Shown one piece after another: positions 1 through 64,000 of a stretch of DNA of 64,000 nucleotides (position 1 is the first letter of the stretch; each line of letters opens with the position of its first letter). This DNA comes from Pseudomonas sp. PDNC002 (GTDB lineage Bacteria; Pseudomonadota; Gammaproteobacteria; Pseudomonadales; Pseudomonadaceae), in NCBI RefSeq assembly GCF_016919445.1, contig NZ_CP070356.1, positions 3,364,001 through 3,428,000 on the forward strand, read 5' to 3'. The position numbers were made by a program, and so were the translations under genes. The notes under the pieces are model-generated. The model saw nothing but the letters and a program-made list of their open reading frames with translations, was not told where the DNA came from and searched no databases.

Positions 1-2
1 TC

Positions 3-2570
3 TCCGCCCCGGCCGGTTTTGGCAAGACCACGGCCCTGGCGGCGCTGTCCGGCACCCGTGCCAGGCAGGGCGATAGCGTCGCCTGGCTCTCCCTGGAGAG
101 CGACGACGACGATCCCGGTCGCTTCTGCCTGAAACTCATTCAGGCGCTGTCCACCGCCGTGCCGGGCACGGGCGAGGACGCGCTGGGCTACGTGCGCAAT
201 ACCATGCGCGTGCCCGTCGTCGCGGTGATGGAAAGCCTGCTGATGGACCTTTCCCGCGACGAGCGCAAGGTTCTGCTGGTACTCGACGATCTGCATGAGA
301 TCAACCATCCCGATGTCTTCGCCGGCCTCAATCGCCTGGTTCAATACGCGCCGCCCGGCCTGACCCTGGCCATTGGCAGTCGTTCCCAGCCGCCGCTCAA
401 CCTCGCCACCTGGCGAGCGAAGGGCCTGCTGCTGGAAGTCGGCCAGGACGAATTGCGCCTGTCCCGCGACGAAACCCGCGAGTACCTGGCCCGCGATGGC
501 CTGCAACTCGAAGATAGCTGCCTGCAGTCGTTGCACAACCAGACCGAAGGTTGGATGGCGGGGGTTCACCTGGTCAGCCTGTGGCTGCGCCAGCAACCCG
601 GTGCGCCGGAAGACCTCAAACTGCTCAGCAGCGAAAAGGCGGCGGTGGGCGATTACCTGCTGCGCGCCGTGTTCGAACGCCTGCCGCGGGATATCCAGGA
701 CGCGCTGCTGTCCCTGGGCATCGCCAACCGCATCAACGGCGATCTGGCCAATACCCTTGCCGGTCGCCAGGATGGCCAGGCGCTGCTGGAACACCTGGAC
801 AGCATGCAGCTGTTCCTCCTGCCGCTGGACCGTGATCGCCAGTGGTACCGCTTCCACCAATTGTTCGCCGACTTCCTCCGTGCCCGCCTGCGCGAGCGCG
901 ACCCCGAGCGTTTCAAGCAACTGCACTTCAACGCCAGCCTGTGGTTCACCAACCACCACATGCCGACGCTGGCCATCGAGCACGCCTGCCTCGCCGAGGA
1001 CCCGGAAATGCTCGCCGCGCTGGTGGACGGTTGCGGGCTGGAGCTGATCAATCGTGGCCAGCTCTACCTGATTTCGCGCTGGCGCCGGCATGTGCCGGAC
1101 GAGATCGCCGAGCGCTATCCGATCCTGGTGCTCAGCGATGTCTGGACCCGCGCCTCGGAGCTCAGCCTGCCCGAAGCCAATCGCATGATCGACGAGCTGT
1201 TGGGGCGCTGGGGCGATCACAAGGGCAGCGGCCCGATGGGCGACCAATACCTCTCGGCGCTTGCGGTGAAAGCCGTATTGGCGCTGCAGAAGGACGATCT
1301 CGAGCAATGCATCACGCTGGCTCGGCGCGTCGAGAGTCAGCTGGGGCGCAATTCCGCGTTTCTCGAAGGCGCCATCCTGCTGATCGCCGCGTTCGCCCAG
1401 GTCGTGCGCGGTCAGGCCGAACAGGCGCGGCGGCTGATGGGGTTGGCGCAGCAGCGCAATCACTTCCTCGACGGCCGCTACCTGCACATGCAGTTGTGCA
1501 CCATCGAGGTGGTGCTGGCGCTGGAGCAGGGCCAGGTCAAGCAGGCGCAGATGCTCATCGAGCGCGTGCGCGAACAGGCCATGCCGCTGTTCGACAAGCG
1601 CTCCCAGGCGCTGGCACTGCCGGCCATCGCCGAGGCGCTGACGGCCTACTACCGCACCGACCTCGATGGCCTGGAAGAACGCCTGCGCTGGGCGCTGGGC
1701 CGGGTCGACGTGGTCAACCCCATCGACCTGTACGCCCAGGGCATGCAGTGCCTGGCACGCATCCAGCGCCTGCAGGGGCGCGGCAAGGAAGCGCTGGCCA
1801 CGCTCGGGCTGATGCAGACCCTGGCCTCGCGCAACCAGTCCTGGCGCTTCTTCGCCATGGCGGTGGGCGAGGAGATCAATCTGATCCTCCAGGAGACCGC
1901 CACCGACCGCTGCAAGCGCGCCGAGCAGCGACTCAAGGCGATCGACTGGGCGAAGCTCGCCAGCCACTACAAGCAGATGCCGTTCAACCCGGTGCTCTGG
2001 GTGCAGGGCATCAGCCGCATTCGCCTGCTACAGGCGCGCGGACATTTCAGCGAAGCCCTGCATGAGATAACCCAGCTGCGCGGCATGTTGCAGCCGGGCT
2101 GGCACGGCTTGCAGCGCCTGCGCCTGGACTTGCTGGCAGCGCTGAGCTACCAGCGCCTGGGTTACCAGGAGCGTTCCCACAGCCTGCTCGGACAGTGCCT
2201 GGTCGGCGCCGAGCGGGAAGGGGTACGGAGCATTTTCATCGAGGAGGGCGAGGGGATCCGGCAGCTGTTGCAGCAACTGGAATCCACCGAGCGGCAACCG
2301 GCCTTGCAGGTTTTCATTCGCGGAATGTTGACCGTCTGGCCGGGGCAGGAAGCACGCAGGTTGCCGGAGGTGCTCGAGGAAGGTCTGACCGACCGCGAGC
2401 GCGAGGTGGTATGCCTGGCGGCGCAGGGACTCTCCAACGAGGAGATCGGCCAGCAGTTGTCGCTGGCCCTGGGCACCGTCAAATGGCACCTGCACAACAT
2501 CTACGAGAAGCTCAAGGTGCGCAATCGGACTCAAGCGATTCGCCGTGCCCGCGAGCTGAGTCTGCTCTGA
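3..2570 (+). CDS. MalT-like LuxR-family ATP-dependent regulator (5' end outside window)
   Basis: Large signal-transducing ATPase of the MalT/LAL type, expected to activate transcription after binding an inducer and ATP. The frame is open from base 3 and begins inside a Walker A motif (APAGFGKTT), so the N-terminus lies before the window; 855 residues are visible. A Walker B-like LLVLDDLHEI follows about 80 residues in. The middle is a long helical, TPR-like region. The C-terminus is a LuxR helix-turn-helix (LTDREREVV, then GTVKWHLHNIYEKL). It ends one base before the next regulator begins, so the two are probably cotranscribed. The natural target is the envelope operon starting at 5525, which is inference from position. 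The inducer is unknown. Confidence 0.9.
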   Translation, partial: SAPAGFGKTTALAALSGTRARQGDSVAWLSLESDDDDPGRFCLKLIQALSTAVPGTGEDALGYVRNTMRVPVVAVMESLLMDLSRDERKVLLVLDDLHEINHPDVFAGLNRLVQYAPPGLTLAIGSRSQPPLNLATWRAKGLLLEVGQDELRLSRDETREYLARDGLQLEDSCLQSLHNQTEGWMAGVHLVSLWLRQQPGAPEDLKLLSSEKAAVGDYLLRAVFERLPRDIQDALLSLGIANRINGDLANTLAGRQDGQALLEHLDSMQLFLLPLDRDRQWYRFHQLFADFLRARLRERDPERFKQLHFNASLWFTNHHMPTLAIEHACLAEDPEMLAALVDGCGLELINRGQLYLISRWRRHVPDEIAERYPILVLSDVWTRASELSLPEANRMIDELLGRWGDHKGSGPMGDQYLSALAVKAVLALQKDDLEQCITLARRVESQLGRNSAFLEGAILLIAAFAQVVRGQAEQARRLMGLAQQRNHFLDGRYLHMQLCTIEVVLALEQGQVKQAQMLIERVREQAMPLFDKRSQALALPAIAEALTAYYRTDLDGLEERLRWALGRVDVVNPIDLYAQGMQCLARIQRLQGRGKEALATLGLMQTLASRNQSWRFFAMAVGEEINLILQETATDRCKRAEQRLKAIDWAKLASHYKQMPFNPVLWVQGISRIRLLQARGHFSEALHEITQLRGMLQPGWHGLQRLRLDLLAALSYQRLGYQERSHSLLGQCLVGAEREGVRSIFIEEGEGIRQLLQQLESTERQPALQVFIRGMLTVWPGQEARRLPEVLEEGLTDREREVVCLAAQGLSNEEIGQQLSLALGTVKWHLHNIYEKLKVRNRTQAIRRARELSLL

Positions 2571-2571
2571 C

Positions 2572-5295
2572 ATGACGACCCTGACCACCCTCCCGCAGCA
2601 GCCGATGCCGCTGCTGCGGACCAAACTGTTCCCGCCGCGCACCGACAGCGATTCGCTGCTGCCGCGACGCGCGCTGATCGACCGCCTGTATGCCAACCGC
2701 CAGCAGCGCGTGCTGATCCTCAGCGCGCCGGCCGGCTTCGGCAAGAGCACCATCCTTAGCCTGTTCAGGCAGCGTCTGAAGGAAGATGGCCGGAACGTGG
2801 CCTGGCTCTCCTGCGACGAGGGTGACAGTGAGCCGCAACGCCTGGTGCAGTACCTGGTGGCGAGCATCCGCAGTGTCGAGGAAGGGTTTGGCGCCAACAC
2901 CTCGAACCTGCTGCAATCGGACATGACGCTGCCGCTGGAAGGCATCATCGACGCCTTTCTCTCCGACCTGTCCCGCCTCGACGGCCCGCTGTACCTGTTC
3001 CTCGACGATTTCCACCAGATTCGCCATCCCGCGCTGGCCCACGGTGCGCGCTACCTGATCGAGCACCTGCCGGACAACATCCGGCTGGTCACCAGCACCC
3101 GCTATCGCCCGCGTTTCCTGGTGGATGAGCCGGGCCTGGCGCCCTGGGCCTTCTGCCTGAGCGGCGACGATCTGCGCCTGACGCGCGAGGAGACCGATAC
3201 CTACCTCACCGAGCTGAAGGGGCTGGCCCTGACCGACAGCGAGTTGAAGCTGCTGCACAAGCGCACCGAAGGCTGGATCACCGCGCTGCACCTGGCCGCA
3301 CTGGCGCTGGCGCGCAACCCGGATCGCGCCGGATTTCTCAAGGGCCTGAGTGGTACCGAGCGCGACCTCGCCGATTATCTCGCCGAGGATGTGCTGCGCA
3401 GTCTCCCCGAATCCCTGCAGCAGTTCCTCGACCAGACCTCGGTGCTGGACGAGTTCTGTGCCGAACTCTGCAATGCCCTGACCGGCCGCCGCGACGGTCT
3501 GGACATGCTGATGCGGCTGCAGAACGAGCAGTTGTTCATCATTCCGCTGGACGACCAGCGCGAGTGGTTCCGCTACCACCACCTGTTCGCCGAGTTTCTC
3601 CAGGGCCGCCTCGCCCGCAACTCCGACCCGACGCCGCTGCTGCACGCCGCTGCGCGCTGGTGCGAGAGTCGCGACATGGCCGACCGGGCGATCAAGTACG
3701 CCCTGCGTGCCCGTGACTATGCCTTCGCCGCCGACCTGCTGGAGCGCCAGGGCGCCAAGCTGATCGCCGGCAACCGCGTCTACGGCATCCTCGGCATGCT
3801 CGGCAGCATTCCCGCCGAGGTGATCCGCGAGCATCCGGTGTTCCAGATCTTCTACGCCTGGCAACTGGCCTTCGAGCAGAAGTTCGCCGAGGCCGAGGCG
3901 CTGATCGAAGAGCTCAGTGCCCGCCTGTTGCAAGGGCAGGGCAAGGTCCGGCATTTCGGCATGGCCGAGTTGCTGGCGGTGGCCCAGGTGCTCAAGGCGC
4001 TGGTGTTGCTCTACCAGGACAAGCTGGAAGCCTGCCTGAAGGTGGCGCGCCAGTGGCTGGCGCTGGTGCCGGGCAACCAGCCGGTGTTCCGTGCCAGCCT
4101 GTCGTGCATCCAGGCGGCGGCCTATGCGCTGCTGGGGGATTACGCCGAAGCGGCGAACGCCATCGGTGTCGCCCGCGATTGCCTGCGCATGGCGGACAGC
4201 GAGTACTTGCAGGTCGTGGTCAGCATGATCGAGGCGCTGATCTGCAAGGAGCGTGGCGAGCTGGAGCGTGGCCGGACCATCGCGGAAAGCGCGCGCAGTC
4301 GCGTGGAGCGGGTCTTCGGCCGGCGCAGCCGGGTGGGCGGGCCGCTGTCGCTGGCCTATGCCGACCTGTTGTATGAGCAGGATCGCCACGCCGCGATCCT
4401 CGCCGAATTGCCGTTGGCCACCACCTGGCGCGACGTCGCCACGCCGGTGGAGCTGATCAGCCGCGGTCAGTTGGTGATGGCCAAGGCGCGATTCTTCGCC
4501 GGCGAGGCCGAACAAGGGTTGGCCCAGCTCGACGAATGGCTGGTTGGCCTGCAGTCGCCGGGCTATGAGCGGGTGCATGCGCTCGCCATGAGCTGCAAGG
4601 TGCAGCTGTTGCTGTGGATGCGCCGGCCGAACGAGGCCGAGCGCGTTTGCCTGCAGCTTGCGCGGCATCTTGCCGGGCTCAACGCCGAGCGCTATGCCGA
4701 TGCCCATGCGGCGCTGGTCATGGCGGAGGCGCGCCTGGCGCTTTCCGAGCGCCACGCCGAACGCGCGCAGCAACGCCTGGAGTCCTGCCTGGCGGGCTTC
4801 ACCTCGGCCTATCAGCGCGACCGGCGGCTGCGTCTGTCGCTGTTACTTTCTGTGGCGTATTGGCAGAAAGGTAACAGCGAAAAGGCCTTCGCTCTGTTCG
4901 CCCCCACGCTGGAAGAGGCGTGGAATCTGGGCTATCGCCGGCTGTTCCAGGACGATGCCTTGTGGTTGCTGCCGCTCTGGGAGGCCTGGAAAGCGGCGGA
5001 GCCCAAGCGCGCCTCGGCCTGGCAGGGGGTGGCGGAACTGCTCCGAGAACAATGCCGCAGGCTGTCCGTCGATCCGGAAAGTTTCGATGAAAATCAGGAT
5101 GTTAGCCATCGCGAGCGGGAGATCCTGCGGCTCGTGGCGGCGGGTTTGTCGAACCGCGATATCGCCCAGGCGGTGCACTTGTCGGAGGCCACCATCAAGT
5201 GGCATCTGCACAACCTGTTCGCCAAGCTCGGCGTACGCAGTCGGACCCAGGCGGTACTCAAGGGGAAGAGTCTGGGATTGCTCAGCGAAGCCTGA
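2572..5295 (+). CDS. MalT-like LuxR-family ATP-dependent regulator
   Basis: Complete 907-residue paralogue of the preceding gene. The N-terminus (PLLRTKLFPPR) is typical of the family, followed by a Walker A motif SAPAGFGKST near residue 50 and a Walker B-like LYLFLDDFHQ near residue 140. A long helical repeat region leads to a C-terminal LuxR HTH (HREREILRLVAAGLSNRDIA, then ATIKWHLHNLFAKL). ATG at 2572 lies two bases after the upstream stop, which suggests translational coupling. Two full-length MalT-like proteins in tandem ahead of one operon is unusual; they may act together or answer different signals. Regulation of the downstream genes is inferred from adjacency only. Confidence 0.93.
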   Translation: MTTLTTLPQQPMPLLRTKLFPPRTDSDSLLPRRALIDRLYANRQQRVLILSAPAGFGKSTILSLFRQRLKEDGRNVAWLSCDEGDSEPQRLVQYLVASIRSVEEGFGANTSNLLQSDMTLPLEGIIDAFLSDLSRLDGPLYLFLDDFHQIRHPALAHGARYLIEHLPDNIRLVTSTRYRPRFLVDEPGLAPWAFCLSGDDLRLTREETDTYLTELKGLALTDSELKLLHKRTEGWITALHLAALALARNPDRAGFLKGLSGTERDLADYLAEDVLRSLPESLQQFLDQTSVLDEFCAELCNALTGRRDGLDMLMRLQNEQLFIIPLDDQREWFRYHHLFAEFLQGRLARNSDPTPLLHAAARWCESRDMADRAIKYALRARDYAFAADLLERQGAKLIAGNRVYGILGMLGSIPAEVIREHPVFQIFYAWQLAFEQKFAEAEALIEELSARLLQGQGKVRHFGMAELLAVAQVLKALVLLYQDKLEACLKVARQWLALVPGNQPVFRASLSCIQAAAYALLGDYAEAANAIGVARDCLRMADSEYLQVVVSMIEALICKERGELERGRTIAESARSRVERVFGRRSRVGGPLSLAYADLLYEQDRHAAILAELPLATTWRDVATPVELISRGQLVMAKARFFAGEAEQGLAQLDEWLVGLQSPGYERVHALAMSCKVQLLLWMRRPNEAERVCLQLARHLAGLNAERYADAHAALVMAEARLALSERHAERAQQRLESCLAGFTSAYQRDRRLRLSLLLSVAYWQKGNSEKAFALFAPTLEEAWNLGYRRLFQDDALWLLPLWEAWKAAEPKRASAWQGVAELLREQCRRLSVDPESFDENQDVSHREREILRLVAAGLSNRDIAQAVHLSEATIKWHLHNLFAKLGVRSRTQAVLKGKSLGLLSEA

Positions 5296-5524
5296 GTGGG
5301 AAGGTCGGTTTTGCGCCATCCCTTGGATGGGCTGGCAGGTTCAAGGCGGGTCAGTAGCTTGGAGATCAGGACGCGAAGCTTCGTGCTTCACGAATCCATG
5401 CCCGCGGCGCCTATGGAAGAAGCTGCGGGTTTGGAGGACCGGCCAAGCCGGTCAACCTGCAGAGGGGCAGGACGCTCCTTGCAGTGCCTGGGGCAACCCA
5501 CCTGAACACTGGAGAGTTATAACA
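5296..5524. promoter_or_regulatory. Leader and probable promoter region of the fil-like operon
   Basis: A 229-base gap between the second regulator and the small secreted protein gene. It holds a perfect 7-bp hairpin with a 3-nt loop at 5437-5453 and a GGAG ribosome-binding site about 10 bases before the ATG at 5525. I found no convincing sigma-70 or sigma-54 promoter. Repeated MalT-type operator sites could lie here but I could not define them. Confidence 0.4.
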
Positions 5525-5980
5525 ATGAAAATCAAGCAACTGGTTCTTGCAAGCGCAGTTCTGGCCGCTCCGTTCCTGGCACATGCCGACATGAAATCCA
5601 TGGATGACGCTGCACTGTCCGGTATCACCGGCCAGGACGGCATCAGCATTTCCGGTACCTTCAACGCCTCCATCGGCGCCGTCACCTACAAGGACGCCGA
5701 CGCCGGCGGTGGTTCCCTGGTCCTGCAGGGTATCCACCTGCCGAGCGTGACCATTGCCGACAACGCCCCGATGACTGTCGACGTGGTGACCACCAACATC
5801 ACCCCGGCCGGTGGCGGCACCGCTGTTGCAACCCAGCAGCTGGCCATCGGCCTGCCCACCGTGACCGGCGACGTCACCATCGACGCCGTCAAGGTTGGCA
5901 CCACTGGCGCCAGCATTGGCTCGCTGACCGTATCCAACCTGAACCTGGCTGGTTCGACCGTGAAGGTCTGGGGTCACTGA
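5525..5980 (+). CDS. Small secreted FilA-like (DUF6160-type) protein
   Basis: 151-residue exported protein. It has a clear signal peptide (MKIKQLVLAS..., probable cleavage after AHA at residue 21) followed by a short motif, DDAALSGITGQDGISI, at residues 27-42. That motif recurs at the N-terminus of FilA-like and other DUF6160-type proteins as I know them. The rest is rich in Gly, Thr, Val and Ala with alternating hydrophobic residues, as expected of a beta-rich secreted or surface protein. First gene of a five-gene operon, with a strong hairpin directly after it. The name follows similarity to Acinetobacter 'fil' gene sets recalled from memory. A pilus role is not shown by the sequence. Confidence 0.75.
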   Translation: MKIKQLVLASAVLAAPFLAHADMKSMDDAALSGITGQDGISISGTFNASIGAVTYKDADAGGGSLVLQGIHLPSVTIADNAPMTVDVVTTNITPAGGGTAVATQQLAIGLPTVTGDVTIDAVKVGTTGASIGSLTVSNLNLAGSTVKVWGH

Positions 5981-6004
5981 TCCCGAGGTTGTACGCGCGG
6001 TAAC

Positions 6005-6028
6005 CCTTGCCGGCGTTCGCCGGCAAGG
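6005..6028 (+). terminator. Hairpin between first and second genes of the fil-like operon
   Basis: Perfect 11-bp GC-rich stem closed by a 2-nt spacer (effective GTTC tetraloop), with a short, poor T-tract. It sits 24 bases after the first gene's stop and 30 bases before the second gene's start. It probably acts as a partial terminator or a 3' end stabiliser, giving more of the small secreted protein than of its partners. Confidence 0.55.
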
Positions 6029-6058
6029 TTCTTCCAGGATTGAGGAGAAGGGGGCTGG

Positions 6059-6820
6059 ATGTTCGAGATTCTGCTGGGAAGCCTGCTGGGCCTGTTCGGT
6101 TTTACCCAGGCCGTGGATACCAAGCCGCAACAGCAGGGCACAGTGAATATCTCGCAGCCGCTCACGCCCAATGGTCCCTTCCGCGAATCGGTGCAGCTCG
6201 AACCGATGAGCCAGGTGCAGTTCCGCAACGTCATTCGCCAGGCCTATGACTACAGCTGCGGCTCTGCGGCGCTGACCACGCTGCTGGACTACTACCTCGG
6301 GCGCAACCTGGAGGAGCGTCAGGTCATGGAAGGCCTGATCAAGTACGGCGAGGCCGACAAGATCGTCCAGCGCCGTGGATTCTCGCTTCTGGACATGAAG
6401 CGCTACGCCGCCGCACTCGGCTACAAGAGTGGCGGCTTCCGTGCCGAGTTCTCCGACCTGGACTCGCTCGAACACCCGGCGCTGGTGCCGATCCACTATG
6501 CCGGTTTCAAGCATTTCGTCGTGGTCCGTGATGTCTACAACGACCATGTTTTCGTTGCCGATCCTGCCTTGGGCAACATCAGTTTCACCCGCGCCCGTTT
6601 CGAGGAAATCTGGGACCAGAACGTGCTCTTCGTCATCTACCCCAGCGGCCAGGAGCCCAAGAACGCTCTTGAACTGAGGGAGAACGACCTGCGCCTGGTG
6701 GATGACCGGACCGTCAGCCTGCTGGCTTTCCGCGAGTTCCCGGAGATGAGCAAGCTCACCCAGAACCAGATTGGCGAAGCCGCCTCGAAGGGGGATGTCC
6801 AGTACATCCGGCGCAAGTGA
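6059..6820 (+). CDS. C39-family (double-glycine type) cysteine peptidase, FilB-like
   Basis: 253 residues. The N-terminus is a short hydrophobic segment (FEILLGSLLGLFGFTQA) that looks like a signal peptide or anchor. The peptidase C39 core is clear: catalytic Cys in DYSCGSAAL (about residue 64), His in HFVVVR (about 156) and Asp in VADPALG (about 170). There is no ABC-transporter or membrane domain, so this is a stand-alone protease, like those accompanying some surface-fibre systems (FapD in the functional amyloid locus is one). The obvious candidate substrate is the upstream small secreted protein, which is inference. Start at 6059 is supported by a strong GAGGAG-type ribosome-binding site. 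Confidence 0.82.
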   Translation: MFEILLGSLLGLFGFTQAVDTKPQQQGTVNISQPLTPNGPFRESVQLEPMSQVQFRNVIRQAYDYSCGSAALTTLLDYYLGRNLEERQVMEGLIKYGEADKIVQRRGFSLLDMKRYAAALGYKSGGFRAEFSDLDSLEHPALVPIHYAGFKHFVVVRDVYNDHVFVADPALGNISFTRARFEEIWDQNVLFVIYPSGQEPKNALELRENDLRLVDDRTVSLLAFREFPEMSKLTQNQIGEAASKGDVQYIRRK

Positions 6821-6868
6821 TTGCCCGATCGGCCCATACGAATAAGAACAAGACCAGGGGATAGCGAG

Positions 6869-7873
6869 ATGGATTTGAAGGGGTTTGCGTGCGTTGCCGC
6901 TCTGGCCTTGCTGGCCAGTACAGGCGCCGTGGCGGAAGAGAAGTCGTCCGAGGATGCGCGCGATGCACTGGCCAAGAAGGATAGCGACGCCGACAGCGCC
7001 AAGGCGCTGGAGGAAGTCTTCCAGGCTGCGGAGAAGAGCTACACCCTGCTCAAGAAGGGCGAGCGCCAACTCACCTACGGACTGGACTACTCGCTGATGC
7101 GCGACACCCGCATCCAGGCGGTGCGCACCGGCCAGAACGTCTACAGTGTGCTGGCGCAGAGCGAGGCGCAGCACACCTTCACCAACTCCTTCACCTTCGA
7201 TTACGGCATCTGGGACAACCTGACCTTCAGCATGCGCCTGCCGTTCGTGGCGAAGTACGACACCGAGCGCGATATCCACGCCTACAGCCTGGGTGACATT
7301 TCCGCGACCCTGCGCTGGCAGCCCTGGGCGGCTCGTCGCGGCGCACCGGTCACCACCCTCTACGCGACCCTGGGGTTGCCCACCGGCGACAGCCCCTACG
7401 ATACGAACGTGGCCAGCGACGTATCCACCGGCAGTGGTTACTACAGCCTGGGCGGCGGCGCCAACATGTCCTACGTGATCGACCCGGTCGTGCTCTACGG
7501 ATCGCTGGGTTACACCTACAACATGAAGGTCGACAACATCCACCAGAACCAGTACGGCGAAGAACTCCAGAAAGTGGTGCCGGGCGACACCATCAACTTC
7601 GCCATGGGCATGGCCTATGCCCTGTCCTACGACGTGTCGCTGGCCACTTCGTACCAGATGGCCTACTCGTTCAAGAACAAGTACTACTTCAACGACCGCA
7701 CGGTAGAGGCGCCGGAACAGACCAGCGCGATCATGAACTTCTCGCTCGGGCTGCGAACGTCACCCGACTACATCGTCAACGTGAACGCCGGTTTCGGTCT
7801 GACCGAAGACTCGCCGGATGTACTGCTAGGGCTTTCCCTTCCCCTGGATATCCAAGGCCTCAAGGCCCAGTAA
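6869..7873 (+). CDS. Outer-membrane beta-barrel protein (transporter-like), FilC-like
   Basis: 334 residues with a signal peptide (MDLKGFACVAALALLASTGAVA). A short charged helical segment rich in Lys, Asp and Ala follows (about residues 25-65). The remainder alternates polar and aromatic/hydrophobic residues with many Tyr, Gly and Asn, as in outer-membrane barrels of the 'phenol-degradation MetA' transporter-like group. I chose the ATG at 6869, since the upstream TTG at 6821 would place extra residues before the signal peptide. It starts 48 bases after the peptidase gene and precedes the FadL-like gene by 18 bases, so it belongs to the same operon. The substrate is unknown. Confidence 0.78.
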   Translation: MDLKGFACVAALALLASTGAVAEEKSSEDARDALAKKDSDADSAKALEEVFQAAEKSYTLLKKGERQLTYGLDYSLMRDTRIQAVRTGQNVYSVLAQSEAQHTFTNSFTFDYGIWDNLTFSMRLPFVAKYDTERDIHAYSLGDISATLRWQPWAARRGAPVTTLYATLGLPTGDSPYDTNVASDVSTGSGYYSLGGGANMSYVIDPVVLYGSLGYTYNMKVDNIHQNQYGEELQKVVPGDTINFAMGMAYALSYDVSLATSYQMAYSFKNKYYFNDRTVEAPEQTSAIMNFSLGLRTSPDYIVNVNAGFGLTEDSPDVLLGLSLPLDIQGLKAQ

Positions 7874-7891
7874 CCGACGAGCGACTACCAC

Positions 7892-9490
7892 ATGACTATG
7901 CGCATTTCGCCCCTCGCGGTGGCGATGGCAGGGGTGAGTCTTGGCTGGGCGACGCTCGCCCACGCTCAACTGGCGAACGATCTGACCATCGGCAACCCCA
8001 AGGCCATGGCCATGGCCAACGCGGTCACGGCCGACTCCACCGGTATCGACGCGGTGCACTACAACCCGGCCGCGCTGACCAAACTCAAGGGCCGTCAGAC
8101 GGCGATCAAGCTGATCACCGGGGTGATGGATATCCGCGCCGGCTTCCACGCACCGCCGGACTACGGCTCCTCGGCCTTCGGCCTGGACGATGACCCGGTG
8201 GCCGGCGACAGCAGCCGGACCCTGACGCCGACCATGTACCTGCCGGGCCTCGGCGGCATGACCGACATGCCGCTGCTGGTGGCCCCGCTGGCGGGCCTTT
8301 CCATCAACCCGCCGGGCTCCAAGTTCACCTTCGCCACCAACGTCTATGCTCCGCAGGCGCTGGGCTACTCGCGGGATTCGGACAGCGATCCGGGGCGCTT
8401 CGAAGGGCGCCGCGTCTCGCTGCAGCGCATCACCTACTTCTCGCCGTCGCTGGGATACCAGGTCAACGACGACCTCTCGGTGGGCATGAGCATCGGCTTT
8501 TCCCACCAGGCGATGGCGCTGGACACCGACTTCCGCAACCCCGGCCTGCTCACCGGCCTGCTGCAGACCCTGCACGACACCACCTGCGTGCCCGGCGCGC
8601 AGGAGATCGTCGAACTGGTGTTCAACGTCTGCGGTGGGCGGATCGGCCCCTACGATTCGCTGGCCAACCTCAAGCTGGACATGCAGCAGACCCTGTCGCC
8701 GAGCTACAACCTCGGCATCCTCTGGGAACCCTACGACTGGTTCGCCTGGGGCGCGACCTACCAGAGCGAGTCGCGCATGCACCTCAAGGGCAAATACCGC
8801 GTCGACTACACCAAGGACTGGCAGGGTTTCTGGTCGGGCATGCAGAACTCCGTCTTCGGCGCGTTCCTCAGTCCGCTGTTCCCCTACGGCAACGCCGACG
8901 AAGAACATGGCGTGGCCACCATGAACCTGGTCAACCCGGACAGCTTCTCCACCGGCATCAAGCTGCGGCCGTTCGACAAGTGGCAGTTCAACTTCGACCT
9001 GAAGTGGACCGATTACAGCGACTGGAACAAGTTCGAGATCGAGTTCGACAAGGAACTCGACCTGCTGCGCATCGCCAAGAACTTCGCCCCCAACGGCGCA
9101 ACCAACCACAGCATCATCCTCGACCGCGGCTACCAGGACACCTGGAGCTACGCCATGGGCATGCAGTACGACGTCAACGACCGCCTGCAATTGCGCGCCG
9201 GCTACGAGTACCGCCCCTCGGCGATTCCCAAGGACAAGGCCGACGCTCTGGTGCCGATCGGCGATGCCGATCTCTATGGCCTCGGCCTGGGCTACCAGTG
9301 GGACAAGGACACGGTCATCGACCTCGGTTTCAACTACTTCGTCTCCAAGCAGAGCATCAAGGCGGGCTCCAGCTGCAACCTGAACTGCACCGGCATCGAC
9401 AACCTGGTCTACAACCCCTACGCGGGTCTTGACGTGAATACCACGGTGAAGGCCTATATCTTCGCCATGACTTACCGCACCACCTTCTGA
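7892..9490 (+). CDS. OmpP1/FadL-family outer-membrane transport protein, FilD-like
   Basis: 532 residues with signal peptide (ends ...LAHA, then QLAND). The early segment KAMAMANAVTADSTGIDAVH, then YNPAAL, is the N-terminal signature of FadL-type long-chain fatty acid and hydrophobic-compound channels. The rest is a large beta-barrel pattern ending in aromatic residues (AMTYRTTF), as outer-membrane barrels do. There are four Cys residues in two clusters (about 230-250 and 495-505), unusual for FadL and possibly disulfide-forming. It probably moves a hydrophobic molecule across the outer membrane. Spacing to the next gene is 11 bases. Confidence 0.88.
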   Translation: MTMRISPLAVAMAGVSLGWATLAHAQLANDLTIGNPKAMAMANAVTADSTGIDAVHYNPAALTKLKGRQTAIKLITGVMDIRAGFHAPPDYGSSAFGLDDDPVAGDSSRTLTPTMYLPGLGGMTDMPLLVAPLAGLSINPPGSKFTFATNVYAPQALGYSRDSDSDPGRFEGRRVSLQRITYFSPSLGYQVNDDLSVGMSIGFSHQAMALDTDFRNPGLLTGLLQTLHDTTCVPGAQEIVELVFNVCGGRIGPYDSLANLKLDMQQTLSPSYNLGILWEPYDWFAWGATYQSESRMHLKGKYRVDYTKDWQGFWSGMQNSVFGAFLSPLFPYGNADEEHGVATMNLVNPDSFSTGIKLRPFDKWQFNFDLKWTDYSDWNKFEIEFDKELDLLRIAKNFAPNGATNHSIILDRGYQDTWSYAMGMQYDVNDRLQLRAGYEYRPSAIPKDKADALVPIGDADLYGLGLGYQWDKDTVIDLGFNYFVSKQSIKAGSSCNLNCTGIDNLVYNPYAGLDVNTTVKAYIFAMTYRTTF

Positions 9491-9501
9491 GGGCATTGGA
9501 C

Positions 9502-10686
9502 ATGCGCAGGCTGACCCTCCTGATGACTTGCCTCGCCGCCGCCGGGCTGGTCGCTCCCGCGGCGTATTCCGCCAGCGGGCGCTACCTGTCGTGGATCGAC
9601 GACAACGGCCAGGTGCACAACACCTTCGTCGACGCCACCTATGCCCAGCAGCAGCGCCAGGCGGACCGGCGCATCGACCAGAGCGACCGCGCCCGGCTGA
9701 TGGATGTCAGCGTCACCCAGTGGCCTGGCAGCAAGCCGGCGGGGGAGAGCAAGCGCCGCTATTTCACCTGGGTCGACGCCCAGGGCAACCTGCAGAACAG
9801 CTTCTATGCCGCCGGCCAGGTGGCGCCGGGGCGCGCGGACTACGTGCTGCCCAATGGCGATCATTCCGCGGAGTACATCGACGCAGAGTCCTATGAGGAC
9901 CGTGGTTTCGTCCGCAGCGAGAATGGCAGCCCCTACTTCACCTGGGTCGACGAGAAGGGCCAGGTACGCAACTCGCCGATCACCAGCGAGCAGCGCGCCG
10001 CAGCATTCCGCCGGGGCGAGCAGGGCGGTAGCCAGATCGCCTTCACCGAGGGCCGGCAGATCGATCTCAAGACCCGTCCCAGCAACCTGCCGGGGCTCGA
10101 CGGCATGGGTGAGCAGACCGATGCCATGAAGGCGCTGCTCAAGGGCAGCGGCAAGACCCTGGATGACCTCTATGTCGACCTGCAGCGGCGCTGCTGTGAG
10201 CAGATGGGCGATGGCGACTTCACCGAACTGTCCTCGGACGAGCCGCGCTACGAGGAGCTGAACAAGTTCTCGCCCAGCTTCGATTTCCCCATGGGCAAGA
10301 GCTATTTCGTGGCGATGAAGCTGCCCAGTTCGCAGCGTGTCTACGGCCTGCGCGTGCGCAGCTTCGCCAACCACCAGGTGGTCTATCCGTCGCTGCTGTT
10401 CCTCGACGAGCAGAAGCGTCCGACCCGCCTGGTGAGCGATGCGGTGTACAAGCTCAACCCCGAGACCTGGTACCGCTACGCCTTCATCGAGGGCACGGTG
10501 CCGGTGCGCGCCAACCAGGGCGAGCGCTATGTGTTGCTGCTGACCACCGACGAGGATCGCAGCCTGCAGACCCTCGACAACAAGCCCTACAAGCGGCCGC
10601 TGGAAAACCTGGCGGTGAACGAGGCGGGGATGAAGGTACGCGAGCACAGCGACCAGGGGGGCTTCGAGCTGGCTGTCGTGCGATGA
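9502..10686 (+). CDS. FilE-like exported protein with three W-x-D repeats and a MalM-like C-terminal domain
   Basis: 394 residues with signal peptide (MRRLTLLMTCLAAAGLVAPA). Three copies of a short motif, Y-[LF]-[ST]-W-[IV]-D-x-x-G-x-[VL]-x-N, lie at residues 28-40, 87-99 and 145-157. They resemble the DUF4124 core. The C-terminal part (about 225-394) begins with a CC pair and contains FSPSFDFPMGKSYF and later an LP, like the maltose-operon periplasmic protein MalM. An internal TTG at 9496 is also open, but ATG 9502 has a GAGG site overlapping the upstream stop. Last gene of the operon. Function unknown; the domain mix suggests a periplasmic or outer-membrane assembly factor. Confidence 0.75.
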   Translation: MRRLTLLMTCLAAAGLVAPAAYSASGRYLSWIDDNGQVHNTFVDATYAQQQRQADRRIDQSDRARLMDVSVTQWPGSKPAGESKRRYFTWVDAQGNLQNSFYAAGQVAPGRADYVLPNGDHSAEYIDAESYEDRGFVRSENGSPYFTWVDEKGQVRNSPITSEQRAAAFRRGEQGGSQIAFTEGRQIDLKTRPSNLPGLDGMGEQTDAMKALLKGSGKTLDDLYVDLQRRCCEQMGDGDFTELSSDEPRYEELNKFSPSFDFPMGKSYFVAMKLPSSQRVYGLRVRSFANHQVVYPSLLFLDEQKRPTRLVSDAVYKLNPETWYRYAFIEGTVPVRANQGERYVLLLTTDEDRSLQTLDNKPYKRPLENLAVNEAGMKVREHSDQGGFELAVVR

Positions 10687-10710
10687 GCTGTGCGCGGGGG
10701 CGATGCTTTT

Positions 10711-10745
10711 CGTAGGACCGAGGGGGACGCCTAGTCCTTGCTCGC
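10711..10745. repeat. Dispersed 35-bp repeat, copy 1
   Basis: A 35-base element beginning CGTAGGACCGAGGGGGACGC. A second copy with one mismatch lies at 45570-45604. Both copies are intergenic and follow a gene end. It looks like a REP-type chromosomal repeat. Confidence 0.75.
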
Positions 10746-10760
10746 GAACCGCCCAGTTGC

Positions 10761-10836
10761 GTAGGGCGCATAACGCGTCAGCGTTATCCGCCATAGAGTA
10801 TCCGGCGGATAACCTGTTCCAGGTTATGCGCCCTAC
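10761..10836. repeat. Palindromic intergenic repeat (REP/MITE-like)
   Basis: A 76-base nested palindrome. The outer arms GTAGGGCGCATAAC (10761-10774) and its reverse complement (10823-10836) match over 14 bases. Inner arms GTTATCCGCC (10783-10792) and 10804-10813 match over 10. This form is common between genes in Pseudomonas. Confidence 0.7.
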
Positions 10837-10860
10837 GGGGTTGCATCCCAGCGGTCACCC

Positions 10861-10894
10861 ATGAAAAAGCCCGGCATTTGCCGGGCTTTTTCAT
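10861..10894. terminator. Bidirectional intrinsic terminator
   Basis: Near-perfect palindrome: an A-run, GCCCGGCA, a short loop, TGCCGGGC and a T-run. It separates the plus-strand fil-like operon from the convergent minus-strand ATP-grasp gene and would terminate both. Confidence 0.85.
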
Positions 10895-10907
10895 GGAGCA
10901 GGGCCCC

Positions 10908-11894
10908 TCAGACTTCCTTCGGGTGCACGTGGCCGAAGAGCTGCTGGGAGAAGCGCACGCGCTCTTCCACGGTTTCCTTCACGCCCTTGGCTTCCAGCTC
11001 GGCGAGATGCGCCTCGACGGCATGCGTGCGCAGGGTCAGGCCGCAGTCGTTGGCGATCTGGATATTCAGGCCGGGGCGGGCGTTGAGCTCGAGGATCAGC
11101 GGGCCCTTGTCCTGGTCCAGCACCATGTCCACGCCGATGTAGCCCAGGCCGCACAATTCATGGCAGCCGGCGGCGAGCTTCATGAAGCCGTCCCAATAGG
11201 GCAGTTGCACGCCATCCACCGCGTTGGTGGTGTCCGGGTGTTTGCTGATCTTGTTGTTCAGCCAGGTGCCGCGCAGCGTCACGCCGGTGGCCAGGTCCAC
11301 CCCCACGCCGATGGCGCCCTGGTGCAGGTTGGCCTTGCCGTTGGACTGGCGGGTCGGCAGGCGCAGCATCGCCATCACCGGGTAGCCCATCAGGACGATG
11401 ATGCGGATGTCCGGCACGCCTTCGTAGCTGATGCTCTTGAAGATCTGGTCCGGGGTTACCCGATACTCGATCAGCGCGCGGTCGCGGTGGCCGCCCAGGG
11501 AGTACAGGCCGGTGAGGATGCTCGACAGTTGGTGCTCGATTTCCTCATGGCTGATGATCCGTCCGGAGACCGTCTTGTAGCGTTCCTCGAAGCGGTCGGC
11601 GATCACCAGGATGCCGTCGCCGCCGGCGCCCTGCGCCGGCTTGATCACGAAGTCGCTGCGCTCGCCGATGATCTCCGGCAGGCGTTCGATTTCCTTCTCG
11701 GTGGAGATGATCCCGTACATCTCCGGTACGTGGATGCCCGCCTCGATGGCGCGCTGCTTGGTGATGATCTTGTCGTCGACGATCGGGTACAGGTGCCGTT
11801 CGTTGTACTTCAGCACGTAGTCCGCGTTACGTCGGTTGATGCCCATGATGCCTTTGGCTTCCAGGGCTCTCCATCGCTTGATCAGGCCGAACAT
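10908..11894 (-). CDS. Alpha-L-glutamate ligase-like ATP-grasp protein (RimK-related)
   Basis: 328 residues. ATP-grasp fold related to RimK. Visible marks are the nucleotide-binding segment DFVIKPAQGAGGDGILV (about residues 83-99), GYIGVDMVLDQDKGPLILEL (about 256-275) and the metal-binding LELNARPGLNIQIAN. It would ligate an amino acid or glutamate to an acceptor carboxylate at the expense of ATP; the substrate is not evident. Last gene of a three-gene minus-strand unit with the membrane transglutaminase-like protein (3-base gap) and the retropepsin-like protease, a trio that recurs in pseudomonads. Confidence 0.85.
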   Translation of the reverse strand: MFGLIKRWRALEAKGIMGINRRNADYVLKYNERHLYPIVDDKIITKQRAIEAGIHVPEMYGIISTEKEIERLPEIIGERSDFVIKPAQGAGGDGILVIADRFEERYKTVSGRIISHEEIEHQLSSILTGLYSLGGHRDRALIEYRVTPDQIFKSISYEGVPDIRIIVLMGYPVMAMLRLPTRQSNGKANLHQGAIGVGVDLATGVTLRGTWLNNKISKHPDTTNAVDGVQLPYWDGFMKLAAGCHELCGLGYIGVDMVLDQDKGPLILELNARPGLNIQIANDCGLTLRTHAVEAHLAELEAKGVKETVEERVRFSQQLFGHVHPKEV

Positions 11895-11897
11895 GGC

Positions 11898-13433
11898 TTA
11901 GTCCTTGAGGAAGGCTTTGAAGCGGAACAGTTCGGTCAGGCGGTAACCGCGGTAGCGACCCATCGCCAGCATGAACGACACCAGGATCAGCAGCACGGCC
12001 GGGAAGGTGAACACGAAGTACACCAGCTCCGGTACGCGCATCAGCATGTGCGCGAGGGCGGCGGCGAACAGGGTGCCGATGGCCGCCTTCATGGCGTGGG
12101 CGGCGCCGCGCTCTTCCCAGGTGATCGACAGGCGTTCGATGCTCATGGTCAGGATCACCATCGGGAACAGGGCGACCGACAGGCCGCTCTCGAAACCGAG
12201 TTTGTGGCTGAGCAGGCTGATGGCGGCGATCATCACCACCACGAAGGTCAGCACCACCGACAGGCGTGGCAGCATCTGCAGCTTCAGGTGCTCCAGGTAC
12301 GAGCGGAGCGACAGGCCCAGCGCGGTGATTACCGTGAACAGGCCGATACCCCACTGCAGGCCGGTCTCGCGGAAGGCCAGGGCGATCAGCACCGGGGTGA
12401 AGGTACCCAGGGTCTGCAGGCCGATCAGGTTGCGCAGGATCAGGATCACCAGCACGCCGAACGGGATCATGATCATGATCTGGAAGGTCTGCTGGGTGGA
12501 CAGCGGCAGGCCGTACAGCGAGTACTCGAGGAAGGCGGCGTCGGTGTTCTCGTCGGACAGCTTGGCCAGGCGGATGGCGTTCATCTCGCTGCTGTTGAGG
12601 CTGAAGCTGACCTGGGCCTTCTTGCCACCTTCGATGGACAGCAGGCTCTCGTCACCCAGCCACCAGATCAGGCGGTCGTTGGGCAAGCCGCGTTCGCCGG
12701 TTTCCGGATTGAAGTACAGCCACTCCTTGCCGTTGTAGCTGCGCAGCCAGAGCTCGGGCTGCTGCGGCTGGTTGGCGACCAGACGGATGGTGTGCACGCG
12801 CTCCAGCGGCACGTGAGCCACCGCGAGCAGGGTCTCGACCACGTGGGAGCGCTTGTCCAGGCTGGTGTCGCCGGCCAGCAGCAGTTTCACGTTGTCGTCG
12901 TTGAGGTTGTTGGCGCGCTTGATGGCTTCGCTGACGAAGGTCTCGACGTCCGCCGAATGCTGGCGGATCGGCGCGATCAGGGCTTCGGCGGCGATCTTGT
13001 CCGGACCTTCCAGGGGCAGGCTGTCGCGGAAGATCGGGCCTTTCTCCTTGGCCTTCTCGCCGCTGGCACCGGCGTAGCGCTTGGTCAGCACCAGGCGGTA
13101 GTACAGGGTCTGCTGGCCGCTGGCGCGGCGCGAGGACCAGGTCACCTTGCGGTTGCCGTCGGAGCGGTTGATGCCCACTCCATAATTGTTGGAAACGAAG
13201 CTCTCGTTGAGGCTGACGTAGTCCTGGGCCAGCGGCGGTACGAACATCTGCACCTTCACCGGGGTCTTCGGCGTGGCGACGAATTCGACCTTGGCGTCGA
13301 TGTTCCACAGGTCGTCGGTCTCGGCCTCGGTCATGGGAATGCCGAGGACGAAGATCTGGTAGGCGGTGATCGCGACGCCCAGCGTCAGCAGGATGGCGAT
13401 CAGGACCTTCAGATGCAGGGTAAGAGAGCGCAT
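11898..13433 (-). CDS. Inactive transglutaminase-like membrane protein (UUP1 / 7TM type)
   Basis: 511 residues. An N-terminal membrane helix (VLIAILLTLGVAITAYQIFV) is followed by a periplasmic region of about 230 residues, then a transglutaminase-like segment (residues about 150-240) in which I do not see a Cys-His-Asp triad. About seven hydrophobic helices lie in the C-terminal half (about 265-495). It lies between the protease and ATP-grasp genes, 4 bases from the former and 3 from the latter, so translation is probably coupled. The likely role is a membrane scaffold linking periplasmic sensing to a cytoplasmic ligase. That is inference from domain layout. Confidence 0.82.
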   Translation of the reverse strand: MRSLTLHLKVLIAILLTLGVAITAYQIFVLGIPMTEAETDDLWNIDAKVEFVATPKTPVKVQMFVPPLAQDYVSLNESFVSNNYGVGINRSDGNRKVTWSSRRASGQQTLYYRLVLTKRYAGASGEKAKEKGPIFRDSLPLEGPDKIAAEALIAPIRQHSADVETFVSEAIKRANNLNDDNVKLLLAGDTSLDKRSHVVETLLAVAHVPLERVHTIRLVANQPQQPELWLRSYNGKEWLYFNPETGERGLPNDRLIWWLGDESLLSIEGGKKAQVSFSLNSSEMNAIRLAKLSDENTDAAFLEYSLYGLPLSTQQTFQIMIMIPFGVLVILILRNLIGLQTLGTFTPVLIALAFRETGLQWGIGLFTVITALGLSLRSYLEHLKLQMLPRLSVVLTFVVVMIAAISLLSHKLGFESGLSVALFPMVILTMSIERLSITWEERGAAHAMKAAIGTLFAAALAHMLMRVPELVYFVFTFPAVLLILVSFMLAMGRYRGYRLTELFRFKAFLKD

Positions 13434-13437
13434 GGGG

Positions 13438-13977
13438 TTACTCGGCAGGTTTCGCTACGGGTTGGCAGCCGGGCTTGCCGGCAGCGTATTTCAGGCTCGG
13501 GTCGACCAGTGCGCCGAACCGCTTGAGGGCATCGGAGCCGATCAGAAGCGGGTATTGGAATGCACTGCGGTCGGTAAGGTTCACCTCGATGGTGCGCAGG
13601 GCCTTGCCCATGCACAGCTCGAGTTCGATCACCGGGCGGGCGGTATAGGCCTTGCCCTCGTCGGGATCGTAGTCGCCATGGCGGCGCTTGATCTTGCTGA
13701 TGCGCGCCAGGGGTTTCTCGATCGGCTGGCTGTCGGCGGTATCGGTGGCCAGGTAGAAGCGCACCCAGGTCTCGCCGTCGCGCTTGAAGCGCTTGATGTC
13801 ACGGGCACTCAGGGAAGCGGTCTTGGCGCCTGTATCGAGCTTGGCGGCCAGCTCGATGTCCAGGTCGTTGATGCGGGCGTACTCGTTCAGGCCATAGACG
13901 GTCTTGCCGGCAGCGAGGCTGGTGCCGGATAGCAGGATAAGGCTGAAGAGGAACAGGGCTGTGGGCGTGAGTCTCAT
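13438..13977 (-). CDS. Retropepsin-like / ATP-dependent zinc protease family protein
   Basis: 179 residues with a signal peptide (MRLTPTALFLFSLILLSGTSLAA). The retropepsin-like active-site motif LDTGAKTASL sits at about residues 43-52, and later IELELCMGKALR and YPLLIGSDAL match the fold of the RimB/DUF785 group. Longer in-frame starts exist upstream, but only the ATG at 13977 puts the signal sequence at the N-terminus. No strong ribosome-binding site is visible. First gene of the protease / transglutaminase-like / ATP-grasp trio. It probably acts in the periplasm. The old 'zinc protease' name is not supported by any visible zinc motif. Confidence 0.82.
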   Translation of the reverse strand: MRLTPTALFLFSLILLSGTSLAAGKTVYGLNEYARINDLDIELAAKLDTGAKTASLSARDIKRFKRDGETWVRFYLATDTADSQPIEKPLARISKIKRRHGDYDPDEGKAYTARPVIELELCMGKALRTIEVNLTDRSAFQYPLLIGSDALKRFGALVDPSLKYAAGKPGCQPVAKPAE

Positions 13978-14238
13978 GAGTCTTGATGAGTGGGTGGCCG
14001 CAAAGCCTTGAAAAATGGTTGCCTCGGGCATGGCCCGCGAGCTGCGGGGCGGGCCATGTTCGCCAGGCGCGAGCGCGCAGAATTCTATCATGTGGTTTTT
14101 GAGTGGCGACAGTCGGTTGGCGCCAAGGCACGGTTTTGTTGCAGGCATGTGACGGTCCGACGGCCAGTCGGCCAGGGGAGGACGGCGTGCCTTGCCGGCG
14201 AGTCCAGCCGTCCAGGGGGACGGCCGGACCGCGGGGGT

Positions 14239-15135
14239 TCAGGGATTCTTTTCTCCCGGCACGGCAACTTCGCTCCAACTGCTGTCAGGGTCGAAGCGGG
14301 TCATCTTCATGGCGATCTTCCCGCTCTCCGGGCCGAGGTTCTTGGAGAAGATCTCGCCATCGTGACTGATCATGAAGCTCATGACGCCGCTGTCGCCGTA
14401 CCGCACCGGCCAGGCGATCAGGGCGAATCCGCGCGTCATCCTGCCGTCGATCAGATAGCTGTAGGCGCCGCCGGGCGCTGACGGTCCCTGGGCGGTGAGA
14501 ATCCGGTAGTGGTAGCCATGCCAGCCATCACCGGGAAGCTCGTCGCCGAACAACGGGCCGAGCGGACTTTCCTCGCCGCCATCCTCCTCGGGCCAGTACA
14601 GACCGTCATGGCGGCCGTCGCTGCTGACGAACTTCTGCGCGTATTCCAGGATGCCGTCGCCGTTGCGATCGACCTCGGCAAAGTCCATCTGCGCATCGTG
14701 ATAGGCCTGCACGGCTTCCAGCGTCGATTCCTCGTTGCGGCCGATGCGGCGGATGCGGATTTCCTCGCCGCCCGCCTTGGCATCGAATGCCCAGCCTTTT
14801 TTCTCATGGACGATTGGCAGGGGCAGGGTCCAGGGATCGTTGCCGACGACCAGGTGGGCGAGGTGGGGATTGTCCTTCTCGATCTGGTGCTTGTCTCGAT
14901 AGTGGGCGAGGAAGGCGTCGACTTCGGCGCGGTCGATGCCTTCGGTCGGGATATAGCTGTGCCAGTCCTTGCCCAGCAGCGCGGCCAGGCGTTCGGGATC
15001 GGCCTTCTCGGTGCCGAGCGCGGCGATGAAGGCGTCGGCGGCAGCCTCCGGAGAGGGGAAGGCGTCCTGTGCCAGCAGGCTGCCGGGCAGTGCTGCCAGG
15101 AGGGCGAGCGCCAGTAGGCGCGATGCGATACGCAT
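14239..15135 (-). CDS. DUF2950 secreted protein
   Basis: 298 residues with a signal peptide (MRIASRLLALALLAALPGSLLAQ). It contains the DUF2950 hallmarks: F-P-S-P-E-A-A-A-D-A-F near the mature start, Y-H-D-A-Q (about 155) and a C-terminal run with GYHYRILTAQG and GFALIAWPVRYG. An acidic stretch, DRNGDGILEY, at about 165 resembles an EF-hand loop. ATG 15135 has a good AGGAGA site. It begins 10 bases after the DUF3300 lipoprotein gene, so the two form an operon, a pairing seen widely in Proteobacteria. The biochemical function is unknown. Confidence 0.85.
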   Translation of the reverse strand: MRIASRLLALALLAALPGSLLAQDAFPSPEAAADAFIAALGTEKADPERLAALLGKDWHSYIPTEGIDRAEVDAFLAHYRDKHQIEKDNPHLAHLVVGNDPWTLPLPIVHEKKGWAFDAKAGGEEIRIRRIGRNEESTLEAVQAYHDAQMDFAEVDRNGDGILEYAQKFVSSDGRHDGLYWPEEDGGEESPLGPLFGDELPGDGWHGYHYRILTAQGPSAPGGAYSYLIDGRMTRGFALIAWPVRYGDSGVMSFMISHDGEIFSKNLGPESGKIAMKMTRFDPDSSWSEVAVPGEKNP

Positions 15136-15145
15136 GAGTCGTCTC

Positions 15146-16807
15146 CTATCGGCGACCGCCGCCACGGGGCGCGCGGGCAGGGCGTTGCACGGTATGGCCG
15201 GCGCGAGCCGCCTGCGCTTGGGGGCGGCTGGCGGCGGCGCGGCTGGCTTGTCCACGGTTGGCGAAATCGCGGGTTTGCCTGGGGTTGTTGGCACCGGCGA
15301 AGGCGTTGTTGCGTGGCGCCTGGGTCCTGGCGTGCTGCTCGCGCGCCTGCTCGCGAATCTGCTGGTTGTTCTGTGCCCTGGGGCGCTGCTGAGATTGTGT
15401 GCTGCGGTTCTGCGCCACGTTCTGTGCGCGCTGGCGGGCTTCGGGATTGTTCTTCAGCTCGCGGGTGGCGTTCTGTGCGCGTTCGCGAGCCTGGTTGGCG
15501 TCGCGGGGCTCGCGGTTGGCCTGCTGGGCGCGCTGGAGAGCCTGCGGGTTATCGCGCAGGTCTCGTGTCGCCGCCTGGGCGCGTTCACGCGCCTGCTGGT
15601 TGTTCGCAGGCGGTGCGATGCCACGCTGGGTCAGGCTTTCCCGTGCTCGCGAGCGTTCTTCGGCTCTCGCGGAGTCGAACCCGCGCATGGCTTCGCGCTG
15701 CTCGCCGCCTGCCAGGCGGCGGTTGTACTGCTCGCGACTGCGGGCATCGCGATACGGCACGCCATTGCGATAGGTCGGGTCGTGGCGCCAGGCGGTGCGG
15801 TTGGCGTTGACCGTCCGGTTGCTGTTGAAGTCGCGGTTGACGTTGACGTTCCGGTTACTGTTGAAGTTGTTGTAGTGCTCCACATCGACATCGATCTCGT
15901 GGTCGTCCCAGTCGCAGTCGCCCCAGAGCGAGCCGACGATGGCGACGCCCGCGCCGAACGCCAGGCCGGAGGCCAGCGCTGTGGCGACGGGGTATTGGGG
16001 TGGAGGCGGGTAGTAGACCGGCGGACTGGAGGGGTAGGCCCAGGTGCCATAGACCTGCGTGGGGTTGTAGCTGGGGACGTAGACCACCTGTGGGTTGGCC
16101 GGCTCGATGACGATCGTCTGTGCCGGCGCGGGTTGCTGAACCACCACGGCGTTGCCGCCTGAAGCTGGCTGTGCGGGAGCCGCGGCGGCGGGTTTCACGG
16201 TGACGGTCTGTTGCTCGTTGGAGCTCAGGTTGCCGGCGGCCTGGGCCTGGCGGCGCAGGCGCTGGATGGCGTCCATCACCGCATCAGGCTGGGCCAGGAA
16301 GGCATCGCCGACCCGTTGCACCCAGACCGGGTCCTGCCCCAGCGTGGCCAATACCAGCGGGAAGGCGACCAGCGACTGGACGCTGGGGTCCCATGGCTGA
16401 TCTGCCACTTGCTTGACGGCGTCGTCGCCACTGACTTTGGGGTGCTCCTTCGACCATGCTGCCGCGTCGGCCACGTTGCCCGGATAGGTGGTCGCCATCA
16501 GCACCTGCGCCAATAGCGAGTCGGGGTATAGCGCCAGGGGCGCGAGCATCTGGTCCAGTTGCTCGGTGGTGAATATCGCCTGGGGCGGCGACTCTGGCGT
16601 GGGCGTGGGCGTGGGCGTGGGCGTTGCCGTGGCAGGCGCGGGCGCGGGTACTGGAGCAGGCGTGGGGGCTGGCGCAGCGGCTGCGACGGTGGGTTGATTG
16701 GCGGCTGGTGTGTTCGGGGTGGCCGTCTTGGCGTTGGGCGGTTCATCCGAATCACAACCCGACAGCGCCAGTAGTGAGACCAGAACCAGATACTGACATC
16801 CTCGCAT
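15146..16807 (-). CDS. DUF3300 lipoprotein with low-complexity tails
   Basis: 553 residues. The signal sequence ends in a lipobox (LALSGC, Cys about residue 18), so it should be membrane-anchored. A Pro/Thr/Ala-rich linker with a TP repeat (encoded by tandem GTGGGC-type hexamers near 16600-16625) precedes the DUF3300 domain (about residues 75-195, with QMLAPLALYPDSLLAQVLMA). After that come a tyrosine/proline segment, an Asn/Arg stretch, and a C-terminal tail of about 180 residues dominated by R-A-Q-N repeats that is strongly basic. ATG 16807 has an AGGAGA site; other in-frame starts would bury the lipobox. The tail suggests binding to an anionic polymer, which is inference. Confidence 0.85.
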   Translation of the reverse strand: MRGCQYLVLVSLLALSGCDSDEPPNAKTATPNTPAANQPTVAAAAPAPTPAPVPAPAPATATPTPTPTPTPESPPQAIFTTEQLDQMLAPLALYPDSLLAQVLMATTYPGNVADAAAWSKEHPKVSGDDAVKQVADQPWDPSVQSLVAFPLVLATLGQDPVWVQRVGDAFLAQPDAVMDAIQRLRRQAQAAGNLSSNEQQTVTVKPAAAAPAQPASGGNAVVVQQPAPAQTIVIEPANPQVVYVPSYNPTQVYGTWAYPSSPPVYYPPPPQYPVATALASGLAFGAGVAIVGSLWGDCDWDDHEIDVDVEHYNNFNSNRNVNVNRDFNSNRTVNANRTAWRHDPTYRNGVPYRDARSREQYNRRLAGGEQREAMRGFDSARAEERSRARESLTQRGIAPPANNQQARERAQAATRDLRDNPQALQRAQQANREPRDANQARERAQNATRELKNNPEARQRAQNVAQNRSTQSQQRPRAQNNQQIREQAREQHARTQAPRNNAFAGANNPRQTRDFANRGQASRAAASRPQAQAARAGHTVQRPARAPRGGGRR

Positions 16808-16920
16808 GGCGCTCTCCTGTGCCGGTGCTATGGAATGCCCGCCCCATGACATAGGTCACGGGTAATTCGTGGGTCTGGAGAATGATAGGCGCAGCGGCAA
16901 GAAGCTGCCGAAAGATCAAC

Positions 16921-16937
16921 GGCCGGTATGACCGGCC
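16921..16937 (-). terminator. Hairpin after the PEP synthase regulator gene
   Basis: Perfect 7-bp stem (GGCCGGT / ACCGGCC) with a 3-base loop, 33 bases beyond the stop of the regulator gene on the minus strand. The T-tract is weak, so termination would be partial. Confidence 0.45.
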
Positions 16938-16969
16938 GTCGAGCGGAGAGGCGATGAGTCTCTGGGGGA

Positions 16970-17788
16970 TTACTTCAGGCGGCGCTCGACGCCTTTTTCC
17001 ACCAGGATCTTCGCGGAGATTTCCTCCACCGAGAAATGCGTGGAATTGATGTAGGCGATGTTCTCGCGGCGGAACAGGTTCTCCACCTCGCGAACCTCGA
17101 ACTCGCACTGGGCGAAGCTGGCATAGCGGCTGTTGGGCTTGCGTTCGTGGCGGATGGCGGTGAGGCGGTCCGGGTCGATGGTCAGGCCGAATAGCTTGTG
17201 CTTGTAAGGCTTGAGCGCGTTGGGCAGTTGCAGGCGCTCCATGTCTTCTTCGGTCAGCGGGTAGTTTGCCGCGCGGATGCCGTATTGCAGGGCCATGTAG
17301 AGGCAGGTGGGCGTCTTGCCGCAGCGCGAGACGCCGACCAGGATCAGGTCGGCCTTGTCGTAGTAGTGGGTGCGGGCGCCGTCGTCGTTGTCAAGGGCGA
17401 AGTTCACCGCATCGATCCGCTCCATGTAGTGCGGGTTGTGGCCGATGCTGTGGGATTTTCCGACGGAATACGACGAGTCTGAGGATAATTCTTGCTCGAG
17501 CGGGGACAAAAAGGTCGAGAAGATGTCAATCATGAAACCGTTGGATTGCGCCAGAACCGAGCGGATCTCACGATTGACGATGGTGTCGAAGATGATCGGG
17601 CGCGCCCCGTCCGCCTCCGCAGCCCGGTTGATTTGCTGTACCATGACGCGCGCTTTTTCTTCGGTATCGATGTAAGGTCGCGTCAGTTTGGTGAAATTGA
17701 TGTTCTCGAACTGCGCCAGAAGGCTCTGGCCGAGGGTTTCGGCAGTAATGCCGGTGCCGTCGGAAATGAAAAATGCAGTTCGTTTCAT
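16970..17788 (-). CDS. ppsR: PEP synthase regulatory protein (bifunctional kinase/pyrophosphorylase, DUF299)
   Basis: 272 residues, the usual size. It inactivates PEP synthase by ADP-dependent phosphorylation of a threonine and reactivates it by Pi-dependent dephosphorylation. The N-terminus [19 protein letters not shown] and the P-loop-like [10 protein letters not shown] (about residues 152-161) are diagnostic. It is divergently placed from ppsA with 166 bases between them, its normal arrangement next to its target enzyme. Confidence 0.95.
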
Positions 17789-17954
17789 GTGCGCTGCGGG
17801 CCTTATAGGTAGGATCGAATCCTGGTTATGATAGGCCCCACGTTTGCAAGGCCCTTTGCCGGGGCATTCTCACCCATTTTTCCGGCTCCGGCCAGACAGG
17901 GTGGGGCCGCACCGACTTGTATGACCTTTTCCAACACATAGTGGAGAGATCACC
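17789..17954. promoter_or_regulatory. Divergent promoter region ppsR / ppsA
   Basis: A 166-base gap that must hold promoters for both genes. I see an 8-bp inverted repeat (GGCCCCAC at 17834-17841, its complement at 17901-17908) and a GGAGAG ribosome-binding site before the TTG start of ppsA. No promoter could be assigned with confidence. Confidence 0.5.
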
Positions 17955-20324
17955 TTGGTAGAGTACGTAGTTTCCCTCGATAAGCTCGGCGTCCACGATG
18001 TCGAACATGTGGGGGGCAAGAACGCATCCCTGGGCGAAATGATCAGCAACCTCGCCGGTGCCGGCGTTTCCGTACCGGGTGGCTTCGCCACTACCGCCCA
18101 GGCCTACCGTGACTTCCTCGATCAGAGTGGGCTGAACGATCGCATCCATGCGGCGCTCGACGCCCTGGACGTGGACGACGTCAACGCCCTCGCCAAGACC
18201 GGTGCGCAGATCCGTCAGTGGGTGATGGACGCCGAGTTCCCCGCGCAGCTCGATGCCGAGATCCGCAAGGCCTTCGCCGAAATGGCCGGCAGCAACGACA
18301 ACATGGCTGTCGCCGTGCGTTCCTCCGCTACCGCCGAAGACCTGCCGGACGCTTCCTTCGCCGGCCAGCAGGAGACCTTCCTGAACATCCGCGGCGTGGA
18401 CAACGTGATCCGCGCGGCCAAGGAAGTCTTCGCCTCCCTCTTCAACGACCGTGCCATCGCCTACCGCGTGCACCAGGGCTTCGACCACAAGCTGGTCGCC
18501 CTGTCCGCTGGCGTGCAGCGCATGGTCCGCTCGGAAACCGGTACTGCCGGCGTGATGTTCACCCTGGACACCGAATCCGGTTTCCGTGACGTGGTGTTCA
18601 TCACCGGCGCCTACGGCCTCGGCGAGACTGTGGTGCAAGGTGCGGTGAACCCCGACGAGTTCTACGTCCACAAGCCGACCCTGGAAGCCGGCCGCCCGGC
18701 GATCCTGCGTCGCAACCTGGGCAGCAAGGCCATCAAGATGATCTACGGCGACGAAGCCAAGGCCGGCAAGTCGGTCAAGGTGGTCGACGTGGAGAAGGCC
18801 GACCGCGCCCGCTTCGCGCTCTCCGACGCCGAAGTGACCGAGCTGGCCAAGCAGGCCCTGATCATCGAGAAGCACTACGAGCGTCCGATGGACATCGAGT
18901 GGGCCAAAGATGGCGATGACGGCAAGCTGTATATCGTCCAGGCCCGCCCGGAGACCGTGAAGAGCCGTTCCAGCGCCAACGTCATGGAGCGCTACCTGCT
19001 CAAGGAAAAAGGCAAGGTCCTGGTCGAAGGTCGCGCCATTGGCCAGCGCATCGGCGCCGGCCCGGTCAAGGTGATCCACGACGTCTCCGAGATGGACAAG
19101 GTCCAGCCGGGCGACGTACTGGTCTCCGACATGACCGACCCGGACTGGGAGCCCGTGATGAAGCGCGCCAGCGCCATCGTCACCAACCGTGGCGGCCGCA
19201 CCTGCCACGCTGCGATCATCGCCCGTGAACTGGGCATCCCCGCCGTCGTCGGCTGCGGCAACGCCACCCAGGCGCTGAAAGATGGCCAGCGCGTAACCGT
19301 ATCCTGTGCCGAAGGCGACACCGGCCTGATCTACGAAGGCGAACTGGGCTTCGACATCCGCCAGAACTCGGTCGATGCCATGCCGGAGCTGCCGTTCAAG
19401 ATCATGATGAACGTCGGCAACCCGGACCGTGCCTTCGACTTCGCCCAACTGCCGAACGAAGGCGTGGGCCTGGCCCGTCTGGAATTCATCATCAACCGCA
19501 TGATCGGTGTTCACCCCAAGGCGCTGCTGAACTTCGCAAGCCTGCCGGCAGACATCAAGGAAAGCGTCGAGAAGCGCATCGCCGGTTACGACGATCCGGT
19601 CGGCTTCTACGTCGAGAAGCTGGTCGAGGGTGTCAGCACCCTGGCCGCCGCCTTCTGGCCGAAGAAAGTCATCGTGCGCCTGTCGGACTTCAAGTCCAAC
19701 GAATACGCCAACCTGATCGGCGGCAAGCTCTACGAGCCGGAAGAAGAGAACCCGATGCTCGGCTTCCGTGGCGCCTCGCGCTACATCAGCGAGTCCTTCC
19801 GCGATTGCTTCGAGCTCGAATGCCGCGCGATGAAGAAGGTCCGCAACGAGATGGGCCTGACCAACGTCGAGCTGATGGTGCCGTTCGTGCGTACTCTGGG
19901 TGAAGCCTCCCAGGTCGTCGACCTGCTGGCCACCAACGGCCTCAAGCGCGGTGAGAACGGCCTGAAAGTCATCATGATGTGCGAGCTGCCGTCCAACGCC
20001 CTGCTGGCGGACGAGTTCCTCGAGTTCTTCGATGGCTTCTCCATCGGCTCCAACGACCTGACCCAGCTGACCCTGGGCCTGGACCGTGACTCGGGCATCG
20101 TCGCGCACCTGTTCGACGAACGTAACCCGGCCGTGAAGAAGCTGCTGTCCAACGCCATCCAGGCGTGCAACCGCGCCGGCAAATACATCGGCATCTGCGG
20201 CCAGGGCCCGTCGGACCACCCGGACCTCGCCAAGTGGCTGATGGAGCAGGGCATCGAGAGCGTGTCGCTGAACCCCGACTCGGTCCTCGATACCTGGTTC
20301 TTCCTCGCCGAAGGCCAGTCCTGA
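17955..20324 (+). CDS. ppsA: Phosphoenolpyruvate synthase
   Basis: 789 residues. Converts pyruvate, ATP and water to PEP, AMP and phosphate for gluconeogenesis. The N-terminal ATP-grasp domain ([10 protein letters not shown] at about 20; [20 protein letters not shown] at about 117-136) is followed by the swivelling phosphohistidine domain with the catalytic His in [15 protein letters not shown] (about residue 420). The C-terminal TIM barrel contains [17 protein letters not shown]. The start is TTG, giving [12 protein letters not shown], the N-terminus I know for Pseudomonas PpsA, and it is preceded by GGAGAG. It is followed by a strong terminator. Confidence 0.97.
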
Positions 20325-20345
20325 CGTTTCCTCTACCATCCTGAG

Positions 20346-20375
20346 AAGGGCGGGTGAATTCACCCGCCCTTTTTT
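20346..20375 (+). terminator. Intrinsic terminator of ppsA
   Basis: Stem AAGGGCGGGTGAA / TTCACCCGCCCTT followed by a T-run, 22 bases after the ppsA stop. It ends only 15 bases before the next ATG, leaving little room for a ribosome-binding site for the hydrolase gene. Confidence 0.9.
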
Positions 20376-20389
20376 GTGCAAGCGATTCC

Positions 20390-21364
20390 ATGCAAAGCAG
20401 CAGTCAACTCTTTCCCGTCGCGCTCCTGAGCGCGGAATTGCGCGGTGACCTCGCCGAGGATATCTACCGCCTCAAGCCCAACAACAGCCCGGACTCCACC
20501 GTCGAGCTGGCCCTCACGCGCCTTGGGCGCCCGGAAGGGCGTCGCGGTGTGCCGGTGATCCTGCTGCACGGCAGTTTCTCCAACCGGCGCTTCTGGTATT
20601 CGCCCAAGGGTGTCGGCCTGGGGGCTTTCCTGGCGCGCGCCGGATTCGACGTCTGGATCGCCGAGATGCGCGGTCACGGCCTGTCGCCGCGCAACAACGA
20701 TTACGATCGCAACCGCGTAGCGGACTACGCGCGCTTCGACCTGCCGGCCATCGCCGCCTTCGTGGTCGAGCAGAGCGGCCAGGCGCCGCACTGGATCGGT
20801 CATTCGCTGGGTGGCATCACCCTGGCTGCCGCCCTGGGCGGCGGCTACCTGGATGAAGCGACGGCGGCCAGCATCGCGCTGTGCGGCAGCCAGGTCAGCC
20901 GTACCTACTGGCCGCTGAAGCTGCCGCCGGTGGCTTGGAGCGGGCGCTTTCTGCTCAAGCGCATGGGGGGACTGTCGGGTTCCCGCCTCAAGCGCGGCCC
21001 AGAAGACGAGCCACTCGGGCTGGCGCTGGAAACCCTGCATTGGTACAGCTTGTTCGGCCGTTTCGGCGAGAAGGACAACGACTGGTGGAGCGGTCTGCAG
21101 AATGTTCGCGTCCCGGTGCTGGCGGTCGCCTCCGACGGTGACATCCAGGACCCGGCCTGGGCCTGCCGGAAACTGCTGGAGCAGTTCGGCTCCGAGGTGC
21201 GCGAGTACCTGCACCTGGGGCGTCGGCAGGGATTCTCGGACGATTTCGGCCACGTCGAGATGCTCATCAGCAAGGGCGCCCAGCGTGAAGTCTGGCCGCA
21301 GTTGCAGCACTGGCTGGAGCACGGCTCGTTGCCAGCGGGGGAGAGCGCTCTGGCGCGGGCTTGA
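20390..21364 (+). CDS. Alpha/beta-fold hydrolase
   Basis: 324 residues. An alpha/beta hydrolase with oxyanion-hole motif VILLHGSFSN (about residue 54), nucleophile elbow GHSLGGI (Ser about 142) and a C-terminal His in DFGHVEM (about 287). No signal peptide, so cytoplasmic. An in-frame ATG at 20354 lies inside the ppsA terminator, so I use 20390. No ribosome-binding site is evident, so expression may be low or from an unusual leader. Substrate unknown, perhaps a small ester or lipid. Confidence 0.85.
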   Translation: MQSSSQLFPVALLSAELRGDLAEDIYRLKPNNSPDSTVELALTRLGRPEGRRGVPVILLHGSFSNRRFWYSPKGVGLGAFLARAGFDVWIAEMRGHGLSPRNNDYDRNRVADYARFDLPAIAAFVVEQSGQAPHWIGHSLGGITLAAALGGGYLDEATAASIALCGSQVSRTYWPLKLPPVAWSGRFLLKRMGGLSGSRLKRGPEDEPLGLALETLHWYSLFGRFGEKDNDWWSGLQNVRVPVLAVASDGDIQDPAWACRKLLEQFGSEVREYLHLGRRQGFSDDFGHVEMLISKGAQREVWPQLQHWLEHGSLPAGESALARA

Positions 21365-21460
21365 GCTTGACGCGGCAGGGAGTAGACTGTGACGCCATTG
21401 CGGCTTTCGGTCACATCCAGGCTTGGAGCCTGCCGGATTTCATCAAGAGGAGCGTTTTCC

Positions 21461-21949
21461 ATGCATTACGTCACCCCCGATCTGTGCGATGCCTACCCGG
21501 AGCTGGTCCAGGTCGTCGAGCCGATGTTCAGCAACTTCGGCGGGCGGGACTCCTTCGGTGGCGAGATCGTCACCATCAAGTGCTTCGAGGACAACTCGCT
21601 GGTCAAGGAGCAGGTCGAGAAGGACGGTAAGGGCAAGGTCCTGGTGGTGGACGGCGGCGGCTCGCTGCGCCGCGCGCTGCTGGGCGACATGCTGGCCGAG
21701 AAAGCCGCCAAGAGCGGCTGGGAAGGCATCGTGGTGTACGGCTGCATCCGTGACGTCGACGTGATCGCCCAGACCGACCTGGGCGTCCAGGCGCTGGCCA
21801 GCCATCCGATGAAGACTGACAAGCGCGGCATCGGCGACCTCAACGTCGCGGTGACCTTCGGTGGCATCACCTTCCGCCCGGGCGAGTTCGTCTATGCTGA
21901 CAACAATGGCATCATCGTCTCGCCTAAAGCCTTGAAAATGCCGGAATAA
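21461..21949 (+). CDS. rraA: RraA-family protein (ribonuclease E activity regulator / 4-hydroxy-4-methyl-2-oxoglutarate aldolase type)
   Basis: 162 residues, typical length. Core motifs are [17 protein letters not shown] and [11 protein letters not shown], then [12 protein letters not shown], as in RraA. The G-x-x-R-D triad that binds metal and substrate in the related aldolases is present, so either RNase E modulation or aldolase activity is possible. ATG 21461 has an AGAGGAG site. Single-gene unit with its own terminator. Confidence 0.92.
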
Positions 21950-21977
21950 ATCGAACCTTTCAGAAAGTGTTCGGGTC

Positions 21978-22008
21978 AATGCCGGAAGCGAAAGCTTCCG
22001 GCATTTTT
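21978..22008 (+). terminator. Intrinsic terminator of rraA
   Basis: Stem TGCCGGAAGC / GCTTCCGGCA with a GAAA tetraloop and a following T-run. Confidence 0.9.
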
Positions 22009-22062
22009 CATGGGGACTTTCGTTGCGCATCGGGCGATCGACGTCGAGTGAAGGGAAACCAC

Positions 22063-23061
22063 ATGCAGCAGTATGAGAGTGGCACGGAGCGGGGGTTGAT
22101 CGACGGCTTTGTGCTGGACGGCCACGGCGGCGGCCGGCGGATCAATCGCAGCGAACTGCCGCTGCTGGATCTCAAGCCCGAGGAGAGCCTCTGGGTGCAT
22201 TGGGATCGCGGAGTGCCAGAGGCCCAGTCCTGGCTACGCGAATCCAGCGGGCTGAACGAATTCGCCTGTGACCTGCTGCTGGAGGAGGCGACCCGGCCGC
22301 GACTGGTGGACCTGGGTGGCGAGCGCCTGCTGCTGTTCCTGCGCGGCGTCAACCTGAACCCTGGCGCGGTGCCTGAGGACATGGTGTCGCTGCGCGTCTA
22401 CGCCGAATCCCGGCGGGTGATCTCCTTGCGCCTGCGTCCGCTCAAGGCCGTGGCCGACCTGCGCGCTGATCTCGATGCCGGGCGCGGCCCGAAGACCGCC
22501 TCGGAAGTGGTGCTGTATCTCGCCCATTACCTCACCGACCGTGTAGACACCCTGATCGCCGGATTGGCCGACCAGCTCGACGCCATGGAGGAGGCCATCG
22601 AGGAGGACGAGCGCAGCATCCCCGACCAGCATCAGTTGCGCACCCTGCGTCGACGCGCCGCAGGCCTGCGCCGCTACCTGGCGCCGCAGCGGGAAATCTA
22701 CGCGCAGATGGTCAAGTTCAAGCTGTCCTGGACCGTGGGCGACGATGCCGACTACTGGAACGAACTGTACAACCGCCTGACCCGCAACCTGGAAGAGCTC
22801 GAGCTGGTCCGCGAGCGCATCAGCCTGATTCAGGAAGCCGAACATCGTCGAATTACCGAGCGGATGAACCGAACCATGTACCTGCTTGGTATCATCACCG
22901 GCTTTTTCCTGCCCATGAGCTTCGTGACCGGGCTCCTGGGCATCAACGTCGGCGGAATTCCGGGCTCGGACGCGCCTTATGGGTTTGTCGCGGCCTGCCT
23001 TCTGATTGGCGGCCTGGCGACGTTCCAGTGGTGGATATTCCGCCGCCTGCGATGGCTCTAG
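22063..23061 (+). CDS. cmaX: CorA-family metal transporter CmaX (ZntB-like)
   Basis: 332 residues. A long cytoplasmic domain with coiled segments (EEAIEEDERSIPDQHQLRTL and similar) precedes two C-terminal membrane helices (about 275-295 and 305-325). The CorA signature loop here is GIN (SFVTGLLGINVGG) in place of GMN, as in the ZntB branch, so the cation may not be magnesium. ATG 22063 follows a GAAGGGA site. It heads the cmaX-crfX-cmpX-sigX-oprF block known from P. aeruginosa cell-envelope stress work. Confidence 0.9.
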   Translation: MQQYESGTERGLIDGFVLDGHGGGRRINRSELPLLDLKPEESLWVHWDRGVPEAQSWLRESSGLNEFACDLLLEEATRPRLVDLGGERLLLFLRGVNLNPGAVPEDMVSLRVYAESRRVISLRLRPLKAVADLRADLDAGRGPKTASEVVLYLAHYLTDRVDTLIAGLADQLDAMEEAIEEDERSIPDQHQLRTLRRRAAGLRRYLAPQREIYAQMVKFKLSWTVGDDADYWNELYNRLTRNLEELELVRERISLIQEAEHRRITERMNRTMYLLGIITGFFLPMSFVTGLLGINVGGIPGSDAPYGFVAACLLIGGLATFQWWIFRRLRWL

Positions 23062-23115
23062 GTGTGACTTTTGAGGTGGTGGGGGCGTCAAGCACCTCAC
23101 ACAGGCGAGGTGCGC

Positions 23116-23364
23116 ATGCACGACCCATTTGAAGAATCCTTGCGTGATCTGCTGCGAATGCCCCCGGAACAGCCGGGAGACAATTCGCGGCTGGATCGCG
23201 TCCTCAAGACCGCCAATCGCCAGGTCGGCGCCGGCGATCTGTTCAGCCTGGTCGGGCATTGGTTCGAAGCCCTGACCATTGGCGTGAGCCGTGGAGCCAT
23301 GCACCTTGCACCGGTTTCGCGCCGCGCGCAGAATTCCGCCCCTTCCGCTGACAAGGCCGACTGA
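23116..23364 (+). CDS. crfX: CrfX small protein
   Basis: 82 residues, no signal peptide or membrane helix. The sequence (MHDPFEESLRDLLRMPPEQP) matches the small hypothetical protein between cmaX and cmpX in Pseudomonas. It is separated from cmpX by only two bases, so they are cotranscribed. No domain recognised. In P. aeruginosa it belongs to the SigX-associated envelope-stress genes. Confidence 0.85.
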   Translation: MHDPFEESLRDLLRMPPEQPGDNSRLDRVLKTANRQVGAGDLFSLVGHWFEALTIGVSRGAMHLAPVSRRAQNSAPSADKAD

Positions 23365-23366
23365 AT

Positions 23367-24191
23367 ATGCAAATCGACATCTGGACGCAGAGCCTGCTGA
23401 CCGCCATGAACACCCTGTGGGGCAAGCTGGCCGCGTTCATTCCGAACCTGCTGGCCGCGTTGGTGATCGTGCTGCTCGGCTTCGTCGTCGCCAAGTTGCT
23501 CGATGCGCTGCTCTCCAAGCTGCTCGCCAAGCTCGGCCTGGACCGCCTGATGGGCGGCACCGGTCTGACCAAGCTGCTGTCGCGCGCTGGCATCCAGGTG
23601 CCGGTGTCGACACTGATCGGCAAGATCATGTATTGGTTCGTGCTGCTGGTGTTCCTGGTTTCCGCCGTGGACACCCTGGGGCTTCCGCGGGTGTCGACGT
23701 CCCTCGACGCGCTGGCGCTCTATCTGCCCAAGGTATTCGGCGCAGCGCTGGTGCTGATCGTCGGCGTCCTGCTCGCCCAACTGGCCAACAGCCTGGTACG
23801 TGGCGCCGCCGATGGGTTCGGCCTGGATTATGCCAACGGCCTGGGCCGAGTTGCCCAGTGGCTGGTCATCATCATCAGCATCTCGGTCGCCATCGGCCAG
23901 CTCGAGATCAAGACCGACCTGCTCAACTACATCATCGCCATCGTGCTGATCACCATCGGCCTCGCCGCGGCGCTGGCGCTGGGGTTGGGCAGTCGCGAGG
24001 TGGCAGGGCAGATCATCGCGGGGATCTACGTGCGGGAGCTGTACCAGGTTGGACAACAGGTGAAAGTCGCGGATATCGAAGGCATCATCGAGGAAATTGG
24101 TACCATCAAGACTATCCTGCTGACGGATGAGGGTGAGTTGGTGTCGATCGCCAACCGCATCCTGCTCGATCAGCGTGTGACCAGTCGCTGA
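23367..24191 (+). CDS. cmpX: CmpX mechanosensitive-channel-like membrane protein
   Basis: 274 residues with about five hydrophobic helices: two near the N-terminus (FIPNLLAALVIVLLGFVVAK), then pairs at about 85-105, 120-140 and 170-205. The repeated 'conserved TM helix' pattern leads into an MscS-like beta segment (QVKVADIEGIIEEIGTIKT). Expected in the inner membrane and linked in P. aeruginosa to SigX-dependent envelope regulation. It lies directly upstream of sigX. Confidence 0.9.
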   Translation: MQIDIWTQSLLTAMNTLWGKLAAFIPNLLAALVIVLLGFVVAKLLDALLSKLLAKLGLDRLMGGTGLTKLLSRAGIQVPVSTLIGKIMYWFVLLVFLVSAVDTLGLPRVSTSLDALALYLPKVFGAALVLIVGVLLAQLANSLVRGAADGFGLDYANGLGRVAQWLVIIISISVAIGQLEIKTDLLNYIIAIVLITIGLAAALALGLGSREVAGQIIAGIYVRELYQVGQQVKVADIEGIIEEIGTIKTILLTDEGELVSIANRILLDQRVTSR

Positions 24192-24264
24192 AGATGATGA
24201 CCGATTGCCGGTGCGCCTTCGCCGAAGCCGCGCCGGACGCTGACTTGACCTGGCCCGACCCGAC

Positions 24265-24855
24265 TTGAACAAGCCGCAATCACTGTCCTTGCGCTACGAC
24301 CCGCGCCAGCTGACCGACGAGGAGCTGGTGGAGCGTTCTCACGAGGAACTGTTCCACGTGACACGGGCCTACGAAGAGCTGATGCGCCGTTACCAGCGCA
24401 CGCTGTTCAACGTCTGTGCGCGCTATCTGGGCAATGACCGGGACGCCGATGATGTGTGTCAAGAGGTCATGCTCAAGGTGTTGTATGGTCTGAAGAACTT
24501 CGAGGGCAAGTCGAAGTTCAAGACCTGGCTGTACAGCATCACTTACAACGAGTGCATTACCCAATATCGGAAGGAACGCCGCAAACGCAGATTGCTCGAT
24601 GCGCTGAGTCTGGATCCGATCGAGGAAGCTTCTGAAGAGAAGGCTCCGAAAGTCGAGGAGCGAGGTGGGCTAGACCGCTGGCTAGTTCATGTCAATCCCA
24701 TTGATCGGGAAATTCTCGTGCTTCGATTTGTTGCGGAACTCGAGTTCCAGGAAATCGCCGACATCATGCACATGGGGCTCAGTGCCACCAAAATGCGCTA
24801 CAAACGTGCACTCGATCGAATGAGAGAAAAGTTTTCCAATGTGACGGAATCTTAG
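24265..24855 (+). CDS. sigX: ECF sigma factor SigX
   Basis: 196 residues. Region 2 is clear (YLGNDRDADDVCQEVMLKVL; FKTWLYSITYNECI) and so is region 4 (IDREILVLRFVAELEFQEIA, then SATKMRYKRAL). It directs transcription of oprF, fatty-acid and envelope genes in P. aeruginosa. The start is TTG at 24265, giving the N-terminus MNKPQSLSLRYDPR. No anti-sigma gene is adjacent; the membrane protein CmpX lies just upstream instead. Confidence 0.95.
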   Translation: MNKPQSLSLRYDPRQLTDEELVERSHEELFHVTRAYEELMRRYQRTLFNVCARYLGNDRDADDVCQEVMLKVLYGLKNFEGKSKFKTWLYSITYNECITQYRKERRKRRLLDALSLDPIEEASEEKAPKVEERGGLDRWLVHVNPIDREILVLRFVAELEFQEIADIMHMGLSATKMRYKRALDRMREKFSNVTES

Positions 24856-24866
24856 TCCGGGAAATA

Positions 24867-24896
24867 TTGTCTCTCTGTTTGGGAAGTTCTGATAAA
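24867..24896 (+). promoter_or_regulatory. Possible sigma-70-type promoter before oprF
   Basis: TTGTCT (24867-24872), an 18-base spacer, GATAAA (24891-24896). It fits moderately and sits about 65 bases before oprF. A SigX-dependent promoter is expected in this gap from work on P. aeruginosa, but I could not place it. Confidence 0.4.
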
Positions 24897-24935
24897 CTTG
24901 CCACCCAAGTTGTACGGCCTATGGTTGGACAACTT
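24895..24935 (+). promoter_or_regulatory. oprF: Alternative helices in the oprF leader
   Basis: AACTTG (24895-24900) pairs with CAAGTT (24906-24911). The segment AAGTTGT (24907-24913) can pair instead with ACAACTT (24929-24935). The two helices share bases and exclude each other. A role in mRNA stability or control is possible. Confidence 0.4.
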
Positions 24936-24963
24936 ATTGACCACCAAGATGGGGATTTAACGG

Positions 24964-26022
24964 ATGAAACTGAAGAACACCTTAGGCGTCGTAGTTGGCT
25001 CGCTGATCGCCACCGCCGCTGTCAACGCGTTCGCTCAAGGCCAGGGCGCCGTCGAAGTTGAAGCTTTCGGCAAGCGCTACTTCACCGACAGCACCCGCAA
25101 CATGAAGAACGCCGATCTGTACGGCGGCTCGGTAGGTTACTTCCTGACCGACGACGTCGAGCTGGCTCTCTCCTACGGTGAGTACCACGACGTTCGTGGC
25201 ACCTACGAGACCGGCAACAAGAAGGTTCATGGCAACCTGAGCACTCTGGACGCCATCTACCACTTCGGCACCCCGGGTGCTGGCAACCTGCGTCCGTACG
25301 TCTCGGCAGGTGTCGGCCACCAGAGCCTGACCAACATCAACTCCGAGAACGGCAGCCGTCAGAACCTGACCATGGCCATGATCGGTACCGGTCTGAAGTA
25401 CTACTTCACCGACAACTTCTATGCCAAAGCCAGCCTCGACGGCCAGTACGGCCTGGAGAAGCGTGACAACGGTCACCAGGGCGAGTGGATGGCTGGCCTG
25501 GGCGTTGGCATGAACTTCGGTGGCGGCGCCAAGCCGGCCCCGGCTCCGGAACCGGTTGCTGAAGTCTGCTCCGACTCCGACAACGACGGCGTCTGCGACA
25601 ACGTCGACAAGTGCCCGAACACCCCGGCCAACGTCACCGTTGACGCCAACGGCTGCCCGGCTGTTGCTGAAGTCGTTCGCGTTCAGCTGGACGTGAAATT
25701 CGACTTCGACAAGTCCAAGGTTAAAGAGAACAGCTACGCTGACATCAAAAACCTGGCTGACTTCATGAAGCAGTACCCGTCCACTTCCACCACCGTTGAA
25801 GGCCACACCGACTCCGTCGGCACCGACGCCTACAACCAGAAACTGTCCGAGCGTCGTGCCAACGCCGTTCGTGACGTACTGGTCAACGAGTACGGTGTTG
25901 AAGGCGGCCGCGTGAACGCTGTTGGTTACGGTGAGTCCCGTCCGGTTGCTGACAACGCAACCGCCGAAGGCCGCGCTGTTAACCGTCGCGTAGAAGCCGA
26001 AGTGGAAGCCCAAGCCAAGTAA
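24964..26022 (+). CDS. oprF: Major outer-membrane porin OprF
   Basis: 352 residues. N-terminal eight-strand beta-barrel after a signal peptide (cleavage after AFA), a hinge with four Cys (CSDSDNDGVCDNVDKCPNTP, then CP), and a C-terminal OmpA-like peptidoglycan-binding domain (VEGHTDSVGTDAYNQKLSERR). It provides non-specific diffusion, anchors the outer membrane to the wall and is the main structural porin of Pseudomonas. ATG 24964 follows a GGGG-containing site. A perfect terminator follows. Confidence 0.98.
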   Translation: MKLKNTLGVVVGSLIATAAVNAFAQGQGAVEVEAFGKRYFTDSTRNMKNADLYGGSVGYFLTDDVELALSYGEYHDVRGTYETGNKKVHGNLSTLDAIYHFGTPGAGNLRPYVSAGVGHQSLTNINSENGSRQNLTMAMIGTGLKYYFTDNFYAKASLDGQYGLEKRDNGHQGEWMAGLGVGMNFGGGAKPAPAPEPVAEVCSDSDNDGVCDNVDKCPNTPANVTVDANGCPAVAEVVRVQLDVKFDFDKSKVKENSYADIKNLADFMKQYPSTSTTVEGHTDSVGTDAYNQKLSERRANAVRDVLVNEYGVEGGRVNAVGYGESRPVADNATAEGRAVNRRVEAEVEAQAK

Positions 26023-26040
26023 TTGGTCTGAGCTGACGAG

Positions 26041-26068
26041 AAAAACCCGGCCTAGGCCGGGTTTTTCT
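26041..26068. terminator. Intrinsic terminator, oprF / cobA convergent
   Basis: Perfect palindrome: an A-run, CCCGGCC, TA, GGCCGGG and a T-run. It works in both directions between the convergent oprF and cobA. Confidence 0.92.
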
Positions 26069-26089
26069 TTGCCTGCAGGAAAGTGAGGC

Positions 26090-26827
26090 TCAGGCGGTAC
26101 AGGCCAGGAGTGTCTGCTGCGCAGTGGCGGCGACTTCGCCGATCACCAGGATCGCCGGGCTCTTCAGGGTGAAGCGCTGGGCGTCTTCCAGCATGTCCGC
26201 CAGTTGGCTGCGGTACTCCCGCTGGGCGGGCAGGGAAGCGTTCTCGATCATCGCCACCGGCGTGTTGGCAGCCATGCCGCCATCAAGCAGGCCGTCGCGG
26301 ATCTCCGCCAGCTTCGCCACTCCCATGTACACCACCAGCGTGGTACCGCCTTCGGCCAGGCCGCGCCAGTTCAGCGAGCTGTCGTCCTGGGTGTGCGCGG
26401 TCACCAGCGTTACGCCCCGGCTGACGCCGCGCAGGGTCACAGAGATGCCGCATTGGGTGGCGGCTGCCAGCCCGGCAGTGATGCCGTTGACCAGCTCGCA
26501 CTCGATTCCCCGCGCTGCAAGCCAGTCCGCCTCTTCGCCGCCACGGCCGAAGATGCAAGGATCGCCACCCTTCAGGCGCGCCACGCGGCGTCCCTGGCGC
26601 GCGTAGCGCAGCATCAGGCGGTGAATGAAGTCCTGCGGTGTGGAGCGGCAGCCGCCGCGTTTGCCGACAGCGATCACCCGCGCGGACGGGCAGTGTTCCA
26701 GTACCGCTGGATTGACTAGGTCGTCAATCAGCACCACGTCGGCGTGCGCCATGGCACGGACGGCCTTCAGGGTCAGCAATTCCGGGTCACCCGGGCCGGC
26801 GCCGATCAGCCAGACTTTTCCACTCAT
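26090..26827 (-). CDS. cobA: Uroporphyrinogen-III C-methyltransferase
   Basis: 245 residues. Makes precorrin-2 (dihydrosirohydrochlorin precursor) from uroporphyrinogen III with two SAM, the first step to the siroheme needed by NirB. The N-terminal SAM-binding motif VWLIGAGPGDPELLTLKAVR and RLKGGDPCIFGRGGEEA (about 85-101) are diagnostic. Good GAGGAG site. Last gene of the nirB-nirD-nitrate reductase-cobA unit, 36 bases after the reductase gene, which fits supply of siroheme to the nitrite reductase encoded upstream. Confidence 0.95.
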   Translation of the reverse strand: MSGKVWLIGAGPGDPELLTLKAVRAMAHADVVLIDDLVNPAVLEHCPSARVIAVGKRGGCRSTPQDFIHRLMLRYARQGRRVARLKGGDPCIFGRGGEEADWLAARGIECELVNGITAGLAAATQCGISVTLRGVSRGVTLVTAHTQDDSSLNWRGLAEGGTTLVVYMGVAKLAEIRDGLLDGGMAANTPVAMIENASLPAQREYRSQLADMLEDAQRFTLKSPAILVIGEVAATAQQTLLACTA

Positions 26828-26863
26828 GTCGTTCTCCTCAGGCTACCGTCTTCGCGGCTTGGT

Positions 26864-29578
26864 TCAGGCGGTGGCGGCCAACGGCTTCCGGGCCAGCAGG
26901 CGCTTGATTTCCGGTACGCAGGAGCCGCAGGCGGTCCCGCACTTGAGTTCGCATTTCAGGCCCTCCAGGTCCAGGCCTTTGTCGATGCCGGCCTGGATAC
27001 GGCTCTGGCTGACGTTCAGACAATTGCACAGGGTCTTGTCCATCGCGCCGCCGGACTTGCCAGGGGCGGCGCTGAGCGGGGCGAGCAGCCAGCGGCGCAG
27101 TTCCTGGTCGGCGCGGCCTTCCTTCCACAGTTCGCGCAGCCAGCCGCGGGCGGCGGTTTCGCCGGCCAGGCGCAGCGAGACAATTCGTGATTGTTCGATA
27201 CGCACGCGTTTGCCGACGGTGCGGCGCGGGTCGTCGTAGGCCATGACCGGGCCATCAGACAGGCCGAGCAGAGCATCGATGCGGGCCAGCCACTCCGCGC
27301 TGGGCGCCTCAACGTGCGCAGCGCGGATCACCAGTGCCGGTCGCTCGCGGCCGGTCGGGCTGAAGCTGGCGTAGCGCAAGTCTTCGAATAGCGGGCGCAG
27401 GGCATCGAAACGCTTCTGTACCTCGCCTTCCACCAGGGCGAAGAACTGCCAGGGCAGCTCGACGCGGCTGACTTCCACGGTGGCGTGTTTCAGTTCCGGC
27501 TGGCGGGACAGAGGGTCAACCGCGGGCAGGGTGAGTATATTGATGCCCAGCCCCTTGAGGTAGCGATCGCCCCAGTGCATCGGCAGGAAGGCCTGGCCGG
27601 GGCGCAGGCGGTCGTCCGCTTGCACTGGCAGCACCAGTTCGCCACGCCGACTGTGCAGGCGCACCAGTTGGCCGTCTCTGATGCGCCGACGGCGTAGTTC
27701 ATCCGGGTGCAGGCTAAGGACGGCTTCTTCGACGTGGCCGAACAGTTGCGGCGCTGTACCGGTGCGGGTCATGCCATGCCAGTGATCGCGCAGGCGGCCT
27801 GTGTTGAGGATCAGTGGATAGCGCGCATCGCGCTTCTCCTTCGGTGCGCGGTAGGGCTCGGCGATCAGTCGGGCGCGGCCATTGGCGGTGGGAAATTGCC
27901 CGTCGCCATACAGGCGCTCGGTGCCCCGGGCTGCGCCGGAGCGGAAGGGCCATTGCTGCGGGCCGCGGGTGTCCAGCAGCGCGTAGTCGATGCCGGAGAG
28001 GTCCAGGTCGCGCTCACGGGTCAGCAGCTTGTATTCGTCGAACAGCGCGGACGGCGAGCCGAAGTCGAACAGGCTGGGCTCGCCGGGGCGCAGGCGCTGC
28101 TCCAGGCGGCGGGCGAAGTCGCAGACGATGCTCCAGTCCGCTCGGGCCTCACCGATGGCGCGAATGGCCGGGCGTACATGGCTGATGCGTCGTTCGGAGT
28201 TGGTCACCGTGCCTTCCTTCTCGCCCCAGCTGGCGGCGGGCAGTAGCAGGTCGGCGTACTGGCAGGTCTCGCTGGTGGTGAAGGCTTCCTGGACGATGAC
28301 GAAGGGGCAGGCGGTGAGGGCTTCGCGCACACGGGTCTGGTCCGGCAGCGATTGTGCCGGGTTGGTACAGGCGATCCACAGGGCCTTGATGCGGCCGTCA
28401 CGGACCGCATCGAAGAGTTCGATGGCGCTCAGGCCGGGATTTTCCGGGAGCTTTTCGACTCCCCAGTAAGTGGCGACTTCCGCGCGGTGCCCGGCATTCG
28501 CGGCTTCGCGGTGGCCGGGCAGTAGGTTGGACAGGCTGCCGGTCTCGCGGCCGCCCATGGCGTTGGGCTGGCCGGTGAGGGAGAAGGGGCCAGCGCCGGG
28601 GCGGCCGATCTGCCCGGTGGCCAGGTGCAAGTTGATCAGCGCGCTGTTCTTCGCGCTGCCGGCGGTGGACTGGTTGAGGCCCATGCACCAGAGCGAGAGG
28701 AAGGACGGCGCCTGGCCGATCCACTGGGCGGCGCGTTGCAGGTCGTCGGCGCTGATACCGCAGATTTCCGCCATGGCCAGCGGGCCGTAGTCGCGCACCA
28801 GGGCTTTCAGCTCATCCAGGCCTTCGGTGTGGGCGTCGATAAAGGCGAGGTCGATCCAGCCTTCCCAGAGCAGGATGTGCAGGATGCCGTGGAACAGCGC
28901 GACGTCGGTGCCCGGAAGGATCGCCAGGTGCAGGTCGGCCTGCTCGGCGGTGTCGGTGACGCGCGGGTCGATGACGATCAGCTTCATCTCCGGACGCCGC
29001 GCGCGGGCCTCTTCCAGGCGGCGGAACAGCACCGGATGGGCGTAGGCCATGTTGCTGCCGGCGATCACCACGCAGTCGGCCAGTTCGATGTCCTCGTAGC
29101 TGCAGGGCGGGGAATCGGCGCCCAGGCTGCGCTTGTAGCCGACCACCGCCGAGGACATGCACAGGCGTGAGTTGCTGTCGATGTTGTTGGTGCCGACCAG
29201 CGCGCGGGCCAGCTTGTTGAAGGCGTAGTAGTCCTCGGTCAGCAACTGGCCGGAGACATAGAAGGCCACGCTGTCCGGCCCGTGCTCGCGGATGGTTTCG
29301 GCGAAGACGCCGGCGGCATGTTCCAGCGCGGTATCCCAGTCGGTGCGGGCGCGCGACAGACCCTTGCCCAGGCGCAGTTCCGGGAAGTGCGCGCGGGCAT
29401 CCGCATCGCCGGTGAGGTGCAGGGTCGAGCCCTTGCTGCACAGGCGGCCGAAGTTGGCTGGATGCTGTGGGTCGCCCTGCACGCCCAGGATGTGCTCGTC
29501 ATCGTGCTCGATCAGTACGCCGCAACCGACGCCGCAGTAGCAGCAGGTGGAGGCGGTGGTGCGACGGTGCGGAGTCAT
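26864..29578 (-). CDS. nasC: Assimilatory nitrate reductase, molybdenum catalytic subunit with C-terminal BFD-like [2Fe-2S] domain
   Basis: 904 residues. Reduces nitrate to nitrite in the cytoplasm. An N-terminal [4Fe-4S] site (CCYCGVGCGV plus a later Cys in GRLCSKG) is followed by bis-MGD molybdopterin oxidoreductase domains (DSNSRLCMSSAVVGYKRSLG with the expected Mo-ligand Cys region; a C-terminal dinucleotide-binding domain from about 600). The final 55 residues form a bacterioferritin-ferredoxin-like cluster domain (CNCLNVS ... CGTACGSC). No signal peptide. ATG 29578 has a GAGG site; an ATG at 29593 is also in frame. The symbol follows Pseudomonas usage; other species use nasA. Confidence 0.94.
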   Translation of the reverse strand: MTPHRRTTASTCCYCGVGCGVLIEHDDEHILGVQGDPQHPANFGRLCSKGSTLHLTGDADARAHFPELRLGKGLSRARTDWDTALEHAAGVFAETIREHGPDSVAFYVSGQLLTEDYYAFNKLARALVGTNNIDSNSRLCMSSAVVGYKRSLGADSPPCSYEDIELADCVVIAGSNMAYAHPVLFRRLEEARARRPEMKLIVIDPRVTDTAEQADLHLAILPGTDVALFHGILHILLWEGWIDLAFIDAHTEGLDELKALVRDYGPLAMAEICGISADDLQRAAQWIGQAPSFLSLWCMGLNQSTAGSAKNSALINLHLATGQIGRPGAGPFSLTGQPNAMGGRETGSLSNLLPGHREAANAGHRAEVATYWGVEKLPENPGLSAIELFDAVRDGRIKALWIACTNPAQSLPDQTRVREALTACPFVIVQEAFTTSETCQYADLLLPAASWGEKEGTVTNSERRISHVRPAIRAIGEARADWSIVCDFARRLEQRLRPGEPSLFDFGSPSALFDEYKLLTRERDLDLSGIDYALLDTRGPQQWPFRSGAARGTERLYGDGQFPTANGRARLIAEPYRAPKEKRDARYPLILNTGRLRDHWHGMTRTGTAPQLFGHVEEAVLSLHPDELRRRRIRDGQLVRLHSRRGELVLPVQADDRLRPGQAFLPMHWGDRYLKGLGINILTLPAVDPLSRQPELKHATVEVSRVELPWQFFALVEGEVQKRFDALRPLFEDLRYASFSPTGRERPALVIRAAHVEAPSAEWLARIDALLGLSDGPVMAYDDPRRTVGKRVRIEQSRIVSLRLAGETAARGWLRELWKEGRADQELRRWLLAPLSAAPGKSGGAMDKTLCNCLNVSQSRIQAGIDKGLDLEGLKCELKCGTACGSCVPEIKRLLARKPLAATA

Positions 29579-29616
29579 GGCGCGGCCTCGCATTTCTCAT
29601 TCAGGCGCAATGGAGT

Positions 29617-29946
29617 TCAGGCGCAGTGGGCCAGGTCGCCGCGCAGGGCCAGCAGCACGCGGCCGTCCTCGACCTTCACCGCGTGGCGATGGGCGCAGCC
29701 CTGGTCGGGGGCCACGGCGTCGCCGCTCTCTAGCTCGATCTGCCAGTTGTGCAGCGGGCAGGCCACGCGCTTGCCGTAGATAAGACCCTGGGACAGCGGG
29801 CCGCCCTTGTGCGGGCAGCGGTCATCGAGGGCGAAGACCTCGTCGTCAGAGGTGCGGAAGATCGCGATGTCGCCCTTGGGGCCGGCGATGACGCGCGAGC
29901 CCAGCGGGTTGATGTCGTCCAGGGCGCAGATGTCGAACCAGTTCAT
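29617..29946 (-). CDS. nirD: Nitrite reductase [NAD(P)H] small subunit, Rieske-type
   Basis: 109 residues, typical length. A Rieske-like fold with the full cluster motif CPHKGGPLSQG ... CPLHNW (about residues 44-69). It partners NirB in the reduction of nitrite to ammonium. It lies 56 bases after nirB and 38 before the reductase gene, in the same transcript. The start has a GGAGA site. Confidence 0.95.
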   Translation of the reverse strand: MNWFDICALDDINPLGSRVIAGPKGDIAIFRTSDDEVFALDDRCPHKGGPLSQGLIYGKRVACPLHNWQIELESGDAVAPDQGCAHRHAVKVEDGRVLLALRGDLAHCA

Positions 29947-30002
29947 GGGGTGTCTCCGGCAATCGGGTAGTAAGGGCCCCGATGGCGGGGCCCGGCGGGA
30001 AC

Positions 30003-32453
30003 TCAGGCGGGTTCCAGTTGCTTGAGGGGAATCCGTTCGAATTCCTTCTTCAGCGGCTGCTGGGCGATACGCTCCTGCCATGGGTCCTGTTCCAGTGACA
30101 GGGAGAATTGCAGCCGCGCATTGAGCGCCTGGCGGTTTTCCGCGTCTTCCAGCACGGCCTTCCTGATGCGCTCCATGCCGACCCGTTGCAGGTAGTGCAC
30201 GGTGCGTTCGAGGTAGAAGGCTTCCTCGCGGTAGAGCTGGAGGAAGGCGCCGCTGTACTCGCGGACTTCGTCGGCGGTCTTGAGCTTGACGAAGAACTCC
30301 GCCACCTCGGTCTTGATCCCGCCGTTGCCGCCGATATACAGCTCCCAGCCGGAGTCCACGCCGATGATGCCGATGTCCTTGATGCCGGCCTCGGCGCAGT
30401 TGCGCGGGCAGCCGGAGACTGCGAGCTTGACCTTGTGCGGCGACCACATGTTGAACAGGTCGTGCTCGAGATCGATGCCCAACTGGGTCGAGTTCTGCGT
30501 GCCGAAGCGGCAGAACTCGCTGCCCACGCAGGTCTTCACGGTGCGGATGGACTTGCCGTAGGCGTGGCCGGAGGGCATGTCCAGTTCCTTCCAGATGGCC
30601 GGGAGATCGTCCTTCTTCACGCCCAGCAGGTCGATGCGCTGGCCGCCGGTGACCTTGACCATGGGCACCTGGTACTTGTCGGCGACATCGGCTATTCGGC
30701 GCAGCTCGGCGGCGTTGGTGACGCCGCCCCACATGCGCGGAACGACTGAATAGGTGCCGTCTTTCTGGATGTTGGCGTGGGCGCGCTCGTTGATCAGGCG
30801 CGATTGTGGGTCGTCCTTCGCTTCGCCCGGCCACGTAGAAATCAGGTAGTAATTCAGCGCTGGACGGCAGGTGGCGCAGCCATCCGGAGTGCGCCAGTCC
30901 ATGAAGCGCATGGCGCTGCCCAGGGTGACCAGGTGATGCTCGCGGATGGCCTGGCGCACCTGGCCGTGGTTGAGGTCGCTGCAGCCGCAGATGGCCTTCT
31001 CGCTCTTGGGCTTCACATCCGCCGCGCCGCCCACGGTGCTGATCAGGATCTGCTCCACCAGCCCCGCGCAGGAGCCGCAGGAGCTGGCGGCCTTGGTGTG
31101 CTTCTTCACCTCGTCGACGCTGAACAGGCCGTTCTCCTGGATCGCCTTGACGATGGAGCCCTTGCACACGCCGTTGCAGCCGCAGACTTCGGCGCTGTCG
31201 GACATGCTCGCCGCACTGTTCTGGCCTTGGTGGCCGACGTCACCAATGCTGCTTTCACCGAACATCAGGTGGTCGCGGATCTCGGCGACGTTGTGGTTCT
31301 CGCGGATCTGGCGGAAATACCAGCCGCCGTCGGCGGTATCTCCGTACAGGCAGGCGCCGACCAGCACGTCGTCCTTGATCACCAGCTTCTTGTACACGCC
31401 GCCGATCGGGTCGGAGAGGGTGATGGTCTCGGTGCCTTCGCCGCCCATGAACTGGCCGGCGGAGAACAGGTCGATGCCGGTGACCTTGAGCTTGGTGGAG
31501 GTCACCGAGCCCTGGTAACGGGCGAAGCCGAGCATGGCCAGGTGGTTGGCGCAGACCTTTGCCTGTTCGAACAGTGGCGCCACCAGGCCGTAGGCGATGC
31601 CGCGGTGGCTGGCGCATTCGCCCAGGGCGTAGATGCGTGGGTCGTAGGTCTGCAGGGTGTCGTTGACCAGGATGCCGCGGTTGCAGGGCAGGCCGGTCTT
31701 TTCTGCGAGTTCGGTGTTGGGGCGGATGCCGGCGGCCATCACCACCAGGTCGGCGGCGATCACTTCGCCGTCCTTGAAGCGGATGGCGCAGACGCGGGCG
31801 CTGCCGTCGTCGATCAGTTCCTCGGTGTGGGTGTTGAGGCGGAAGTGGATGCCGCGCGATTCCAGCGCTTCTTGCAGCAGCTTGCCGGCGGTGCGGTCCA
31901 GCTGGCGCTCCAGCAGCCAGTCGGAGAGATGCACCACGGTGACGTCCATGCCGCGCTGCTTGAGGCCGTTGGCCGCTTCCAGACCGAGCAGGCCGCCGCC
32001 GATGACCACGGCGTGGCTGTGCGTGCCGGCGGTGTCGATCATGGTCTGGGTGTCGGCGATATCGCGGTAGCCGATCACGCCCTGCAGGCGGCTGCCCGGC
32101 ACCGGCAGGATGAAGGGGTTGGAGCCGGTGGCGATCAGCAGGCGGTCGTATTCGGCTTCGGTGCCGTCTTCGGCGTAGACCTTGCGGCGATGGCGGTCGA
32201 TGCGGGTGACCTTGCGGTTGAGCAGCAGGCGGATGCCGTTCTCGCTGTACCAGTTGAGGTCGTTGAGGACGATGTCCTCGAAGGCCTGTTCGCCGGCCAG
32301 CACGGGGGAGAGCAGGATGCGGTTGTAGTTGGGGTGGGGCTCGGCGCCGAACACGGTGATGTCGTAGAGGTCGGGCGCGATCTTCAGTAGTTCTTCGAGG
32401 GTGCGCACGCCGGCCATGCCGTTGCCGATTAGTACGAGCTTGAGCTTTTTCAT
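30003..32453 (-). CDS. nirB: Nitrite reductase [NAD(P)H] large subunit
   Basis: 816 residues. Six-electron reduction of nitrite to ammonium. Domains in order: FAD/NAD(P) oxidoreductase (LVLIGNGMAGVRTLEELL at the N-terminus; VIGGGLLGLEAANGL about 150), two BFD-like [2Fe-2S] segments (CGCNGVC and CGSC about 420-460; CGCSD and CATC about 488-530), then the siroheme/[4Fe-4S] domain with CVGSEFCRFG and GCPRNCAEAG (about 645-690). The gene is preceded by a long leader with a sigma-54 promoter and an antiterminator-like RNA, so it is probably nitrogen- and nitrate-controlled. Confidence 0.97.
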   Translation of the reverse strand: MKKLKLVLIGNGMAGVRTLEELLKIAPDLYDITVFGAEPHPNYNRILLSPVLAGEQAFEDIVLNDLNWYSENGIRLLLNRKVTRIDRHRRKVYAEDGTEAEYDRLLIATGSNPFILPVPGSRLQGVIGYRDIADTQTMIDTAGTHSHAVVIGGGLLGLEAANGLKQRGMDVTVVHLSDWLLERQLDRTAGKLLQEALESRGIHFRLNTHTEELIDDGSARVCAIRFKDGEVIAADLVVMAAGIRPNTELAEKTGLPCNRGILVNDTLQTYDPRIYALGECASHRGIAYGLVAPLFEQAKVCANHLAMLGFARYQGSVTSTKLKVTGIDLFSAGQFMGGEGTETITLSDPIGGVYKKLVIKDDVLVGACLYGDTADGGWYFRQIRENHNVAEIRDHLMFGESSIGDVGHQGQNSAASMSDSAEVCGCNGVCKGSIVKAIQENGLFSVDEVKKHTKAASSCGSCAGLVEQILISTVGGAADVKPKSEKAICGCSDLNHGQVRQAIREHHLVTLGSAMRFMDWRTPDGCATCRPALNYYLISTWPGEAKDDPQSRLINERAHANIQKDGTYSVVPRMWGGVTNAAELRRIADVADKYQVPMVKVTGGQRIDLLGVKKDDLPAIWKELDMPSGHAYGKSIRTVKTCVGSEFCRFGTQNSTQLGIDLEHDLFNMWSPHKVKLAVSGCPRNCAEAGIKDIGIIGVDSGWELYIGGNGGIKTEVAEFFVKLKTADEVREYSGAFLQLYREEAFYLERTVHYLQRVGMERIRKAVLEDAENRQALNARLQFSLSLEQDPWQERIAQQPLKKEFERIPLKQLEPA

Positions 32454-32491
32454 GTCAGGGCTCCGTCACGCAAAGCTGAAACACGGAAAAC

Positions 32492-32576
32492 AAAAAAGGC
32501 GTCCCGCCGGTTACCCAGCGAGGACGCCTTTGTCCAAGTCCCGTTCGATCGGGAAGTGCGAGCCTCTTCGTTGAGG
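32492..32576 (-). promoter_or_regulatory. nirB leader RNA: A-x-x-G hexaloop hairpins and terminator (NasT/ANTAR target)
   Basis: Read on the minus strand. Hairpin at 32576-32563 has stem CCTC/GAGG and loop AACGAA. Hairpin at 32554-32539 has stem TCCCG/CGGGA and loop ATCGAA. Hairpin at 32535-32522 has stem GGAC/GTCC and loop AAAGGC. Then follows an intrinsic terminator at 32531-32492 (AAAGGCGTCC ... GGACGCC and a T-run). The last hexaloop hairpin overlaps the terminator 5' arm, so they exclude each other. All loops have A at position 1 and G at 4, the ANTAR recognition pattern. NasT encoded at 38158-38736 is the expected binder. Confidence 0.88.
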
Positions 32577-32607
32577 GACGCGCTTTTGTAGATTGTTGAA
32601 GCGGTTA

Positions 32608-32625
32608 TTGCAGGGGCTGTGCCAA
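32608..32625 (-). promoter_or_regulatory. Sigma-54 (-24/-12) promoter of nirB
   Basis: Minus strand TTGGCAC-AGCC-CCTGCAA: GG and GC are exactly 10 bases apart, close to the TGGCAC-N5-TTGCA consensus. It lies about 30 bases upstream of the first leader hairpin, so transcripts would start near 32598 and include all three hairpins. It implies RpoN/NtrC-type nitrogen control. Confidence 0.78.
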
Positions 32626-32727
32626 CTTGCTCGCTCCCCGGTTTTCGGGGCTTTCAGGTAGATCGCCCGGCGAATCGTCGTTCTTGCTGCACTGCGGTGA
32701 TGCGTTCTGGGCCGAACTGGTGCGCCC

Positions 32728-34398
32728 TCAGCCCTGGTGCAACAACCAGAGCAGCAGCCCCAGGTTGATCGCCAGGGAGGCGAGGGCGACGCCGCGCCAG
32801 ACCCTCAGCGGCTCGCGCTCCAGCAGGGGGCGCGGGCGTGCCGGCGCCTGCCGTTCGCCTTGCTCCAGGGCGAGCAGGCATTCCTCGGCGGTTTCGAAGC
32901 GCTGTTGCGGCTGGGCGGCGATCAGCTTTGCCAGCCAGTCGTCGAGCCAGGCAGATACGTCCGGGCGGTAGCGGCTGGCCGGTGCGGGCGTGCCGAAGCG
33001 CGGATGCTGGAAGGCTTCGATCTCGCCATAGGGATAATGACCGCAGAGCAGACGATACAGCGTGACACCGGCGGCGTAGAGGTCCTGGCGGGCATCCGGC
33101 GGTGCGCCCTGGAAGGATTCCGGCGCCAGGTAGCTCGGGGTGCCGGGCAGGTCGTGCGGGTCTTCCTGCGACAGTCCGGGGCAGTAAGCCAGGCCGAAGT
33201 CCAGCAGGCGCAGCTCGCCGTCGTCGGCCCAGTGCAGGTTTTCCGGCTTGATGTCGCGGTGCAGGATATTGCGCCTGTGCAACTGGCCCAGGCCGCGCAG
33301 CAGGCGCTGGGCGATGTCCAGCCAGTCGGGCAGGTTCAGCGGGCCGTTGAGGTTCAGCTGCTCGTCCAGCGTTTGCCCCGGATACTCACGCATCACGTAG
33401 TAGAGGTGCTGGCGCTGCGGCAGGCTGTGCAGCTCGGGGAAATAGCGGCCCTGCACGCGGCGCAGGAACCATTCCTCCAGCAGCAGCGCCTGGGTGGCTT
33501 CCGGAGAGTCGCGCAGCGCTGGCGGCAGGGTCTTGAGCAGCCAGGGGCGATTCTGCCGATCGCGCACGTGGTAGATCAGCGACTGGCGGGACTGGGCCAG
33601 CTTGCCCACGACCTGCCAGCCCTCGAATTCCTGATTGTCCCGTAGCGCCGGTGGTGCGGGCCAGTGGTCGAGCTGGGCGAGGGCGTCGCCGAGGCTCGTG
33701 GGTGGTAGCTCTTCCACCTGCAGCAACAGGGCGCTGGCGTTGTCCTGGCTGCCGGCCAGGTGGGCGGCGCTGACCAGGGCGTCGGCGCAGGCTTGCAGGC
33801 TCTGCGCGTCCTCCAGCAGGCGCTGGATGGCGCTGTCGCCCAAGGCAGCCCAGATGCCGTCGCTGACCAGCAGGAAGCTCTGCCCGGCCTCCAGTTCACC
33901 GTCGCAGTAGTCCACCACCAGGTGCTGGTCGAGTCCCAGCGCGCGCTTGAGCACGTGCTGCATGCCGGGTTGCTCCCAGACGTGGTCCTGGGTCAGGCAA
34001 TCCAGAACGCCTGCGTGCCAGCGGTACAGGCGGCAGTCGCCGACATGGGCGAGGGTGAAGCGCCGGCCCCGCAGGACCAGCGCGGTGAGGGTGGTGAGCA
34101 GGGGCTGGCCCCCGCCGTTGGCCAGCAGCCAGCGGTTCTGCGAGATCAGCAGGCGGTCGAGGGCCTGGGCAACGGCCCAGGTCTCGGGGGTGGCGTAGTA
34201 GTCTGCGGCCAGCGCCTGAAGGGTCAGGCGCGCGGCCAGGCCGCCATCGGCGCAGTGGCTGACGCCATCGGCGATGGCGAACAGGTGGCCCTTGCTGGTG
34301 GCCAGTCCGGCGGGCGGGGTGACCACTCGCAGGGCGTCCTGGTTCTCGTCGCGCGGGCCGGTGGCGCTGGCTTGGGCGAAGCTGAGGGTCAGGTTCAT
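32728..34398 (-). CDS. Fused PP2C phosphatase / Ser-Thr protein kinase with C-terminal membrane anchor
   Basis: 556 residues. N-terminal PP2C-type phosphatase (about 1-235; DENQDAL, FAIADGVS, LVSDGIW), a kinase domain (about 260-515; HRDIKPENLHW catalytic loop at about 376-386, DFGLAY) and a C-terminal helix (VALASLAINLGLLLWLLHQG) that should anchor it to the inner membrane. It lies in the nitrate-assimilation block between nirB and the nitrate transporter. The protein target is unknown. The location suggests post-translational control of nitrate uptake or reduction, but the sequence does not prove it. Confidence 0.93.
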   Translation of the reverse strand: MNLTLSFAQASATGPRDENQDALRVVTPPAGLATSKGHLFAIADGVSHCADGGLAARLTLQALAADYYATPETWAVAQALDRLLISQNRWLLANGGGQPLLTTLTALVLRGRRFTLAHVGDCRLYRWHAGVLDCLTQDHVWEQPGMQHVLKRALGLDQHLVVDYCDGELEAGQSFLLVSDGIWAALGDSAIQRLLEDAQSLQACADALVSAAHLAGSQDNASALLLQVEELPPTSLGDALAQLDHWPAPPALRDNQEFEGWQVVGKLAQSRQSLIYHVRDRQNRPWLLKTLPPALRDSPEATQALLLEEWFLRRVQGRYFPELHSLPQRQHLYYVMREYPGQTLDEQLNLNGPLNLPDWLDIAQRLLRGLGQLHRRNILHRDIKPENLHWADDGELRLLDFGLAYCPGLSQEDPHDLPGTPSYLAPESFQGAPPDARQDLYAAGVTLYRLLCGHYPYGEIEAFQHPRFGTPAPASRYRPDVSAWLDDWLAKLIAAQPQQRFETAEECLLALEQGERQAPARPRPLLEREPLRVWRGVALASLAINLGLLLWLLHQG

Positions 34399-34435
34399 GG
34401 CCTGCTTCTGCGGGATGGATTGGTGCTCGGGGCGG

Positions 34436-34550
34436 CCCTCACCCTAACCCTCTCCCAGAGGGAGAGGGGATCGTTCGGTACGAGATGAAATCTCAGCGTC
34501 AGCCGGCACGGACAGCCCCCTCTCCCTGAGGGAGAGGGTTGGGGTGAGGG
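34436..34550. repeat. Palindromic intergenic repeat (REP/MITE-like)
   Basis: Arms CCCTCACCCTAACCCTCTCCC (34436-34456) and 34530-34550 are inverted copies with 20 of 21 bases matching. Each arm is followed internally by a smaller palindrome (CTCTCCC/GGGAGAG). Total 115 bases between the kinase-phosphatase and transporter genes. The rest of this 230-base gap shows no gene. Confidence 0.8.
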
Positions 34551-34628
34551 GGGAGGCACAGGCACGGATTGGCCCGGGAGAAGACTGTTATCCCTGCAAA
34601 AAGCCTGTGTTGCCGCAAAAGGCATGGC

Positions 34629-35840
34629 CTACACCCGCGCCGCGGTAACGGCCGCACTGCCCCAGGTAGTACGCCAGCGCGCCTTCACCGCGTGCAGACC
34701 GAACCAGGCCAGTACGCCGAGGCTGGCGAACAGCCAGAGGCCGATCTGGTAGTCGCCGGTCGCCTGCTTAATCGCCCCAAGGCCCGCCGTCAGGCAGAAG
34801 CCGCCGATGCCGCCGGCCATGCCGATCAGGCCGGTCATCACGCCGATGGTCTGGCGGAAGCGCTGCGGCACCAGCTGGAATACCGCTCCGTTGCCCGCAC
34901 CGAGGCTGAGCATGGCGACCACGAAGAGACTCAGGGCGGCCACTGCGCTGGGCAGGTGGAAACCCACGGCGGCGATGCAGATCGCGGCGACGGTGTACAT
35001 CACCAGCAGGCTGCGGATGCCGCCGATGCGGTCGGCCAGGGCGCCGCCCAGTGGGCGCATCAGGCTGCCGGCGAAGACGCAGGCGGCGGTGTAGTAGCCG
35101 GCCGTCACCGGGTCGAGGCCGTACTGGTCGTGGAAGTAGCCGGGCAGGGTGCTGGCCAGGCCAAGGAAGCCGCCGAAGGTCACGCTGTAGAAGAACATGA
35201 ACCACCAGCTGTCACGGTCGCCCAGGGCCTTCAGGTAATCCGCCAGGGACTTGGCCGGCGGCCGCTCCGGGGCGTTGCGGGCGAGCAGGGCGAACACCAT
35301 CAGGGTCGCCAGCAGCGGGATCAGCGCGAAGCCGAAGACGTTCTGCCAGCCGAAGGCGGCAGCGATGGCCGGGGCGAACAGCGCGGTCAGCACGGTGCCG
35401 GAGTTGCCCGCGCCGGCGATGCCCATGGCCTTGCCCTGGTGCTGCGGCGGATACCACTGCGAGGCCAGCGGCAGCGCCACGGCGAACGAGGCGCCGGCCA
35501 TGCCCAGCAGCACGCCGAGGATCATCGCCTGCTCCAGGCTGTGGATGCCCAGCTGCCAGGCGCCGAACAGCGCGCAGATGACGATTACCTGGCCGAGGAT
35601 GCCTGCGGCCTTGGGTGACCAGCGATCCGCCAGCAGGCCCATCAGGAAGCGCAGGACGGCGCCGGAGAGGATCGGCGTGGCGACCATCAGCGCACGCTGT
35701 TGCGTAGTCAGTTGCAGGTCGGTGGCGATCTGCACCGCCAGTGGGCCGAGGACGTACCAGACCATGAAGCTCAGGTCGAAATATAGGAAGGCGGCGAACA
35801 GGGTCGGCGCATGGCCGGCTTTCCAGAAACTCGTGTTCAT
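34629..35840 (-). CDS. nasA: NarK/NasA-type nitrate/nitrite MFS transporter
   Basis: 403 residues, 12 predicted membrane helices. Typical NNP-family features are the N-terminal FLYFDLSFMVWYVLGPL and a glycine-rich helix with GAGNSGTVLTALFAP (about 135-150), the nitrate signature region. A second signature, GMAGGIGGF, lies near residue 335. Imports nitrate for assimilation. ATG 35840 has a GAGG site. It has its own sigma-54 promoter and an antiterminator leader, like nirB. The symbol is used as in Pseudomonas, where it names the transporter. Confidence 0.93.
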   Translation of the reverse strand: MNTSFWKAGHAPTLFAAFLYFDLSFMVWYVLGPLAVQIATDLQLTTQQRALMVATPILSGAVLRFLMGLLADRWSPKAAGILGQVIVICALFGAWQLGIHSLEQAMILGVLLGMAGASFAVALPLASQWYPPQHQGKAMGIAGAGNSGTVLTALFAPAIAAAFGWQNVFGFALIPLLATLMVFALLARNAPERPPAKSLADYLKALGDRDSWWFMFFYSVTFGGFLGLASTLPGYFHDQYGLDPVTAGYYTAACVFAGSLMRPLGGALADRIGGIRSLLVMYTVAAICIAAVGFHLPSAVAALSLFVVAMLSLGAGNGAVFQLVPQRFRQTIGVMTGLIGMAGGIGGFCLTAGLGAIKQATGDYQIGLWLFASLGVLAWFGLHAVKARWRTTWGSAAVTAARV

Positions 35841-35942
35841 CGAACACCTCATCAGCAACGGTTGAGGACACCGGTCAGCCACGCTCATGGCGGCTGCCGG
35901 GCTCGAGAAAGGTCCCGCAGGGCCCCTGCGCCGGGGCAAACG

Positions 35943-36025
35943 AAAAAGGCGTCGCTCCACCCACCGCACTGTGCGGGTGTGGATGCGACGCCTTTGTCGA
36001 AGTCGGGTAATCGCCGTTGATTACC
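35943..36025 (-). promoter_or_regulatory. Nitrate-transporter leader RNA: two A-x-x-G hexaloop hairpins and terminator
   Basis: Minus strand: hairpin 36025-36006 with a 7-bp stem GGTAATC/GATTACC and loop AACGGC. Hairpin 35999-35986 has stem CGAC/GTCG and loop AAAGGC. The intrinsic terminator at 35995-35943 has 5' arm AAAGGCGTCGC overlapping the second hairpin. Same layout as the nirB leader but with two hexaloops only. Confidence 0.88.
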
Positions 36026-36039
36026 ATCGCCTTGTGCAG

Positions 36040-36056
36040 AGCAAGGCGCGGGCCAA
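36040..36056 (-). promoter_or_regulatory. Sigma-54 promoter of the nitrate transporter gene
   Basis: Minus strand TTGGCCC-GCGCC-TTGCT: GG and GC are 10 bases apart. The predicted start is near 36029, just before the first leader hairpin. The -24 element deviates at one base (C for A). Confidence 0.72.
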
Positions 36057-36117
36057 CAACGGAAAACCTCGATAGGCCAATGAGTTAACGGATTCTTCGG
36101 GTTGCCCGCAGTGCCAC

Positions 36118-36152
36118 ATCGGGGCGTATGCGCCTATGGCGTGCTCCCCGAT
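36118..36152 (-). terminator. Hairpin downstream of the cytochrome c gene
   Basis: Stem ATCGGGG / CCCCGAT with a 21-base loop, 9 bases beyond the stop on the minus strand. No good T-run; a weak terminator at best. Confidence 0.4.
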
Positions 36153-36160
36153 AGGGCGGT

Positions 36161-36652
36161 TCAGGGCGTCGGCGGGGACGGAAAGAGCACGACCGGCCCC
36201 TTGGGAGTTCCGCCGGGTGGTACGTAATCGGGGGCCCTGTCCCCGGCAGCCCCCAGGTGGCGGACGTAGCGATAGATTCCGCGAAGGTCCGCTTCATCCA
36301 TGATGCGCAGCGCGTGGGACGGCATCGGCGGGCGGAAGTTGGCTTGTCTGGCTATCGCCAGCCATTGCTCCTCGTCATAGGCCTGCATGGCCAGGCGCAG
36401 GTTGCTGGCATAGGTGGTACCCCAGGGACCGCTCCAGCCGAGCTGGTCGCCGGTGAGCCAGGTGCTCTCGGGCACCTTGTCCGGAGCGAGGATGTAGCCG
36501 GCGGTGTGGCAGTCGTTGCAGCCGGCGACCTGGACCAGATAGCGGCCGCGCTGGACCGGGTCGGTTTCCGCCGCCAGGGCGAGTGAAAACAGGGAGTGGA
36601 AGGGTAGGCACAGACAACCGGACAGCGCGCCCACCCGAAGGAAGGACGGCAT
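36161..36652 (-). CDS. Exported single-heme c-type cytochrome
   Basis: 163 residues with a signal peptide (cleavage near ALAAE) and one CNDCH heme-binding motif (about residue 45-49). Met ligand candidates lie in PPMPSHALR. The layout resembles the small cytochrome c proteins that accept electrons from periplasmic dehydrogenases. ATG 36652 has a strong GAGGAG site. It sits among nitrate genes but assimilatory nitrate reduction here is cytoplasmic, so it is probably unrelated to it. Confidence 0.85.
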   Translation of the reverse strand: MPSFLRVGALSGCLCLPFHSLFSLALAAETDPVQRGRYLVQVAGCNDCHTAGYILAPDKVPESTWLTGDQLGWSGPWGTTYASNLRLAMQAYDEEQWLAIARQANFRPPMPSHALRIMDEADLRGIYRYVRHLGAAGDRAPDYVPPGGTPKGPVVLFPSPPTP

Positions 36653-36722
36653 GCTGGAATCTCCTCTGAAGGCTGATGGGTACGACTCCAGAGGTATAGC
36701 GCGCCGCCGCTTCGCTTGCCGC

Positions 36723-37151
36723 TCAGGCGATCCAGTTGACGTTGGGGAAGGTGTCGCGGAATGCCGTCGGTATCTCCACGACCTTGCCGGCCTTGTAGTC
36801 GAAGAACACGAATCCGGACTTGGCCATGGCCACCAGGGTGCCGTCGGCCGGGCGGGTAATGCGGAAGATGATGTCGCCGCCGTACTTATTGAAGTCCATC
36901 ACGCCGACCTCGAACAGCAACTGGTCGCGGGCGTGGGCCTCGGCGCGGTAGGTGGTAGCGAGGTCGGTGACGATGATGCCGGTCTCGCGGATGCCATAGT
37001 CGAACAGGAAGCGTGCGCGGGCCTCGGAAATCATCGAGATCATCGAGTCGTTGCCCAGGTGGTTGGCGCCGTTGATGTCGGTGACGCGGACGGTGAGCTT
37101 GGTGCTGTAGATGAAGAGTTCTTCGGGGAATTCGAGTTTCAGGCGGGCCAT
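36723..37151 (-). CDS. Acyl-CoA thioesterase (hotdog fold, 4HBT)
   Basis: 142 residues. Single hotdog domain with the 4HBT hallmark VRVTDINGANHLGNDSMISM (about residues 21-40), where an Asp normally catalyses, and ISEARARFLFDYG next to it. Would hydrolyse small or medium acyl-CoA esters in the cytoplasm. It stands 70 bases after the cytochrome gene with no clear link to its neighbours. Confidence 0.85.
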   Translation of the reverse strand: MARLKLEFPEELFIYSTKLTVRVTDINGANHLGNDSMISMISEARARFLFDYGIRETGIIVTDLATTYRAEAHARDQLLFEVGVMDFNKYGGDIIFRITRPADGTLVAMAKSGFVFFDYKAGKVVEIPTAFRDTFPNVNWIA

Positions 37152-37237
37152 GGACGGTCTCTGGGATAAACGGGCGTGGCGCGTATTTTACGCGCCGTGC
37201 GCCCGCTGCGCGCCCTATCAGGCCACTGAATGAGCGC

Positions 37238-37930
37238 TTAGCGATGAGCGATGTTCAGATGGTAGACGGTGACCTTGGCGCCTTCTTTATCGTTGCCGTA
37301 GTTGTCGCTGATGTAGGCGCCGGCCTTGAAGTAGAGCAACTGCTTGGACCAGGTCGTGCTGAGTATCTTGCGGTAGTAGTTGGCCCGGCCGTCGGAGCTT
37401 TCCACGCGGATGCCCAGGTTGCCCACCGAGGTGACGCGCAGGCTGTAATTGAAGCGCTGGTCCAGCGCGACGTTGTCCAGCAGCAGCACGTTGAGGCTGG
37501 CGCTGTCGTCGGGATGATTGCGCACCAGGGCCTCCAGGCGCCCGCTCTGCTGCTCGGGGATGTAGTGGTACTGCAGCTTGACCAGGGGCTCTCCATCGCC
37601 GGTATAGGGCGAGCGGCTGTGGATCTGGCCGATGATGATCTTGTTCTTCGAGGGGACCTGCTGGACGCTCATGGTGACCCGCAGTTCGTTGTCGCCCTGG
37701 TTGTAGTACCAGTTGGAAACTTCGCCATCTGTCGTGGTTTCGCGCAGTTCGCTGCGGGGGAACACGCTGTCGGAGGTGTGCGATCCGGTGACGGGCACCC
37801 AGAACACCACGTTGGCGCCTTCGCGGCGGAAGAAGCGGCTTTCGTAGCCCCTGGCGATCTGCTGGGTGGTGACTTCGGTCGGTGTCGGGTCGGTGGGGAC
37901 GCTGAGGTTCCAGGTGGTGAGGTCGATCAT
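37238..37930 (-). CDS. Polysaccharide lyase family 7 (alginate lyase) without signal peptide
   Basis: 230 residues. PL7 marks: RSELRE (about 78-83), QIHSRS with the catalytic QIH (about 120-125), and a C-terminal YFKAGAYISDN in place of the usual YFKAGxYNQ. It begins directly with MIDLTTWNLSVP and has no secretion signal, so it is predicted to be cytoplasmic or secreted by a non-classical route. PL7 enzymes cut alginate or poly-guluronate by beta-elimination. No strong ribosome-binding site is visible. Confidence 0.85.
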   Translation of the reverse strand: MIDLTTWNLSVPTDPTPTEVTTQQIARGYESRFFRREGANVVFWVPVTGSHTSDSVFPRSELRETTTDGEVSNWYYNQGDNELRVTMSVQQVPSKNKIIIGQIHSRSPYTGDGEPLVKLQYHYIPEQQSGRLEALVRNHPDDSASLNVLLLDNVALDQRFNYSLRVTSVGNLGIRVESSDGRANYYRKILSTTWSKQLLYFKAGAYISDNYGNDKEGAKVTVYHLNIAHR

Positions 37931-38157
37931 GGAATTGCCCTGGCTGGGCCGCTTGCGCGGCGTGGTCGGGTGGACGCCGGGGTGCCTAGCCGGCGGCGGC
38001 CACTGCGATGCCCGATCGACTCCGGTCGATGGGCACGTCGGATGCCCGGAACCTGCCGGGCGCCCGCAGCATAGGGGCTGGTGCGCGCGTCGGGGGCCAG
38101 CCTGGCGGCTGGCGAAATGATCGCGCCATGCCGCCGCTGGCAGATGGCCGGCGGTTC
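37931..38157. other. Intergenic gap nasT / PL7 lyase
   Basis: A 227-base gap downstream of nasT and upstream of the lyase on the minus strand. I see no gene, no clear promoter and no hexaloop leader. Confidence 0.5.
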
Positions 38158-38736
38158 TCAGTGCCCCAGCATCTCGTGCATCGCGATGATCTGCTCCGCA
38201 ACCTGCGAAAGCTTCTGTTGGCGCCCCATGGCCTGGCGGCGCATCAGGGTGTAGGCCTCTTCCTCGGCGCAGCCCTTCATCTTCATCAGCAGCCCCTTGG
38301 CCAGCTCGATACGCTTGCGCTCGGCCAACTGCTGCTCGCGGGCCTGCAATTGGGCGCGCAATGCCTGGTCGCTCTCGAAGCGAGCCATGGCGACGTCGAG
38401 GATCGGCTGCAATCGCTCGGCCTGGATGCCTTCGACGATGTAGGCGCTGACCCCGGAACGGATGGCGTGGCGCATCACCTGCGGGTCGTGCTCGTCAGTG
38501 AACATGACGATGGGGCGCGGCTGGTCGCGGCTGACCAGCACCACCTGTTCCATCACGTCGCGGCCGGGGGATTCCGTGTCGATGAGGATCACGTCCGGGC
38601 GTAGGGTTTCCACGCGCTGCGCCAGGTCGACGGTCAGGCCAGATTCATCGATGACCTCGAAGCCGCATTCCACCAGGGCTGCCTTGAGGCGCCCGACCTT
38701 TTTCGGGGTGTCGTTGATCAGCAGGATGCGCAGCAT
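38158..38736 (-). CDS. nasT: ANTAR-domain antiterminator NasT
   Basis: 192 residues. N-terminal response-regulator-like fold (LRILLINDTP; conserved DTESPGRD in the phosphorylation-site region) and C-terminal ANTAR RNA-binding helices (RKRIELAKGLLMKMKGCAEE, then EAYTLMRRQAM). Binds hexaloop leader RNAs and prevents termination when released by NasS. The start is ATG 38736; a TTG two codons earlier is in frame but overlaps the end of nasS. Its RBS lies within the nasS end, so NasS and NasT should be made together. Confidence 0.95.
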   Translation of the reverse strand: MLRILLINDTPKKVGRLKAALVECGFEVIDESGLTVDLAQRVETLRPDVILIDTESPGRDVMEQVVLVSRDQPRPIVMFTDEHDPQVMRHAIRSGVSAYIVEGIQAERLQPILDVAMARFESDQALRAQLQAREQQLAERKRIELAKGLLMKMKGCAEEEAYTLMRRQAMGRQQKLSQVAEQIIAMHEMLGH

Positions 38737-38738
38737 GC

Positions 38739-39941
38739 TCAACCTCGCTCCGCCAGTGCATTGAGGTCGAAGCTGCGGGCATAGCCGGCCGGATCGCTGC
38801 CATCCCAGGGGCGGCCATCGATAAGGGTCGAGCTGCGCATTTCGGCATGCGGCACGCTGATGCCCACGGCGCTGGCGGCGTCGCGATACAGGTCGAGTCG
38901 TTGGACCTGGCGGGCGATGCCGAGGTAGTCGACGTCCTCACGCAGCAGGCCCCAGCGGCGGAACTGGGTCATGAACCACAGTCCGTCAGAGAGCCAGGGG
39001 AAGGTCGCCTGGCCGCCATTGAAGAAGCGCAGTGGGTGCGCGTCCTGCCAGGCGTGGCCCAGGCCGTCCTGGTAGCGGCCGAGCAGGCGCGGCTCGATGC
39101 TGGCGAGCGGGGCGTCGATGTATTCCTCGCCGCTGATCAACTGGGCGACGCTGCGCAGGTTGTCTTCGCTGGCTTCGATGAAGCGACTGGCATCGAGAAT
39201 GCTCATGATCAGCGCGCGGGCGGTGTTGGGGTATTGCTCGACGAAGGCGCGGGTGGTGCCCAGAACCTTTTCCGGGTGGTCCGGCCAGATCTGCTGGCTG
39301 GTCGCGAGGGTGAAGCCCATGCCTTCGTCCACCGCCAGCGCGCCCCAGGGGCCGCCAGCGCAGAAGCCATCGATGCGGCCGGCTTTCAGGTGCTCGACCA
39401 TCTGCGCCGGCGGCACCACCAGGCTGCGCACATCCTGAAGGGGATGGATGCCATGGCTGGCCAGCCAGTAGTACAGCCACATGGCGTGGGTGCCGGTTGG
39501 GAAGGTGTGGGCGAGGGTCAATTGCGCACCGTTCTGGCGCACATGCTGCTGGAGTGCTTCAGCGGAGGTCACGCCATCGCGCATCAAGGGGGTGGAGAGA
39601 TTGATCGACTGGCCGTTCTGGCACAGCCCCATGAGCACGGCCATGTCGGTGGCCTGCGCTCCACCCAGACCGAGTTGCATGCCGTAGATGAGGCCATAGA
39701 GGCCCTGCGCGGCATCCAGTTCGCCGCTGAGGAGGCGGTCACGCAGTCCTGACCAGGAGCTCTGGCGTTGCAGGTTCAGCGTCAGCCCGTAGGGCTGGCC
39801 GAATCCCTGGGTTGCGGCCACCACCAGCGAGGCGGAGTCGGTGAGGGCCATGAAGCCCAGGTTGAGCGCGGTCTTCTCCGGGGCATCGGAGCCGGCCACC
39901 CAGGCCAGGTTGTCCAGGCGGCCGCTGCTGTTGTCGATCAT
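38739..39941 (-). CDS. nasS: Nitrate/nitrite sensor NasS (NrtA/CmpA-like)
   Basis: 400 residues, related to the substrate-binding proteins NrtA/CmpA but without a signal peptide, as expected for a cytoplasmic sensor. ALNLGFMALTDSASLVVAA near the N-terminus and GGPWGALAVDEGMGF at about 205-220 are family marks. Known role: it holds NasT inactive until nitrate or nitrite binds. ATG 39941 has an AGAGG site. It has its own sigma-54 promoter and hexaloop leader, so NasST would regulate its own synthesis. Confidence 0.95.
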   Translation of the reverse strand: MIDNSSGRLDNLAWVAGSDAPEKTALNLGFMALTDSASLVVAATQGFGQPYGLTLNLQRQSSWSGLRDRLLSGELDAAQGLYGLIYGMQLGLGGAQATDMAVLMGLCQNGQSINLSTPLMRDGVTSAEALQQHVRQNGAQLTLAHTFPTGTHAMWLYYWLASHGIHPLQDVRSLVVPPAQMVEHLKAGRIDGFCAGGPWGALAVDEGMGFTLATSQQIWPDHPEKVLGTTRAFVEQYPNTARALIMSILDASRFIEASEDNLRSVAQLISGEEYIDAPLASIEPRLLGRYQDGLGHAWQDAHPLRFFNGGQATFPWLSDGLWFMTQFRRWGLLREDVDYLGIARQVQRLDLYRDAASAVGISVPHAEMRSSTLIDGRPWDGSDPAGYARSFDLNALAERG

Positions 39942-39957
39942 CTGCACCTCTGAACGC

Positions 39958-40035
39958 AAAAGGCGTCGCGCCACCTCCCCATCGAGGAAAGGTGGGCGCG
40001 ACGCCATTGTCGGGGACGATCCGCCGTTGGATCGT
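39958..40035 (-). promoter_or_regulatory. nasS leader RNA: two A-x-x-G hexaloop hairpins and terminator
   Basis: Minus strand: hairpin 40035-40016 with a 7-bp stem ACGATCC/GGATCGT and loop AACGGC. Hairpin 40012-39999 has stem CGAC/GTCG and loop AATGGC. The terminator at 40008-39958 (arms GGCGTCGCGCC..., T-run) overlaps the second hairpin. Loop A1 and G4 are conserved in both. Confidence 0.88.
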
Positions 40036-40050
40036 AGGTATCAGGTGGGC

Positions 40051-40067
40051 AGCAAGGGTTGTGCCAG
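40051..40067 (-). promoter_or_regulatory. Sigma-54 promoter of nasST
   Basis: Minus strand CTGGCAC-AACCC-TTGCT. It matches the TGGCAC-N5-TTGCT consensus at every position of both elements. Start of transcription expected near 40040, just before the leader hairpins. Confidence 0.85.
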
Positions 40068-40073
40068 GGGCGG

Positions 40074-40105
40074 GAAAAAAGAAGCCCCGCCATGGAGGGC
40101 GGGGC
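40074..40105 (-). terminator. Intrinsic terminator ahead of the nasST promoter
   Basis: Stem GCCCCGCC / GGCGGGGC (40084-40105) followed on the minus strand by a T-rich tract (40083-40074). It would stop read-through from acnB. Confidence 0.82.
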
Positions 40106-40278
40106 GCAGAGGAAGGGAGCGCACCTCTGGAGGGTTCCACAAGGGCACCTGAGCACGGATATCGGCAGGAGCCTGTTTTCCACCATAGACCCAGAAGGCG
40201 AGGGCGTAACCGGTCAATAAGTATTAGGCCCATCGTGAGTCCCGGCGGCGAGGGCTCTATGGCGGGCTTTCTGGAAAA
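40106..40278. other. Rest of the 382-base gap between nasS and acnB
   Basis: With the nasS leader, promoter and the two terminators assigned, this 173-base part shows no gene or clear regulatory element. Confidence 0.5.
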
Positions 40279-40307
40279 GAAAAGCCCCGCACGAGGCGGG
40301 GCTTTTC
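40279..40307 (-). terminator. Intrinsic terminator of acnB
   Basis: Stem AAAAGCCCCGC (40280-40290) / GCGGGGCTTTT (40296-40306), followed on the minus strand by further T residues. It ends 17 bases beyond the acnB stop. Confidence 0.88.
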
Positions 40308-40323
40308 GTCACGCTGGAATCAC

Positions 40324-42933
40324 TCAGACCTGAACGGCCGGGATCTTCGCGTTGGCTGCAGCTTCACGGAACTCGGCGATCTGGTCGAAGCTCAGGTAGC
40401 GGTAGATATCGGCAGACATGCTGTCGATGTCCTTCGCGTAGGCCATGTACTCCTCGATGGTCGGCAGCTTGCCGATGATCGAAGCGACAGCGGCCAGCTC
40501 GGCGGATGCCAGGAACACGTCGGTGGCGTCGCCCAGACGGTTCGGGAAGTTACGGGTCGAGGTGGAGACCACGGTCGAACCGGTCTGTACGCGAGCCTGG
40601 TTACCCATGCACAGCGAGCAGCCCGGCATTTCCATGCGCGCGCCAGCCTTGCCGTAGATGCCGTAGTAGCCTTCCTCGGTCAGCTGGTGGGCGTCCATCT
40701 TGGTCGGCGGAGCCAGCCACAGACGGGTCGGAATGCCACCCTTGACCTTGTCCAGCAGTTTGCCGGCAGCGCGGAAGTGACCGATGTTGGTCATGCAGGA
40801 ACCGATGAAGACTTCATCGATCTTGCGGCCTTGTACGCTGGACAGCAGGCGAGCGTCGTCCGGGTCGTTCGGAGCGCAGAGTACCGGCTCCTTGACGTCG
40901 GCCAGGTCGATCTCGATGACGGCGGCGTATTCGGCGTCCTTGTCGGCTTCCAGCAGTTGCGGGTTGGCCAGCCAGGCTTCCATCGCTTGCGCGCGGCGCT
41001 CCAGGGTGCGGGCGTCGCCGTAGCCTTCGCCGATCATCCAGCGCAGCAGGGTGATGTTGGACTTCAGGTACTCGGCGATGGCCTCTTCCGGCAGCTTGAT
41101 GGTGCAACCGGCAGCCGAACGCTCGGCGGAGGCGTCGGACAGCTCGAAGGCTTGTTCGACGGTCAGGTCGTTCAGGCCTTCGATCTCGAGGATGCGGCCG
41201 GAGAAGATGTTCTTCTTGCCTTTTTTCTCGACGGTCAGCAGGCCAGCCTGGATCGCGTAGTAGGGGATCGCATGGACCAGGTCACGCAGGGTGATGCCCG
41301 GTTGCAGCTTGCCCTTGAAGCGCACCAGAACCGATTCCGGCATGTCCAGCGGCATGACGCCGGTGGCAGCGGCGAAGGCGACCAGGCCGGAACCGGCCGG
41401 GAAGCTGATGCCGATCGGGAAGCGGGTGTGCGAGTCGCCGCCGGTGCCGACGGTGTCAGGCAGCAGCATGCGGTTCAGCCAGCTGTGGATGATGCCGTCG
41501 CCCGGACGCAGGGAGACACCGCCGCGGGTCATGATGAAGTCCGGCAGGGTGTGGTGGGTCTTGACGTCGATCGGCTTCGGATAGGCAGCGGTGTGGCAGA
41601 AGGACTGCATCACCAGGTCGGCGGAGAAGCCCAGGCAAGCCAGGTCTTTCAGCTCGTCGCGGGTCATCGGGCCGGTGGTGTCCTGGGAACCGACGGTGGT
41701 CATCTTCGGTTCGCAGTAGGTGCCCGGACGTACGCCCTGGCCTTCGGCCAGACCGCAGGCGCGGCCAACCATTTTCTGGGCGAGGGTGAAGCCCTTGCCG
41801 CTGTCGACCGGAGCTTCCGGCTTCTTGAACAGGTCGGAGGCACCCAGACCCAGCTCGGCGCGGGCCTTCTCGGTCAGGCCACGGCCAACGATCAGCGGGA
41901 TACGGCCGCCGGCGCGGACTTCGTCCAGCAGGACCGGAGTCTTCAGCTCGAAGGTGGTGACCACTTCGCCGCTGTCATGACGCACGACCTTGCCTTCGTA
42001 CGGGTACACGTCGATGACGTCGCCCATGGCCAGGTTGGTGCAGTCGAATTCGATCGGCAGGGCGCCGGCGTCTTCCATGGTGTTGTAGAAGATCGGGGCG
42101 ATCTTGGTGCCGAAGCAGAAGCCGCCAGCGCGCTTGTTCGGAACGTAGGGGATGTCGTCGCCGAAGAACCACAGCACCGAGTTGGTGGCGGACTTACGGG
42201 ACGAACCGGTGCCGACCACGTCGCCGACGTAGGCAACCGGGAAGCCTTTGGCTTTAACGGCCTCGATCTGCTTCAGCGGACCGACGGAGCCCGGCTGGAC
42301 CGGCTCGATGCCGTCGCGGGCCATTTTCAGCATGGCCAGCGCGTGCAGCGGGATGTCGGGGCGCGACCAGGCGTCCGGAGCGGGGGACAGGTCGTCGGTG
42401 TTGGTTTCGCCGGGGACCTTGAACACGGTCAGGGTCAGCTTCTCGGCGACGGCCGGACGGGCCTTGAACCACTCGCCATCGGCCCAGGATTGCAGCACGG
42501 CCTTGGCGGCGGCGTTGCCTTTCTTGGCGCGCTCGGCGACGTCGTGGAAGGCGTCGAACATCAGCAGGGTGTGCTTCAGTTGGGCGGCGGCGACTTCGGC
42601 CAGCTCGGCGTTGTCCAGCAGCTCGACCATGGTGGCGATATTGTAGCCGCCTTGCATGGTACCCAGCAGCTCGAGGGCGCGGGTCTTGGAGAGCAGCGGG
42701 GAAGTGGCTTCACCCTTGGCAACGGCGGACAGGAAACCGGCCTTGACGTAGGCGGCTTCGTCCACGCCCGGCGGTACGCGGTTGGTGATCAGGTCGAGGA
42801 GAAATTCTTCTTCGCCGGCCGGCGGGTTCTTCAGGAGTTCGACCAGACCTGCGGTCTGTTCGGCGTTCAGCGGCTGGGGCACGACGCCCTGGGCGGCACG
42901 CTCTTCTACGTGTTTGCGATAGGCTTCAAGCAC
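40324..42933 (-). CDS. acnB: Aconitate hydratase B
   Basis: 869 residues, typical. Interconverts citrate and isocitrate; bifunctional in E. coli as an iron-responsive RNA-binding protein. Cluster-ligand cysteines are visible in [11 protein letters not shown] and CSLCMGNQA. An N-terminal HEAT-like domain ([18 protein letters not shown]) precedes the swivel and catalytic domains. The start is GTG at 42933, with a GAGGGA site. Preceded by a long region with a nested inverted repeat. Confidence 0.97.
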
Positions 42934-43285
42934 AGTATTTCCCTCATCAGTGGTCCCGGAGGACGCGTATCCAGGAGACCCCTCCGATCCATTCGTCAGG
43001 CATGGTGGACGGTAATCCACTGACCTACGACGGCACCGGCGATCTCCGGGCAGAAGCTGTTTTCAAAGTTTTACGCCGGGGTGGCCTGGGACTGATGGGT
43101 CTGGGCGCTTGAGGGAGGCGCCCAGACCGCGCGGCTGCCGGAATCTGTGCTTCGTGACGCTTTGAAAACAGCTTCTTTCGGACAATGACGCCAAAAAGGC
43201 GCAGCCATTCTAATGGAATTAATGGGCCTTGGTAAGCCGATTTGCGTGGGGCCCGAGGGTGATCTTGCCTAGACAAAGGGCTAAC
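42934..43285. promoter_or_regulatory. acnB upstream region with nested inverted repeats
   Basis: A 352-base gap between divergent acnB and the DUF1289 gene. It contains a 17-bp perfect inverted repeat (AGAAGCTGTTTTCAAAG, 43052-43068; partner 43160-43176) enclosing a second hairpin with an 11-bp stem (GGTCTGGGCGC, 43098-43108; partner 43118-43128). No gene here; the small open frame at 43025-43276 lacks coding features. Promoters for both genes must lie in this gap. Confidence 0.75.
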
Positions 43286-43792
43286 ATGCCCGCTTTGCCA
43301 GCAACCTGTTCAACCATGTCTTCGCAACGCATCAAAACCCCCTGTGTCGGGCTCTGCTCGACGGTATATGGCGACCTGGTCTGCCGTGGCTGCAAGCGTT
43401 TCCACCACGAAGTGGTGAACTGGAACCGCTACGGCGACGAGGAGAAACGGGCGGTCTTGAGCCGTCTGGAGATACTCCTGGCACAAGTGATGATGGCCAA
43501 GCTGGAGGTCTTCGATGCGCCCCTGCTGCGCAGCCAGCTGGAGCAGCGGCAGATCCGCTTCGTCCCCGAGCAGTCGCCGTATTGCTGGGCGTACCAGCTG
43601 ATCGCCCGCGGCTCGCGGATGATCAACCAGGTGGAGGCCTACGGCCTGGCGCTGCTGCCGGAATTCCGCGAATGGCCGCTGCCGGACCTGCGCGACGCCA
43701 TCGACAAGGAGTTCTTCATCCTCTCCGAGGCGCACTACGAACGTTACATCGCGCCGAGTTTCCTGGCCGACGGGCTGGAACCGCGAGTCTGA
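43286..43792 (+). CDS. DUF1289 domain protein
   Basis: 168 residues. Begins with the DUF1289 cysteine motif IKTPCVGLCSTVYGDLVCRG, then CKRF (four Cys, likely metal-binding), followed by a helical C-terminal region of unknown role. ATG 43286 is preceded by AAAGGG at five bases. An ATG at 43316 without a ribosome-binding site starts right at the conserved domain and would give 158 residues, so the start is uncertain. Alone between acnB and a convergent Usp gene. Confidence 0.8.
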   Translation: MPALPATCSTMSSQRIKTPCVGLCSTVYGDLVCRGCKRFHHEVVNWNRYGDEEKRAVLSRLEILLAQVMMAKLEVFDAPLLRSQLEQRQIRFVPEQSPYCWAYQLIARGSRMINQVEAYGLALLPEFREWPLPDLRDAIDKEFFILSEAHYERYIAPSFLADGLEPRV

Positions 43793-43808
43793 TGTCCGCC
43801 TACCAATG

Positions 43809-43834
43809 AGAAAGCGCCCGAATGGGCGCTTTTG
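43809..43834. terminator. Bidirectional intrinsic terminator, DUF1289 / Usp
   Basis: AAAGCGCCC, GAAT, GGGCGCTTT, with flanking A and T runs, between two convergent genes. Confidence 0.85.
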
Positions 43835-43846
43835 CTTTCCTACAGG

Positions 43847-44710
43847 TCAAGGCTTGGCAGCGACCTCTTCCAGATGCGCGACGATGTCGTCTGGCTTGAG
43901 CACCAGGATGTCGCTTTCCAGCGCGTCCAGCACCACTTCGGCGGTGTTGCCGATCAGAGCGCCAGACAGCCCGGTGCGCGCTACGGTGCCGATCACCGTC
44001 ACCGCCGCGTCGAGGTTGTGCGCCGCACGCGGGATCAATACATCCGCCGGACCTTCCTCGATGTGCAGGTGTTGGTCATCCACGCCGTACTCCGCCTGGA
44101 AGGCCATGCAGGCTTCTCGGTACTTGGCCTCGATGGTTTCGCTGAGCTGGAACGTCGGGTCGGCAGCCGACAGCATGGGCGAGGGGTGGGCGCTGATCAC
44201 GTGCAGCTGGCCGTGGGCGAGGCCCGCGATGTCATACGCATGACTGACGATGCCAGCGTGCAGGGTGCGGTGCTCGGCGTCGTTGTTGCCCACGTCCACG
44301 GCGGCGAGGATATTGCGGCCAGCCCAGGGCAGGCTGGTCTTCACCAGCAGCACTGGTGCGGGACAGAAGCGCAGGAGCTTCCAGTCATCCGGAGTGAGCA
44401 GGGCTTTCTTCAGCGGGTTGTCCGGGCTGTGCTGCTTGACCACCAAGCCGCAGCCTTCGGCTTGCTGTTCGGCGATGATGGTCTGGTGCAGGTTGTCCTT
44501 CCAGGCCTGCCGGCTGGAGGCGCTGAAGCCCTCCTGGCGCAGTTCCTCGGCCACCGCCTCGAGCTTGGCGGTGTAGTCGCTGCGTCGCTCGCAGGCCAGC
44601 AGGTGCAGGTGCGACTGGGTCACGCTGGCGATGAGCCGGGCGCGTTTCAGTGCGAGACCTTCCGGTTGGTCCGGGTCCACGACTACGAGGATGCTACGGA
44701 TGGCTTGCAT
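43847..44710 (-). CDS. Tandem universal stress protein
   Basis: 287 residues made of two UspA domains. The second ends with the ATP-binding pattern GTVARTGLSGALIGNTAE, then VVL; the first (IRSILVVVDPDQPEGLAL) is degenerate at its nucleotide-binding loop. Resembles the tandem UspE class. Made under stress or in stationary phase and thought to aid survival. Start ATG 44710 has a GGGAGA site. Confidence 0.88.
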   Translation of the reverse strand: MQAIRSILVVVDPDQPEGLALKRARLIASVTQSHLHLLACERRSDYTAKLEAVAEELRQEGFSASSRQAWKDNLHQTIIAEQQAEGCGLVVKQHSPDNPLKKALLTPDDWKLLRFCPAPVLLVKTSLPWAGRNILAAVDVGNNDAEHRTLHAGIVSHAYDIAGLAHGQLHVISAHPSPMLSAADPTFQLSETIEAKYREACMAFQAEYGVDDQHLHIEEGPADVLIPRAAHNLDAAVTVIGTVARTGLSGALIGNTAEVVLDALESDILVLKPDDIVAHLEEVAAKP

Positions 44711-44904
44711 GATCGTCTCCCTTCGTGCGCGTTGTTTATGTGGAACAACTGTAGTCGGGATATCGCCGTCATGACGTTGAGGCATATCAACGCTGGAAGC
44801 TGGTTCCGCGCGACGGCCCTCGTATAATGCTCCGCCTTTATGGCACCGGCCAGCAGGGCGCCGGTGCGCTGGGTTTTTGGAGTGGGTCGTTGGTGGAGTC
44901 GAGC

Positions 44905-45516
44905 ATGCTGTCTGAAATCAGGGAATTCCTCGGTTGTGCCACGCCGGATGCGTGGGTGGAAGCCGCATTGCGGGATCAGGCGGTCATGCTGATCGACCAC
45001 AAGAACAACGAGTTCAAGGCCGCCAGCACGGCCCTGGCCCTGATCGCCAAGTACAGCGCCCATGAGGAGTTGGTGAACTTCATGTCGCGCCTGGCTCGCG
45101 AGGAGTTGCGCCACCATGAACAGGTGCTGGCAATCCTGAAGAAGCGCGGCATCCCGTTGCGGCCAATCTCCGCGGGCCGCTATGCCTCCGGCCTGCGCGC
45201 CGTGGTGCGCAATCACGAACCGCAGAAGCTGGTGGATACCCTGATCGTCGGCGCCTTCATCGAATGTCGCAGCTGCGAACGTTTCGCCGCGCTGGTGGAT
45301 CACCTGGATGCCGATCTGGCGAAGTTCTATGGCTCGCTGCTGAAATCCGAGGCGCGACATTTTCAGGGCTATCTGAGCCTGGCTCGTCGTTATGGCGATG
45401 ACGCCGACATCGAGCGCCGGGTGGCCGAAATCCGTGAGGTGGAAGCCGGCCTGATCCAGTCGCCGGACAGTGAGTTCCGCTTCCACAGTGGCGTGCCGGC
45501 GGAGCTGGCGGCCTGA
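44905..45516 (+). CDS. miaE: tRNA 2-methylthio-N6-isopentenyl-adenosine hydroxylase
   Basis: 203 residues. Non-heme di-iron monooxygenase that hydroxylates the isopentenyl group at A37 of tRNAs. The di-iron ligands are visible: EELRHHEQ (about 69-76), ECRSCERF (about 112-119) and EARHFQGY (about 149-156). ATG 44905 is preceded by GGAG; an in-frame ATG at 44827 would add residues not found in the family. Confidence 0.92.
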   Translation: MLSEIREFLGCATPDAWVEAALRDQAVMLIDHKNNEFKAASTALALIAKYSAHEELVNFMSRLAREELRHHEQVLAILKKRGIPLRPISAGRYASGLRAVVRNHEPQKLVDTLIVGAFIECRSCERFAALVDHLDADLAKFYGSLLKSEARHFQGYLSLARRYGDDADIERRVAEIREVEAGLIQSPDSEFRFHSGVPAELAA

Positions 45517-45530
45517 CTTGCGCCCCGCAA

Positions 45531-45561
45531 TAAAAAAGCGCCCAGACGGGCGCTTTTTTAT
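45531..45561 (+). terminator. Intrinsic terminator of miaE
   Basis: A-run, GCGCCC, short loop, GGGCGC and a T-run starting 15 bases after the miaE stop. The symmetric runs would also serve the convergent gene. Confidence 0.85.
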
Positions 45562-45569
45562 TGGCTCTT

Positions 45570-45604
45570 CGTAGGACCGAGGGGGACGCCTAGTTCTTGC
45601 TCGC
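45570..45604. repeat. Dispersed 35-bp repeat, copy 2
   Basis: 34 of 35 bases match the copy at 10711-10745. Here GTAGGA (45571-45576) is balanced by TCCTAC (45605-45610), giving an imperfect palindrome. Confidence 0.75.
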
Positions 45605-45620
45605 TCCTACAGATGCGGCG

Positions 45621-46952
45621 TCAGTCCTTCACCTTCAGGTCCAGCGCCAGGTCGCGTGCGGCCTTTGTAGCCAGCACGCCCATCAGCTGGCCGATCTCGT
45701 CCTGGCGGCTGCTGGCGCCGGTCTGACCTCCGGCCATCATCACGCTGGGCACCGGCGCCTGGGCGGCGGCTTCGGCCCACACTTTGTTGATGGCGATCAG
45801 CGCGTCCAGCTTGGGCTGCAGCGCACCGTCCGCCTTGATCACCGCTTCACGGGCGTAAGCATCGGCGTCGGCGGTGATCTTGGTGGCCTGGGCGGTCACG
45901 GCGGCTTTGTCGCGCAGCAGTTCGGCGGTCTGTTTCTCGATCTCGGCGCGCTGCTTTTCGCGTTCGGCGTTGATGACGGCCAGCTGCTTTTCGGTCTCTG
46001 CCTGGGTGGTGCGCTCGATCTGGTCGCGCAGGGTTTCCTGGCGCTTGGCTTCCACTTCCTTCTCGCCACGGGCGGTGACCAGCAGCTTCTCTTCCTCTTC
46101 CTTCAGGCGGTTCTGGCGCGCCACGGCCAGCTCGGCCAGGGCCTGCTGGACCTTGACCATGCGCTGCTTGTATTGCGGGTTGGGGTCGACGTTGGTGATG
46201 CGCGCCTCCACCACTTCCACGCCGAACTTGCGGAACTGCTGCTGCTTGCGCACCGGGATGCCCTTGGCGTCGGTGACCTTCTCGGTGATGAACTGGCTGG
46301 CGTTGTTGTCGCCAAAATTACCCTGTTCGGTGCCGGCCTGAAGAATGGCGGTCTGGTGGGGCAGGGCGCCCCGCGGTGCGCGGACTTCCTTGCGCTTGAT
46401 CAGGTAGAGGCCGTCATTGAGCTGGTTCTCGAACTCCGCGGCGAACTCGCTGCGGGCGCCGGCGTAGTAGTCGTCGGCGGTCATCAGCGAGGCAGTGGCC
46501 TGCAGGGTTTCCTTGATTGCTGGAATCAGCGCGGTGCGGATGAAGTTGTCCGGGTTGCGGTATTCCTGGGCCATCTTCAGGAACTGGTCGCCGCCTGGCA
46601 GGCGGAAGCGGGCGGAGGACTCGACCTTGGCGTCGACGTTGCCGAGGAAAACGATGGGGAAGGCTTCGATGGTGGCGCCAAGTCCGTCGTTGTCCGGGTT
46701 GTTGTCGTTCTCGTCCATGATCAGCACGGACTGCACGCTGATGGCTTTTTTCCAGGTGGTGGCACGACCGAACCACTTGGTGGCGTAGCCCACGTCGTCG
46801 ACGATCTTCTCGTCGCCGAAGATGGTCCGTACGTGGGTCATGAAGCCGGCTTCGTTATAGAAGAAGATCCCGTTGAACAGGATGAAGCCGGCGGCGACCA
46901 GCGCCAGGGGAGCGGCGCCGAATTTGATGAGATTTCCCTTGGAGATCAGCAT
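45621..46952 (-). CDS. SPFH/Band 7 (prohibitin-like) membrane protein
   Basis: 443 residues. One N-terminal membrane helix (FGAAPLALVAAGFILFNGIFF), then a Band 7/SPFH domain (about 45-270) and a long coiled coil rich in Glu, Lys, Arg and Ala (about 270-390), ending in a short hydrophilic tail. Such proteins oligomerise as membrane scaffolds and may modulate proteases. ATG 46952 has an AAGGAAG site. No adjacent NfeD or protease gene marks a specific role. Confidence 0.85.
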   Translation of the reverse strand: MLISKGNLIKFGAAPLALVAAGFILFNGIFFYNEAGFMTHVRTIFGDEKIVDDVGYATKWFGRATTWKKAISVQSVLIMDENDNNPDNDGLGATIEAFPIVFLGNVDAKVESSARFRLPGGDQFLKMAQEYRNPDNFIRTALIPAIKETLQATASLMTADDYYAGARSEFAAEFENQLNDGLYLIKRKEVRAPRGALPHQTAILQAGTEQGNFGDNNASQFITEKVTDAKGIPVRKQQQFRKFGVEVVEARITNVDPNPQYKQRMVKVQQALAELAVARQNRLKEEEEKLLVTARGEKEVEAKRQETLRDQIERTTQAETEKQLAVINAEREKQRAEIEKQTAELLRDKAAVTAQATKITADADAYAREAVIKADGALQPKLDALIAINKVWAEAAAQAPVPSVMMAGGQTGASSRQDEIGQLMGVLATKAARDLALDLKVKD

Positions 46953-47047
46953 GTTTCTTCCTTGAGTGAGCAAGCCGGCGATGCTGCTTAAGGTCGCGGG
47001 TGCCGGTCAAGTGGAAACGTCTGATAGTGCGAGAGGGTCGGCATCAT

Positions 47048-47070
47048 AAGGCCACTACTGGTGTGGCCTT
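47048..47070 (-). terminator. Hairpin after lpxH
   Basis: Stem AAGGCCAC / GTGGCCTT with a 7-base loop, 7 bases beyond the lpxH stop. The T-run is short, so this is a moderate terminator. Confidence 0.55.
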
Positions 47071-47076
47071 GCCGTG

Positions 47077-47799
47077 TCAGAGAGGGAAGGGGGCCTGCTG
47101 CATGCCGTGTTCGTCGGCTTCCAGCGCCCAGCCCTGGCGATCCCAATCGCCGAGGACGATGCGCCGCGCCGGGCGGCCGTCGATGTCCAGCTCGTGGACG
47201 GCGGGGCGGTGGGTGTGGCCGTGGATCAGGATGCGCACGCCCTTGTCGCGCATGATGCGCTCCACTTCGGCTGGGGTGACGTCGACGATCTCGCTGGCCT
47301 TCATGCGCGTTTGCGCGCGGCTTTCCTTGCGCAGCTTGCGCGCCAGCTTGTGGCGGGTGGCCAGTGGCAGGTTGCGCAGGATGAACAGGGTCAGCGGGTT
47401 GCGCAGCCAGCGGCGCAGCTTCATGTAGGCCGCGTCGAGGGTGCACAGGCTGTCGCCGTGCATCAGCAGGATCTTCTCGCCGCCCAGGTCGATCAGGCTC
47501 GGGTCGCGCAACAGGGTGCAGCCGGCTTCTCGGCAGAAGGCCTTGCCGATCAGGAAGTCGCGGTTGCCGTGCATCAGATAGATGCGCGTGCCGCTGTCGG
47601 ACAATTCACGCAGGGCGCGGGCGATGGAGCGCTGGAATTCGTCCATGCCGTCGTCGCCGATCCAGGCCTCGAAGAAGTCCCCAAGGATATAAAGAGCTTC
47701 GGCGGTGCGGGCGCGGGTGGACAGGAAATGCAAGAACGCCCGGGTAATGTCCGGGCGTTCCGCTTCGAGATGCAGGTCCGAGATGAACAGGACGCTCAT
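47077..47799 (-). CDS. lpxH: UDP-2,3-diacylglucosamine hydrolase
   Basis: 240 residues. Calcineurin-like metallophosphoesterase that forms lipid X in lipid A biosynthesis. Metal ligands and signature blocks: FISDLHLE (DxH), [13 protein letters not shown] (GD), MHGNRDF (GNRD) and IHGHTHRP (GHTH). It begins four bases after ppiB, so the two are translationally coupled. Confidence 0.95.
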
Positions 47800-47803
47800 C
47801 GAC

Positions 47804-48310
47804 TCACTCGCCGATGATTTCGGCTTTCTCGATGATCACGTCGTCGGCCGGGACGTCCTGGTGGCCAGAGCGCATGGTGGTGGCGACGGTCTTGATCTTG
47901 TTGACCACGTCCATGCCGTCCTTCACTTCACCGAACACGCAGTAGCCCCAGCCCTGCACGGTCGGTGCGCTGTGGTTTAGGAAATCGTTGTCGGCGACGT
48001 TGATGAAGAACTGCGCGCTGGCCGAGTGCGGCTCCATGGTACGGGCCATGGCGACGGTGCCGATCTTGTTGCCGACGCCGTTGTTGGCCTCGTTCTTGAT
48101 CGACTTGCGGGTGCTCTTCTGCTTCATGCCCGGCTCGAAACCGCCGCCCTGGATCATGAAGTTGTTGATCACGCGGTGGAACACGGTGTTGTCGTAATGG
48201 CCGGCCTTCACGTACTCCTTGAAGTTGGCCACGGTTTCCGGCGCCTTGTCGTCGAACAGTTCAAGGGTGATATCGCCGAAGTTGGTCTGCAGTTTGACGG
48301 TGGTAGTCAT
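47804..48310 (-). CDS. ppiB: Cyclophilin-type peptidyl-prolyl isomerase B
   Basis: 168 residues. Cytoplasmic cyclophilin with [13 protein letters not shown] (catalytic Arg) and [13 protein letters not shown]. Catalyses proline isomerisation in protein folding. No signal peptide, which fits PpiB rather than PpiA. Divergent from glnS, with a 121-base promoter gap. Confidence 0.94.
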
Positions 48311-48431
48311 CAGGGAATTCCGCTCTTTGGAAAAATCGAAGGCCTGTCAGGGGGTTGACAGCTTCGGCTATGATAAGCGCTTTGGTTTGGCCGGCCTACC
48401 CTGGCTGAACGACAGAATGATCAAGGACACC
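48311..48431. promoter_or_regulatory. Divergent promoter region ppiB / glnS
   Basis: 121 bases between divergent start codons. Must carry promoters both ways; I see no clear consensus match. Confidence 0.4.
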
Positions 48432-50114
48432 ATGAGCAAGCCTACCGCCGATACGAAAGAAGCCACTGTTGCCGCCAACTTCCTGCGCCCCATCGTCCAG
48501 GCCGACCTGGAAAGTGGCAAGCACCAGAAGATCGTCACCCGCTTCCCGCCGGAGCCCAACGGCTACCTGCATATCGGTCATGCCAAGTCCATCTGTCTGA
48601 ACTTCGGCCTGGCCAAGGAGTTCGGCGGTGACTGCCACCTGCGCTTCGACGACACCAACCCGGCGAAGGAAGACCAGGAATACATCGACGCCATCGAGGC
48701 TGACGTGAAATGGCTGGGCTTCGAGTGGGCTGGCCAGGTGCGCTATGCGTCCAACTATTTCGACCAGTTGCACGACTGGGCGGTGGACCTGATCAAGGCC
48801 GGCAAGGCCTTCGTCTGTGACCTCAACGCCGAGGAAATGCGCGCCTACCGCGGCTCCCTGACCGAGCCGGGCAAGAACAGCCCGTTCCGTGATCGCTCCG
48901 TGGAAGAGAACCTGGACCTGTTCGCCCGCATGAAGGCCGGCGAGTTTCCGGACGGCGCCCGTTCGCTGCGCGCGAAGATCGACATGGCCTCGCCGAACAT
49001 CAACCTGCGCGACCCGATCCTCTATCGCATCCGCCACGCCCATCACCACCAGACGGGCGACAAGTGGTGCATCTACCCCAGCTACGACTTCACCCACGGT
49101 CAGTCGGACGCCATCGAGGGCATCACCCACTCCATCTGCACCCTGGAGTTCGAGGATCACCGCCCGCTGTACGAATGGTTCCTGGCCAACCTGCCGGTCC
49201 CGGCCCAACCGCGCCAGTACGAATTCGCGCGCCTGAACCTGAACTACACCATCACCAGCAAGCGCAAGCTCAAGCAGTTGGTGGATGAGAATCACGTGAA
49301 TGGCTGGGACGACCCGCGTATGTCGACCCTGTCTGGTTATCGCCGTCGTGGCTACACCCCGGCTTCGATCCGCGCCTTCTGCGACATGATCGGCGTGAAC
49401 CGCGCCGGCGGCCTGGTGGACATCGGCATGCTGGAGTTCGCCATCCGTGACGACCTGGATGCCAACGCTGGCCGTGCGATGTGCGTGCTCAAGCCGCTGA
49501 AGGTGGTCATCACCAACTACCCGGAAGGCCAGGTCGAGAACCTTGAGCTGCCGCGCCATCCGAAGCAGGACATGGGCGTGCGCGTGCTGCCGTTCAGCCG
49601 CGAGATCTACATCGACGCCAGCGACTTCGAGGAGGTCCCGCCGGCCGGCTACAAACGCCTGATCCCGGGCGGCGAAGTGCGCCTGCGCGGCAGCTACGTG
49701 ATCCGCGCCGACGAAGCCATCAAGGACGCTGCCGGCAACATCGTCGAACTGCGCTGCAGCTACGACGAGAATACCCTGGGCAAGAACCCCGAGGGCCGCA
49801 AGGTCAAGGGCGTGATTCACTGGGTGCCGGCCGCCGAGAGCGTCGAGTGCGAAGTGCGCCTGTACGACCGCCTGTTCCGCTCCGCCAACCCGGAGAAGTC
49901 GGAAGAGGGCGGCAGCTTCCTCGACAACATCAACCCCGAATCCCTGGTGGTGCTCAAGGGCTGCCGCGCCGAGCCGTCGCTGGCCAGCGCCACCGCCGAG
50001 GATCGCTTCCAGTTCGAGCGCGAAGGCTACTTCTGCGCCGACGCCAAGGATTCCAAGGCTGGCGCCCTGGTGTTCAACCGCACCGTGACCCTGCGCGATT
50101 CCTGGGGGCAGTAA
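48432..50114 (+). CDS. glnS: Glutaminyl-tRNA synthetase
   Basis: 560 residues. Class I aminoacyl-tRNA synthetase with HIGH-type motif [10 protein letters not shown] (about residue 42), KMSKS-type TITSKRKL (about 275), and a two-part beta-barrel anticodon-binding domain at the C-terminus. ATG 48432 has an AAGGA site; an in-frame ATG five codons earlier (48417) and further upstream starts are less likely. It precedes cysS by three bases, so the two are cotranscribed. Confidence 0.97.
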
Positions 50115-50117
50115 GGG

Positions 50118-51506
50118 ATGGCTGACTTGCAGATCTACAGCACGCTGTCCAAGACCAAGGACGTCTTCAAACCGCTGGTAGGCAACCAGGTACGCATGTA
50201 CGTGTGCGGCATGACCGTCTACGACTTCTGCCACATCGGCCATGCCCGCGTGATGGTGGCGTTCGACGTCATCGCCCGCTGGCTGCGCCATCGCGGCTAT
50301 GACCTGACCTACGTGCGCAACATCACCGACATCGACGACAAGATCATCCGTCGCGCCCAGGAGAACGGCGAATCGTTCGAAGACCTGACCGCCCGCATGA
50401 TCGCCGCGATGCACGAGGATGAGGCGCGCCTGTCCGTTCTGCGTCCGGACATCGAGCCGCGCGCCACCGGCCATATTGCCGGCATGCACGAGATGATCCA
50501 GACCCTGATCGAAAAGGGCTACGCCTACGCGCCAGGTAACGGCGACGTCTACTACCGGGTCGGCAAGTTCGCCGGCTACGGCAAGCTTTCGCGCAAGAAG
50601 ATCGAAGACCTGCGCATCGGCGCGCGGATCGAGGTCGACGAATCCAAGGAAGACCCGCTGGACTTCGTGCTCTGGAAAGGCGCCAAGCCGGGCGAGCCGA
50701 GCTGGGAGTCGCCCTGGGGCGCCGGTCGTCCGGGCTGGCACATCGAGTGCTCGGTGATGTCCACCTGCTGCCTGGGCGAGACCTTCGACATCCACGGCGG
50801 CGGCCCGGACCTGGTGTTCCCGCACCACGAGAACGAGATCGCCCAGAGCGAGGCAGCCACCGGCAAGCTCTATGCGGCCAGCTGGATGCATGCTGGCGCG
50901 GTGCGCGTGGACGGCGAGAAGATGTCCAAGTCCCTGGGCAACTTCTTCACCATTCGCGAAGTGCTGGAGAAGTACCACCCGGAAGTCGTGCGCTTCCTGC
51001 TGGTCTCCAGTCATTACCGCAGCCCGATCAACTACTCCGAAGACAACCTGAAGGAAGCCAAGGGCGCGCTGGAGCGTTTCTACACCGCGCTGCGCGGCCT
51101 GCCGCAGGTGGCTGTCCAGGGTGGCGAGGAGTTCGTCGAGCGTTTCGGCGCGGCGATGGATGACGACTTCGGTACGCCGGAAGCCGTTGCCGTACTGTTC
51201 GAGATGGTCCGCGAGGTCAATCGCCTGCGCGACAGCGATCCGGCAGCAGCTGCTGCGCTGGCGGCGCGCGTGCGTGAGTTGGGTGCTCTGCTCGGCGTGC
51301 TGCAGATGGACTCCGACGAGTTCCTCCAGGCAGGCGCGGCCGGCAAGGTCGATGCGGCGCAGGTCGATGCATTGATCCAGGCGCGCCTGGATGCCCGCGC
51401 GGCCAAAAACTGGGCTGAGTCCGACCGCATCCGCGACGAGCTGACCGCTCTGGGCGTGGTGCTGGAAGACGGCAAGGGTGGTACTACCTGGCGCCTCGCC
51501 GAGTAA
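50118..51506 (+). CDS. cysS: Cysteinyl-tRNA synthetase
   Basis: 462 residues. HIGH-type motif FCHIGHARV (about residue 36), zinc-ligand Cys in YVCGMTVYD and VMSTCCLG (about 211) and KMSKSLGN (about 268-275). Starts three bases after the glnS stop and is followed by a strong terminator. Confidence 0.97.
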
Positions 51507-51522
51507 TCGCAACCCGGAAATG

Positions 51523-51550
51523 AAAAAGGCCGCTGATCAGCGGCCTTTTT
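51523..51550. terminator. Bidirectional intrinsic terminator, cysS / folD
   Basis: A-run, GGCCGCTG, AT, CAGCGGCC and a T-run between convergent genes. Confidence 0.88.
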
Positions 51551-51569
51551 CTTGCTCGTCGAAAACCTG

Positions 51570-52424
51570 TCAGGTGTGCAGGTGTTCAGCGGCGTACAGG
51601 GTGTTTTCCAGCAGGCAGGCGCGGGTCATCGGGCCAACGCCGCCCGGAACCGGGGTGATCCAGCTGGCGCGCTCGGCAGCCACGTCATATTCCACGTCGC
51701 CCACGAGCTTGCCGTCTTCCTGGCGGTTGATACCCACGTCGATGACGATGGCGCCTTCCTTGATCCACTCGCCCTTCACCAGGCCCGGCTTGCCGGCGGC
51801 CACGACCACCAGGTCGGCGCGGCGCACGTGGTCGGCCAGGTCGCGGGTGAAGCGGTGGGTCACGGTGACGGTGCAGCCGCCCAGCAGCAGTTCCAGCGCC
51901 ATGGGGCGGCCGACGATGTTCGATGCGCCCACTACCACGGCATCCAGGCCGTACAGGTCGATACCTGTGCTTTCCAGCAGCGTCATGATGCCTTTCGGGG
52001 TGCAGGGGCGTAGTAGCGGGATGCGCTGGGCCAGGCGGCCGATATTGAAGGGGTGGAAGCCGTCCACGTCCTTGTCCGGGTTGATCCGCTCCAGCAACTG
52101 GGAGGCATCGAGGTGGGCGGGGAGAGGCAGTTGGACGAGGATGCCATCGATGGCCGGGTCGGCATTCAGGCGGTCGATCAGTGCCAGCAGTTCTTCCTGG
52201 GTGGTGCTGGCGGGGAGGTCGTACGCCTGGGAGAGGAAGCCGACCTCTTCACAGTCCTTGCGCTTGTGCGCGACATAGACCTGAGAGGCGGGGTCGCTGC
52301 CGACCAGGATCACAGCCAGGCCGGGGATGCGCAGTCCTTGCTGGCGGCGTTCATTGACGCGTTGGGCAATCTGCTGGCGGAGGCTGGCGGCGATCGCTTT
52401 GCCGTCGATCAGTTTTGCAGTCAT
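51570..52424 (-). CDS. folD: Methylenetetrahydrofolate dehydrogenase / cyclohydrolase
   Basis: 284 residues, the usual length. NADP-dependent one-carbon enzyme that interconverts 5,10-methylene-, methenyl- and 10-formyl-THF. Signature blocks [14 protein letters not shown] (catalytic Lys), QLPLPAHLD and [13 protein letters not shown] are visible. ATG 52424 has only a weak ribosome-binding site. Confidence 0.96.
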
Positions 52425-52556
52425 GTCGGGGGGATAACCATTAAGGCGGGTGAAAAGAAGGCGCGCATTTTCGCACGCTGCCTCCATAAGGCAAAGGCGG
52501 GCGCCCCCGATTTGCCGTAACTCCTTTATCTCTTTGAACTTTTTTTAAAAAAGTTG

Positions 52557-52584
52557 TTGACGGGGTATGGCCTCATCGATAACA
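52557..52584 (+). promoter_or_regulatory. Promoter of the tRNA cluster
   Basis: TTGACG (52557-52562), then a -10 region within GATAACA (52578-52584) at about 15-16 bases spacing, followed by a GC-rich discriminator (GCGCCCC) as in stringently controlled stable-RNA promoters. It begins about 130 bases before the first tRNA. Confidence 0.6.
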
Positions 52585-52687
52585 TGCGCCCCGCTTGCCG
52601 AGCACAGCCTGAAACGAAAGACGAAGGCGGTGCCAACCGGTTCAGTGGTTTCCACTGATCTGCTTAGCAAGGGTTGCAGCCACTAAA

Positions 52688-52764
52688 GCGCCCGTAGCTC
52701 AGCTGGATAGAGCATCCGCCTTCTAAGCGGATGGTCGCAGGTTCGAGTCCTGCCGGGTGCGCCA
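52688..52764 (+). tRNA. tRNA-Arg (anticodon TCT)
   Basis: 77 nt, cloverleaf complete. Acceptor GCGCCCG/CGGGTGC, anticodon stem TCCGC/GCGGA with loop CTTCTAA (TCT), T-arm GCAGG TTCGAGT CCTGC. CCA is encoded. First of three tRNA genes. Confidence 0.97.
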
Positions 52765-52793
52765 AGTGGCGTTCGGTACAAGCATGTAATATG

Positions 52794-52869
52794 GTGGGCG
52801 TAGCTCAGTTGGTAGAGCACAGGATTGTGGCTCCTGGTGTCGTGGGTTCGATTCCCATCGTCCACCCCA
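52794..52869 (+). tRNA. tRNA-His (anticodon GTG)
   Basis: 76 nt. Acceptor GTGGGCG/CGTCCAC, anticodon loop TTGTGGC (GTG), T-loop TTCGATT, encoded CCA. A G at 52793 can pair with the discriminator C, as required of the extra G-1 of tRNA-His. Confidence 0.97.
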
Positions 52870-52921
52870 TATTCCGAAGCGCCAGGCCTAGAGCCTGGCG
52901 TTTTCGTTTCTGCGGTACCCT

Positions 52922-53006
52922 GCGGACGTGGTGAAATTGGTAGACACGCCGGATTTAGGTTCCGGTGGCGCAAGCTGTGAGAGTTCGAGTCTCTCCGTCC
53001 GCACCA
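52922..53006 (+). tRNA. tRNA-Leu (anticodon TAG)
   Basis: 85 nt with a class II long variable arm. Acceptor GCGGACG/CGTCCGC, anticodon stem CCGGA/TCCGG with loop TTTAGGT (TAG), encoded CCA. Confidence 0.97.
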
Positions 53007-53148
53007 TCTTCTCTCCATAAGCTCTCGCATCCGTGAACTTCCGCAGCTTCCGGCCTGGGTGACTTCTGCATCTCTAGCTACTAGAATGCTTGCCCTTGAT
53101 TCTGGGAGCCGGAAGGACCGGCTTACGTCTGTGCCACGAGGAATATCC

Positions 53149-54459
53149 ATGCAAGTTTCCGTTGAAAGCACCTCCGCTCTTGAGCGCCGCATGACCGTTG
53201 GCGTGCCGGCCGAGCGCATCGAGACCGAAGTCAACAAGCGTCTGCAGCAGACCGCTCGTCGCGCCAAGGTTCCTGGCTTCCGTCCCGGCAAGGTGCCGAT
53301 GAGCGTGATCCGTCAGCGCTACGAAGCCGCCGCTCGTCAGGAAGCCCTCGGTGACCTGATCCAGGAAACCTTCTACGAAGCAGTGGTTGAGCAGAAGCTG
53401 AACCCGGCCGGCGCTCCGTCCGTCGAGCCGAAAGTGTTCGAGAAAGAGAAGGGCCTCGAGTACGTCGCTACCTTCGAAGTCTTCCCGGAATTCCAGGTTG
53501 CCGGTTTCGACGGCATCAAGGTCGAGCGCCTGCAGGCTGATGTGGCTGATGCCGATCTCGACAACATGCTGGAAATCCTGCGCAAGCAGAACACCCGCTT
53601 CGAAGCTGTTGACCGTGCCGCTCAGAACGACGACCAGGTGAACATCGACTTCGTCGGCAAGATCGACGGCGAAGCCTTCGCTGGCGGTTCCGCCAAGGGC
53701 ACCCTGCTGGTGCTGGGCTCCGGCCGCATGATCCCGGGCTTCGAAGAAGGCCTGGTCGGCGCCAAGGCCGGTGAAGAGCGCGTTCTGAACGTGACCTTCC
53801 CCGAGGACTACCAGAACCTGGACCTGGCCGGCAAAGCCGCCGAGTTCACCGCTACCGTCAACAGCGTCGCCGAGCCGAAGCTGCCGGAACTGAACGAAGA
53901 GTTCTTCGCTCTGTTCGGCGTGAAGGAAAGCACCCTGGAAGGCTTCCGTACCGAAGTTCGCAAGAACATGGAGCGCGAGCTGCGTCAGGCCATCAAGTCC
54001 AAGGTGAAGAACCAGGTGATGGAAGGTCTGGTCGAGACCAACCCGATCGAAGTTCCGAAAGCCCTGATCGGCAACGAAGTCAATCGTCTGCGCGTGCAGG
54101 CCGTCCAGCAGTTCGGTGGCAACATCAAGCCCGACCAACTGCCGGCTGAGCTGTTCGAAGAGCAGGCCAAGCGCCGCGTCGTGCTGGGTCTGATCGTCGC
54201 CGAGCTGGTCAAGCAGCACGAGCTGAAGGCTGATGAAGCCCGCGTTCGCGAAATGATCGAAGAGATGGCTTCCGCTTATCAGGAGCCGGAACAAGTTGTT
54301 TCCTGGTACTACAAGAACGACCAGCAACTGAACGAAGTTCGCTCGGTTGTACTGGAAGAACAAGTTGTAGATACTGTCCTGCAGAAGGCCAATGTGACCG
54401 ACAAGCAGGTATCCTACGAAGACGCGGTCAAGCCTGCAGAAGCTCCGCAAGCGGCCTGA
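53149..54459 (+). CDS. tig: Trigger factor
   Basis: 436 residues. Ribosome-bound chaperone and prolyl isomerase. The ribosome-binding signature [17 protein letters not shown] (about residues 37-53) is intact, followed by an FKBP-type isomerase domain (about 155-240) and a helical C-terminal arm region. ATG 53149 has a GAGG site; an in-frame start at 53059 is not expected. In P. aeruginosa I recall a two-component pair between the tRNA cluster and tig; it is absent here. Confidence 0.97.
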
Positions 54460-54480
54460 TCCAGCGCTTCGTTCGATCGT

Positions 54481-54508
54481 CACAAGCCAGCCTTCGGGCT
54501 GGCTTGTG
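54481..54508 (+). terminator. Hairpin after tig
   Basis: Perfect 12-bp stem (CACAAGCCAGCC / GGCTGGCTTGTG) with a TTCG tetraloop, 22 bases after the tig stop. No T-run, so it may stabilise the tig mRNA 3' end or only partly terminate. Confidence 0.7.
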
Positions 54509-54552
54509 CGTCTATAGAGACATGACTTTTTATTAGGGAGTGATCGTCGGAC

Positions 54553-55191
54553 ATGCATAATCCTTATATGCCGCAAGTTCCGAACATTCAGGCTGCTGGT
54601 GGTCTGGTGCCGATGGTGGTGGAGCAATCTGCCCGCGGTGAGCGTTCCTACGACATCTATTCGCGCCTGCTGAAGGAGCGGATCATCTTCCTGGTCGGCC
54701 AGGTCGAGGACTACATGGCCAACCTCGTGGTGGCCCAGTTGCTGTTCCTCGAGGCCGAGAATCCGGACAAGGATATCCACCTCTACATCAACTCCCCAGG
54801 CGGCTCCGTGACCGCTGGCATGTCGATCTACGACACCATGCAGTTCATCAAGCCCGACGTGTCCACCATCTGCGTGGGCCAGGCGTGCAGCATGGGTGCC
54901 CTGTTGCTGGCTGGCGGCGCCGCGGGCAAGCGCTACTGCCTGCCGCACTCGCGCATGATGATCCACCAGCCGCTGGGTGGTTTCCAGGGCCAGGCCTCGG
55001 ACATCGAGATCCATGCCAAGGAAATCCTCTTCATCAAGGAGCGCCTGAACCAGGTGCTGGCACATCACACCGGCCAGCCGCTGGATATCATCGCCCGCGA
55101 TACTGATCGCGACCGCTTCATGAGCGGCGAAGAAGCGGTCAACTACGGTCTGATCGATCAGGTCTTCACTCAGCGTCCTTCCGCCAGCTGA
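54553..55191 (+). CDS. clpP: ATP-dependent Clp protease proteolytic subunit
   Basis: 212 residues. Serine peptidase with Ser113 ([12 protein letters not shown]), His138 (MMIHQPLGG) and Asp187 (RDTDRDRF) in the usual triad, and the NSPGGSV oxyanion loop. Forms the barrel that ClpX (next gene) feeds. Propeptide [13 protein letters not shown] is typical. Confidence 0.98.
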
Positions 55192-55207
55192 GTCTCTCCG
55201 CAATACG

Positions 55208-55227
55208 GCGGCCGGTGATCCGGCCGC
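55208..55227 (+). terminator. Hairpin between clpP and clpX
   Basis: Perfect 8-bp stem GCGGCCGG / CCGGCCGC with a TGAT loop, 17 bases after the clpP stop. No T-run. Probably partial termination or 3' stabilisation between the two genes. Confidence 0.5.
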
Positions 55228-55299
55228 TTCGCGGGCTTGAAAATGCCTGCGAATGCCTTCATCTTGTCCTTCACGTATATCCCCGATTGGAACGATCGA

Positions 55300-56580
55300 A
55301 TGACTGACACCCGCAACGGCGAGGACAACGGCAAGCTGCTGTATTGCTCCTTCTGCGGCAAGAGCCAGCACGAAGTGCGCAAGTTGATTGCCGGCCCCTC
55401 GGTCTTTATCTGCGACGAGTGCGTCGACCTGTGCAATGACATCATCCGCGAGGAGGTGCAGGAGGCACAGGCTGAGAGCAGTGCACACAAGCTTCCGGCG
55501 CCGAAAGAGATCCGCACCATCCTCGATCAGTACGTGATCGGCCAGGAACGTGCCAAGAAAACCCTGGCAGTAGCGGTGTACAACCACTACAAGCGCCTCA
55601 ACCAGCGTGAGCGCAAGGATGACGTCGAGCTGGGCAAGAGCAACATCCTGCTGATCGGGCCGACTGGCTCGGGCAAGACGCTGCTTGCCGAGACACTGGC
55701 GCGCCTGCTCAACGTTCCCTTCACCATCGCCGATGCCACTACCCTCACCGAGGCGGGCTATGTGGGCGAGGATGTCGAGAACATCATCCAGAAGTTGCTG
55801 CAGAAGTGCGACTACGACGTCGAGAAGGCCCAGATGGGCATCGTCTACATCGACGAAATCGACAAGATCTCGCGCAAGTCCGACAATCCGTCGATCACCC
55901 GCGACGTGTCTGGCGAAGGCGTTCAGCAGGCGCTGCTGAAGCTGATCGAGGGCACCGTGGCTTCCGTGCCGCCGCAGGGCGGCCGCAAGCACCCGCAGCA
56001 GGAGTTCCTGCAGGTCGACACCCGTAACATCCTGTTCATCTGTGGTGGTGCGTTCGCTGGCCTGGAAAAGGTCATCCAGAACCGTTCCACCAAGGGCGGC
56101 ATCGGCTTCAGCGCCGAGGTTCGCAGTCAGGAAGCGGGCAAGAAGGTAGGTGAAGCGCTGCGCGAAGTCGAACCGGAAGATCTGGTGAAATTCGGTCTGA
56201 TTCCGGAGTTCGTTGGCCGCCTGCCGATCATCGCGACCCTTGACGAGCTGGACGAGCCTGCGCTGATGCAGATTCTGACCGAGCCGAAGAACGCGCTGAC
56301 CAAGCAGTACGCCAAGCTCTTCGAAATGGAAGGCGTGGACCTCGAGTTCCGTCCGGACGCGCTCAAGGCCGTTGCCCGTCGCGCTCTGGAGCGCAAGACT
56401 GGCGCCCGTGGCCTGCGTTCGATCCTCGAAGGCATCCTGCTCGATACCATGTACGAAATCCCCTCGCAGAACGATGTCAGCAAGGTGGTGATCGACGAAA
56501 GCGTCATCGAGGGCTCCTCCCAGCCGCTGCTGATCTACGAGAACAGCGAGCAGCCGGCCAAGGCTGCACCTGACGCCTGA
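55300..56580 (+). CDS. clpX: ATP-dependent Clp protease ATP-binding subunit ClpX
   Basis: 426 residues. AAA+ unfoldase with N-terminal zinc-binding domain ([11 protein letters not shown] ... CDECVDLC), Walker A GPTGSGKT (about 119-126), Walker [11 protein letters not shown] and the IGF loop ([10 protein letters not shown]) that docks ClpP. ATG 55300 has a GGAA site; an in-frame ATG at 55237 is less likely. A strong terminator follows. Confidence 0.98.
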
Positions 56581-56585
56581 AACCA

Positions 56586-56611
56586 GAAGGGGCCCTAGGG
56601 CCCCTTTTTTC
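56586..56611 (+). terminator. Intrinsic terminator of clpX
   Basis: AAGGGGCCC, TA, GGGCCCCTT and a T-run beginning five bases after the clpX stop. Confidence 0.9.
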
Positions 56612-56626
56612 TTCCCATCTACCGCG

Positions 56627-56657
56627 CTTGTTTTTTCCCTGCCCTAACCCCATCTTA
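56627..56657 (+). promoter_or_regulatory. Sigma-32-type heat-shock promoter of lon
   Basis: CTTGTT (56627-56632), a 15-base spacer, CCCCATCTTA (56648-56657). It closely matches the CTTGAA / CCCCATNT consensus. It lies about 60 bases before the lon ATG. Confidence 0.75.
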
Positions 56658-56713
56658 GGCCGAAGGGTCCAATCCCATCGTTTTGGCCAAGTGCCGCTGT
56701 AGAGCCGAATATC

Positions 56714-59110
56714 ATGAAAACACTCGTCGAGTTGCCCCTGCTCCCCCTGCGTGACGTAGTGGTGTATCCGCACATGGTCATCCCGCTGTTCGTGGGACGT
56801 GAGAAATCGATCGAGGCCCTCGAGGCCGCCATGACCGGCGACAAACAGATCCTGTTGCTGGCGCAGAAAAACCCCGCCGACGACGATCCGGGCGAAGACG
56901 GCCTGTATCGCATGGGCACCGTGGCCACCGTCCTGCAACTGCTCAAACTGCCCGATGGCACCGTCAAGGTGCTGGTCGAAGGTGAGCAGCGTGGTCAGGT
57001 AGAGCGTTTCATCGACGAAGATGCCTATTGCCGCGCCGAAGTTTCGATCATTGACGAAGCCGCTGTCGGCGAGCGCGAGTCCGAGGTCTTCACCCGCAGC
57101 CTCCTGAGCCAGTTCGAGCAGTACGTGCAGCTGGGCAAGAAAGTCCCTGCCGAGGTGCTGTCCTCCCTGAACAGCATCGACGAGCCTGGTCGCCTGGTTG
57201 ACACCATGGCAGCGCACATGGCGCTGAAGATCGAGCAGAAACAGGAAATTCTCGAAATCACCGAGCTGTCTGCTCGTGTCGAGCATGTTCTGGCGATGCT
57301 GGATGCCGAGATCGACCTGCTGCAGGTCGAGAAGCGCATCCGTGGCCGCGTCAAGAAGCAGATGGAGCGCAGTCAGCGCGAGTACTACCTCAACGAGCAG
57401 ATGAAGGCCATCCAGAAGGAACTGGGTGACATCGATGAAGGCCATAACGAAGTCGAGGAGCTGAAGAAGCGTATCGACGCCGCTGGCCTGAGCAAGGAGG
57501 CCATGGCCAAGGCCACTGCCGAGCTGAACAAGCTCAAGCAGATGTCGCCGATGTCCGCCGAGGCCACCGTTGTGCGCTCCTATATCGATTGGCTGGTGAA
57601 CGTGCCGTGGAAAGCCGAGAGCAAGGTTCGCCACGACCTGGACAAGGCCGAGGACATCCTCGACGCCGACCACTATGGCTTGGAAGAGGTCAAGGAGCGC
57701 ATCCTTGAGTACCTCGCCGTGCAGAAGCGCGTTAAGAAGCTCAAGGGGCCGGTGCTCTGCCTGGTCGGCCCGCCCGGCGTTGGCAAGACGTCGCTGGCGG
57801 AGTCCATTGCCCGTGCGACCAATCGCAAGTTCGTACGCATGGCCTTGGGTGGCGTGCGTGACGAGGCGGAAATCCGTGGTCACCGCCGTACCTACATCGG
57901 TTCCATGCCCGGTCGTCTGATTCAGAAAATGACTAAGGTGGGCGTGCGCAACCCGCTGTTCCTGCTCGACGAGATCGACAAGATGGGCAGCGACATGCGC
58001 GGCGATCCCGCTTCGGCGCTGCTGGAAGTGCTGGATCCGGAACAGAATCACAACTTCAACGACCACTATCTCGAAGTGGATTACGATCTCTCCGACGTGA
58101 TGTTCCTCTGCACGGCGAACTCCATGAACATTCCGGCAGCGTTGCTGGACCGTATGGAGGTCATTCGTCTGCCGGGCTACACCGAGGACGAGAAGATCAA
58201 CATCGCCTCGAAATATCTTGTACCGAAACAGACTGCGGCCAATGGACTCAAGAAGGGCGAGCTGGCCTTCGAGGAGGCGGCCACTCGCGACATCATCCGT
58301 TACTACACCCGCGAGGCCGGTGTGCGTGGCCTGGAGCGACAGATCGCCAAGGTCTGCCGCAAGGCGGTGAAGGAGGGTGGCAAGGCGAAGCGCATCGACG
58401 CCATCGTGACCCCGGATTCGCTGGAAAATTACCTGGGTGTGCGCAAGTTCCGTTACGGGCTGGCCGAGCAGCAGGACCAGATCGGCCAAGTGACCGGCCT
58501 TGCGTGGACTTCGGTGGGCGGTGAGTTGCTGACCATTGAGTCGGCCATGGTTCCGGGCAAGGGCGCGCTGACCAAGACCGGCTCGCTGGGCGACGTCATG
58601 GCTGAGTCGATCACTGCCGCGCTGACCGTGGTTCGAAGTCGTTCGAAGAGCCTGGGCATCGCTCCGGACTTCCACGAGAAGCACGATATCCATATCCATG
58701 TGCCGGAAGGCGCGACGCCCAAGGACGGCCCTAGCGCGGGCATCGGCATGTGCACGGCGCTGGTCTCGGCCATCACGCAGATTCCTGTGCGCGCCGACGT
58801 TGCCATGACCGGTGAAATCACCCTCCGAGGCCAAGTGCTGGCCATCGGTGGTCTGAAAGAAAAACTTCTCGCCGCGCATCGAGGCGGAATCAAGACTGTG
58901 ATCATTCCCGAGGAAAACGTACGAGACCTTAGGGAAATTCCGGACAATATTAAGGCTGATCTCGTTATTAAACCGGTTAAATGGATTGACGAGGTCCTGC
59001 AAATTGCGCTGCAATACGCCCCGGAGCCCTTGCCCGATGCGGCTCCCGAGATGGTTGCAAAGGATGAGAAGCGCGAGTCTGATTCCAAGGAGCGAATCAG
59101 CACGCATTAG
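56714..59110 (+). CDS. lon: ATP-dependent protease Lon
   Basis: 798 residues. LonA type: N-terminal substrate-binding domain (LPLLPLRDVVVYPHMVIPLF), AAA+ module with GPPGVGKTSLAES (Walker A about 355-362) and FLLDEIDKMG, and a C-terminal serine-lysine peptidase (PKDGPSAGIGMCTAL with Ser; Lys in KEKLLAA). Degrades misfolded and regulatory proteins. The heat-shock promoter upstream fits this. Confidence 0.98.
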   Translation: MKTLVELPLLPLRDVVVYPHMVIPLFVGREKSIEALEAAMTGDKQILLLAQKNPADDDPGEDGLYRMGTVATVLQLLKLPDGTVKVLVEGEQRGQVERFIDEDAYCRAEVSIIDEAAVGERESEVFTRSLLSQFEQYVQLGKKVPAEVLSSLNSIDEPGRLVDTMAAHMALKIEQKQEILEITELSARVEHVLAMLDAEIDLLQVEKRIRGRVKKQMERSQREYYLNEQMKAIQKELGDIDEGHNEVEELKKRIDAAGLSKEAMAKATAELNKLKQMSPMSAEATVVRSYIDWLVNVPWKAESKVRHDLDKAEDILDADHYGLEEVKERILEYLAVQKRVKKLKGPVLCLVGPPGVGKTSLAESIARATNRKFVRMALGGVRDEAEIRGHRRTYIGSMPGRLIQKMTKVGVRNPLFLLDEIDKMGSDMRGDPASALLEVLDPEQNHNFNDHYLEVDYDLSDVMFLCTANSMNIPAALLDRMEVIRLPGYTEDEKINIASKYLVPKQTAANGLKKGELAFEEAATRDIIRYYTREAGVRGLERQIAKVCRKAVKEGGKAKRIDAIVTPDSLENYLGVRKFRYGLAEQQDQIGQVTGLAWTSVGGELLTIESAMVPGKGALTKTGSLGDVMAESITAALTVVRSRSKSLGIAPDFHEKHDIHIHVPEGATPKDGPSAGIGMCTALVSAITQIPVRADVAMTGEITLRGQVLAIGGLKEKLLAAHRGGIKTVIIPEENVRDLREIPDNIKADLVIKPVKWIDEVLQIALQYAPEPLPDAAPEMVAKDEKRESDSKERISTH

Positions 59111-59123
59111 TTGGGGGGCTTTC

Positions 59124-59152
59124 TTGACACTGTTTTTGAGCCCTTGTTATAA
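59124..59152 (+). promoter_or_regulatory. Sigma-70 promoter of hupB
   Basis: TTGACA (59124-59129), 17 bases, TTATAA (59147-59152). A near-consensus promoter within the 136-base gap after lon. Predicted start near 59160, giving a leader of about 87 bases. Confidence 0.85.
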
Positions 59153-59246
59153 AGCGGCACTTGCTTTGTCAGTTGGCAAACCAACACCTGCTTTTGCTTA
59201 CACCTAACACCTAGAAACATACTCAACAGAAATAAGGGGACTTAGA

Positions 59247-59519
59247 GTGAACAAGTCGGAACTGATCGATGCTATCGCCGCATCTGCTGATATCCCGAAA
59301 GCTGTTGCCGGTCGCGCTCTGGACGCGGTGATCGAGTCCGTAACTGGCGCCCTGAAGGCTGGTGACTCCGTCGTACTGGTCGGCTTCGGCACCTTCGCTG
59401 TCAAAGAGCGTGCTGCTCGCACCGGTCGCAACCCGCAAACCGGCAAGCCGATCAAGATCGCTGCTGCTAAGATCCCGGGCTTCAAGGCCGGTAAAGCCCT
59501 CAAGGATGCCGTTAACTAA
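59247..59519 (+). CDS. hupB: Nucleoid protein HU-beta
   Basis: 90 residues. Histone-like DNA-binding protein with the HU signature [20 protein letters not shown]. The start is GTG at 59247, after an AAGGGGA site. A strong upstream promoter fits the abundance of HU. Confidence 0.97.
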
Positions 59520-59541
59520 GCGTCTTTTTGGACTTGACCTG

Positions 59542-59569
59542 GATCGGTTCAGCCTTGGCTGAACCGATC
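59542..59569 (+). terminator. Stem-loop after hupB
   Basis: Perfect 13-bp stem GATCGGTTCAGCC / GGCTGAACCGATC with a two-base loop, 22 bases after the hupB stop. There is no T-run, so it is a structure or weak terminator rather than a clear one. Confidence 0.55.
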
Positions 59570-59571
59570 AC

Positions 59572-59645
59572 GGAGCGGTGAGCCGGCAGGCTTCAAACCA
59601 GTCGGACTCACAGGGGTCACGGGCTCAAGCCCGCAAGCTCCACCA
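59572..59645 (+). other. selC-like element (tRNA-Sec-like, not a complete cloverleaf)
   Basis: 74 bases. It starts GGAGC, ends GCTCC-A-CCA, and contains the sequence GGCTTCAAACC, whose centre matches the anticodon loop of tRNA-Sec (TCA anticodon). The segments GTGAG / CTCAC and CCGG / CGG pair around it, making one long hairpin. A D-arm is missing and the T-arm is abnormal (C in place of the first T of the loop). A terminator follows at once. It may be a decayed tRNA gene, a small RNA or coincidence. Confidence 0.4.
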
Positions 59646-59652
59646 GTTACGA

Positions 59653-59682
59653 GAAGGCGCATCCTCGGATGCGCCTTTCTTA
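59653..59682 (+). terminator. Intrinsic terminator after the selC-like element
   Basis: AAGGCGCATCC, TC, GGATGCGCCTT and a short T-rich tail. It could end transcripts from hupB and from the element. Confidence 0.82.
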
Positions 59683-59746
59683 TATCCGCCTTTTTTTTCA
59701 CGCCGCGCCGCCATTGACGGCTGGCCGCGTTCGCGCCGGGGGCCGC

Positions 59747-61636
59747 ATGCTGCAAAACATCAGGGACAATTCCCAAGGCTGGATCACCAAGACCATCCTG
59801 GGCGTGATCGTTGTCCTCATGGCTTTGACCGGGTTCGATCAGATCATTCGCGCAACCCATCACGAGAACGTCGCTGCCCAGGTCAATGGTGACGATATCG
59901 GCCTGCCGGAACTGCAGCAGGCCGTGGACATGCAGCGTCGCCAACTGATGCAGCGTCTGGGCAAGGACTTCGATGCGTCCATGCTTGACGACAAGCTGCT
60001 CAAGGAATCTGCGCTGAAGTCGCTCATCGAGCGTAGGCTGGTGCTGCAGGCGGCTCAGAACGACAAGTTCGCCTTCTCCCAGCAGGCCGTGGACCAGCTC
60101 ATCCTGCAGACTCCGGAATTCCAGGTGGACGGCAAATTCAGCGCTGACCGCTTCGATCAGGTTATCCGCCAGATGGGCTACGACCGCATGCAGTTCCGCC
60201 GCATGTTCGGCGAGGAAATGCTGATCGGCCAACTGCGCGCCGGCATCGCCGGTACCGGTTTCGTCACCGATGATGAGCTGAGCGCCTTCGCTCGTCTGGA
60301 AAAGCAGACCCGTGACTTCGCCACCCTGACCCTCAAGGCCGACCCGGCCAAGAGCAAGGTAGAAGACAGCGAAATCAAGGCGTACTACGACGCCCATAGC
60401 ACCGAGTTCATGACGCCCGAGCAGGTCACCATCGACTACATCGAGCTGAAGAAATCCGGCTTCTTCGACCAGGTCGAAGTGAAGAAGGAGGACCTCGATG
60501 CCCTCTATCAGAAGGAAATCGCCGGCCTGGCCGAGCAGCGCGATGCCGCGCACATCCTGATCGAGGTGAACGACAAGCAGAACGATCAGCAGGCCAAGGC
60601 CAAGATCGACGAGATCAAGGCGCGCCTGGACAAGGGTGAGGACTTCGCCAAGCTGGCCAAGGAGCTGTCCAACGACACCGGCTCCGCTGCCAACGGTGGT
60701 GATCTCGGTTATGCCGGCCGTGGGGTCTACGATCCTGCCTTCGAGGAGTCGCTGTACGCGTTGAAGAAGGGCGAGGTCTCCGCGCCGGTCAAGACGTCCT
60801 ACGGCTGGCACCTGATCAAGCTGCTGGGCGTCGAAGCGCCTGAGGTTCCGACCTTCGACAGCCTGAAGGCGAAGCTGGAGAAAGAGGTCAAGACCCAACT
60901 GGTCGAGCAGCGCTTCGTCGATGCGACCAAACAACTGGAAAGCTCCGCCTACGAAGCTTCTGACCTGGCGCAGCCCGCCCAGGACATGCGCCTGAAGGTG
61001 CAGACCAGCAAGCCATTCGGCAAGGAAGGCGGCGAAGGTGTCACTGCGAACCGCCAGGTGATCCAGGCTGCGTTCGGCACCGAGGTGCTGGAAGACGGTG
61101 CCAACAGTGGCGCCATCGAGCTGGATCCGGACACCGTGGTCGTGCTGCGCGTGAAGGAGCACCACAAGCCTGAGCAGGAAACCCTCGCGCAGGTGAGCGA
61201 CAGCATCCTCAAGCGCCTGCAGGTGGAGCATGCTGCGGCCGACGCCAAGACCCGTGGCGAAGCCCTGCTGGCAGGTCTGCGCGATGGCAAGGTCGCGTTG
61301 GCCAAGGCTCAGGAAGGCCAGGAGTGGAAGGTCGTCGAAGCGGCCGCCCGCGGCCAGGAAGGTGTCGATCCGGTCGTGCTGCAGAGTGTGTTCCGCATGG
61401 CTCGTCCTGAAGCCGCCGACAAGCCCAGCCTGGGCGGTGTGGCGTTGCAGAATGGCGACTTCGTACTGGTCAAGCTCAATGGTGTGAATGAGCCGGAAGC
61501 GAAGCCGACCGAGGAAGAGAAGGCGATGTACCAACGCTTCCTCGCCTCGCGTAGCGGCCAGGATGATTTCTCCGCGTTCCGCCGTTATCTGCAGGATCAG
61601 GCGAAAGTCGAGAAATTCGACGAAGCCAAGAAGTAA
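59747..61636 (+). CDS. ppiD: Periplasmic folding chaperone PpiD
   Basis: 629 residues, inner-membrane anchored. N-terminal helix (ITKTILGVIVVLMALTGF), SurA-N-like chaperone domain (about 40-200), PPIC-type parvulin domain (about 270-360: AAHILIEVND ... NGGDLGYAGRG ... YGWHLIKL), and a C-terminal helical region. ATG 59747 is preceded by GGGGG; an in-frame ATG at 59669 lies in the previous terminator. Helps fold outer-membrane proteins. Confidence 0.95.
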   Translation: MLQNIRDNSQGWITKTILGVIVVLMALTGFDQIIRATHHENVAAQVNGDDIGLPELQQAVDMQRRQLMQRLGKDFDASMLDDKLLKESALKSLIERRLVLQAAQNDKFAFSQQAVDQLILQTPEFQVDGKFSADRFDQVIRQMGYDRMQFRRMFGEEMLIGQLRAGIAGTGFVTDDELSAFARLEKQTRDFATLTLKADPAKSKVEDSEIKAYYDAHSTEFMTPEQVTIDYIELKKSGFFDQVEVKKEDLDALYQKEIAGLAEQRDAAHILIEVNDKQNDQQAKAKIDEIKARLDKGEDFAKLAKELSNDTGSAANGGDLGYAGRGVYDPAFEESLYALKKGEVSAPVKTSYGWHLIKLLGVEAPEVPTFDSLKAKLEKEVKTQLVEQRFVDATKQLESSAYEASDLAQPAQDMRLKVQTSKPFGKEGGEGVTANRQVIQAAFGTEVLEDGANSGAIELDPDTVVVLRVKEHHKPEQETLAQVSDSILKRLQVEHAAADAKTRGEALLAGLRDGKVALAKAQEGQEWKVVEAAARGQEGVDPVVLQSVFRMARPEAADKPSLGGVALQNGDFVLVKLNGVNEPEAKPTEEEKAMYQRFLASRSGQDDFSAFRRYLQDQAKVEKFDEAKK

Positions 61637-61642
61637 CGAACG

Positions 61643-61660
61643 GGGCCGCGCAAGCGGCCC
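61643..61660 (+). terminator. Intrinsic terminator of ppiD
   Basis: GGGCCGC (61643-61649) / GCGGCCC (61654-61660) with a 4-base loop, followed by TTGTTCT. Moderate T content. Confidence 0.7.
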
Positions 61661-61675
61661 TTGTTCTATCAGGCA

Positions 61676-61703
61676 AAGAAAAAGGCCGCATCTGCGGCCT
61701 TTC
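61676..61703. terminator. Intrinsic terminator, fabI side
   Basis: AAGGCCGCA, TC, TGCGGCCTT with an A-run before (a T-run on the minus strand), 20 bases beyond the fabI stop. Confidence 0.85.
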
Positions 61704-61722
61704 GTTCATCTGGCGGACGAGG

Positions 61723-62520
61723 TTAGTCGTCGCTCAGCGGGCCCATGGCGGTGGTGTTGAAGCCGCCATCGACATAGAGGATTTCGCCGCTGATGCCGCT
61801 GGCCAGGTCCGAGCAGAGAAACGCGCCGGCGTTGCCGACTTCCTCGATGGTCACATTGCGGCGCAGCGGCGTCTGGCGCTCATTGGCGGCAAGCATCTTG
61901 CGGAAGCTCTTGATGCCCGACGCGGCCAGGGTGCGAATGGGGCCGGCGGAGATCGCGTTTACCCGCGTACCCTCCGGGCCGAGGCTGCCGGCCAGGTAGC
62001 GTACGCCGGCCTCCAGGCTGGCCTTGGCCATGCCCATCACGTTGTAGTTGGGCAGGGTGCGCTCGGCGCCCAGGTAGGAGAGGGTGAGCAGGCTGCCGTT
62101 ACGGCCCTGCATCAACTCGCGGCCGGCCTTGGCCAGGGCGATGAAGCTGTAGGCGCTGATGTCGTGGGCGATACGGAAACCGTCGCGGGTGGTGACCGCG
62201 GTAAAGTCGCCGTCGAGCTGGTCACCTGGCGCAAAGCCCACTGAGTGGACGATGCAGTCCAGTCCGTCCCATTGTTTTGCCAGCGCGGCGAAAACGGCCT
62301 CGATGTCGGCGTCGTTGGCCACATCGCAAGGGAAGCACAGCTGCGCATTGGAGCCCCAGTCGGCGGCGAATTCTTCGACCCGCCCCTTGAGCTTGTCGTT
62401 CTGGTAGGTGAAGGCCAGCTCGGCGCCTTCGCGATGCATCGCGGCTGCGATACCGGAGGCGATGGACAGCTTGCTGGCGACGCCGACGATCAGGACGCGC
62501 TTACCTCTGAGAAATCCCAT
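61723..62520 (-). CDS. fabI: Enoyl-[acyl-carrier-protein] reductase (NADH)
   Basis: 265 residues. Reduces trans-2-enoyl-ACP in fatty-acid elongation. Short-chain dehydrogenase with N-terminal [18 protein letters not shown] in place of GxxxGxG and catalytic Tyr/Lys in [17 protein letters not shown]. Target of triclosan in bacteria that have FabI. ATG 62520 has an AAGGAG site; in-frame codons upstream continue into the next gene's region and are not credible. Confidence 0.96.
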
Positions 62521-62545
62521 AGTCACTCCTTGTTCGTGTGCGGAG

Positions 62546-64000
62546 TCAGGCCGGCGCCGGGACCAGGAAGGCGGCCTCCAGCAGTTGCTGGGTATAGGTG
62601 TGCTGCGGCGCGGCGAAGACCTCGTCGGCCATGCCTTGTTCGACCACCTTGCCATGACGGATCACCATCAACTGGTGGCTCAGCGCTTTCACCACCGCCA
62701 GGTCATGGCTGATGAACAGGTAGGTCAGGTTGTACTTCTCCTGCAAATGCCGGAGTAGTTCCACCACTTGACGCTGCACGGTGCGATCCAGCGCGGAAGT
62801 CGGCTCGTCCAGCAGGATCAGCGCCGGCTTGAGCACCAGTGCGCGGGCGATGGCGATGCGCTGCCGTTGGCCGCCGGAGAATTCGTGCGGGTAGCGGTGT
62901 CGGGTGTCGGGGTCGAGGCCGACTTCCTTCAGGGCCGCGATGATCGCCTGCTCGCGCTCTTCGGCCGAACCGGTGCCGTGGATTTCCAGGCCTTCACCGA
63001 CGATCTGGCCCACCGACATGCGCGGGCTGAGGCTGCCGAAGGGGTCCTGGAAGACGACCTGCATTTCGCGCCGCAGCGGCCGCACCTCGGCTTGACTCAT
63101 GCCCTCCAGTGCCTGGCCCTCGAAGCGGATACCGCCCTGGCTATTGATCAGTCGCAGGATGGCCAGGCCCAGGGTGGACTTGCCGGAGCCGCTCTCGCCG
63201 ACGATGCCCAGGGTCTGGCCGCGGGGCAGGCTGAAGTCGATGCCGTCGACGGCCTTGACGTGATCGACGGTCTTGCGGAACACGCCTTTCTTGATCGGGA
63301 ACCACACGCGCAGGTCGTTGACCTCCAGCAGTGGCGCTCCTGGCTCGTTCTGCGCGGGGCTGCCACTGGGCTCGGCTCCGAGCAATTCGCGCGTGTAGGG
63401 GTGCTGTGGGGCCTCGAAGAGGGCTTCGCAGTCGGCCTGCTCGACAATACAGCCGCTCTTCATCACGCAAACGCGATGGGCGATGCGCCGCACCAGGTTG
63501 AGGTCGTGGGTGATCAGCAGCATGGCCATGCCCAGGTGCTGCTGCAGGTCGCGCAGCAGGTCGAGGATCTTCAGCTGCACGGTGACGTCAAGGGCCGTGG
63601 TCGGTTCGTCGGCGATCAGCAGCTCCGGTTCGCAGGCCAGGGCCATGGCGATCATCACCCGCTGGCGCTGGCCGCCGGAGAGCTCGTGCGGATAGGCCTT
63701 GAGGCGGCTGGCAGGGTTGGGGATGCCCACTAGGTCCAGCAGCTCCAGCGTGCGTGCGCGAGCCTGGGCGCCGTTCATGCCTTTGTGCAGCGCGAGGACT
63801 TCGCCGATCTGCTTCTCGATGCTGTGCAGCGGGTTCAGCGAGGTCATGGGTTCCTGGAACACCATGGCGATGCGGTTGCCGCGAATCCCGCGCAGCTTGC
63901 GCTCGGGGAGCTTGAGCAGGTCCTTGCCGGCGTAGTGGATGCTGCCAGAGGGATGGCTCGCGGTGGGGTAGGGCAGCAAGCGCAGGATGGAGTGCGCGGT
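62546..64000 (-). CDS. Double ABC transporter ATPase (YejF / oligopeptide type), 5' end outside window
   Basis: Two ATP-binding domains in one chain; 484 codons are visible and the N-terminus lies beyond 64000. The first domain is visible from just before [13 protein letters not shown] (Q-loop), then [15 protein letters not shown] and [11 protein letters not shown]. The second has GESGSGKST (Walker A), [15 protein letters not shown] and [10 protein letters not shown]. The fused Dpp/Opp-type layout matches YejF of the YejABEF peptide (microcin C) transporter, so the partner genes are probably just beyond the window. It follows (upstream of) fabI by 25 bases on the same strand. Confidence 0.92.

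Follow-up and report, generated by a model that had tools for sequence, protein, structure and literature searches.

What is the function of an operon of five envelope genes whose best profile matches carry the name of a putative pilus system? This question is raised by the fil locus of Pseudomonas sp. PDNC002, which was analysed within a window of 64,000 nucleotides, the whole stretch of DNA considered here. A sequence-only reading had described five linked envelope genes that might form a self-contained outer-membrane system, for sensing or taking up a hydrophobic ligand or for displaying a small protein. The analysis reported here makes it probable that the operon encodes a Fap-type secretion system, related to FapD/FapF, for proteins that share a periplasmic leader, and not a chaperone-usher pilus.

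Organization and conservation of the fil operon

The ORF check found all five genes on the + strand where the sequence-only reading had placed them. The first, filA (5525..5980, 151 aa), encodes a small, beta-rich, Sec-exported DUF6160 protein (PF19657, 1.7e-22), which is the proposed substrate. It is followed by filB (6059..6820, 253 aa), for a FapD-related C39 cysteine peptidase with a hydrophobic N-terminus, and by filC (6869..7873, 334 aa from the ATG), for a FapF-related outer-membrane barrel that is the proposed export pore. The second barrel, of the FadL/Toluene_X type, is encoded by filD (7892..9490, 532 aa; PF03349, 3.1e-112), so that both predicted barrels, one of them of FadL type, were recovered. 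The last gene, filE (9502..10686, 394 aa from the ATG), encodes a secreted protein with three DUF4124-like repeats recognized by eye (5.8e-4, below the family cut-off) and the expected MalM domain at its C-terminus (PF07148, 2.8e-30). The genes are separated by 78, 48, 18, and 11 bases. Alternative TTG starts are open at 6821 for filC, which would add 16 residues ahead of the signal, and at 9496 for filE.

The linkage of these genes is beyond chance, and the operon is conserved and tightly packed. In each of the 33 other genomes that encode a fil-type FilB, FilC is its neighbour; 32 of these genomes have FilD and 28 have a homologue of FilE. Among the 80 best named FilB records, FilB, FilC, and FilD occur together in every one and FilE in 79. 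The possibility that the genes are rarely linked in other genomes, raised by the sequence-only reading, is therefore not borne out. That reading had also pointed to MalT-like regulators in the neighbourhood, and a LuxR-type, MalT-like ORF indeed lies upstream of FilB in 61 of the 80 records. These are exactly the loci L174-L234, from Pseudomonas, Serpens, Atopomonas, and nearby MAGs, whereas none of the 19 others has such an ORF. In PDNC002 the corresponding gene (2572..5295, + strand, 907 aa; GerE 2.4e-18, TPR_MalT 1.5e-14) is a likely regulator of the operon, judging from its domains and position. A promoter scan gave no promoter-like sites and four terminator-like sites versus 3.2 in shuffled sequence, and provided nothing usable.

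At E<=1, and the Fil models ("putative pilus system") aside, the five proteins matched none of the usher, chaperone, pilin, or ATPase families, in agreement with the first reading. The sole exception is a chance-level hit (0.03) between FilC and a pilotin of type II secretion. The best profile matches are the Acinetobacter models pilus_FilA-D, all below the curated NCBI cut-offs (53.6/220, 291.9/475, 311.1/630, and 529.8/970 bits). Going by the gene names used in papers, the order A-B-C-D-E is also that of Acinetobacter.

Relationship of FilB and FilC to FapD and FapF

FilB is a stand-alone C39 peptidase, as had been proposed (Peptidase_C39, 8.1e-21), and matches pilus_FilB at 4.5e-87 and FapD at 9.7e-35, the latter with 119.8 bits, under the NCBI cut-off of 330. 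The catalytic residues Q61, C67, H152, and D168 are invariant in 26/26 aligned FilB/FapD sequences. Profile searches gave no ABC-exporter match for FilB, and the C39 domain is a separate protein. The PDNC002 genome also carries a separate fap operon (L012) and two further C39 domains; since both of the latter are fused to ABC exporters, FilB and FapD are the only stand-alone C39 proteins of the genome. The fused proteins were rejected as the processing enzyme, given that the leaders described below follow Sec signals. FilB is proposed to be a membrane-anchored periplasmic leader peptidase.

FilC matches pilus_FilC (1.3e-92), Phenol_MetA_deg (2.6e-7), the FapF model (9.9e-18; 64.1 bits, under the NCBI cut-off of 700), and the FapF sequences of the PDB (1.2e-12). 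The 18 best Foldseek matches of its AlphaFold model (pLDDT 77) are all FapF chains, with a TM-score by target length of 0.78-0.88, and the alignment for the structure model had FapF-type sequences in 5 of its 32 rows. The next fold match after FapF is the COG4313 channel 4rl8, and the two families score 6e-19 and 2.5e-10, respectively. Compared with FapF, FilC lacks about 90 residues, chiefly at the periplasmic N-terminus. As to the periplasmic trimeric coiled coil and helical plug of FapF, a single helix is predicted in FilC, at 40-54, and residues 1-41 have a pLDDT below 50. A VRGG motif found within the FilC barrel of some relatives is absent from the PDNC002 protein and was set aside.

A double-glycine-type leader behind the Sec signal of FilA

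FilA starts with a Sec signal peptide (residues 1-21, 5525..5587, + strand), with AHA ahead of the cut as judged by eye. Just behind it sits the 12-residue segment MDDAALSGITGQ (residues 26-37, positions -12 to -1; 5600..5635, + strand), with hydrophobic residues at -12, -7, and -4 and a glycine at -2. Double-glycine leaders have the consensus LSX2ELX2IXGG (PMC3897388), and leaders of C39 enzymes are described as hydrophobic at -4, -7, and -12 (PMC10885120). The column counts were made on 110 of 190 DUF6160 hits, those within fetched stretches, with a script that scored candidates partly on the same features as were then counted. Position -12 is hydrophobic in all 110, -7 is Leu or Met in all 110, -4 is Val, Ile, Ala, or Met in 100, and -2 is Gly in 106. 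At -1, Gln is found in 102 and Ala in 2, so that the usual C39 rule of Gly, Ala, or Ser is not followed at this position. An AxA-like Sec site, under a loose rule, precedes the leader in 109/110. Leader identity between genomes averages 0.45 versus 0.12 at +13 to +24, in an ungapped, position-wise comparison that depresses the value for the signal core. It is proposed that MDDAALSGITGQ is the recognition element of FilB and would be cut after Gln37. The AlphaFold model of FilA has predicted beta strands and a pLDDT of 60, too poor for a fold search. Matches of the leader pattern in antisense frames or within FilD were discarded as spurious.

Distribution of the leader across genomes

A search with the leader model A5 retrieved five leader proteins from the PDNC002 genome at E<=2.4e-12, with the next match at 0.34; 5 of the 15 rows of the model come from this genome and others from tested genomes, so that these sequences match by construction. 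Four of the five proteins come from two loci elsewhere in the genome, and this contradicts the view of a self-contained system. One of the leaders has the GA form. The leader-bearing proteins, several per genome, differ from one another beyond the leader, and those scanned gave no match to the TIGR/Pfam bacteriocin-leader models.

In an order-level sample of 245 genomes, the leader family is present in 34/34 genomes with a fil-type FilB and, as a weak hit, in 1/211 without (Fisher 7e-41; 2.5e-20 counted by genus), the two classes being split at an E-value of 5e-51 that was chosen after seeing the gap to 4e-36. Of the 53 genomes hit at all by the FilB model, 19 have only weaker, FapD-type, or ABC-type hits and were counted in the class without FilB. 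In a phylum sample, the family is found in 10/10 genomes with FilB, nine of them shared with the order sample, and in 2/387 without. Within the genus of PDNC002, 22/22 genomes with FilB have 4-5 leader proteins, and 0/3 without it have any. Kinship was handled by the genus counts and within-genus contrasts only, and the co-occurrence is partly inherited by descent. Exceptions occur on both sides. A 90% complete MAG (G334) has a leader protein and no FilB hit, another genome (G052) has a weak DUF6160 hit that is not recovered by the leader model and lacks a fil-type FilB, and 11 of the 80 named FilB loci have no leader protein within 4.5 kb upstream.

A like leader in FapE

A like segment is present in 14/14 FapE homologues examined beside FapD, mostly with Arg or Lys at -1 and with Gln at -4 in 3/14. 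Around FapD-type loci, 14 ORFs with a Sec signal plus leader lie on the C39 strand and no more than 2 kb away, versus 3 in a 4.7-fold larger amount of sequence (Poisson 1e-14, on several loci of one family and including one doubtful hit that lies in a FapB); 8 of 27 loci have no candidate. Plain GG leaders stand beside FapD-type C39 genes in L157, L166, L172, and L173.

FapD acts in the periplasm and its cysteine is needed for secretion (PMC5557850). Its target was called unclear in that 2017 study, which suggested the FapF linker as a possibility, and FapD has since been "thought to" process FapE and FapF (PMC12822426). These statements on the FapD target do not mention the leader motif. Because a like leader occurs in all 14 FapE homologues beside FapD, FapE is the likely target of this peptidase. 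PMC5557850 reports that FapE alone gave no N-terminal peptides, with about 70 residues missing, and the predicted cut, after residue 40, falls short of this gap.

Discussion

The sequence-only reading had missed the homology of FilB and FilC to FapD and FapF, the C39-type leader of FilA, and the dispersed leader-bearing proteins. Taken together, these suggest a route in which FilA and the proteins encoded elsewhere would cross the inner membrane via Sec, as their signals indicate. Signal peptidase would leave an N-terminal leader, the last 12 residues of which obey the double-glycine rule with mostly Gln at -1. FilB may recognise this leader in the periplasm, as its position, co-occurrence, and homology suggest, and would remove it with the catalytic residues that it has kept. 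By analogy with FapF, the trimmed proteins would exit through the barrel of FilC, with FilD and FilE as putative accessory components. By the same logic, the Fap system would use the leader of FapE, its likely FapD substrate. The outcome would be proteins at the cell surface, probably with a part in biofilm or pellicle, which fits the earlier guess that the small protein may be displayed.

The same observations can be read in other ways. The leader could be a mere docking tag, bound by FilB or FilC and handed to the pore uncut, since C39 enzymes do not usually cut behind a Gln or Arg and some C39-like domains are catalytically inactive and act on substrates like chaperones (PMC5557850). This is unlikely, given the intact catalytic residues in 26/26 sequences, the cysteine of FapD that secretion requires (PMC5557850), the plain GG leaders beside FapD-type C39 genes, and the GA form in PDNC002. 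It is very improbable that FilB instead processes another product of the operon, the FilC linker or FilE, with a separate role for the leader: the FapF linker was once suggested as a FapD target (PMC5557850), but the leader is found in FilA and FapE, tracks the presence of FilB, and matches what C39 enzymes bind.

Uptake or sensing of a hydrophobic ligand, with FilD and FilC as import channels and FilA as ligand binder, is a part of the first reading that fared less well. The FadL family of FilD and the second-best fold match of FilC, 4rl8, speak for it, as does the MalT-like regulator upstream, but FilC is closer to FapF than to COG4313, FilB-FilC is the most constant pair, and the several leader-bearing proteins of each genome are unlike each other past the leader, which makes it improbable. 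A true pilus was rejected and its probability is negligible, even though the NCBIfam models carry the name and the Acinetobacter genes A1S_0690-0695 have been termed putative type III pili and are high in pellicle cells (PMC4256060, PMC5376624). Pilus families were not found among the five proteins, and FilB and FilC are homologous to FapD and FapF; the warning not to infer a pilus from the name fil was well placed.

Like Fap (FapA-F, Pseudomonas), the secretion system favoured here has a stand-alone periplasmic C39 protein and a FapF-type barrel; its putative substrates are Sec-exported as well, and FilA carries a leader of the kind present in FapE. The system differs from Fap in its additional FadL barrel and MalM protein, the shorter periplasmic part of FilC, and the leader proteins encoded elsewhere. 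Profile searches gave no match among the five Fil proteins to FapB or FapC, the amyloid subunits with imperfect Asn/Gln repeats, and no Asn/Gln-rich amyloid subunit was found. With the PCAT or C39-ABC export of double-glycine peptides (bacteriocins, LahT), fil has in common the C39 domain, the hydrophobic -12, -7, and -4, and the Gly at -2, whereas its C39 protein is separate from any ABC part and -1 is mostly Gln. The PCAT leader is N-terminal in the cytosol; that of fil, behind a Sec signal, would meet its enzyme in the periplasm. A single PCAT-type enzyme likewise handles numerous precursors whose cores are diverse and whose leader is conserved (PMC10885120).

We lean towards a more general reading, in which pairs of a C39 protein and a FapF barrel represent a Gram-negative sorting and secretion route comprising Sec export, removal of a periplasmic double-glycine-type leader by a free C39 peptidase, and a FapF-type pore. 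Its Fap branch would have FapE as substrate, mostly with Arg or Lys at -1, the Fil branch many unlinked substrates, DUF6160 and kin, with Gln at -1, and there would be unnamed GG branches; DUF6160 would then be mainly a signal plus leader and not a functional domain. In PEP-CTERM/exosortase and LPXTG/sortase systems, a dedicated peptidase co-occurs with many proteins that have in common only a short sorting signal. Fil differs from these in its N-terminal signal, C39 peptidase, and FapF-type barrel as the putative pore.

Among the matches listed from the open PMC literature, none links fil with fap or describes the leader. Under this proposal, an operon that is widespread and labelled a "putative pilus" would be re-labelled as a secretion system of the Fap type. 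As to what FapD cuts, a precise site within FapE can be named, and a sorting signal together with a probable function would be assigned to DUF6160 and to numerous orphan secreted proteins.

Gene organization and linkage of the fil operon

The five fil genes lie on the plus strand, and profile searches assign their products as a DUF6160 protein (filA, 5525-5980), a C39 peptidase (filB, 6059-6820), a barrel (filC, 6869-7873), a barrel of the FadL type (filD, 7892-9490) and a MalM protein (filE, 9502-10686). A MalT-like LuxR gene precedes them, and the intergenic gaps are 78, 48, 18 and 11 bases. The genome is a single contig of 6.39 Mb and belongs to a close relative of Pseudomonas nitroreducens, given that FilB is 97-98% identical to those of this species and its neighbours. 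The sequence-only reading had presented the genes as one operon, for which rare linkage elsewhere would be damaging. Comparison of FilA-E with the ORFs of 33 other genomes containing a fil-type FilB shows that FilB and FilC adjoin in all 33, while FilD is found in 32 (it is absent from locus L077) and a FilE homologue in 28. Among the best 80 of 516 named FilB records (Pseudomonas, Serpens, Atopomonas, Alcanivorax, Marinobacter, Kistimonas and others), FilB, FilC and FilD occur together in 80 and FilE in 79. Linkage is therefore not rare, and the grouping of the five genes stands. Downstream lies a convergent trio (10908-14148, minus strand) encoding a sugar-transfer-type ATP-grasp protein, an inactive transglutaminase fused to a 7TM domain and a putative ATP-dependent zinc protease.

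FilB and FilC as relatives of Fap proteins

In profile searches, FilB matched the model of FapD, the C39 protease of the functional amyloid (Fap) system, at 9.7e-35, and FilC that of the secretion barrel FapF at 9.9e-18; FilC also matched FapF crystal sequences at 1.2e-12 in a PDB sequence search. Because the scores of both are well under the NCBI equivalog cut-offs, they are, as judged from sequence, homologues of FapD and FapF and not these proteins themselves. The 18 best PDB matches of the AlphaFold model of FilC (pLDDT 77; 5 FapF-type rows among 32 in the input alignment) are all FapF chains (E 6e-19 to 3e-16), and the COG4313 channel 4rl8 follows at 2.5e-10. Gln61, Cys67, His152 and Asp168 are invariant in an alignment of 26/26 FilB and FapD sequences. 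A separate fap operon (L012) is present in the same genome; its FapE and FapF score above the NCBI cut-offs, its FapD is matched by the FilB model, and its other genes we take to be FapA, FapB and FapC from gene order. Of the four C39 domains encoded in the genome, those of FilB and FapD stand alone and the other two are parts of ABC exporter fusions; its FapF-type barrels number two, FapF and FilC. A VRGG motif with double-glycine-like spacing lies within the FilC barrel of some relatives (L024, L025, L036) and is absent from the FilC studied here.

A leader common to otherwise different proteins

After its Sec signal, FilA reads DMKS-MDDAALSGITGQ-DGISIS. Double-glycine leaders have the consensus LSX2ELX2IXGG (available text of PMC3897388) and hydrophobic residues at -12, -7 and -4 (available text of PMC10885120). 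Four more proteins of this genome carry an element of this kind soon after a Sec signal, one at site L009 (LDNDRLGAVTGQ) and three in the cluster L008 (MDDEELSSISGQ, LDDDQLEEVSGA, LDDSEMADVSGQ). A leader model that includes all five as rows returns them at E<=2.4e-12 from this genome, with the next match there at 0.34. The L008 cluster (8575-11761, minus strand) is far from the window and all three of its products bear leaders; clusters of other sizes recur in relatives, with products up to over 800 aa.

Among 110 DUF6160 proteins examined out of 190 matches, position -12 is L/M/I/V in 110, -10 is D/E in 108, -7 is L/M in 110, -4 is V/I in 87 and A/M in 13, -2 is G in 106 and -1 is Q in 102, with an AxA-like Sec site in 109 by a loose rule. 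Mean between-genome identity, computed without gaps, is 0.45 for the leader, 0.23 for +1 to +12, 0.12 for +13 to +24 and 0.18 for the signal core, and leader identity is still 0.44 in the 3030 pairs less than 10% identical at two downstream stretches. The proteins range from about 140 to 884 residues. High identity in the leader and low identity downstream thus mark it, at the sequence level, as an element common to otherwise different proteins. A Gly-His C-terminus, found in 36/110 including FilA, is perhaps a second conserved signal.

Leader-like segments at other C39-FapF loci

FapE of this genome reads ESVFKPIE-LKDQELAQLRGR-YVMPG after its signal, and a leader-like segment was found in 14/14 FapE homologues from 27 FapD-type loci, 10 by pattern and 4 by inspection (L162, L171 and two in L107), three of the latter having Gln at -4. 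Position -1 is R or K, and in L166, whose FapE match is weak (NCBIfam 0.023), the G of a plain GG. Plain GG leaders also stand beside C39-FapF pairs in L157 (VDPATLDDYRGG), L172 (LTHESLSQYRGG) and L173 (LPERELSGYRGG) and, with weaker Sec evidence, in L156 (VSQETLDDARGG) and L106 (IDEEALGVMRGG). A fixed pattern applied to the 27 loci picked out 14 Sec-plus-leader ORFs in 132.9 kb of strand sequence (C39 strand, within 2 kb) and 3 in the remaining 620.5 kb (Poisson 1.3e-14, kinship ignored); the 14 come from 13 loci, and one, within a FapB, is doubtful. Counting loose patterns and inspection by eye, 19/27 loci have a candidate, and these two approaches gave none in L105, L154, L155, L158, L159, L160, L169 and L170. 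In L171 (4895-5251, plus strand), a small protein upstream of fapB carries ISDKNLQKVTGR-GISIDF, a form between the FilA and FapE leaders.

Co-occurrence of FilB and leader proteins

Of the 245 genomes in the order sample, 34 have a fil-type FilB (E<=5e-51, next 4e-36); all 34 also have DUF6160, as does one further genome, G052, where the match is weak and under the cut-off (Fisher 7e-41); counted by genus, DUF6160 occurs in 19/19 with FilB versus 1/90 without (2.5e-20). FilB occurs in 10 of the 397 genomes of the phylum sample, which has 9 of these in common with the order sample, and DUF6160 occurs in the 10, in G052 and in G334. Genomes with only a FapD-type C39 (e.g., G131, G190, G228, G177) gave no DUF6160 match. 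Within one genus (g3), DUF6160 is present in 3/3 genomes with FilB versus 0/10 without (Fisher 0.0035). In the genus of the organism studied, 22/25 genomes have fil-type FilB, each with 4-5 leader proteins, and no leader proteins were found in the three FilB-negative genomes (G612, G620, G624), all of which retain a C39 of the FapD type. Given that the five leader genes are spread over three separate sites, whole sets seem to be present or absent along with filB. The distant MAG G334 encodes a leader protein at L258 (ITDKDMDDVTGQ) and has no FilB match.

Proposed mechanism

The analysis shows the order of the genes, their homologies, the conserved catalytic residues, the pattern of the leader and the co-occurrence. 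In the mechanism proposed, the part of FilB that follows its hydrophobic N-terminus would lie in the periplasm, bind the leader and cut after G-Q, and FilC would export the trimmed protein. The Fap link supports this, given that the available part of PMC5557850 describes FapD as periplasmic, its Cys as required for secretion, its target as unclear, and FapE alone as lacking N-terminal peptides. Against this mechanism stand the Gln at -1, the approximately 70 residues missing from the FapE peptides (same source) versus a cut predicted after residue 40 in FapE of this genome, and the exceptions, namely G052, G334 and the 8/27 FapD-type loci without a leader candidate. On balance, fil is probably a Fap-type secretion pathway with periplasmic leader sorting; our confidence in this was lowered slightly in view of the Gln at -4 in three FapE leaders and the large overlap between the phylum and order samples.

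Among the papers listed in searches of the open PMC literature, which lacks preprints and most subscription papers, none connected fil with fap, described the leader or assigned DUF6160 a role; one paper mentions DUF6160, in a list of domain names. Colocalised fapD-fapF pairs are reported from further phyla in the available text of PMC6173800. The Acinetobacter genes, equated with fil by names and NCBIfam profiles, are described as putative type III pili and as being at high levels in pellicle cells, and mucin raises filA 2.7-fold (available text of PMC4256060, PMC5376624 and PMC5757984). This pattern suits a biofilm surface product.
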